A stretch of 32,201 nucleotides of DNA. Source: an uncultured Clostridia bacterium. GTDB lineage: Bacteria > Bacillota > Clostridia > Christensenellales > Borkfalkiaceae. Location: contig CANQLW010000011.1 of NCBI GenBank assembly GCA_947624805.1, positions 1-32,201 of the forward strand. Direction: 5' to 3'. Below the pieces are notes generated by a model that had not been told where the DNA came from, searched no databases, and saw only the letters and a program-made list of their open reading frames with translations. A program made the translations under genes and the position numbers. Shown here one piece after another: positions 1 to 32,201 of this stretch (position 1 is the first letter of the stretch; the number at the start of each line of letters is the position of its first letter).

Positions 1-133
1 TGTTGAGCGAGAACTGCGCCGCTCCACCCAATTTGCCGAACCCCTTCGGCTTAATGTCTTCTCGAGCGAATGAGAGGATGACCCAAGAGAACAAAAACGT
101 GAGTTTCCTCGAACGTATTTATTTGCGTAGCCC

Positions 134-207
134 CGCGAGATTCTTCGGGAATTACTCTTCGGACTTTGTACGACCCACTCTCTCAGAATGACGCGCTATC
201 GCGCGTC
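134..207. repeat. Dispersed intergenic repeat copy with hairpin, downstream of guaA
   Basis: The first 244 bases hold no convincing gene. Bases 134-195 read as a degenerate copy of the 'GAGATTCTTCGG...CTCAGAATGACG' intergenic element, also seen at 17841-17873 and in related forms elsewhere. At its edge is a perfect 7-bp hairpin (GACGCGC, loop TATC, GCGCGTC, 190-207), 38 bases past the guaA stop. It lacks a strong T tract, so a terminator role for guaA is only possible. Confidence 0.5.
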
Positions 208-244
208 CGCGGGACGGAGCAAAGAAATCGTTCGAAACCACTCA

Positions 245-1780
245 TTACTCCCATTCAATGGTTGCGGGAGGTTTGGATGTGATATCATAAACGACCCTGT
301 TCGCGTGGCCTACTTCGTTCGTGATACGGTTCGACACACGCTCTAAAACTTCAAAGGGGATCCTTGCCCAGTCCGCCGTCATGGCGTCCACGCTCGTGAT
401 GGCACGGAGGGCGATCACGTTCTCATAGGTACGAAAATCCCCCTGCACGCCCACCGTTTTACTGTCCGTGAGAACGGCGAAGTACTGCCAGATCTCCTTT
501 TCCAGCCCCGCTCGGGCGATCTCTTCACGGAAGATCGCATCTGCATCGCGGAGGATCGCAAGTTTCTCCTCCGTCACTTCGCCCATGATACGGATGGCGA
601 GCGCGGGGCCGGGGCAGGGCTGTCGCCAGACGATCTCATCGGAGAGCCCGAGCTCCCCTCCTACCCTTCTCACTTCATCCTTAAAGAGCTCGCGAAGCGG
701 CTCTATGATCTCCTTGAAATCCACGACAGAGGGAAGTCCCCCCACGTTATGGTGCGATTTGATGACCGCGCTCTTGCCCTTTCCGCTCTCCACGACGTCG
801 GAATAGATCGTTCCCTGCACCAAAAAGTCCACGGCGCCGATCTTTTTCGCCTCTTTCTCAAAGACGTCGATGAAGAGCTTGCCGATGATCTTCCGCTTCT
901 GTTCGGGGTCTGATACCCCCTTGAGGGCGCTCAAAAAGAGCTCTCCCGCGTCCACCTTGATAAGATCCATGCCCAGCCCGTCACGGAAGACGGATAATAC
1001 CTCTTCGGGCTCGTTTTTGCGGTGAAGGCCGTGGTCGACAAACACACAGGTCAGCCTGTCCCCGACCGCTCTGTGAACGAGCGTCGCGGCGACGGCGGAA
1101 TCCACCCCGCCCGACATGGCGCAGAGCACTTTCCCGTCCCCGACTTTTTGCCTGATCTTCTCCACCTGCTCCGAGACGAATCCCTGCACCGTCCAGTCCC
1201 CTCTCGCACCGCAGACACGGTAGAGAAAGTTTCTCAGGAGCCGGTTGCCGTACTCGGTATGTACAACTTCGGGATGAAATTGCACGCCGTAGAGCTTCTT
1301 TTCCTCATTTCCGAAGATCGCCTGGGGACAGCTCTGCGTGGAAGCGAGCGTTTCAAAGCCTGCGGGGAGCTCTTTGACGAGATCGGTATGGCTCATCCAG
1401 CAGATACTCTTTTGAGGAATATCCGTAAAGAGTCGGCTTTCCTTTGCCAGAGTGAATTCACGTCTGCCGTACTCGCTCGATGCGGCGTGTTCCACCTTCC
1501 CGCCGAGAATGTGGGCGATGAGCTGGCAGCCGTAGCAGATCCCGAGCACGGGGATCCCGAGCCTGAGCACTGCGCTGTCGATACGGGGAGCATCCGTGTC
1601 ATAGACACTGTTCGGGCCGCCCGTAAAGATGATGCCGATCGGGTCATATGCCCTGATCTGATCCGCCGTCATTTCAAAGGGCTTGAGATCGCAGTAGACC
1701 CCGAGATCGCGGACCCGCCGCGCGATAAGTTGATTGTATTGCCCGCCGAAGTCGAGCACAAGGACCCGCTGATGCTGCAT
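245..1780 (-). CDS. guaA: GMP synthase (glutamine-hydrolysing)
   Basis: This enzyme converts XMP to GMP in the cytoplasm, using ATP and ammonia taken from glutamine; it is the last step of de novo guanine nucleotide synthesis. The 511-residue protein has the usual bacterial length and two-part layout. The N-terminal class I amidotransferase domain carries the nucleophile Cys82 in GICYGCQ and the His169/Glu171 pair in FHPEV. The ATP-pyrophosphatase domain has the PP-loop SGGVDS at residues 223-228. The C-terminal dimerisation domain ends in TIEWE, typical of GuaA. AAGGAG lies just before the ATG, and the gene follows guaB by 9 bases, so the two are co-transcribed. No guanine riboswitch is visible in front of the operon. 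Confidence 0.98.
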
Positions 1781-1789
1781 GACAACTCC

Positions 1790-3849
<2,060 letters not shown>

Positions 3850-3888
3850 GTTCCGAATTTCTCGTCCTCTTTCGCTGTGATTTTATCT

Positions 3889-3917
3889 ATTCTATCATAC
3901 GCCCGAAAAAAAAGCAA
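3889..3917 (-). promoter_or_regulatory. Sigma-A type promoter for the 201-aa gene / guaB / guaA operon
   Basis: On the minus strand TTGCTT (3917-3912) and TAGAAT (3894-3889) are separated by 17 bases. The predicted start near 3882 leaves a leader of about 33 bases, too short for a purine riboswitch. The same TTGCTT -35 occurs in the fumarase promoter. Confidence 0.6.
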
Positions 3918-3973
3918 CCGTAAACGCATAAAAAGTCATGAACCCCGCCCCGCCGTTCATATGGATAACTGTT

Positions 3974-4618
3974 ATGAAAAAAATCCTTTTCGTCCTTCTT
4001 GCCGCACTCCTCTGCCTCTCGGGCTGCGGCGGGCATTATGACTACTCACAACATATTTCAGAAGTCAAAAGTGACATCTTCTGCGCCGAGACAGAGGAGT
4101 TCACGCTCACCGCCGCCTGCGTTTCCCGCGAATACCCCTATTGCGCCGACGGCATCGCCTGCCCCATGTCTAATGTCATCGAGATCTCGCTCGTCCCCGC
4201 GGAACGGCAGAATACAGAGTATTTTGTGTATATTGGGGAGATCGGCGGGGAAATGTCCGTGCGGAACGCACAGGGGGATTATTTTTATTCGGAGAGCATC
4301 GATGTGTTCCCCGAGGGCAGCGTCTCGGTCATCGTCGAATGGGGAGAGGAGAGACGCGAGATCGCCATAACGTCGGTGAAGAATGAGAAGACGATTTCCG
4401 TCGGGGACGCTTTGAGTTATGCCGTCGAAGCGGAGAAGGAGACGATTTCACGCATGACCAAGGGCGGCGTCTTTTTGGGCGAGTTCCATATACGCCTTTT
4501 GCGGCGGGATAAGAATTACTATTATGTCGGCATCGTCGACAGGGACGGCGAGACGGTTTCCCTGCTGTTGGACAGTGAATCGGGCTCCGTACTCGCCCGC
4601 CGCGACACGCGGGTATAG
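3974..4618 (+). CDS. Small predicted lipoprotein of unknown function
   Basis: The protein begins MKKILFVLLAALLCLSGCGG, a lipoprotein signal peptide with lipobox LSGC (Cys18), so it should be lipid-anchored outside the membrane. The mature part of about 195 residues is predicted beta-rich, with no family I can name and no catalytic motif. A start at 3938 is possible but would place 12 extra residues before the signal peptide, so I chose 3974; neither has a clear Shine-Dalgarno site and I see no convincing promoter. The gene is divergent from the guaB operon and convergent with the giant surface-protein gene, with which it shares a bidirectional terminator. Confidence 0.8.
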   Translation: MKKILFVLLAALLCLSGCGGHYDYSQHISEVKSDIFCAETEEFTLTAACVSREYPYCADGIACPMSNVIEISLVPAERQNTEYFVYIGEIGGEMSVRNAQGDYFYSESIDVFPEGSVSVIVEWGEERREIAITSVKNEKTISVGDALSYAVEAEKETISRMTKGGVFLGEFHIRLLRRDKNYYYVGIVDRDGETVSLLLDSESGSVLARRDTRV

Positions 4619-4639
4619 CACGTCTCCCCTCTTGCCTTG

Positions 4640-4839
4640 CCCGCCCCCTTTTTAAGGGGGCGGGTGGCGCGGCAACGCCGCGTCAGGTGGGGGTTGAAGC
4701 CTGACCCCCTCCTCCGCGTCATCCTGCCCCGCGCGCATTCTATTACACGAAGCGCGGCACGAGCGGCTTTGCCGCGAAGTAGGGAACGCAGCGACCGAAG
4801 GGTCCCCTCAAACGAAGTCCGACCCTCGGCGCCCCCCTC
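4640..4839. repeat. Intergenic repeat cluster between the lipoprotein and giant genes
   Basis: The 4619-5002 gap holds no gene. Bases 4640-4664 form a perfect 11-bp hairpin (CCCGCCCCCTT, loop TTT, AAGGGGGCGGG). It is followed by sequence related to the palindromic element at 17632-17825 and then, from about 4718, by 'GCGTCATCCTGCCCC...GGGTCCCCTCAAACGAAGTCCGA', which recurs in parts at 17580-17625 and 21558-21616. These look like two families of non-coding dispersed repeats inserted side by side. Confidence 0.6.
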
Positions 4840-4848
4840 GAGAGAGAA

Positions 4849-4882
4849 CGAAAAAAACCTTTCCGAAGAAAGGTTTTTTTCG
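4849..4882. terminator. Bidirectional intrinsic terminator
   Basis: A perfect 15-bp stem (CGAAAAAAACCTTTC and its complement) closes a CGAA tetraloop. The A7/T7 runs supply a U tract in both directions. It lies between the convergent ends of the 3974-4618 lipoprotein gene and the giant gene ending at 5003, so it probably terminates both. Confidence 0.85.
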
Positions 4883-5002
4883 TGATCATTTGGAACGTCA
4901 AAATTCGACGCCTCAGTTCTCCTTATTGGGAAGGATCGCATTCTTCATATTCGCGACCGCATTCATTGAGGGCCCCTCCATTCCTGTGTCGGAAAAATTT
5001 TA

Positions 5003-8000
5003 TCAGTCTTTATAAATATAAATGTAAGGCTTTGTTTGATTAGATTTGTAATTCGAAAGGCGAGTCGAATTGAATTGTAGACACCATTGGTCGGTAGCTC
5101 CGAATTGATTTATCGCCATAAACTTCCCACCATTTGTTGCTTGGATATCCCATAACATTTTAGTTGAAATCTCTGTTGTTGAGGCAACAAACGACAAACT
5201 ATTGTTGGATGTAGCAGTCATAGATAAATATTTGCCATCGACTTCAAACAGCCAATATTCCGAATCGCTCGAGCTAACCCTTCCCTTTCTAAGAGTAATT
5301 GCCTTAGCGCCTTTCGGTAATGTCGACGAATTTTCTACGAATTGACCAACGACATCAAGATAATTGCCGTCGCTACTCTTCCCACCATTCACTTGATTGC
5401 TATCATTCACAAATACAATTTGCGCCCCTTCAGCCAAATCTGAAACATCCGTCAATTTCTGCCATGTCTTCCCTTGAGGCTCCCCACCACCTGAGCTTTT
5501 AGCCTTAATAGTAAGCTCAAACGTTTCAGAGTTCTTGATGACATTACCGGCTTTGACCACTGCCTGAAGCTGAACCTTAACGTCATCTGTCTCACTTTGG
5601 GTGATCTGAAGTTCGTTCCCTACAACTCTTGCCGCATCGCCCCCGCTCAAAACCTTCCAGGTTACCTCAACACCGGAAACGGTCGTTTGCGGAAGCTCGA
5701 TGTCGCCTGTAAGTTCTGTGGTCTCAAACTTCAGTTCTTTTAAGGCAGCATCTACCTTGCCCTCATCGGTAATTTCCTTGTAGTGCACTGTCACACTGCT
5801 GATATAGCTCGCACCATTAGCTGTTGTAAATAAGGCGAAGTAGTAGGCACTGGGATTAGAAACCTCCCATGTCACACTATTACCGTCCGTAAATTCTTTC
5901 ACTTCAGGCGTATAATCAGACAAACACTGAGTCGGATTACTTGTCGCGCTTGATTCAATATTATACGGTTGATCTGACACTAAAAGCTCCCAATTCTGAC
6001 TGGTGCCATCCTTTGTTATCGTTACGCTCGAAATCGGTGCAGGCAGTTTCGTAGTGCTCACAATATATGATGGCTGATTGCTTTTTCTATTAAACTGCAT
6101 TTTACTCTTTTCGGTCGCATATAAATACGCAGTCCCGGAAACAGTCTTATCGTCAAGATCAGCTGTCCATTCATACTGATTGTAACCACCTGTTGCGCCG
6201 TCAAAACTATCCTGATCTTTCTGCGAGTTACGTTGGATTGTGAACTCACCCTCGATCGGTCCATTGCTCTGCGCTTCGACGCTGTAGCTCCATGTTTTCC
6301 TTTCGGAAGTTAATTCTCCATGCTTTGCCGTGACGACAAGGGTAAATTCTGCAACTTCGTTAAGCTGAGTAATTACAAGCGTTTGTGTCCCATCATCAGC
6401 TTTTTGAATCTGAGCGACTTCTTTTCCCTGTGCATTCTCAACACTCCAAGTGAGGGTAACGTCCTTAACCGTTGTCTTGGGAAGTACAAATCCCTTATTG
6501 AGCGTAGACTCTGTAGTATAACCCGCACTCGTCATCCAAGCGTCAAGCTCTTCGATGGCAAAATCGTTATAATCCTTATCGGTAAGAACGTGTTCATTCG
6601 AAATTACAACTTCGATCTCTGTAATGTCAACCCTACCACTTTTCGTGTCGCTTGAATGCTTAACGTCAAACGTAACTTTATTCGCGTTTACGGAAATCAC
6701 TTTTCCGGAAGCATACTGCGTACCATCAAGAGACAAGATGCCATTATTACCGTTGTCATAGGTAAACTTGAGAGAAACAATTGTTACGTTAAACCGCGAA
6801 GCATCGATTGTGAGCTTGGCAGAATTGCTTTCATACAAACGCCATTGCAAAACACCGCTGCTACTTTTATAGTATTTTCCGTTATCAGAACCGCTGTTCA
6901 CGCTCATCTCGATATTCATATTATCATCGAGATAAATTTTGGGATCCCCGGAAGCACCAGAGCCGCAATACCTCTGACCTTCCACCCAACCAAACTTTTC
7001 AGAACATTCCGAAACCTTGAAGGTCACAGTCTTGGTCTTCGGGACTTCCTTCTTAATCGTCACCTTGACTGTTTGGGTTGTCTCGGTGCCCACGGCGGAG
7101 ACGGTAAGATCGACGGTGACATCAGACGTCGGGAGCTTCCCAACCTTCAGAACATTATTCTCGACCTTGTAGTCACCCTCGCCGCCTTGCCAAGTGAGTT
7201 CAACACCGTTGAAAGTGGACGGAAGGGTCACATCGCCCACTTCATCAATAGTCTTACCATTGAGCGCCGTTGCAACAGCCTCAAGAGCGGCGTCGGCGCG
7301 CTCCTGAGCTCTTTTGTCGGGCTCATCCGATACGGTCGGCTCGATCGTGCAGACGACCGTAATGGACTTGATCTTAACGGTTCCCGTGTAGCCGAATTCA
7401 ACACTCAATGCCTCAACGGCGAGCGCGGTTCCGCTATGATAGTCTCCCCCCCCGTGAGTGAGGGAGCCGCCTGCATACTCAATGGTGACGGTAATTTTGA
7501 TGACGCCTTTTGTCGAGGCCTCGGCGGCACGGGCGCGGCGGGCGGCCGCGGGGGCGTCCTCCGCCGAGACGGTGAAGGTGTTGGATTTACCGTCGGCAGC
7601 GGTGAGCTGGAGGGACTCGTCTTGATAGGTCGCGCCCTCGGGGAAGGATGCCGTGACGCCGTTGTAGGTATCGATCTCGACCTTGGTGACCTCTTCCCCA
7701 TCCGACCAGCCGTGGAGCGCCGCAGCATCCGCCATGTTCGCCTGTACGGACTCGGCGAGTGCGAACTTGGCATAGAGGGTAAGCGTGCTGCCGCCTGCAA
7801 CTGTGGAGGGGGTGAAAGTAGGATCATCCTGTGTCCAGACGGGGTGTTCTGTGCCGTCTGCGGTCTTATAGTACCAATACAGGAAATTGTGACCCTCTAA
7901 CGTAGGGATTTCCTCGGGTTTATCGAGAGCGTCGCCGTCGTCGACAACCTTCGGCTCTTGCGGCAAGTTCTCTACGCCCTCAACGCCCTCTTCCGCAGCG

Positions 8001-11000
8001 AACGTAACAGTGGTTTGGGCGACTTTACCGTAATTTGCACCGGGCGACCAAGGAGACGGATCGCCGTCATACAGGTATCTGCTATTTCCTTCTTTGATGA
8101 TGATTTGTGTGGAGTATTGCCATTCAGATACATCAAAGTTTTCTTCGCCGAGTGCTATGACGGACGCCCAATTTTTCACCTTTGCATTGAAGTCGGTGTA
8201 CATCGTGTAAGCGGCTCCAACGCTGTTTGCCGTCTGGAACTTACTTCCTTCAACGGGCTTCCCTGCTTTGCCGTCGAGCTCACGGATGTAGAGGTTGTTC
8301 TCTTCGCAAACAAGATCCATATAGAGCGTCTTATCGCCCTTGTTGAGCGTAAAGAGAATGCGCTCTGCATAGCCGCCCGTAAAGACTTCGCCACCCTTGG
8401 TGAATCCCCAGCCCTCACGGACAAACTCTATCGCGTTGCCATTGCCTCTTGCCAACGGAACATTCGGAGCGGAAAAATCTACCTTCGCGTATTCTCTTGT
8501 CTTTCCGTAGTGAACATCATGCAAGTCAATATCCGTCGGATAGATCAAAGCGGACTCATAATAATACTCGGCTCTCTTTTCGTCACTCGGAACAAGCTGA
8601 GCCGCAAGAAGGAACGTATAACTGTCTTTTTTATCAAAAGTACCCTCATTGATTCCTTCGATGATCTTCTTTACGACAACATCATTGATCTTTGACCAAT
8701 ACAGACGTTCTCCACGGACGATTGAATACACCGCAATCGGAGTATCATGCAAGAAATCATGTGCATCCAAATCATCAATGCCTTCGGTATTATAAATCAA
8801 GAGATTTACGCCGCCGCTTTGGTTCGCAGAGTCATTGTATCCTGTGTTATTGAATAACTCCCAAGGATAATTTATGGAGTCTTCTCCGTACTGGCTACCT
8901 ACAAGCGACCAAGTTTGGGTTGTTTTCAGTCTTTCATAGAACGTGACGGTGATGGTGGTGTCGGTGGAGAGCTCGAGTGTGGTGTGGGTCGTGGAAGATT
9001 CGTAAACAACGGGGTCGCTGCCGTCGTCGACGACTGCGACATAACCCTCGGCGATCGTGAGGTTCACGGTCACTGTCTTGCCCTTTTCGCAGGTCGTTGC
9101 GGTGAGTTCCGCCGAGTTGCCGTTGCCCTCTGCGTTATTTACTTTGAGGTCAACCTTCACGGTTTCCTGAGGCGGCTCAACGGTGCCCTTCGTCAACGTG
9201 CCATAGTACCCCTTGATGTTGTCAATCCAGTAGGGATTGCCGGCAAGACGGACATAGAACTTCCCTGTGATGTCTACATTGCTTGTAACATCGACAGCAT
9301 ATTTCAATTCTCCGCTATCGAAGTCATAGACTTCAACCGAGAGCTTCATTGCCTTCTCGGTTCTTACAAATGTCACGACAAAGTGTCCTGTCCACTGGCC
9401 GCCCGTAACATTTCCGAGCGTGAAGCCGTCTCTCGGCTTCACATCATAATGACCGGATTCGTACAGAGAACCCCAACCCGCTTTTTCGCTACTACCTAAA
9501 TCAAATGTGTAGTATTGATTCGCCTCGTCATAGAACTCAGCCCAAACATCGGCAGTGCTTTCGTCGCGGGTCTTATCGTATGTCACCATGACGGCGGACG
9601 ATTCTACCAATTCGATTTCCTTCGTCGGAGCAGCAGTCTCCCATTGAGGATCAGTATCTGTGTTGACAAACGAAGGATCCGGCTCAAGTGCGCCGGTGTA
9701 ACCGTCTGCGAAGTACTTGATTGCACCGCAGATAGAGCATATGTCTTCCACCCAAGCGTGATCGGGAGAAATGGTCGGGAGCGACTTCTTTTCACCGCTC
9801 AGAACCATTTTGCCCGTGAAAGTGGTTGCGTCGGCTGCCAAGCCGAGATAATAGCTTTCGGCGAGGCCTACATGACCTCTGGTCGCAACAAGTGTAAGAA
9901 TTCCTGTGTAGATATACTCAACACCTTCCTTATTGGATGTGAGCGTTGTGGTGATGACGATCTTATCCGATGCCGTGTAATCCACCACGATTGAGTAACT
10001 GGTCTCAACACCCACGAACGCAGTGGTATAGTTAGCCTCGGACGAAGCAACAGGATCTGCGTCTCCAATCTTCAGGTTCGAGGTAAACGTCTCGGCGAGA
10101 CCGAGATCCCCTCTGACCATGCCCAGATTCTCTCGATAGAGCAAGATGCCATCGGCATAGCGGACAAACACGTAGACGGGGTTCTCCTTATTATTTGTAA
10201 GGACAGGCAAGACGCCATTATACCAGTCTGCGGAGCTGCTCGCCGTGCCGGTGTAGGTTGCCGTCTGCCCATAAGAAATCGTAAGATCGCTCATGACTGC
10301 TGTGAACCACCCGTTTCCGGCTGCTTCATATTGCACGTCCGGCAGCTTTTCGACCTTGACAGCGACACAGCCAAAGTTGCTATCCGCCCTATTGACAAGT
10401 GTGTACTTATAGCCGTTAAATTCAACGGATTGGCCGTCCTTCGCTTGATCTGCGAGAAGTTTCAAATCTGCGCCGGGATTAGGATTATTATCGCCTTCCT
10501 TAAAGGTGGCAGTATAAGGTCTGTCATCTTCCGGGAGTTCGTCGAGAACAAATTTGATCGTCCATGTTGTCTCATTAACGATTACTGTCCTCTTTTCGCT
10601 CAAAAAGCTGTCATATCTCGTCCAGCTGTCTTCCCACTCTGTAAGACCGAAGTAGACAGTCGCGAGGATATCCTCAAGAACAGTCGTGGCCTCATAACCC
10701 GAATGAGTTCCCGAGAGAACGAAATAGATGTGGGTTCCGTCCGTCTCAAGCGTTGCGCCTGTGGCTTCAAATGTAGCCTGAGGGGTAGGCGGGATGGCGC
10801 CGGCATTGAAGGAGATCGTGATTTCTGTCGGACCTGTTAACGTGATAGAATAGACCTTGTCTCCTGTCGGATTAAGATTATCGCCATTTACCTTTACAAC
10901 GGCTTCGTATCCTTCATTCGGATTAACAGTAAGTGTAAGGGGCCCTTCGTACGTTCTGCCGCTGATGACGGTATCTCCATTGCCAGCGCCAAGTGTATAT

Positions 11001-14000
11001 GTACCATTGCTCTCACCTTCAACTGTAACCGTAACCTCATAACCTGTTACTTTGTACTCCGTCTTTGCAATGACTTTTCCGTCTATGACCCATTCAAGGG
11101 AAAGATCCTGATGGGAATAGTTCGTTCCATTGACAGAGACGTGAATGTTGATATACCAAGAATTCCAAACGTACTCGGTAACATCGATCGCGGCGTTGCC
11201 GTTGATCTTGACTTTTGCCCCCTGTGCGTCTTGACTCGACTTGAGCAACTTAAAGTTTTCTTCCGAAATATACAGCTGGAAGAATTCACCGTTGTAGAAG
11301 TGCGAATTTTGCAACGCTTCGATGACGACAGGCTCCTGCTCCTCGCCCTGCTTGGTGTAGGTGATCGTGATCGTAAGATTGCTGTTGACGGTGATCGTGT
11401 AGGTCCCGTCTTCGTTCTTTGTAGGCTCCCCGCTCGAAAGGGTTACGGTCGCAGTATAGCCCTCTGCAAGGTGCAACGTAAGTGTGAGGGAAGCATTTGC
11501 GGGGACTTCATTCAAGTCAACTTCCTCGCCCTCACTCTTGATCTCATAGGTGTTTGTGCCCTTATCGCCCTCTTCGGCAACGGTGACCGTGTAAGTCTGA
11601 ACCGTGCTCTTTTCGGTGACGGTGAGCTTCGGCGCTGCTCCTATCTCACCCTCGATAGAGTACTCACAGGGGAATTTGTCATTGCTGATTGTTGTGTTCA
11701 CAGCGTCTTGGAGGTTCAGCTTGTATTCGACGTCGTCGATCTTGAGAGAAAGCTCGACATCGGAAACTGCCGTCGTGAGCACAGTATCCAGAATAAACAT
11801 GAGCCGAATGTTTACATCGCCCTGCGTTTGGTAAAGCGGGACGTCGACAATTCCGTCGCCCACGAGGAAGACATTGGTGGCTGTCAACAAATCCTTATCA
11901 AACCCTTCGGATATCATGTAGAATGCGAGCATTACTACATCCTTCCCATTCGCAGAGGAAGCCTCAAGCGTGACATTGTAAATTTTGTCAACGCTCTTCT
12001 CTGTGGGCTTTACGGAGTATGTGATCGTGATCGTAAGGTTGCTGTTGACGGCGATCGAATAGACCCCTTCGGAGCTATTCGCAGGCTCCCCTTCGGAAAG
12101 GGTCACCTTTGCGGTGTAATCGGGATCGACGTTGAGCGTAAGCGTGAGAATAGTGCCTGCGGGAAGCGGGCTACCTACCACATACGCATCTTGCCCATTC
12201 TTGAGCTCGTAGCTGCTATTGCCTTTTTCGCCGCTTTCTGTTACGTTGACGGTGTAGGTGGTCGGCTTCTCGGTCACGGTGACTTGGAGAACGCTCGCAT
12301 CATCGTAATCGAATTTGAATTCGTTCCCGCCATACACATATGTTTTTGGAGCAGCACGCCCGACTGTGATTGCGAAATCATACGTCTCCGTGCCGAGTTT
12401 CAACTGAGCCTTCGTTGCTCCCTTTCCGAGCAGATCAGACAAAACGGACAGGTCGATGGAGTAATACAACACGGTGGCGCTTGATTTGTCCATAGCCTTG
12501 AATTCATGGGAGTCAATCAAAAGCACAGACCCCTTGAGTTCCGCCTCTGTGTAACCTACCGTTGTAATGTAGGTACTGATCTCTATCGTATTACTGTCTG
12601 CGCCAAGGTCGGAGAATGTATTGTTGTTCATCTGCGTCACGGACTTCTTCTCGAGCGTGACAGTGACGGTGACATTCGCAGTATCAAAGGTGACGGTGAT
12701 GACATTCTCTGCAACATTCTTCTCGGCGCCTTCAACGGTCACTTCCTTTACACAGTAACCGGTGTTCGGCTTGATCGTGATCGTAACGGTGTCGCCGCTG
12801 TGGTAATTCGCTTTCTGATTTTGATACTCGACAGTAGCATTGTCCGCCGTGACGGTAAGGGTATAGGTAATCTCCTTCCACTGTGCGGTGACGGTGACAT
12901 CGGCGGTGACTTGAATGCTTTCTTTCGGCTGTCTGAGTGTCTCATCCGTGCCGACCTTCCAGCCTGTGAACTCATAATTTTGAGCCGCGGTCGGAGCCTC
13001 GGGGAGTTCGACTGAGCTGTTGATGTCAACGGTCTTGCTCTCGGGAGCCTGAGCGTCCTCTTTCGCATGATCGCCGAGCGCATAGGTCACCGTGACCTGC
13101 TCGACCCATTTGGCGGTGAGGGTGACGGTCATATCGTCGGTAAGATGAGCGGTGAGTTCGCCGCCCGCTATGCCGAGCTCGGCGGGGGTGCCGCCCGTCA
13201 CAGTCCAGCCGTCGAAGCGATAGCCTTCACGGGTCGGCGTGCCGCTGACCGTAAAGGTATAAATCTCCCCTTCTGCATTGAAGGCAGGAACGGTATTCGT
13301 CGCTTCTCCCTTTACGCCATTGTCGCCGAGCACATAATTGACGGTAAGCTCTTTGACTGTCCACTTTGCCGTGAAGGTGACGGTGACGTCCTCATTGCCG
13401 AGGTCGATCGTAAGGCCGTCATCGGTATAGGTCTTGCTCTCTTCGCCGACCTTGACATCCCAGCCACCGAAGGTATAACCTGTCTTGGCGGGCGTCGGGA
13501 CGGTGATCGTTGCCTTAGCGTTATTATCGGTCTTATTGACGGTGGCCTGAACGTCTGCGCCCTTGACCGTCGCCGTAACCGTGACTTCCTCCGTCGCGAT
13601 CGAGATCTCGATGTTCGCCGTGCCGACGGTCACGCTGTACTTGCCGTCCTGCACTTCGAGCTTGGTCTCGCCGTTCATGACGGAAATGAGCTTATAACCA
13701 TTATTAACGGTGACGGAGAATGTGACCGTCGCGCCTGTTGCAAAATAGGTGTCCTGAGAATCGAATTGAACTGTTGCGTGCTCGCCCGTTGCGGTGACGG
13801 TGTAGAGCTGATCCCACTGGGCCGTGATGACGACGGTCATCTCATCGCCGAGCGGAACGGTGATCGTGTTCTCGGAGACGGCTACATCTTCCCCGTTGAG
13901 GGTCGCCGTCCAGTTCTTGAAGCTGTGGCCCGTGTAGGTCGGCGTGCCTGTGATCGTGATGATGTAGTACTCGCCGCTGTCGCCCGTCTGAAGCTCGCCT

Positions 14001-15757
14001 GCAGTCGCCGTGACGCCTTCCGTGCTGACGCCTTCCGCCTGTGCGATCGTGACAACGGGGGCCTTGGCCTGCCACTGCGCCGTGATCGTGGTGTCCTCGG
14101 TGATCGTGACGGGCGTCTTGGCAGGAGTGTTTTCGGCTGCGTCGTTGACCTTCCAGCCGAGGAACTCATAACCCGTGCGGGTCGGGGTGTCGGGCAGGGT
14201 GTAGTTATTTTCACCTTCGGTGACTTTTACGGTCTCGCTCTCCGTCTTCCCGTCGGCATAGTTGACCGTGACGTTATAGATATGAGGGACGACCTCTACC
14301 GTGAACGAAACGGTGATATAGCGATAGGTGACGGAAACGTTGTATGTACCCTTTTCGTTGATCTTAACTTCGTCGGAATTGACCGTGTAGCCCTCGGTGA
14401 GGAGCTCGGAGGTGCCGTCTTCATAGTGGGCCGTGACTTTCAGGCCTGCAAGCCCTGCCTCAAGGTCATCGCCGAACTGATAGAGCGAGGTGTAGCCTTC
14501 GAATGTGAGGCCTGTGCCGTCATTTTTCAGATTGACCCAAGCGGTCGGCACGCCTTCGACGTCCTGCCAGTATTTGCCGTATGCTTCGGGTAAATCCGCG
14601 CGATAGTAATAAACAGTAACATTTTCGGGGATTTCGCCGTATTCCGCCATCCAAGCGGCTTCGTTTGCGCCGCGGTAATAGACGGTGACGGTGAGCGCCG
14701 CGATGTTGCCGAGGCTGTTGTGATTTGCGATCCCCGTCGGGAGGACGATGCTCTCAAGCGACGTGCAGCCCTTGAAGGCGTCGGCGCCGAGGGTGAGGAG
14801 CCCGTCGGGCAGAATGATCTGTTCTGCGGTAAGGCCGCTGAATGCCTCGTCCGCGATGACCGTCGTCCCTGCGGCGACCTTATAAGCACCCCCCCCGTTT
14901 TCCGCCGGCAGTGCGACGGGCGCGACGGGCGCTGCGGGAGCGGGTTCTGCTTTGAGCAGGTATTTACCATTATAGAGAGAACGATAATCCCCTTCCACTG
15001 TCCAGTTGTCGGGGTCATTGTAATAAGCCGTGCCCGTGAAGGCGTCTGCACCGACGGAGGTGACGGAATCGGGGATCGTCACATCATCGAGCGCGGAGCA
15101 GCCTTTGAAGGCGTTCTTGCCGATCGTTTCGATGCCGCTCTCAAGCGCAAGCGTATCGAGCGCGGTGCAGTTTTCAAATGCACTCTCGCCGATGACAGCC
15201 GAACCGTTGATCGTGACCTTTTCAAGCGTCGTATTGCCCTTGAACGCATCCTTGGCGATCCTGACATCCTTGCCGTCGATCTCGGCGGGGATGGTGATCT
15301 CGGTGAGCGGGGAACCCTCGACGCCCTTTACGGTGTAGTAGTCGCCTGTCGATTCTTCTTCGACGATCGTGAAGGAAACGTCTTTATGGCAGTAATCGCA
15401 CTTGCCCGTTGACGGATTCACCTTATGAGAGACGCCGTCCGCGGGGATCTCCACGAAAAAGGTCTCGTGGCACTCGGTGCAAGTGTGCATCCCCTGCCCC
15501 GGCATGATACACGTCTGCGGGGTGAGGACAAAAGTCTCGCCGAATGTGTGCTGATGCGGGGTTTCTGTCCCGCCGCCCGAGGGATCTCCGGAACCCTCAT
15601 CCGCGGGAACAGTCGTTCCCGTTCCGCTCGCGCCCGTTTCGAGCGACGCAGAGGATGCGCCGCAGGCGACGCCCGCGAGAGCAAGAAGCAGACACAAGAG
15701 CATGGATGCGATCAGGATCGCGATCTTTTTGCCGTGCGACTTCGAGAAGTGACTCAT
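5003..15757 (-). CDS. Giant modular surface protein (BspA-type LRR, InlB/Flg_new repeats, degenerate Ig-like domains)
   Basis: A 3584-residue exported protein. Residues 1-32 are a signal peptide; Cys32 after AGVA may be lipidated, though Gly at -3 is unusual. A Gly/Ser/Thr linker leads to a CxxC-type segment (about 70-130), BspA-type leucine-rich repeats (160-357; e.g. FKGCSALDDVTIPDSVTSVG) and an Ig-like domain (about 427-490). InlB-type repeats ending in TAQW/TAKW run from about 492 to 960 (GYEFLGWK, GYRFDGW, YEFTGWK), then alternating beta modules to about 1700, two lectin-like beta-sandwich regions (about 1750-2200), another InlB-like repeat (2580-2673), and three degenerate bacterial Ig domains (about 2820, 3060, 3333) alternating with beta modules. 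A separate C-terminal domain spans 3428-3584. No LPXTG, SLH or catalytic motif was seen. A surface adhesin or glycan-binding role is inferred from architecture. AGGAGAG precedes the ATG. Confidence 0.93.
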   Translation of the reverse strand: MSHFSKSHGKKIAILIASMLLCLLLALAGVACGASSASLETGASGTGTTVPADEGSGDPSGGGTETPHQHTFGETFVLTPQTCIMPGQGMHTCTECHETFFVEIPADGVSHKVNPSTGKCDYCHKDVSFTIVEEESTGDYYTVKGVEGSPLTEITIPAEIDGKDVRIAKDAFKGNTTLEKVTINGSAVIGESAFENCTALDTLALESGIETIGKNAFKGCSALDDVTIPDSVTSVGADAFTGTAYYNDPDNWTVEGDYRSLYNGKYLLKAEPAPAAPVAPVALPAENGGGAYKVAAGTTVIADEAFSGLTAEQIILPDGLLTLGADAFKGCTSLESIVLPTGIANHNSLGNIAALTVTVYYRGANEAAWMAEYGEIPENVTVYYYRADLPEAYGKYWQDVEGVPTAWVNLKNDGTGLTFEGYTSLYQFGDDLEAGLAGLKVTAHYEDGTSELLTEGYTVNSDEVKINEKGTYNVSVTYRYITVSFTVEVVPHIYNVTVNYADGKTESETVKVTEGENNYTLPDTPTRTGYEFLGWKVNDAAENTPAKTPVTITEDTTITAQWQAKAPVVTIAQAEGVSTEGVTATAGELQTGDSGEYYIITITGTPTYTGHSFKNWTATLNGEDVAVSENTITVPLGDEMTVVITAQWDQLYTVTATGEHATVQFDSQDTYFATGATVTFSVTVNNGYKLISVMNGETKLEVQDGKYSVTVGTANIEISIATEEVTVTATVKGADVQATVNKTDNNAKATITVPTPAKTGYTFGGWDVKVGEESKTYTDDGLTIDLGNEDVTVTFTAKWTVKELTVNYVLGDNGVKGEATNTVPAFNAEGEIYTFTVSGTPTREGYRFDGWTVTGGTPAELGIAGGELTAHLTDDMTVTLTAKWVEQVTVTYALGDHAKEDAQAPESKTVDINSSVELPEAPTAAQNYEFTGWKVGTDETLRQPKESIQVTADVTVTAQWKEITYTLTVTADNATVEYQNQKANYHSGDTVTITIKPNTGYCVKEVTVEGAEKNVAENVITVTFDTANVTVTVTLEKKSVTQMNNNTFSDLGADSNTIEISTYITTVGYTEAELKGSVLLIDSHEFKAMDKSSATVLYYSIDLSVLSDLLGKGATKAQLKLGTETYDFAITVGRAAPKTYVYGGNEFKFDYDDASVLQVTVTEKPTTYTVNVTESGEKGNSSYELKNGQDAYVVGSPLPAGTILTLTLNVDPDYTAKVTLSEGEPANSSEGVYSIAVNSNLTITITYSVKPTEKSVDKIYNVTLEASSANGKDVVMLAFYMISEGFDKDLLTATNVFLVGDGIVDVPLYQTQGDVNIRLMFILDTVLTTAVSDVELSLKIDDVEYKLNLQDAVNTTISNDKFPCEYSIEGEIGAAPKLTVTEKSTVQTYTVTVAEEGDKGTNTYEIKSEGEEVDLNEVPANASLTLTLHLAEGYTATVTLSSGEPTKNEDGTYTITVNSNLTITITYTKQGEEQEPVVIEALQNSHFYNGEFFQLYISEENFKLLKSSQDAQGAKVKINGNAAIDVTEYVWNSWYINIHVSVNGTNYSHQDLSLEWVIDGKVIAKTEYKVTGYEVTVTVEGESNGTYTLGAGNGDTVISGRTYEGPLTLTVNPNEGYEAVVKVNGDNLNPTGDKVYSITLTGPTEITISFNAGAIPPTPQATFEATGATLETDGTHIYFVLSGTHSGYEATTVLEDILATVYFGLTEWEDSWTRYDSFLSEKRTVIVNETTWTIKFVLDELPEDDRPYTATFKEGDNNPNPGADLKLLADQAKDGQSVEFNGYKYTLVNRADSNFGCVAVKVEKLPDVQYEAAGNGWFTAVMSDLTISYGQTATYTGTASSSADWYNGVLPVLTNNKENPVYVFVRYADGILLYRENLGMVRGDLGLAETFTSNLKIGDADPVASSEANYTTAFVGVETSYSIVVDYTASDKIVITTTLTSNKEGVEYIYTGILTLVATRGHVGLAESYYLGLAADATTFTGKMVLSGEKKSLPTISPDHAWVEDICSICGAIKYFADGYTGALEPDPSFVNTDTDPQWETAAPTKEIELVESSAVMVTYDKTRDESTADVWAEFYDEANQYYTFDLGSSEKAGWGSLYESGHYDVKPRDGFTLGNVTGGQWTGHFVVTFVRTEKAMKLSVEVYDFDSGELKYAVDVTSNVDITGKFYVRLAGNPYWIDNIKGYYGTLTKGTVEPPQETVKVDLKVNNAEGNGNSAELTATTCEKGKTVTVNLTIAEGYVAVVDDGSDPVVYESSTTHTTLELSTDTTITVTFYERLKTTQTWSLVGSQYGEDSINYPWELFNNTGYNDSANQSGGVNLLIYNTEGIDDLDAHDFLHDTPIAVYSIVRGERLYWSKINDVVVKKIIEGINEGTFDKKDSYTFLLAAQLVPSDEKRAEYYYESALIYPTDIDLHDVHYGKTREYAKVDFSAPNVPLARGNGNAIEFVREGWGFTKGGEVFTGGYAERILFTLNKGDKTLYMDLVCEENNLYIRELDGKAGKPVEGSKFQTANSVGAAYTMYTDFNAKVKNWASVIALGEENFDVSEWQYSTQIIIKEGNSRYLYDGDPSPWSPGANYGKVAQTTVTFAAEEGVEGVENLPQEPKVVDDGDALDKPEEIPTLEGHNFLYWYYKTADGTEHPVWTQDDPTFTPSTVAGGSTLTLYAKFALAESVQANMADAAALHGWSDGEEVTKVEIDTYNGVTASFPEGATYQDESLQLTAADGKSNTFTVSAEDAPAAARRARAAEASTKGVIKITVTIEYAGGSLTHGGGDYHSGTALAVEALSVEFGYTGTVKIKSITVVCTIEPTVSDEPDKRAQERADAALEAVATALNGKTIDEVGDVTLPSTFNGVELTWQGGEGDYKVENNVLKVGKLPTSDVTVDLTVSAVGTETTQTVKVTIKKEVPKTKTVTFKVSECSEKFGWVEGQRYCGSGASGDPKIYLDDNMNIEMSVNSGSDNGKYYKSSSGVLQWRLYESNSAKLTIDASRFNVTIVSLKFTYDNGNNGILSLDGTQYASGKVISVNANKVTFDVKHSSDTKSGRVDITEIEVVISNEHVLTDKDYNDFAIEELDAWMTSAGYTTESTLNKGFVLPKTTVKDVTLTWSVENAQGKEVAQIQKADDGTQTLVITQLNEVAEFTLVVTAKHGELTSERKTWSYSVEAQSNGPIEGEFTIQRNSQKDQDSFDGATGGYNQYEWTADLDDKTVSGTAYLYATEKSKMQFNRKSNQPSYIVSTTKLPAPISSVTITKDGTSQNWELLVSDQPYNIESSATSNPTQCLSDYTPEVKEFTDGNSVTWEVSNPSAYYFALFTTANGASYISSVTVHYKEITDEGKVDAALKELKFETTELTGDIELPQTTVSGVEVTWKVLSGGDAARVVGNELQITQSETDDVKVQLQAVVKAGNVIKNSETFELTIKAKSSGGGEPQGKTWQKLTDVSDLAEGAQIVFVNDSNQVNGGKSSDGNYLDVVGQFVENSSTLPKGAKAITLRKGRVSSSDSEYWLFEVDGKYLSMTATSNNSLSFVASTTEISTKMLWDIQATNGGKFMAINQFGATDQWCLQFNSTRLSNYKSNQTKPYIYIYKD
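7446..7453 (-). repeat. G8 homopolymer in the giant surface-protein gene
   Basis: Eight consecutive C on the plus strand (G on the coding strand) encode the glycines of THGGGDYHSG near residue 2770. A slip of one base would frameshift the last fifth of the protein. Confidence 0.7.
11345..12258 (-). repeat. Duplicated about 85-residue module within the giant protein
   Basis: Two copies of a beta-repeat module, coded by about 12258-12010 and 11598-11345, share the pattern TYTV-V-E-G-KG---YE-K, L-AGYTA/DYTAKVTLS-GEP and end in VNSNLTITITY. The duplication is also visible in DNA: both carry 'GTTGCTGTTGACGG' and 'TCCCC(G/T)CTCGAAAGGGT'-like blocks in the same order. A third, more diverged copy ends near 10805 (EITISFNAG). 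Confidence 0.75.
14889..14896 (-). repeat. G8 homopolymer near the 5' part of the giant gene
   Basis: Eight consecutive C on the plus strand encode the glycines of ENGGGAYKV near residue 289, within the leucine-rich repeat region. Slippage here would remove over 90 percent of the protein. Confidence 0.75.
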
Positions 15758-15831
15758 AATTCTCTCCTTTCTTATCTTGAATTAGTCCGTCTCTCCGAAA
15801 AAAGGGTAGACGACCCCATTGATTCGTTATA

Positions 15832-15860
15832 ATTGTACATGATTTCTTCCAAAGTGTCAA
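15832..15860 (-). promoter_or_regulatory. Consensus sigma-A promoter of the giant surface-protein gene
   Basis: On the minus strand TTGACA (15860-15855) and TACAAT (15837-15832) are 17 bases apart. The predicted start near 15825 gives a leader of about 68 bases before the ATG, ending with the AGGAGAG ribosome site. Nearly perfect promoter boxes suggest strong expression unless a regulator acts. Confidence 0.8.
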
Positions 15861-16008
15861 TACCCAAGGAAAAATTCATAGAAAAAAATTATATAATTTT
15901 CGCGGCAGCTGGGTTTAATTTATACTTTCCCGAAAAAAGTCTAAGCGTCGGCGGCGGAACCGAGCGGAAAGAAATCTCGGAAAAAAGAATCGGAGCGGTG
16001 AAAATCGC

Positions 16009-16037
16009 TTTACAACGTGAAGGATTCGTAATATACT
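16009..16037 (+). promoter_or_regulatory. Sigma-A promoter of the VUT transporter / SDR operon
   Basis: TTTACA (16009-16014), 17 bases, then TATACT (16032-16037). The predicted start near 16044 is 6 bases before the structured leader described next, so the RNA element would begin at the 5' end of the transcript. Confidence 0.7.
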
Positions 16038-16043
16038 TGGGAA

Positions 16044-16124
16044 TGTTGCGGGATGTTCCTTGCCAAACCATCCCAGCGGCACGGCATTTTTGCCTGCACG
16101 GACGTGCAATAAAAAACAAGGAGG
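16044..16124 (+). promoter_or_regulatory. Candidate preQ1-like pseudoknot riboswitch leader
   Basis: The leader has stem P1 GGGATG/CATCCC (16050-16055 with 16069-16074), extendable by GC/GC across a bulged A. It closes a 13-base loop, TTCCTTGCCAAAC. Loop bases CCTTG (16058-16062) can pair with CAAGG (16117-16121), which is part of the ribosome site AAGGAGG (16118-16124), forming an H-type pseudoknot. An A-rich strand, AATAAAAAACAAGG, precedes the ribosome site, much as in preQ1-I tails. One or two small hairpins (GGCA/TGCC 16083-16094; TGCAC/GTGCA 16095-16108) sit between P1 and the A-rich strand, as in class II or III topologies. The downstream gene is in the transporter family known to be controlled by preQ1 riboswitches. 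The class is unresolved. Confidence 0.6.
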
Positions 16125-16131
16125 CTTCGGT

Positions 16132-16887
16132 ATGAAGCAAGCGTTTCACAATTTTTTCACGGAGCTCAAAACGCTCCTTTCCTCTGTCCCCCCTCTCACC
16201 TTTGCGCTCTTCCTTCTGAGCGTCTTCACGATGAACCTGCTCGCAAATAAGAGCCTGAACATTCCGCTCGATTGGCTCGCCCTCGACTGCGGGATCGTCG
16301 TCTCGTGGGTCGCCTTTTTGTGTATGGACACGCTGACGAAGCGATTCGGGCCCAAAGCGGCGACGCTCGTCTCCTTCACGGCAATCCTTCTGAACGTGAT
16401 CGCGTGCATCATCCTCTATCTTGCAAGCCTCATCCCGGGCACTTGGGGGGCGTTTTATGACTTCGGAGAAGAATCCGTCATCAACGCGGCGCTCGATTCG
16501 ACGTTCGGCGGGACATGGTATGTACTGCTCGGGAGCACGATCGCCTTTCTCACCTCCGCCGTCATCAATAATTTTGCAAACTGGGGGATCGGGAAGGCGT
16601 TCAAAAAGAATCCGAACGGGTTTCTCGCCTATGCTTGCCGCGTCTATCTCTCGACGGCGGTCGCACAGCTTGCGGATAATCTCATCTTTGCGCTCATCGT
16701 CAGCCATTTCTTCTTCGGATGGTCGCTTTTGCAATGCTTCACCTGCGCCGCGACGGGCATGATCGCAGAGCTTCTCATCGAGGCTGCGTTCTCGCCGCTC
16801 GGGTACAGGATCTCAAAACAATGGGAAAAAGAGGGCGTGGGAGAACAATATCTTTCCCGCTACGGAAAAAAAGAGGAATCGGCATGA
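16132..16887 (+). CDS. VUT-family (queuosine-precursor type) transporter
   Basis: A 251-residue integral membrane protein with about six hydrophobic segments. It resembles the VUT/YhhQ family (COG1738), whose studied members import queuosine precursors such as preQ1 or preQ0. Supporting features are the early NLLANKSLNI segment, the polar DTLTKRFG motif in the second or third helix (compare the conserved D-x-x-T of the family) and a positively charged C-terminus. The start at 16132 has AAGGAGG 7 bases upstream; an upstream in-frame ATG at 16060 falls inside the structured leader and would add a non-membrane extension, so it was rejected. The gene overlaps the next by 4 bases. The preQ1-like leader supports a queuosine-precursor substrate, but that is inference. 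Confidence 0.85.
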   Translation: MKQAFHNFFTELKTLLSSVPPLTFALFLLSVFTMNLLANKSLNIPLDWLALDCGIVVSWVAFLCMDTLTKRFGPKAATLVSFTAILLNVIACIILYLASLIPGTWGAFYDFGEESVINAALDSTFGGTWYVLLGSTIAFLTSAVINNFANWGIGKAFKKNPNGFLAYACRVYLSTAVAQLADNLIFALIVSHFFFGWSLLQCFTCAATGMIAELLIEAAFSPLGYRISKQWEKEGVGEQYLSRYGKKEESA

Positions 16888-17525
16888 ACATCCTCATCAC
16901 GGGAACAAGCAAGGGGATCGGGCAAGCGATCGCAGAAAAATTCCTTGCGGAAGGACATGAAGTCACGGGGGTCGACGTGCTCCCTGCGGGGATCGTACAC
17001 CCCTCCTACCGTCATGTCGTAACGGACATTCTCGGCGGGGAACTCCCGCGGGTCTGTCCCGATATCCTCATCAACAATGCAGGCGTGCAGGACAGCGGGC
17101 GGGACATCGAGATCAATCTTATGGGGACCATCCGCGTGACGGAGTTCTATCTCCCCGCCAAGCCGAAGAGTGTGCTCTTCATCGCCTCGGCGAGCGCCTC
17201 GACGGGGGCGGAATTCCCCGCTTACAGTGCAAGCAAGGGCGGGATCGTCTCGTATATGAAAAACGTCGCCCTCAGGGCGGCGGAATGGGGCGGGATCGCC
17301 AACAGCATCTCTCCCGGGGGCGTCACGACGGAACTCAACCGACACGTCATGGAAGATGACGGGCTGTGGGCGCAGATCATGGCAGAAACGCCCCTGAAGA
17401 AGTGGGCTTCCCCCGAAGAGATCGCGGAGTGGGCATACTTTGTCGCCGCCGTGAACAGGTCGATGACGGCGCAGGATCTTCTCATCGACAACGGCGAGAG
17501 CGCCCGCGCAAAGTTTGTGTGGTGA
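16884..17525 (+). CDS. Short-chain dehydrogenase/reductase (FabG-like)
   Basis: A 213-residue Rossmann-fold oxidoreductase of the classical SDR family. It has the NAD(P)-binding TGTSKGIG at residues 6-13, NNAG at 64-67, a serine-rich catalytic strand (ASASAS, 101-106), the YSASK active-site pair Tyr114/Lys118 and the following SPGGVTTE loop. It is somewhat shorter than the usual 240-250 residues: the segment between the first and third strands is compressed. The substrate cannot be read from sequence; 3-oxoacyl-ACP reductase-like activity is the default family label. It is translationally coupled to the transporter by ATGA overlap, so the leader upstream probably controls both, hinting at a shared but unknown pathway. 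Confidence 0.9.
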   Translation: MNILITGTSKGIGQAIAEKFLAEGHEVTGVDVLPAGIVHPSYRHVVTDILGGELPRVCPDILINNAGVQDSGRDIEINLMGTIRVTEFYLPAKPKSVLFIASASASTGAEFPAYSASKGGIVSYMKNVALRAAEWGGIANSISPGGVTTELNRHVMEDDGLWAQIMAETPLKKWASPEEIAEWAYFVAAVNRSMTAQDLLIDNGESARAKFVW

Positions 17526-17549
17526 CCCCTCCCGCGCCATGCTAAGTCC

Positions 17550-17617
17550 CTTTCTACGGTCATCCTGAACTCCTTTCTACGGTCATTCTGAACGAATGTG
17601 AAGAATCCCCTCAAACG
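17550..17617. repeat. Tandem and dispersed intergenic repeat ('GGTCATYCTGAAC')
   Basis: Two adjacent copies of 'CTTTCTACGGTCATYCTGAAC' (from about 17550 and 17572) run into 'GAATGTGAAGAATCCCCTCA'. The second part recurs almost exactly at 21583-21615 (GAATGTGAAGGATCCCCTCA). It follows the SDR stop closely and has no coding potential. Confidence 0.7.
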
Positions 17618-17631
17618 GAGTCCGAAAAAAA

Positions 17632-17825
17632 GCGCCTCCCTCGGGAGGAGCTGTCGAACGTAGTGAGACTGAGGTGGGGAATTTTCCCCGCCGCATTCTT
17701 GGCTCCCCCTTGAGGGGTGGAGCTGGCGCGCTGTCTTTGCGCGACTGAGGGGGTATCGTATTATTGGCACACCCCTTCCGTCACGGCTACGCCGCGACAC
17801 CCACCCCTCAAGGGGTGGGCAAGGG
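17632..17825. repeat. Cluster of GC-rich palindromic repeat elements
   Basis: Three related blocks lie together: 'CTCCCTCGGGAGGAGCTGTCG...ACTGAGGTGG' (17634-17677), 'GCTCCCCCTTGAGGGGTGGAGCTGGCGCG...GACTGAGGGGG' (17702-17753), and an inverted block around 'CACCCCTCAAGGGGTG' (17800-17818). Each forms a hairpin followed by 'CTG(T/G)CG...GACTGAGG'. They resemble a small non-autonomous or REP-like family. No gene is seen in 17526-17895. Confidence 0.6.
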
Positions 17826-17840
17826 TTGGACTTCGTTCTT

Positions 17841-17873
17841 CAGGATTCTTCGGCTACGCCTCAGAATGACGCG
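17841..17873. repeat. Dispersed intergenic repeat ('GGATTCTTCGG...CTCAGAATGACG')
   Basis: This is a clean copy of the element degenerate at 134-195; read on the other strand it is 'GCGTCATTCTGAGG...CCGAAGAATCC'. It sits 22 bases from the bioY stop. Confidence 0.7.
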
Positions 17874-17895
17874 GAGGGCGAGGGGCGGACTTCCC

Positions 17896-18477
17896 TCAAT
17901 ACGGCCGAAGTGCCTCAAGACGGACGGTGAGGAACGCGGCAAGGGCGGATTTGACGAGATCGGGCACGATGTACGGTACGACACAGAGCATCAGCGCGGC
18001 GCTCACCCCCATCGGATCCGCCGCCCCGCGATTATAGACGAGCAGAAACCATGCCGTCCCAAAGGCATAGCACACGGCAAGCCCGAGAATCATCGCAATA
18101 TAAAACATTCCCATGCGTCCCCATCTGTTTTTGATGGGGATGTTTTTTACGATCGCAGGCAACAGCGCCGCAAAGAGGAACCCGAGGATATATCCGCCCG
18201 TCGCCCCCATGAGCGCAGGCACGCCCGCCTTGAATCCTGCAAACACGGGGATCCCGATTAGCCCCATAAGCAGGTACACGGCAACCGCCGCAGTCCCCCG
18301 CTTCACGCCGTACAGTCCCCCGACGAGCGCGACCGCGAAGGTCTGCAACGTGAAAGGGACCTCCCCGACGGGCAGAGAGATCCATGCACAGACTGTAATA
18401 AGGGCAACACCGAGGGCGACCGCGGGGATTTCCCTCGCTATGCCGCGATACCGCTTTGTTTCAACACTCTTTTTCAT
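17896..18477 (-). CDS. bioY: BioY family biotin transporter substrate-binding (S) component
   Basis: A 193-residue, six-helix membrane protein of the BioY family, the biotin-binding S component of energy-coupling factor transporters. Typical features are the first-helix region with LPVGEVPFTLQTFAVALVGG, the LLMGLIGIPVFAG segment, and MGATGGYILGF, which belongs to the biotin-binding region. No ECF ATPase or EcfT gene is nearby, so it would use a shared ECF module or act alone. I chose the ATG at 18477: the longer reading frame upstream begins with a charged stretch unlike BioY and runs through the promoter. The ATG has no Shine-Dalgarno site but lies exactly 6 bases after a -10 box, predicting a leaderless mRNA. 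No BirA operator was recognised. Confidence 0.95.
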   Translation of the reverse strand: MKKSVETKRYRGIAREIPAVALGVALITVCAWISLPVGEVPFTLQTFAVALVGGLYGVKRGTAAVAVYLLMGLIGIPVFAGFKAGVPALMGATGGYILGFLFAALLPAIVKNIPIKNRWGRMGMFYIAMILGLAVCYAFGTAWFLLVYNRGAADPMGVSAALMLCVVPYIVPDLVKSALAAFLTVRLEALRPY

Positions 18478-18483
18478 GCTTTT

Positions 18484-18512
18484 ATGATACCACATCATTT
18501 TCAAATTTTCAA
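18484..18512 (-). promoter_or_regulatory. Leaderless promoter of bioY
   Basis: On the minus strand TTGAAA (18512-18507), 17 bases, TATCAT (18489-18484), then six bases AAAAGC and the ATG. With -10 at -12 to -7, the first transcribed base would be the A of the start codon. Confidence 0.65.
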
Positions 18513-18532
18513 GCAAAAACTCAAAAGAGGAC

Positions 18533-18572
18533 AAAAAAGCCGCCCCTTCCCTTTTGGAAAGAGGCGGCTTTT
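18533..18572 (-). terminator. Intrinsic terminator after the 433-aa lipoprotein gene
   Basis: On the minus strand AAAAGCCGCC and GGCGGCTTTTTT close a stem that continues with TCTTTCC/GGGAAGG around an AAAA loop and ends in a T6 tract. It starts 11 bases after the stop of the lipoprotein gene and isolates it from bioY. A/T runs on both sides could let it work in either direction. Confidence 0.8.
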
Positions 18573-18583
18573 GATTGTACGGA

Positions 18584-19885
18584 TCAGAGCGTCGGGAGCA
18601 CGACGGCCGTCGAACCGTAATCGTAGAAAATGATCTCATACGTCATGGTCACTTGATATTCCGTCATAGAAACCTCGAGATAGATCCTCTTGAGCTTCCC
18701 GTCCTCAAACTGGACGGTCCGCTTGGTGTAAGTCCGCTGTTCGGTCGCCTTTTCGGCGGTACTCACATAACACTCCCCTTCCTCGTCATAGGTATATTCC
18801 TCAAATGCGCCGAGGCAGGCAAGCTCCTGTGCGGCGAATCCCTGCGGTGCGTTCTGCCCGTATTTCTCCCCGTTTGCATCCGTGGTCTTGTTTTTCTGGC
18901 TGTCGATGTAAATATATTCGTTCCCCGTTTGGGCAAAATATTCCGCCTGCACCAGATTCATATAGGAGTAATCATGGAATATCCCCTGCGCCTTTTGGAT
19001 CCGATGATTCCCGAGGTCCCAAAGATATTCGGTGACCGCCTTTTCGGAGATATCCATATCGCTGTAACCCATGATCACGTCCATCGTGACGTTGGTGTAC
19101 GGGAGGCTTATGTTGTCCGCCCATGCTTCCGCCGTGACGTGCGGATCGCCGCCATTGAGACGGCTCCCCTCTTTCGGAATGGTCACGGCCGTCGTGCCGT
19201 AATCGGAAAAGACGTATCTCAGCCATCTGCCGTCATTGCCTTCCCCGTAAAACTCGGCGAGTTTCCCGTCCTCGATTCTGACCTCGCGCCTGACGAAATA
19301 ATCTTCCCATTGCTCCTTGTCGAGGAACAAACTTTCGGACATGGTACTTTTCCCGACCACGGTCGTCACATATTTCCCCGTTGCCTCGTCATAGGTATAG
19401 TCCGCGAACGGCCCGAGTTCGAAGGGAACGGCTAAAAAGAACTTGTATTCAGTTTCGGCATCCTCGCTGCTCGCCTCTTTTTTCCATGGAGCCGCTTCGT
19501 TTTGACGGCTGAACCGATAGAAAACGCCGTCCGCCAGCTCGAAATATTCATAATTTGTCGGTGAATCGCCGCGTTCCTGATAAATCCGATGATTCGCTGC
19601 GTCGATCTTTCTGGTCTCGGAGTAGATACTTTCTTCGTAACCCTCTCCGCCGTCCGCATACGATCTCGTCGGCCCCGTCAGCGTGAACGTGACATTTGTG
19701 AATTCCAGCTTTGCGGCCTCCTCCCAGACGAGCTCCTCGGGCGTCTTCTGGACGTCGGGATCACCCGCGGGCTCCTTGCTTCCGCTTCCACCGTTGCCTG
19801 TCGGCGTATTCTGTGTCCCGCACGCCGCCATTCCGCAGACAAAAACGCTTGCAAGTGCTATCGCCAACACCCCTGCCTTTTTCAT
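18584..19885 (-). CDS. Predicted lipoprotein with two tandem homologous domains, function unknown
   Basis: A 433-residue exported protein. MKKAGVLAIALASVFVCGMA is a signal peptide and Cys22 a likely lipidation site (MAAC, with Met instead of Leu at -3), followed by a Gly/Ser/Asn linker. The mature part is an internal duplication. Both halves contain in order F/YTNVT, a NHRI motif, a YF segment, F-DYTYDE-TGKYV or FEEYTYDEEGECYV, an ED GKL strand and a closing DYG(T/S)TAV-(I/L)P. I do not recognise the family; it suggests a LolA/LppX-like or ligand-binding beta fold, but that is speculation. The start has AGGAGGAA 4-5 bases upstream; a longer upstream frame was rejected because it precedes the signal peptide. 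The promoter contains a G8 tract (next entry). Confidence 0.88.
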   Translation of the reverse strand: MKKAGVLAIALASVFVCGMAACGTQNTPTGNGGSGSKEPAGDPDVQKTPEELVWEEAAKLEFTNVTFTLTGPTRSYADGGEGYEESIYSETRKIDAANHRIYQERGDSPTNYEYFELADGVFYRFSRQNEAAPWKKEASSEDAETEYKFFLAVPFELGPFADYTYDEATGKYVTTVVGKSTMSESLFLDKEQWEDYFVRREVRIEDGKLAEFYGEGNDGRWLRYVFSDYGTTAVTIPKEGSRLNGGDPHVTAEAWADNISLPYTNVTMDVIMGYSDMDISEKAVTEYLWDLGNHRIQKAQGIFHDYSYMNLVQAEYFAQTGNEYIYIDSQKNKTTDANGEKYGQNAPQGFAAQELACLGAFEEYTYDEEGECYVSTAEKATEQRTYTKRTVQFEDGKLKRIYLEVSMTEYQVTMTYEIIFYDYGSTAVVLPTL

Positions 19886-19977
19886 AGTTCCTCCTGTAAA
19901 AAAAGAATTTGCACGGTCAACAGTCCGCATTTTCCACACGAAAACGCCGAATCTATTAAAAAATCTGTGCACTCTCT

Positions 19978-20004
19978 ATTTTACCCCCCCCGGTTTTTTG
20001 TCAA
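19978..20004 (-). promoter_or_regulatory. Promoter of the duplicated-domain lipoprotein with a G8 tract in the spacer
   Basis: On the minus strand TTGACA (20004-19999) and TAAAAT (19983-19978) are only 15 bases apart, and the spacer ends in eight G (19991-19984). A change of one or two G would bring the spacer to 16 or 17, so promoter strength may vary by slippage. The leader would be about 86 bases long. Confidence 0.6.
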
Positions 20005-20090
20005 GTGATTTTTGGTATAAAATTTGGTTATGGTCGGGGATATTTTTCGGAAATCGTAAGAAAAGTTATCAACGGGTCGTTCTGAATCAC

Positions 20091-20114
20091 GTCACCCTGA
20101 GCTTGTCGAAGGGT
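20091..20114. repeat. Dispersed repeat 'GTCACCCTGAGCTTGTCGAAGGGT'-type
   Basis: A short element of the same general class as the other 'GTCATYCTGA...CGAAGRRTC' copies in the window, here with CCC/GGG ends. Apart from this, the promoter above and the hairpin at 20207-20234, the 19886-20250 gap shows nothing further. Confidence 0.6.
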
Positions 20115-20206
20115 CACCGCATTATAATAAGGTGATGTTTCAGCTGCGCTCAACATGACGTATTTTTATGACGCCGCACCCTACCCCGCGCGCTTCTTTT
20201 TATGCG

Positions 20207-20234
20207 CCAAGGGCGGCACAAGCGCCGCCCTTGG
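20207..20234. terminator. Hairpin downstream of metK, possible terminator
   Basis: A perfect 11-bp stem CCAAGGGCGGC/GCCGCCCTTGG with a 6-base loop begins 17 bases after the metK stop. The T-rich stretch expected for an intrinsic terminator is missing on the metK side, so function is uncertain. Confidence 0.45.
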
Positions 20235-20250
20235 TTCAAAGTAGTTGATT

Positions 20251-21408
20251 TTACAGATACTTTTTCAGGTCGGAGCGATCTGTCTGCTCCCAAGGATAGC
20301 TGTCCCTGCCGAAGTGGCCGTAGGACGCCGTCTGCCCATAGATCGGACGGCGCAGACCGAGCTTTGCGATGATCGCCGCGGGACGGAGATCGAACTCCTT
20401 TTTCACGATCTCGGCGATCTCGTCATCGGGAAGTTTCCCCGTACCGAAGGTGTTGACAAAAACGGAGACGGGACGGGCGACGCCGATCGCATAGGCGACC
20501 TGCAATTCCATCTCATCGGCAAGCCCCGCCGCAACGATGTTTTTGCAGATGTAGCGCGCCATGTAGGCAGCGCTGCGGTCCACTTTGGTGGGATCCTTGC
20601 CCGAGAAGGACCCGCCGCCGTGGGCGCATCTGCCGCCGTATGTATCGACGATGATCTTTCTGCCCGTGAGCCCCGAATCGCCCTCGGGACCGCCGATCTC
20701 GAATCGGCCCGTAGGGTTGATATAATATTTGGTATGCTCATCGAGGAGTTCCTTGGGGATGACTGCCTCCGCGACGAGTTGTTTCATGTCTGCATAGATC
20801 TGTTCCTGCGAGACTTTGGTGTTGTGCTGGGCGGAGATGACGACGGTGTCCACGCGGACGGGAGTATTGCCGTCATATTCGACAGTGACCTGCGTCTTGC
20901 CGTCGGGACGGAGATAATCGACGATCTTCTCCCGTCTGACCTGAGCAAGGCGATAGGCGAGTTTATGGGCAAGCATGATGGGAAGAGGCATGAGCTCGTC
21001 CGTCTCACGGCAGGCATAACCGAACATCATGCCCTGATCGCCCGCCCCGAGGCTGTCCTCTTCGCCGCCGCCCGCCTTCTTTTCACGGGAAGCATCGACG
21101 CCGAGCGCGATATCGGGCGACTGGCCGTGGATAAGGGTGATGATACGGCATTTGTCATAGGCAAAGTCCCCCGCATAATAGCCGATCCTTTGGATGACGG
21201 AACGGGCGATCGCCTCGTAATCGACGGTTGCGCGCGTCGTCACTTCCCCCATGATCATGAGCGTGTTGTAAGCCGCACAGCACTCCACCGCCGCACGGGT
21301 GGTGGGGTCCTGCTTTAAGAGTTCGTCCAAAATGGCGTCGGAGATGTTGTCGCAGACTTTGTCGGGATGTCCTTCGGTAACGCTTTCGCTCGTAAAAAAT
21401 CTTCTCAT
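20251..21408 (-). CDS. metK: S-adenosylmethionine synthetase
   Basis: MetK makes S-adenosylmethionine from methionine and ATP in the cytoplasm, supplying methyl groups and the radical SAM cofactor. The 385-residue protein has all three repeated domains. Visible motifs are [12 protein letters not shown] (catalytic His14), the methionine-loop [32 protein letters not shown], and [19 protein letters not shown] in the phosphate-binding region. The start follows GCGAGGAAA and a consensus promoter. The leader is only about 23 bases, so no SAM riboswitch or T-box can be present. The gene stands alone, transcribed as its own unit. Confidence 0.98.
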
Positions 21409-21437
21409 CGGAATTTCCTCGCAGTAGTTTCCTCTTT

Positions 21438-21466
21438 ATTATAGAAACCCCGCCCGCAAAAGTCAA
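21438..21466 (-). promoter_or_regulatory. Sigma-A promoter of metK
   Basis: On the minus strand TTGACT (21466-21461), 17 bases, TATAAT (21443-21438). The predicted start is near 21431. Confidence 0.8.
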
Positions 21467-21498
21467 CCGAAATTGACAGATCTTTCTTAACGAATGCT

Positions 21499-21553
21499 CT
21501 CGGCGCCCCCTTGCGCCCCTCTCGGCGCCCCCTTGCGCCCCTCTCGGCGCCCC
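21499..21553. repeat. 22-bp tandem repeat, 2.5 copies
   Basis: The unit CTCGGCGCCCCCTTGCGCCCCT occurs at 21499-21520 and 21521-21542 without mismatch, followed by the first 11 bases of a third copy. It lies behind the metK promoter in non-coding DNA. Confidence 0.9.
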
Positions 21554-21556
21554 ACC

Positions 21557-21616
21557 CCGCGTCATCCTGCCCCACGTTTTACGGTCATCCTGAACGAATG
21601 TGAAGGATCCCCTCAT
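21557..21616. repeat. Dispersed intergenic repeat ('GCGTCATCCTGCCCC', 'GGTCATCCTGAACGAATG')
   Basis: It combines 'GCGTCATCCTGCCCC', shared with about 4718, and 'ACGGTCATCCTGAACGAATG' plus 'TGAAGGATCCCCTCA', shared with about 17577-17612. The rest of the 21409-21764 gap contains GC-rich inverted sequence and the terminator below, but no gene. Confidence 0.7.
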
Positions 21617-21723
21617 ATATAATGTGGGATAGAGAAATCGCCGATTGACGGCAATCATATCACGGCGAACCCGTCGACGCGCCGCCTGTGACGCGGCGGT
21701 TGCTTCGCTCCGGCGGCGAAAAT

Positions 21724-21752
21724 AGCGCCCGCCGACTTTGTCGGCGGGCGCT
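21724..21752 (-). terminator. Intrinsic terminator of the LRR lipoprotein gene
   Basis: A perfect 13-bp stem AGCGCCCGCCGAC/GTCGGCGGGCGCT with a 3-base loop starts 12 bases after the stop. On the minus strand it is followed by ATTTTC, a short U tract. Confidence 0.7.
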
Positions 21753-21764
21753 GAAAATGCTCAC

Positions 21765-22571
21765 TTAATCATTCTCTTTCGTCCAAACAACGGGTTCTCC
21801 CGTTTCGGGGTCATAGTGCCAATGCAGCCCGTCATAGTTTTCTTCTGCACTGTAATAATAGCGTTTTGCGCTTGCTAATTCGATATTATCTGAATCAATT
21901 TCTATCTCATCCCATTCATCCGGTGTACCCTTATAATACACGCTTTCAAGTCCGCTACAACCAGAAAACGCCGATCTTCCAATCGTAACCACGCTGTTTG
22001 GAATTATTATACTTGTCAGTCTGATACAATCGGCGAATGCGCCATATCTGATAGATGTCACGCTATCAGGAATTGTAATGTTCGTCAATCCGTCACAATT
22101 GTCAAATGCCCAGTCGCCGATCGAGGTTATCGTGTTCGGGATCATGACAGTTTTGAGCCATTCGCAATTCTCAAAGGCGCTTTCTCCTATCGCTGTGACA
22201 TATCGCCCTTGATATCCGCAAGGGATCGAAATGTCATCGTCAAGGACATCTCCGATGCCCGATACAACATAAGTGTCTGTTTGCGTGTCGAGCGTGAATA
22301 CAAGCCCTTCGGTGTATTCCCACTTATCGCCGCAGACGCTGCAAACATTGTCCACTGTATAGGCGTGAACATGATCGGAAGTCTCGCCGCCGTCCTCTTT
22401 GCCGACATCGGGGGTCTGCGAGCCGCTCGGATCGGTGACGTCGGTACTGCCGCCGCCTTCCCCGCCATTTCCGCCGTTATCGCCTTTGCCGCCATTGATA
22501 TTGCAGGCTGTCAGCCCGAGGGCGAGACAGAAAACAGACGCAAACATCAAAACAAACATAAACTTTTTCAT
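21765..22571 (-). CDS. BspA-type leucine-rich-repeat lipoprotein
   Basis: A 268-residue surface lipoprotein. The signal peptide ends in the canonical lipobox LTAC (Cys23), followed by a Gly/Asn/Ser/Thr linker. A VCSVCGDKW CxxC segment (about 77-86) precedes about four BspA/LRR_5 repeats at about residues 128-210, with consensus AFxxCxxLTxIxIPxSVTSIG. It ends in a short tail with WHYDPETGEPVVW. The layout (signal, low-complexity linker, CxxC, LRR_5) repeats that of the N-terminus of the 3584-residue protein, so the two are probably related. LRR_5 proteins of this kind often bind host or bacterial surfaces; that role is inferred. AGAGGTAA precedes the ATG. It is divergent from a small regulator and probably repressed by it. 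Confidence 0.92.
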   Translation of the reverse strand: MKKFMFVLMFASVFCLALGLTACNINGGKGDNGGNGGEGGGSTDVTDPSGSQTPDVGKEDGGETSDHVHAYTVDNVCSVCGDKWEYTEGLVFTLDTQTDTYVVSGIGDVLDDDISIPCGYQGRYVTAIGESAFENCEWLKTVMIPNTITSIGDWAFDNCDGLTNITIPDSVTSIRYGAFADCIRLTSIIIPNSVVTIGRSAFSGCSGLESVYYKGTPDEWDEIEIDSDNIELASAKRYYYSAEENYDGLHWHYDPETGEPVVWTKEND

Positions 22572-22606
22572 CGGAAATTACCTCTGCTTCATTTATTTCT
22601 GAGAAT

Positions 22607-22635
22607 ATTATATTCTTACAATTGTAAGATGTCAA
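22607..22635 (-). promoter_or_regulatory. Perfect consensus promoter of the LRR lipoprotein gene
   Basis: On the minus strand TTGACA (22635-22630), 17 bases, TATAAT (22612-22607): every base matches consensus. The spacer is almost filled by the palindrome CTTACAATTGTAAG, the likely operator. The predicted start is near 22600, giving a leader of about 30 bases. Confidence 0.88.
22615..22628. promoter_or_regulatory. Predicted operator O1 (perfect 14-bp palindrome)
   Basis: CTTACAATTGTAAG is a perfect palindrome between -35 and -10 of the lipoprotein promoter. A regulator bound here would block RNA polymerase. The adjacent divergent Xre-type gene is the obvious candidate. Confidence 0.7.
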
Positions 22636-22644
22636 GTAAAAACT

Positions 22645-22658
22645 CTTACATTTGTGAG
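22645..22658. promoter_or_regulatory. Predicted operator O2 (imperfect copy of O1)
   Basis: CTTACATTTGTGAG matches O1 at 11 of 14 bases and begins exactly 30 bp after it, close to three helical turns. It lies 6 bases before the regulator start codon, so it could serve autoregulation. Confidence 0.6.
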
Positions 22659-22663
22659 AAAAT

Positions 22664-22882
22664 ATGTTGCAAATGAAGACAGAATTTAAGAATAATTTGA
22701 AATTTCTGAGGCAGGAACGGGAGCTTGGGCAGGTAGAGCTTGCAAAACAGCTTGGCGTGAGCAAGGGGATCATCAGTCTTTGGGAAAACGGACTGCGGGA
22801 GCCGAATCTTGCTTCACTTGTGACGATTGCCCGATTTTTCCATGTCAGTCTTGATGAACTTGTAGGGTTCGAGCAAGAATAA
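22664..22882 (+). CDS. Xre/Cro-type HTH transcriptional regulator
   Basis: A 72-residue protein that is little more than one helix-turn-helix (HTH_3) domain: LKFLRQERELGQVELAKQLG, VSKGIISLWENGLREPN and the closing LASLVTIARFFHVSLDELVG. Helix 3 (KGIISLWENG) would read the DNA. There is no sensor or protease domain, so its signal, if any, is not visible. Two starts are possible, 22664 and 22673 (MKTEFKNN); neither has a strong ribosome site. It is divergent from the LRR lipoprotein gene, and both starts flank the O1/O2 palindromes. The context suggests that it represses the lipoprotein and itself. Confidence 0.92.
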   Translation: MLQMKTEFKNNLKFLRQERELGQVELAKQLGVSKGIISLWENGLREPNLASLVTIARFFHVSLDELVGFEQE

Positions 22883-22900
22883 GAGCAAAATACGATGACA

Positions 22901-22925
22901 CGCCGCCGAAAATCATTCGGCGGCG
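22901..22925 (+). terminator. Hairpin after the regulator gene
   Basis: A perfect 10-bp stem CGCCGCCGAA/TTCGGCGGCG with loop AATCA lies 19 bases after the regulator stop and just before the next promoter. The tail CGGCTTCTC is only moderately T-rich. Confidence 0.6.
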
Positions 22926-22935
22926 CGGCTTCTCA

Positions 22936-22964
22936 TTGACATTTTCAAAAAACCTTGCTATAAT
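22936..22964 (+). promoter_or_regulatory. Leaderless consensus promoter of the radical SAM gene
   Basis: TTGACA (22936-22941), 17 bases, TATAAT (22959-22964), then CCCACT and the ATG at 22971. All twelve promoter bases match consensus. The predicted first transcribed base is the A of the start codon. Confidence 0.85.
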
Positions 22965-22970
22965 CCCACT

Positions 22971-23816
22971 ATGCGGTGCTATCTTTGTCCCGTGAAGTGC
23001 GGGGCGGACAGGGAAATCAGGGCGGGGGCGTGCGGCGTCACGGGGATCACCGTCGCCAAGGCGTATTTACATCCCTTCGAAGAGCCCTTCCTCTCGCCGA
23101 ACGGCAGGAGCGGGACGGTCTTCTTCGGCGGCTGTTCCCTCCGCTGTATCTTTTGTCAGAATTTTGAAGTCTCCCGTGCCGAAAAGGGTAAAAAAATGTC
23201 CCCGAAGGAGCTCAGCGAGCTCTTTGTCTCCCTCAAGGCGGAGGGCGCCGAGAACATCGACCTCGTCACCGCCGATCATGTCATCCCCTCTGTCGCCGAG
23301 GCGCTCGCCCTCTGCGATCTGCACATTCCCGTCATCTTCAACTCGGGCGGGTATGTCACAACGGAGGCGCTCGCCCTGATCGATCCCTATATCGACATCT
23401 ATCTGCCCGATTTCAAATTTTCCTCCCCTCTTCTTGCAAAAAATTTCACGGGGAGAGAGGATTATCCCGCCGTTGCGGAGCAGGCGATCGCCTTCATGGC
23501 ACAAAAGAGCCCCGTCTTCTCGGACGGCCGACTTTTGAGAGGGCTGGCGGTGAGACATCTCGCCCTTCCCGCCCATACCGAGGACAGCAAACAGGTCCTC
23601 GACCGCCTTTCCCGCCTGATCCCGAAGGAGACCCCGCTCTCCCTCATGCGGCAATACACACCGATGGGCGAGACGGACGGGTTCCCCGAGCTCAGACGCC
23701 GTCTCACGGACAGGGAATATGAACGGGTCGTCGGCTATGCGCTTTCCCTCGGGTTTTCCAACCTCTTCACGCAGGACGCGGAGAGCGCCGACAAGAAGTT
23801 TATCCCCGTCTGGTAA
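22971..23816 (+). CDS. Radical SAM protein, pyruvate formate-lyase-activating-enzyme-like (COG1313 type)
   Basis: A 281-residue radical SAM protein. GGCSLRCIFCQN holds the CxxxCxxC cluster motif (Cys55, Cys59, Cys62) that binds the 4Fe-4S centre and SAM. An N-terminal cysteine set (Cys3, Cys6, Cys10, Cys21 in CYLCPVKC...AGACG) resembles the cysteine-rich start of COG1313 proteins, related to PFL-activating enzymes. Later motifs are FNSGGY, the IDIYLPDFKF strand and MRQYTPMG. The actual substrate of this branch is poorly known, and no memo or AMMECR1 partner gene is present here. No Shine-Dalgarno site precedes the ATG; instead it sits at the predicted transcription start (leaderless). Confidence 0.92.
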   Translation: MRCYLCPVKCGADREIRAGACGVTGITVAKAYLHPFEEPFLSPNGRSGTVFFGGCSLRCIFCQNFEVSRAEKGKKMSPKELSELFVSLKAEGAENIDLVTADHVIPSVAEALALCDLHIPVIFNSGGYVTTEALALIDPYIDIYLPDFKFSSPLLAKNFTGREDYPAVAEQAIAFMAQKSPVFSDGRLLRGLAVRHLALPAHTEDSKQVLDRLSRLIPKETPLSLMRQYTPMGETDGFPELRRRLTDREYERVVGYALSLGFSNLFTQDAESADKKFIPVW

Positions 23817-23839
23817 TCCCGCGAGCCGCTGCGCCCTTC

Positions 23840-23962
23840 TCACTCCTGCATGATCTCAGCTTTGAGCCGCACGATCTTTTTTGTGAGTCTGGCGCATTCG
23901 GAGGGGGGCGCCGCCTTGAGTTCTTCCTCAAGCCGTCTCAATTCCGTCAGTTTTGTCTTCAT
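23840..23962 (-). CDS. Possible 40-residue coiled-coil small protein
   Basis: An ATG-to-TGA frame codes for MKTKLTELRRLEEELKAAPP and then SECARLTKKIVRLKAEIMQE. It is highly charged, with leucines and isoleucines at helical spacing, which looks like a short helical hairpin rather than a random frame. AAAGGA lies about 11 bases before the ATG. It occupies most of the gap between the radical SAM gene and the ABC-F gene and is divergent from the latter. I know no named family. It may instead be part of the ABC-F leader read on the wrong strand. Confidence 0.5.
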   Translation of the reverse strand: MKTKLTELRRLEEELKAAPPSECARLTKKIVRLKAEIMQE

Positions 23963-23993
23963 AGCTACAGTATTCCTTTGCGGAGAAATTCCT

Positions 23994-25844
23994 ATGCTTT
24001 TCAGATTCGATCATGTCACATTCGGATATGCGGGCGTCCCCGTCGTGGAGGACGTCACGTTTGAACTGGGTGAAGGGGAGCGCGTCGGCTTTCTCGGCGG
24101 CAACGGGGAGGGAAAGACCACCGTTTTAAGGCTCCTCACGGGCGAGCTCGTCCCCGACGGCGGCACGGTCTCAAAAAAGAGCAAATTGCGCCTCGGATAT
24201 CTCGAACAGAGCGGGGGGTTCTCGGACATGGGTACCGTATATTCCGCCATGGAGGCAGTTTTTGAGGAGGACAAGCAACTCCTTTCCCGCCTCGAAGAGG
24301 TGCAGAAAGAGATGGGAGAAGAGGGAGCGGATCTCCGCGTCCTCGCCGCACGGGCGGAAAATCTCAACAGGCAGATCGCCGCACGGGACAGCTACCACTA
24401 CCGCGTCAAAATCGAGACCGTGCTCAACGGCATGGGGTTTGCGGACTTCTACGATCACCCCGTCCCCACGATGAGCGGCGGGGAGAAGACCAAGCTCAAA
24501 CTCTGCCGTCTCCTGCTCGAGGAGCCAGACCTTCTCGTTCTGGACGAGCCGACCAACCACCTCGACATCAAGACCCTCTTCTGGCTGGAGGAGTACCTCG
24601 CTTCCTTCAAAGGCGCCCTTCTCATCGTCTCCCATGACAGATATTTTCTTGACAGGCTCACCTCCCGCACGCTGGAGCTCGAACGGGGGCGGCTCACCGC
24701 TTACAAGGGCAATTATTCGCGCTATAAAGTCCTCAAAGCCGAGCGTATCAAGACGCTTGAACGGGAATATGAGCGCCAGCAGGAGGAGATCGCAAAGCTC
24801 AAAGATTATGTGGACAGGAATATCGTCCGTGCGACGACGGCGAAATCGGCGCTCTCGCGGGTGAACAGGCTCGAGCGGATGGAGATCCTCGAAAAACCCG
24901 TCCTTCCCCCTCCCCCGCCCCGTTTTGTCTTCTCTTATGACGAAAAACCGTACGAAAAAGTCATCGACACGGATATCTTCGACCTCTCGGCGGGCGGAAA
25001 GACCCTTCTCAAAAGTGTAAAATTCACCCTCATGCGGGGCAGGAAGTGCGCCCTCGTCGGCGACAACGGCACGGGCAAGACCACTTTGCTCAAATTCCTT
25101 CTATCCAAGGACCCCCGCGTGCGCTACGGGCGGTTTGTGCGTATCGCCTATTACGATCAGGAGAACGCCGATCTCGACCCCGAGGAACGCGTCCTCGACG
25201 CCTTCTGGGGCAAATACGCCCTGCTCTCCCAGACGGATGCACGCAAACTTCTCGCACAGGCGGGGCTGGATGCCGAGGATATCGGAAAAAAGGTGAAAGA
25301 ACTCTCGGGCGGGCTCCGTGCAAAGCTCGAACTCTCCCTTCTCGAGGCGAGACGGGGCAACGTGCTCGTTCTGGACGAGCCGACAAACCACCTCGACCTG
25401 CCCGCGCGCGAGTCGCTCGAAGAGGCCCTTCGCGCCTTCGACGGGACGCTGCTCTTCGTCTCGCACGACAGACGGTTCATCGAGTCCGTCTCCGACTGCA
25501 TTTTGCTCCTCGAAGACGGAAAACTCACCTTCTTCGACGGGAGCTATCAGGACTTCTTACAGAGCCGAAAGACGGTTTCTCCCCCTACCATGTCCGCAAA
25601 CCCCCCTCGCAAAACAGAAAATTACCGCAGCAAAGAGGAGCGGGCGAAGGAGGCGCAGAGGCGGGTCCGTACCAAGGAGATCGAGACGCGGCTGGAGGCC
25701 CTCGAACGGGAGGAGGCCGAGCTCAACGAGTCGCTCATCCGCTGCGCTTCCGACTATAAAAAAGTGGCGGAGATCACCCAAAGGCTCTCCGCCATCCATG
25801 CCGAATCGGACGCACTCTATGAGGAATACGAGACGCTGATCTGA
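23994..25844 (+). CDS. ABC-F family ATPase (ribosome-associated type)
   Basis: A 616-residue soluble protein with two ABC ATPase domains and no membrane segments, as in the ABC-F family, which acts at the ribosomal E site in translation or antibiotic protection. Domain 1 has Walker A GGNGEGKTT, signature MSGGEKTKLKL and Walker B LLVLDEPTNHLD. A charged linker (YERQQEEIAKLKDYVDRN) follows. Domain 2 has GDNGTGKTT, LSGGLRAKLEL and VLVLDEPTNHLD. The C-terminal 90 residues form a charged coiled coil (TKEIETRLEALEREEAELNE), as in YdiF/Uup-like members. The start at 23994 has GGAG 8 bases upstream; a longer frame from 23850 overlaps the small reverse ORF and lacks ABC homology. Subfamily and any resistance role cannot be decided here. 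Confidence 0.95.
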   Translation: MLFRFDHVTFGYAGVPVVEDVTFELGEGERVGFLGGNGEGKTTVLRLLTGELVPDGGTVSKKSKLRLGYLEQSGGFSDMGTVYSAMEAVFEEDKQLLSRLEEVQKEMGEEGADLRVLAARAENLNRQIAARDSYHYRVKIETVLNGMGFADFYDHPVPTMSGGEKTKLKLCRLLLEEPDLLVLDEPTNHLDIKTLFWLEEYLASFKGALLIVSHDRYFLDRLTSRTLELERGRLTAYKGNYSRYKVLKAERIKTLEREYERQQEEIAKLKDYVDRNIVRATTAKSALSRVNRLERMEILEKPVLPPPPPRFVFSYDEKPYEKVIDTDIFDLSAGGKTLLKSVKFTLMRGRKCALVGDNGTGKTTLLKFLLSKDPRVRYGRFVRIAYYDQENADLDPEERVLDAFWGKYALLSQTDARKLLAQAGLDAEDIGKKVKELSGGLRAKLELSLLEARRGNVLVLDEPTNHLDLPARESLEEALRAFDGTLLFVSHDRRFIESVSDCILLLEDGKLTFFDGSYQDFLQSRKTVSPPTMSANPPRKTENYRSKEERAKEAQRRVRTKEIETRLEALEREEAELNESLIRCASDYKKVAEITQRLSAIHAESDALYEEYETLI

Positions 25845-25851
25845 GGCAGTT

Positions 25852-28344
25852 TCAATCCCTTAAATATCTGCCCGTGATGCTTTCCGCGTTGTCGCGGATC
25901 TCACGCGGCGTTCCCGCGGCGACGATTCTTCCCCCCTCTTCCCCGCCGCCCGGGCCCATGTCGACGATATAGTCGGCATTTTTTATGACGTCGAGGTCGT
26001 GCTCGATGACGATGACCGTCGCGCCGCTCTCAAGAAGACTCCCGAAGACGTTCAAAAGGGCCTCGACATCGAGGGGATGCAGGCCGATCGTGGGCTCGTC
26101 GAAGACAAAGACGGTATCCGACTGTCCCCGCCCCATCTCACTTGCAAGTTTGAGCCGCTGTGCCTCGCCGCCCGAGAGGGAGGGGGTCTCCTCGCCGAGC
26201 GTCAGATAGCCGAGCCCGAGGTCTTTTAAGATCCCGAGCCGCCGCTTTACGATCGGCAGGTCGTCGCAGACGGTGAGCGCTTCCTCGACGCTCATCGCCA
26301 TGAGTTCGGGCAGGGAATACCTCTCGCCCGTCTTTGTCCGCCGTTTGATGAGGCTTGCCTCGCGGCTGTAACGAGACCCCCCGCAATCGGGGCAGCAGAT
26401 CTCCACGTCGGGCAAAAACTGCACGTCGAGATCGATCACCCCCGTGCCGTCACAGGTCTTGCAGCGCAATTTCCCCGTGTTATAGGAGAAATCGCCGTCA
26501 CGGTATCCCCTTTCCTTTGCGTCGGGGGTCTTTGCATACACCTTTCTCAGTTCGTCGTGAACATCAGCATAGGTCGCCACGGTGGAGCGCACGTTGATGC
26601 CGATCGGCGAGGAGTCGATGAGTTTGATCTGGGAAATGCCATCGGCGGTCACATTTTTGATGTGGGCGGGGAGCTTCTCTCCCTTGATCTTGGCGGAGAG
26701 GGCGGGAATGAGACTCTCGAGGATGAGCGTCGTCTTTCCCGAGCCCGAGACGCCCGTGACGACGGTCAGCCTTCCCTTGGGGAAAGCAACTTCGAGCGGC
26801 TTTACCGTATGGATGCCGTCCGTCGACAAACAGATCTTCCCCTTTGCAAACATCTCCTCGGGCGGGATCTTTCTCAGCACGTCGATGTGTTTCTCCCCCG
26901 AAAGATACCCGCCAATCCGTGACGCGGGGTTGTGTTCGATCTCGGGGACGGAGCCCTGCGCGATGATCTCGCCGCCCTTGGCGCCCGCCTCGGGGCCGAG
27001 TTCGATGAGATAGTCCGCGTGCCGCAACACGTTGACGTCATGGTCGACGAGGATGACGCTGTTCCCGTCGGCGAGAAGGTCGTCCATGACCCCCATAAGT
27101 CCCTCGAGATTGGAGGGATGCAGGCCGATCGAGGGCTCGTCGAGCACATAGAGGACGCCCGTCGTGCGGTTACGGACGGCACGGGCGAGCTGCATTCTCT
27201 GCCGTTCCCCCGTTGAAAGTGTCGAGGCGGCGCGGTCGAGCGTCAGATAGGAGAGCCCGAGGTCCATGAGCCGTTTCGCCGCCCCAGAGAAGGCCGCGCA
27301 GATGCTCTCCGCCATCGGTCTCATCGGCTCAGGAAGGGACGCGGGGACCCCATTCACCCACTCCGAAAGCGCGGAGAGGGTCATCATGCAGGCGCGGTCG
27401 AGGGAGATGCCGCGAAGAAGGGGCGCACGGGCGGCCTCGGAGAGTCTTGTCCCCCCACAATCGGGACAGATATCGGTACGGAGAAACTTCTCGACGCGCT
27501 TCATCCCCTTCTCATCCTTGACCTTTGAGAGGGCGTTTTCGACGGTATAAGTGGCGTTGAAATAGGTGAAATCCATATCCCCCGCCGCCCCGCTCGTCTT
27601 GTTCTGGTAGATGATCCGCTTCTTGACGGCGGGACCGTGGAATACGATCTCCCGCTCTTCCTCGGTGAGATCGCGGAAGGGAACGTCCGTTCTGACCCCC
27701 ATCGCGCGGGCGATGTCCTTCATGAGCGACCACATCAACGTCTGCCACGGGGCGACCGCGCCCTCGTCGATGGAGAGGCTCTCATCGGGCACCAAGGTGG
27801 ATTCGTCGACGATACGGACGACCCCCGTGCCGTCACAGCGTTTGCAGGCGCCTTGGCTGTTGAAGGCGAGTTCCTCGGCGGAGGGGGCGAAGAAACGGGC
27901 TCCGCACTGCGGGCAGATCAGTTCCAAGTCCGCGGCGACGTTCAGCGAGGGCGGAACATGGTGTCCGTTGGGGCAGCGGTGGGAGGCGAGACGGGAATAC
28001 ATGAGCCTGAGACTGTTGAGGAGCTCTGTCCCCGTGCCAAAAGTACTGCGGATCCCCGGGACGGAGGGACGCTGGCGCAGGGCGAGCGCCGCGGGAACAT
28101 AGAGAACGTCATCCACCTGCGCTTTCTCCGCCTGTGTCATGCGTCTGCGCGTGTACGTCGAGAGGGATTCGAGGTACCGCCGCGAGCCCTCCGCATAGAG
28201 AATGCCGAGCGCGAGCGAAGATTTGCCCGAGCCCGACACGCCTGCAATGCCGACGATTCTATGCAGGGGGATGTCGGCGTCGATATTCCTGAGGTTGTGG
28301 ACTCTGCCGCCACGGACCTCGATCTTGTCGGGAATGTGTTCCAT
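25852..28344 (-). CDS. UvrA paralogue (class II/UvrA2-like excinuclease ABC subunit A)
   Basis: An 830-residue tandem ABC protein of the UvrA family. Walker A motifs GVSGSGKSS (35-43) and GVSGSGKTT, signatures LSTGERQRMQLA and LSGGEAQRLKLA, and Walker B VLYVLDEPSIGLHP and FVFDEPTIGLHP are all intact. Zinc-binding pairs include CPQCG, CKRCDGTG, CPDCGG, CKTCDGTG and CCPDCGG. It is about 110 residues shorter than housekeeping UvrA (about 940), and the region where the UvrB-binding domain sits appears reduced, so it matches UvrA2-type proteins linked to DNA-damage tolerance or resistance to DNA-binding drugs. I give no symbol because it is probably not the main uvrA. AAAAGGATC precedes the ATG. 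It converges with the ABC-F gene, only 7 bases apart. Confidence 0.92.
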   Translation of the reverse strand: MEHIPDKIEVRGGRVHNLRNIDADIPLHRIVGIAGVSGSGKSSLALGILYAEGSRRYLESLSTYTRRRMTQAEKAQVDDVLYVPAALALRQRPSVPGIRSTFGTGTELLNSLRLMYSRLASHRCPNGHHVPPSLNVAADLELICPQCGARFFAPSAEELAFNSQGACKRCDGTGVVRIVDESTLVPDESLSIDEGAVAPWQTLMWSLMKDIARAMGVRTDVPFRDLTEEEREIVFHGPAVKKRIIYQNKTSGAAGDMDFTYFNATYTVENALSKVKDEKGMKRVEKFLRTDICPDCGGTRLSEAARAPLLRGISLDRACMMTLSALSEWVNGVPASLPEPMRPMAESICAAFSGAAKRLMDLGLSYLTLDRAASTLSTGERQRMQLARAVRNRTTGVLYVLDEPSIGLHPSNLEGLMGVMDDLLADGNSVILVDHDVNVLRHADYLIELGPEAGAKGGEIIAQGSVPEIEHNPASRIGGYLSGEKHIDVLRKIPPEEMFAKGKICLSTDGIHTVKPLEVAFPKGRLTVVTGVSGSGKTTLILESLIPALSAKIKGEKLPAHIKNVTADGISQIKLIDSSPIGINVRSTVATYADVHDELRKVYAKTPDAKERGYRDGDFSYNTGKLRCKTCDGTGVIDLDVQFLPDVEICCPDCGGSRYSREASLIKRRTKTGERYSLPELMAMSVEEALTVCDDLPIVKRRLGILKDLGLGYLTLGEETPSLSGGEAQRLKLASEMGRGQSDTVFVFDEPTIGLHPLDVEALLNVFGSLLESGATVIVIEHDLDVIKNADYIVDMGPGGGEEGGRIVAAGTPREIRDNAESITGRYLRD

Positions 28345-28429
28345 ATTTATGATCCTTTTAATTGTTACGGCTTATCTGATGGTTTCCGCGTCAAGCGGCG
28401 CGGGGCAAGATGCCCCACCGAAGCGTCGG

Positions 28430-28894
28430 TCAGATCGGCTTTTTGAGTTTCTCCCGTGCACGCATCTCCGTGAAGAAGGACGTGAGGAGCGTGGAACACT
28501 CCTCCTCCATGATCCCGCCCGTCACTTCCACGGTATGGTTGAGAAGATTCGCCGCCGCGAGCTCCTTTGTGAGGCTGCGCCCCTTCTGCTCGTATGCGCC
28601 GAAGTAGAGACGCTCGATACGGCTGTTCAGGATCGCCCCCATGCACATCGGGCAGGGCTCGAGCGTCACATAGATCTCGGCATTCTCCAGCCGCCACGAG
28701 CAAATTTTTCTGCAGGCCCTGTCGATCGCCCGCATCTCGGCGTGCGCCGTCGCCATCTGCGATCTGGTACGGAGATTGTACCCTCTGCCGATGATCTTGC
28801 CGTCCAGCACGACGACCGCCCCGATGGGCACTTCCCCGAGGCTGTCTGCCTTTTTTGCGAGGCGGAGCGCCTCCCGCATAAACTTTTCTTCCAT
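28430..28894 (-). CDS. tadA: tRNA-specific adenosine deaminase
   Basis: TadA deaminates A34 of tRNA-Arg(ACG) to inosine, allowing wobble decoding of CGN codons. The 154-residue protein is full length, with the zinc-binding and catalytic HAE motif (His51, Glu53 in TAHAEMRAI) and PCPMC (Cys81, Cys84). The N-terminus MEEKFMREALRLAKKA and the ending with the Phe-Phe-Glu helix fit TadA. The annotated frame is open further upstream into the M14 gene, but family alignment and a 2-base gap to the preceding stop favour 28894, with GGAAGTG about 10 bases upstream. It is part of the tight minus-strand gene set. A guanine or cytosine deaminase is less likely given the tRNA-type C-terminus. Confidence 0.95.
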   Translation of the reverse strand: MEEKFMREALRLAKKADSLGEVPIGAVVVLDGKIIGRGYNLRTRSQMATAHAEMRAIDRACRKICSWRLENAEIYVTLEPCPMCMGAILNSRIERLYFGAYEQKGRSLTKELAAANLLNHTVEVTGGIMEEECSTLLTSFFTEMRAREKLKKPI

Positions 28895-28896
28895 CG

Positions 28897-29700
28897 TCAA
28901 AACACTTCCGTCAGACGCGCGAGCGCGTCGATATTTTTTTGCAGAATGTCGGGGAGCTCCTCCCTTCCGAGCGGATGCACCGCCGCGCTGCGTCCCGTCT
29001 CCACCGTGAAAGCGGGGATCCCGAGCGTCTCGATGCACCAATCCTTATAGCCGCCCGCCGAGTCCTTTGCCTCGCGCAGGGGATATCCCGTCGCCGCGGA
29101 CAGAACCTTTGCGAGTTTTTTATCCCGCATCAGCCGCAGGGGAGACTGTTTGTAGCGCCAGTAGATCTCCTCACCCTTCGTATGCCAGCTCACCGTAAAT
29201 CGTGGCTTTTCGGCGAGCGTGAACGCCGAAAGGGCGCTGCTCTCCGCGGCACAGAGGGGGGCTCCGCCCACAAAATTGGCGGGAGCGGGGCGAAACACGT
29301 TTTGTGCGCCCGTCCCCCATCCCGCGGGGAAATTGACGTTGAGATCGACGCCTTCAATGTTTGCCTTCCAGAGCGAAAAGTTCCCGCCGAGCCGCAAAAC
29401 CGACGCGCGCCGCTCCTCGGAGACCGTTCCGATCCCCTTCTCGGACAGGAGCGCACCGTCGGGATTGGTCAGCGGCAAGACCCATACGCTCCCCTTTCTG
29501 ATCCCGCGCCTGATATGGGCGAGGGCGAGGAGCGCCGTCACATACTCCCGCGCATGGATGGCATACTGGGAAATGCCGACAGGCTCCCCCTTCCCGACAC
29601 GGAGGGCATAGAGCGGCCGCCCTTCCTCACTGTACCCATAGATACGCTTTTCGCCGCGATAGCTCTCGTAAAATGCAGTGACTTCTTCAAAAATATCCAT
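28897..29700 (-). CDS. M14-family zinc peptidase (peptidoglycan-peptide type likely)
   Basis: A 267-residue zinc peptidase of family M14. Zinc ligands appear as His49 and Glu52 in IHAREYVTA and His173 in SWHTKG; the catalytic glutamate is Glu234 in FTVETG. The usual GVDLNRNF substrate motif reads GVDLNVNFPAGWG: the arginine that grips a substrate carboxylate is replaced by valine, which argues against a classic carboxypeptidase and fits an endopeptidase or altered specificity, perhaps on gamma-D-Glu-meso-diaminopimelate peptides. No signal peptide is present, so it would act in the cytoplasm, for example on recycled wall peptides. It lies between rlmH and tadA, 13 bases after rlmH. No clear ribosome site precedes the ATG, which abuts a palindrome. 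Confidence 0.9.
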   Translation of the reverse strand: MDIFEEVTAFYESYRGEKRIYGYSEEGRPLYALRVGKGEPVGISQYAIHAREYVTALLALAHIRRGIRKGSVWVLPLTNPDGALLSEKGIGTVSEERRASVLRLGGNFSLWKANIEGVDLNVNFPAGWGTGAQNVFRPAPANFVGGAPLCAAESSALSAFTLAEKPRFTVSWHTKGEEIYWRYKQSPLRLMRDKKLAKVLSAATGYPLREAKDSAGGYKDWCIETLGIPAFTVETGRSAAVHPLGREELPDILQKNIDALARLTEVF

Positions 29701-29717
29701 GTGACATTGTATGTCAC
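29701..29717. repeat. 17-bp perfect inverted repeat at the rlmH/M14 junction
   Basis: GTGACAT TGT ATGTCAC spans the rlmH stop codon and ends directly at the M14 start codon. It could be an operator or, in RNA, a small hairpin that hides the M14 start. On the minus strand it also contains TACAAT 5 bases before the ATG, but no -35 box accompanies it. Confidence 0.65.
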
Positions 29718-30148
29718 TTATGGTACTCCGCGCCCGCGTTGATCATGAACGCGCGGTAAATCTGTTCGAGCAGGACGACGCGGAACATCTGGTGCGGAAA
29801 GGTCATTTCGGAGAAGGACAACGTCTCGTCCGCCGCCCCCTTCACCCCCTCATCCAGCCCGCACGAGGAGCCGATGACGAAGGTGACTTCCTTCCCCGCG
29901 TCCTGCAGGGCCTTGAGGGAGGCCGCAAACGCCTCCGAGCTCTTCTGCTTCCCCTCAACGGCGAGCACGACGGTGTAGCCCCGTTTCAGACGGAGAATCT
30001 CCCCGCCCTCTTCTTGCAGAGAATTCTTTTCGGGGAGCTCCGTGACGGAGAGTTTACAGAAGCGGGAGAGCCGTTTGACGTACTCAGCACAGGCGTCCCA
30101 CCAGTAACTTTCCTTGAGTTTTCCCACGCAGACGATGTTGACTTTCAT
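29714..30148 (-). CDS. rlmH: 23S rRNA (pseudouridine1915-N3)-methyltransferase RlmH
   Basis: RlmH is a SPOUT methyltransferase that methylates pseudouridine 1915 of 23S rRNA in 70S ribosomes using S-adenosylmethionine. The 144-residue protein begins MKVNIVCVGKLKESYW, typical of the family. It has the SAM-binding knot (FVIGSSCGLDEGV) and the conserved end FPHQMFRVVLLEQIYRAFMI finishing with EYHK. It is about 12 residues shorter than many homologues. Start choice: ATG at 30148 or 30151; the latter makes a 4-base ATGA overlap with the CPBP gene upstream, so translation is coupled either way. An ordinary housekeeping gene within the CPBP-rlmH-M14-tadA set. Confidence 0.96.
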   Translation of the reverse strand: MKVNIVCVGKLKESYWWDACAEYVKRLSRFCKLSVTELPEKNSLQEEGGEILRLKRGYTVVLAVEGKQKSSEAFAASLKALQDAGKEVTFVIGSSCGLDEGVKGAADETLSFSEMTFPHQMFRVVLLEQIYRAFMINAGAEYHK

Positions 30149-31077
30149 CATGATACAAACCCCGTGACGAGCACATAAATCCACTCTATGGCGCAGATGC
30201 CGATCCCGACGGAAGCGGTCACAAAGAAGAGTTTTCCGCCCTTCATCCCCCTCTGTCCGATCCCGTCCTTCGGCCCGTCCCAAATGAACAGGAAGGCAAG
30301 GCTCCCCGCGAGGGAGAGCGCGGACAGGGCATAGAGGATGATCGTACCCGTAACCGGCAGAGCGGTCAGGTCGAGATTCAGAGACGTCATGACGAGGATG
30401 AGCCCGTTGTTGAGAAGATGGGCGAGCATCCCGGGGAGAATGCTCCCCGCCTTGAGCGCGAGAAGGGCAAACGCCGCCCCGCAGAGGAATTGGTAGATCG
30501 TCTGTTCGGGGTTCCCATGGAAGAGCGAAAAGAGGGCTCCCGAGAGCAGAACGGCGGGCACGGCACCCCAGCCCCCCTTTCTCATCCCGCCGAAGAGGAT
30601 GCCGCGGAAGACCGTTTCCTCGAAGAGGGCGGGCAACACGGCGATCACAAGCATCGCGGGGAGCAGGTTCCAGCCGTCAAGGGCGGGAACGGCGTCCGAC
30701 AGCGAAGGGCGATACCCGAGCATAGAGAGAAAATCCACAAAATACTCGTTGAGAGCATTCAGGGAGAAGAGTAAGCCAAACTGTAAGAGGACGGCGGCGG
30801 GGAAATAATACCACTTCGGAGCACGGTAAAATTCCTTGGGAGAAGTCCCCGTGCGGCGGAAAAAGAGGGTTGCAACGCACGCAAAGCAGACCTGCGTGAG
30901 GAGAAATGTGAGATATTTGAACCAGTCCTCTCCCCCGACATCCCCGCCTGCGGCGAGCAGGACGACGGACAGGAGCAGGGAGAGAAGGACGGACAGGACC
31001 GCCGAAAGAGAATAGCAGAGCCCCGCCTCCCTGAGGGGCGGACGATTGACGATATTTTCCGCTTCCATGTTCTCCAT
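30148..31077 (-). CDS. CPBP-family intramembrane glutamic protease (CAAX/ABI type)
   Basis: A 309-residue membrane protein with about eight hydrophobic segments. It carries the three CPBP motifs: FEETVFRG (Glu153, Glu154, Arg158), LFSLFHGNP (Phe183, His187) and LAHLLNNG (His220, Asn224). These form the active site of the ABI/Rce1-like family, whose members process prenylated or small secreted peptides, or confer bacteriocin immunity. The substrate here is unknown, and no peptide gene is adjacent. I chose the ATG at 31077: it sits exactly 6 bases after TATAAT, predicting a leaderless mRNA, while the longer frame from 31113 would begin inside the promoter. The gene heads a set running through rlmH, the M14 peptidase and tadA. 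Confidence 0.9.
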   Translation of the reverse strand: MENMEAENIVNRPPLREAGLCYSLSAVLSVLLSLLLSVVLLAAGGDVGGEDWFKYLTFLLTQVCFACVATLFFRRTGTSPKEFYRAPKWYYFPAAVLLQFGLLFSLNALNEYFVDFLSMLGYRPSLSDAVPALDGWNLLPAMLVIAVLPALFEETVFRGILFGGMRKGGWGAVPAVLLSGALFSLFHGNPEQTIYQFLCGAAFALLALKAGSILPGMLAHLLNNGLILVMTSLNLDLTALPVTGTIILYALSALSLAGSLAFLFIWDGPKDGIGQRGMKGGKLFFVTASVGIGICAIEWIYVLVTGFVS

Positions 31078-31083
31078 GCCGTC

Positions 31084-31113
31084 ATTATAACAGGAAATCG
31101 CCGAAAAGTCCAA
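31084..31113 (-). promoter_or_regulatory. Leaderless promoter of the CPBP protease gene
   Basis: On the minus strand TTGGAC (31113-31108), 18 bases, TATAAT (31089-31084), then GACGGC and the ATG at 31077. The predicted first base is the A of the start codon. It lies back to back with the fumarase promoter. Confidence 0.75.
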
Positions 31114-31121
31114 GGAATACC

Positions 31122-31150
31122 TTGCTTTTTCGCAAAAATCTTTCTATAAT
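31122..31150 (+). promoter_or_regulatory. Leaderless promoter of fumarase alpha
   Basis: TTGCTT (31122-31127), 17 bases, TATAAT (31145-31150), then AGAGGC and the ATG at 31157. AGAGG would look like a ribosome site, but it lies upstream of the predicted transcription start at the ATG. Confidence 0.75.
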
Positions 31151-31156
31151 AGAGGC

Positions 31157-31993
31157 ATGAGAATCATCGATACGCAGCTGATCTCCGATTGCGTTTACCG
31201 CCTTGCAAGACGGGCGGGGATCACCCTCACGGACAGCTGCCGCAATGCCCTCGTCTGCGCCGCAAAGCAGGAGACGGGCGCCGCACGCTTCGCCCTCGAT
31301 ACCGTCCTCGCAAACGAAAAGATCGCACAAAATGAAAAGATGCCCGTCTGTCAGGATACGGGCATGGCCGTCGTGTTCCTCGACATCGGGCAGGAAGTCT
31401 TTTTAGCGGGGAAACCCGTCCGTGAAGCCGTGGACGACGGCGTCCGCCGCGCCTATGCGGACGGGAAGTTCAGAAAGAGCATCTGCGACCCTCTCACGAG
31501 GATCAATACGGGGGACAATACGCCCGCCCATCTCCATATCGGGATCACCGAGGGAGATCGGGTCGAAGTGACCTTCCTCCCCAAGGGATTCGGGAGCGAG
31601 AATATGAGCAAACTTTGGATGCTCACCCCCGCCGCGGGAAGAGCGGGGATCGTCGATGCGATCGTAAACACCGTTCAAGAGGCGGGTTCGCGGCCCTGTC
31701 CGCCCGTCTATGTCGGCGTCGGCATCGGCGGCTGCTTCGACGGATGTGCCCTTCTCGCAAAGAAGGCGCTGCTGCGGGAGGTCGGCACGAGGCATCCGCG
31801 TGAGGACGTCGCCTCGATCGAAGCGGAGGCGCTCGAAAAGATCAATGCGCTCGGCATCGGCGCACAGGGCTTCGGCGGGAAGGTGACCGCCATCGGCGTG
31901 AGCTGCGAGATCTCCCCCACCCATATCGCGGGACTGCCCGTGGCCGTCAATATCCAGTGCCATTGCATCCGCTGCGAAAAGGAGGTCCTATGA
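31157..31993 (+). CDS. Class I fumarate hydratase, alpha subunit
   Basis: The 278-residue alpha subunit of an oxygen-sensitive 4Fe-4S fumarase (fumarate and water to malate), the TtdA/FumA N-terminal type. Cluster cysteines are probably Cys65 (MPVCQDTGM), Cys193 or Cys197 (GIGGCFDGCA) and one of the C-terminal cysteines in NIQCHCIR. Further conserved parts are TRINTGDNTPAHLH, FLPKGFGSENMSKL and IGAQGFGGKVTAIGV. Such split fumarases are common in anaerobes, as alpha and beta genes side by side. Tartrate dehydratase is the main alternative, since the families are close. The stop overlaps the start of beta by 4 bases. The ATG is at the predicted transcription start. Confidence 0.96.
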   Translation: MRIIDTQLISDCVYRLARRAGITLTDSCRNALVCAAKQETGAARFALDTVLANEKIAQNEKMPVCQDTGMAVVFLDIGQEVFLAGKPVREAVDDGVRRAYADGKFRKSICDPLTRINTGDNTPAHLHIGITEGDRVEVTFLPKGFGSENMSKLWMLTPAAGRAGIVDAIVNTVQEAGSRPCPPVYVGVGIGGCFDGCALLAKKALLREVGTRHPREDVASIEAEALEKINALGIGAQGFGGKVTAIGVSCEISPTHIAGLPVAVNIQCHCIRCEKEVL

Positions 31994-32196
31994 AACGGCT
32001 CACCCTTCCCCTCTCTCCCGAGACGATATCGGAGCTGAACGCGGGGGACTGCGTCCTGCTCTCGGGCGATATCTATACGGCACGGGACTGTGCCCATAAA
32101 CGGCTCATGGAGCTTCTCGACAGGGGAGAAAAACTCCCCTTTGACTCGCGCGGACGTAGGTTTTGCCGTTGCAAGCGGAGCGGATATAGCCCTTGA
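31990..32196 (+). CDS. Class I fumarate hydratase, beta subunit, N-terminal part only (disrupted)
   Basis: The frame begins MKRLTLPLSPETISELNAGD and continues with VLLSGDIYTARDCAHKRLME and EKLPFD, the standard start of the beta subunit (family length about 180). After LPFD one expects a GAVIYYVGP-like segment, but instead the frame reads unrelated residues (SRGRRFCRCKRSG) and stops at 32196. True homology therefore ends near 32145. From there the DNA in another frame codes for a different protein (next entry). GGAGG lies 6 bases before the ATG, inside the end of alpha; the ATGA overlap shows coupling. Confidence 0.85.
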   Translation: MKRLTLPLSPETISELNAGDCVLLSGDIYTARDCAHKRLMELLDRGEKLPFDSRGRRFCRCKRSGYSP

Positions 32197-32201
32197 CAGC
32201 G
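32141..32201 (+). pseudogene. Fragment reading as a P-type ATPase (chimeric or rearranged end)
   Basis: From 32141 in the +2 frame relative to the fumarase beta frame, the last 61 bases read LTRADVGFAVASGADIALDS. This matches the segment after GDGxND in P-type metal or cation ATPases (typical PALTRADVGIA-GSGTDIA-ESAD). It is fused to fumarase beta within about 5 bases, sharing TTGACT-like microhomology. The fragment has no start and runs off the window. A contig-end misassembly is the simplest reading; a real deletion or insertion is possible. Confidence 0.6.

Follow-up and report, generated by a model that had tools for sequence, protein, structure and literature searches.

Background

Class I preQ1 riboswitches (preQ1-I) are the closest described relatives of the leader reported here. 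Parts of PMC11625349 and PMC10622847 describe class I structures in which a C reads preQ1, an A of loop L3 contacts it, and the binding pocket has a G-C or A-U pair from helix P2 as its roof. According to passages of PMC11625349, UU beside P1 is a consensus feature of types I and III, type I carries UC before the 3' strand of P1 and a C in the 3' tail, the type II riboswitch of B. subtilis controls transcription, and type III is found almost only in Pseudomonadota. Binding of preQ1 by the type III leader of E. coli yhhQ (PDB 8fza) has been published; in the portions of that description used here, three canonical P2 pairs are formed and the first Shine-Dalgarno adenine contacts preQ1 (PMC10622847). 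As summarized in sections of PMC12519234 and PMC11477304, preQ1 riboswitches are known before yhhQ, queT, qrtT, queL and queK.

Here, we analyzed a 32,201-nt stretch of DNA (the window), which is contig C11 of the genome of an uncultured Clostridia bacterium (1.72 Mb in 112 contigs, 93.1% complete). In the original prediction, a preQ1-like pseudoknot was proposed to hide the ribosome site of a VUT transporter gene, with a topology leaning towards class II or III. Gene context and a salvage-type pathway point to preQ1, while the topology had to be revised. In our reading, the leader is probably (roughly 0.85) a variant of the class I preQ1 riboswitch acting on translation, because of sequence conservation, covariation in P1 and in the inserted hairpins, gene context and the salvage-type queuosine pathway of the genus.

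Layout of the leader and its operon

The features are listed below in window positions. A1 is an alignment of 26 insert-bearing leaders, in which the visibly misaligned L019, L030 and L036 were kept; cores are short leader segments described in the next section.

16009..16037, + strand, sigma-70-type promoter TTTACA-17-TATACT (TTTACA 16009-16014, TATACT 16032-16037)
16044..16049, + strand, 5' strand of the P1 extension, TGTTGC (MFE fold; covariation of helix 1 in A1)
16050..16055, + strand, 5' strand of P1, GGGATG (pairs 3-5 formed in 307/309 cells, with AU/GC/CG/UA exchanges)
16056..16057, + strand, loop L1, UU (sequence; L1 counts in cores)
16058..16062, + strand, 5' strand of P2, CCUUG, putative anti-Shine-Dalgarno (P2 cells 95.4% paired in A1, invariant)
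16063..16068, + strand, loop L2, CCAAAC (AAC ends L2 in 103/103 cores)
16069..16074, + strand, 3' strand of P1, CATCCC (P1 covariation)
16076..16081, + strand, 3' strand of the P1 extension, GCGGCA, after bulged A16075 (MFE fold, A1)
16083..16094, + strand, inserted hairpin P3, GGCA-UUUU-UGCC (MFE fold; helix 3 in A1; missing from compact relatives)
16095..16108, + strand, inserted hairpin P4, UGCAC-GGAC-GUGCA (MFE fold; helix 4 in A1; missing from compact relatives)
16108..16116, + strand, A-rich loop L3, AAUAAAAAA (A columns unchanged across A1; the first A might belong to P4)
16117..16121, + strand, 3' strand of P2, CAAGG, 5' part of the ribosome site (invariant columns in A1)
16118..16124, + strand, Shine-Dalgarno sequence AAGGAGG, 7 nt ahead of the ATG at 16132
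16124..16138, + strand, start-codon hairpin P5, GCUUC-GGUAU-GAAGC (MFE fold; hairpin tests, clade-specific, moderate support)
16132..16887, + strand, VUT family queuosine-precursor transporter gene (PF02592, E 3.6e-22)
16884..17525, + strand, short-chain dehydrogenase/reductase gene (PF13561, E 1.2e-21; PF00106), its ATG overlapping the VUT stop

The hairpin begins directly after the promoter, which has 10/12 matches; positions 15700-18700 contain five promoter-like sites, where shuffled sequence has 1.2 on average. By eye, a similar TTTACA...TATAAT arrangement precedes many relatives. The stem, the loop bases CCTTG, the A-rich strand and CAAGG within AAGGAGG lie where they had originally been placed, and the stem GGGATG/CATCCC proved longer than described, with six further pairs (TGTTGC/GCGGCA) past a one-nucleotide bulge. 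Within its 13-nt loop, UUCCUUGCCAAAC (16056-16068), CCUUG at 16058-16062 is complementary to CAAGG at 16117-16121; hairpins P3 and P4 are followed by AAUAAAAAACAAGGAGG and then by the ATG at 16132. The MFE fold of the leader contains P1, its extension and both inserted hairpins. Folding energy as such is unremarkable (z -0.46, with 56/200 shuffles folding equally well). The leader stands out from chance by its conservation and by covariation, which is seen in P1 and the P1 extension as well as in the inserted hairpins.

As for the genes, the VUT gene scores 26.8 bits against TIGR00697 (queuosine precursor transporter), below the cut-off of 50.95. The dehydrogenase matches family models of a general kind, below cut-off; by eye, it keeps TGxxxGIG, NNAG and YxxxK, which we take to be the short-chain dehydrogenase motifs. 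Convergent with the operon lies a BioY-family transporter gene (PF02632; 17899-18582, - strand). A reading frame of 3584 aa (5003-15757, - strand) has a signal-like start and many repeat-like stretches and, judged by eye, probably encodes a surface protein.

Two kinds of leader before one operon

Searched with the transporter protein, 51 of 103 genus genomes gave matches. After the two weak matches of G032 and a second fragment in G093 were dropped, 50 VUT loci were left, and their upstream DNA was read. Every one of the 50 leaders was of one of two kinds: 37 have the pseudoknot motif, and 13 have a preQ1-I leader that is type-I-like and comes with a terminator-like hairpin. The motif runs GATG or GGTG, UU(nn) or UCA, CCUUG, nn(n)AAC or AAAAC, CATC or CACC, insert, A-run, CAAGGAG. 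Between CATC and CAAGG, 11/37 loci have 9 nt and 26/37 have 41-51 nt, most of the latter loci having a P1 extension and two hairpins. Of 80 VUT loci from related named genomes, 33 of which were tagged as repeats of genus loci, a regular expression picked up the motif in 62, and inspection by eye added L113, whose insert is longer; the type-I-like leader stood at 15 loci (of L129 and L133, just a part was seen), and neither kind was found at L120 and L123. The named records are mostly uncultured Clostridia, many from one 'Lapin' assembly set.

The dehydrogenase gene stands behind VUT at 30/30 genus motif loci with downstream DNA (L020 being cut by the contig end), a count that leaves out L032-L037 and L051, fetched without such DNA. 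The same holds for 13/13 loci under the type-I-like leader, two of them partial.

A hairpin between P1 and the 3' strand of P2 is a criterion for classes II and III, and the window has two there, on which the originally proposed likeness to these classes was based. Nevertheless, it is extremely improbable that the leader is an HLout pseudoknot of class II or III. The hairpin is missing in many relatives, i.e. in 11/37 genus loci and in the best 30/30 loci of the order, which are all compact; the Rfam models of preQ1 class II and class III (RF01054 and RF02680, respectively) gave no match on the window at E <=10; and UU in L1, AAC in L2 and an A-rich L3 are class I features. Since compact relatives, both in the genus and in named genomes, have just about 9-14 nt between CATC and CAAGG, we read the intervening hairpins of the window as an insert in L3 of a class-I-like H-type pseudoknot.

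Conservation and covariation

In A1, 82.3% of cells are paired, compared with 75.5% in shuffles (0/500 as high), and 16/27 pairs show changes on both sides. Slid-strand controls give 35-44% paired cells and 9-13 pairs with both-side changes, a comparison biased towards the A1 structure, as it was drawn from the same sequences. Both-side changes are found in 9/12 pairs of helix 1 (P1 and its extension), in 6/6 of P3 (just 57% paired, because its position varies) and in 1/4 of P4. None of the five P2 pairs shows them; P2 complementarity is kept but invariant, and this helix is hardly able to covary because its 3' strand is the ribosome site.

We also gathered 103 distinct cores by regular expression; their related rows are not independent, and L206 was kept with a wrongly parsed P1. 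Pairs 3-5 of P1 are formed in 307/309 cells, with A-U/G-C, G-C/A-U/U-A and A-U/G-C/C-G/U-A exchanges, and pairs 1-5 in 513/515, against a maximum of 473 in 1000 shuffles. Because the expression itself required CUUG, CAAGG and the two uppermost P1 pairs, these are no test of pairing. AAC before the 3' strand of P1 and the top G-C are present in 103/103 cores (TG/CA was fixed, AAC or ACC allowed, and L195 with CAC is outside this count); both also appear in the columns of A1 and of A4 (for which see the profile below), independently of the expression. The A-rich L3 leading into P2 has invariant A columns in the two alignments. L1 is UU in most cores and UC in the rest, mainly in the GGTG group. 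Whereas the original prediction had looked to covariation in both helices, it is thus seen in P1, and CUUG/CAAG is unchanging within the variant.

Hairpins like P5 occur in relatives directly behind the ribosome site, often with the start codon in or beside the 3' arm. Arm variants include GUCAC/GUGAC (GTG starts), GUCAA/UUGAC (a TTG start), GUCGC/GCGAC and CUUGC/GCAAG. The arms change together across clades, the start codon (ATG, GTG or TTG) included. Among 97 distinct starts, whose rows are related to one another, 77 reach a start-codon hairpin score of >=4, compared with a mean of 44 and a maximum of 55 in 300 shuffles; a hairpin whose 5' arm has two or more G or C is present in 51/97 and absent from 46/97. 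The start-codon hairpin is likely real and clade-specific.

Gene-blind profile searches

A profile of 14 compact leaders (R2) was run blind to genes. L098, L110 and L121 were left out of its seed, their longer L1 having been misaligned by MAFFT (alignments A3 and A4). In the genus, R2 gave 35 matches in 34/103 genomes, 34 of them just upstream of VUT; at E 0.001, it misses 3/37 motif loci. The 35th match (G091), without the CUUG loop and before an alcohol-dehydrogenase-like gene by eye, was rejected as chance.

In the order, 78/396 genomes had matches at E <=0.01. At the best 30 of these loci, the downstream gene was VUT in 30/30 cases, followed by the dehydrogenase or part of it. Twenty further order matches were fetched and the motif was seen in 16, many of them being the named loci again; one (L182) is a queT leader, and the weak matches L190, L191 and L198 look like chance. 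At L164, an intact leader is followed by only ~78 VUT residues adjoining the last 30 dehydrogenase residues, which might be decay or an assembly error. In the class, there were 21 matches in 20/391 genomes: two belong to the genus, 11 we regard as credible, and eight (L207, L209, L213-L218) seem to be chance. Six class matches precede QueT-like genes (the five scanned all matched PF06177; L212 was assigned by eye) and five precede a radical-SAM-like gene (L200, L203, L204, L205 and L219, with L203 cut after 7 codons). Two of these five genes were scanned, those of L200 and L204, and the archaeosine protein model TIGR01210 was their sole match, a weak one; given what is known to follow preQ1 riboswitches, the radical-SAM-like gene could be queL. 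The short stretches read behind the queT loci showed no dehydrogenase. A phylum-wide search with an exact pattern was negative in 398 genomes; the pattern allows <=33 nt from CATC to AAAACAAGG, so it cannot match the window itself.

The L182 leader, found by the order search, reads AGUGG-UUUCU-CUAG-CAAAC-CCACU-A-run-CUAGGAGG. It scores 31.6 bits (E 3.8e-5) with RF00522, the class I model, and the gene behind it is queT (E 9.3e-35). With the window it shares P1, a U-rich L1, CU.G, ..AAC, P1', the A-run and C..GGAGG, but its P2 is CUAG/CUAG instead of CUUG/CAAG, changed and still complementary. This single locus, with the same layout and a different P2, links the variant to ordinary class I.

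It might be argued that we are dealing with a plain structured ribosome site, i.e. a hairpin plus loop-Shine-Dalgarno pairing, which is ligand-free or senses temperature or a protein. P2 covariation cannot be demonstrated within the variant, and P5 is compatible with simple translational tuning. Still, we hold this to be very unlikely, as the invariant AAC before P1 and the A-run before CAAGG exceed what pairing needs, the credible R2 matches sit at queuosine-salvage transporters or the radical-SAM-like gene, and the invariant positions correspond to class I preQ1 contacts described in parts of PMC11625349 and PMC10622847.

Rfam scores

RF00522 gave 13.6 bits on the window leader, for the tail only, with a gathering score of 39; of the Rfam models named in the original prediction, class I thus responds in part, and classes II and III do not. 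Relatives also stay below the gathering score: L010 has 23.7 bits, six out of a set of 15 have 22.9-26.6 bits, and nine of the 15 give no match at E <=2. Over the genus, 2/103 genomes had RF00522 matches at E <=0.01, none above the gathering score. A match of the window to the FTHFS RNA (14.7 bits, gathering score 72.6) was rejected as chance. The leader of yhhQ in E. coli MG1655 (L055, 1080-1240) has no match in Rfam release 15 at E <=10 either, and type III apparently lies outside RF00522. A low RF00522 score is therefore no strong argument against class I membership.

Comparison with the types of class I

Several features of the window are shared with type III. Following the parts of PMC10622847 on E. 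coli yhhQ, both have UU after the 5' strand of P1 and AC before its 3' strand. They also share AAGG paired canonically in P2 (for the window, as predicted), a variable linker at the start of L3 and a downstream gene of the same transporter family. The E. coli loop, however, is shorter and pyrimidine-rich (UUCCCUCAC as parsed), whereas the window loop holds a G, and L2 of the variant cores, with 5-7 nt, ends in AAC. Unlike in E. coli yhhQ, a G-C pair could form below AAGG in the P2 of the window, and the A in contact with preQ1 would be located ahead of the C. In distribution, type III of Pseudomonadota differs from this variant of uncultured Clostridia.

Type II (B. subtilis, T. tengcongensis), whose consensus was compared on this point, has the same AC before the 3' strand of P1. 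The T. tengcongensis tail reads ...AAAACAAGG. It is A-rich and ends in a C pairing with a loop G (G11-C30, according to a section of PMC10622847), as in the window. In the published part used here, two of the four P2 steps of T. tengcongensis are canonical and two Shine-Dalgarno bases are buried, whereas in the window all of AAGG can pair. With type I (two-ligand; C. antarcticum), the window shares UU after P1 and probably the H-type fold, but the type I signature is absent from it: AAC stands before P1, and the A-run, unbroken save for one U, is without C. C16068 is expected to be the base that confers specificity for preQ1, and an A stands before it as it does in types II and III.

No such variant was described at title and abstract level in the literature searched; the McCown 2014 survey is outside that scope, and some of its sequences may be of the same kind. 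By current Rfam scoring the variant would go unannotated, and it looks like a new form of a known switch family.

Queuosine pathway of the genus

Of the 103 genus genomes, 99 have TGT, 98 QueA and 99 QueH, while QueF was found in 0/91. The QueC model responded in 94 genomes, and in 88 the score exceeded the model cut-off, although even the strongest match was weak (E 1.1e-7, 31.5 bits). We assigned six matches to families, including the strongest and the one in the window genome; five turned out to be ThiI and one an NAD synthase, far stronger in those families than as QueC. In the fragmented assembly of the window itself, TGT is at the start of contig C46 (336-1394) and QueA was not found, which is taken as a gap. 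With TGT, QueA and QueH present, QueF absent and the six QueC matches misassigned, the genus is taken to lack known enzymes for making preQ0 or for converting it to preQ1, and therefore to import preQ1 or a later precursor.

This bears on the ligand. The same fold and genes would be expected if the natural ligand were preQ0, queuine or another guanine-like base: the VUT/YhhQ family carries preQ0 too (a passage of PMC10622847), one known salvage route takes up queuine and then uses QueL (a passage of PMC11130926), the motif precedes a radical-SAM-like gene at five class-level loci, and the conserved C would accept any base with a guanine-like face. Such a ligand appears unlikely to us, since imported preQ0 would be useless by known enzymes where QueF is lacking, almost all genus genomes have TGT and QueA and hence the route from preQ1, and both the sister leaders and L182 resemble preQ1-I. 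We thus favour preQ1, because of the VUT, queT-like and radical-SAM-like gene context and the salvage-type pathway.

Sister leaders and exchange of leader kinds

The 13 sister loci (L038-L050) have AGACAG-UUCGnnACCAUC-CUGUCU, an A-rich tail that usually reads AAACAAAACUAUGG, and a terminator-like hairpin with a T-run; their transporters are 56-66% identical to that of the window. UU, UC before the 3' strand of P1 and mostly a C in the A-run all fit type I as described in parts of PMC11625349. None of the 13 reaches the RF00522 gathering score (L039, the one scored, has 21.6 bits, E 0.016). Type-I-like leaders were also observed at L127, L129, L133, L136-L144 and L146-L148, and that of L138 has an insert between P1 and the tail, too.

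An unrooted transporter tree was built from 119 of 121 proteins, L129 and L152 being left out for unclear leaders; rows with a short protein match or a stop were also dropped. Compact and insert-bearing forms were split at 14 nt by the measure of the script. The 26 type-I-like leaders form one group (1 change, support 91/86). The compact and the insert-bearing forms need 6 changes each, of which at least 4 and at least 3, respectively, are forced by well supported branches, and the insert-bearing leader of the window adjoins eight compact ones (92/85). The same operon changed its leader kind at least once, in a direction that the unrooted tree does not give. The insert was gained or lost repeatedly and is therefore unlikely to be essential to the switch.

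Proposed mechanism and significance

The following model assumes preQ1 as the ligand. P1 would form once transcribed, its loop presenting UU, CCUUG and AAC. At high preQ1 levels, the ligand would occupy a site atop P1, where C16068 pairs with it and the final A of L3 makes contact. Bound preQ1 would stabilise P2 (CCUUG:CAAGG), burying AAGG of the ribosome site; with P2 closed, the transporter would be little translated, and the overlapping dehydrogenase likewise, by coupling. When preQ1 is scarce, P2 would open and the importer would be made. The P1 extension and the two hairpins are probably an accessory insert at the start of L3, present in a single part of the transporter tree, with several losses or gains. 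We infer the identity and contacts of the ligand, the direction of control and the coupling of the dehydrogenase, the last of these because its gene overlaps VUT.

More tentatively, the leaders may constitute a fourth sequence type of class I in uncultured gut Clostridia, with P2 as a full-length Shine-Dalgarno trap and a multi-helix insert tolerated in L3, and the dehydrogenase may at the same time be an unrecognised enzyme of queuosine salvage; that both hold together is possible, though we would not count on it. If the leader is a class I variant, as the main reading has it, the best-studied small riboswitch family would extend into a large uncultured group. One orthologous operon, placed either under a ribosome-site-trapping form or under a terminator-type leader, would offer a natural comparison, and the conserved dehydrogenase beside the importer would be a candidate for a step in queuosine salvage.
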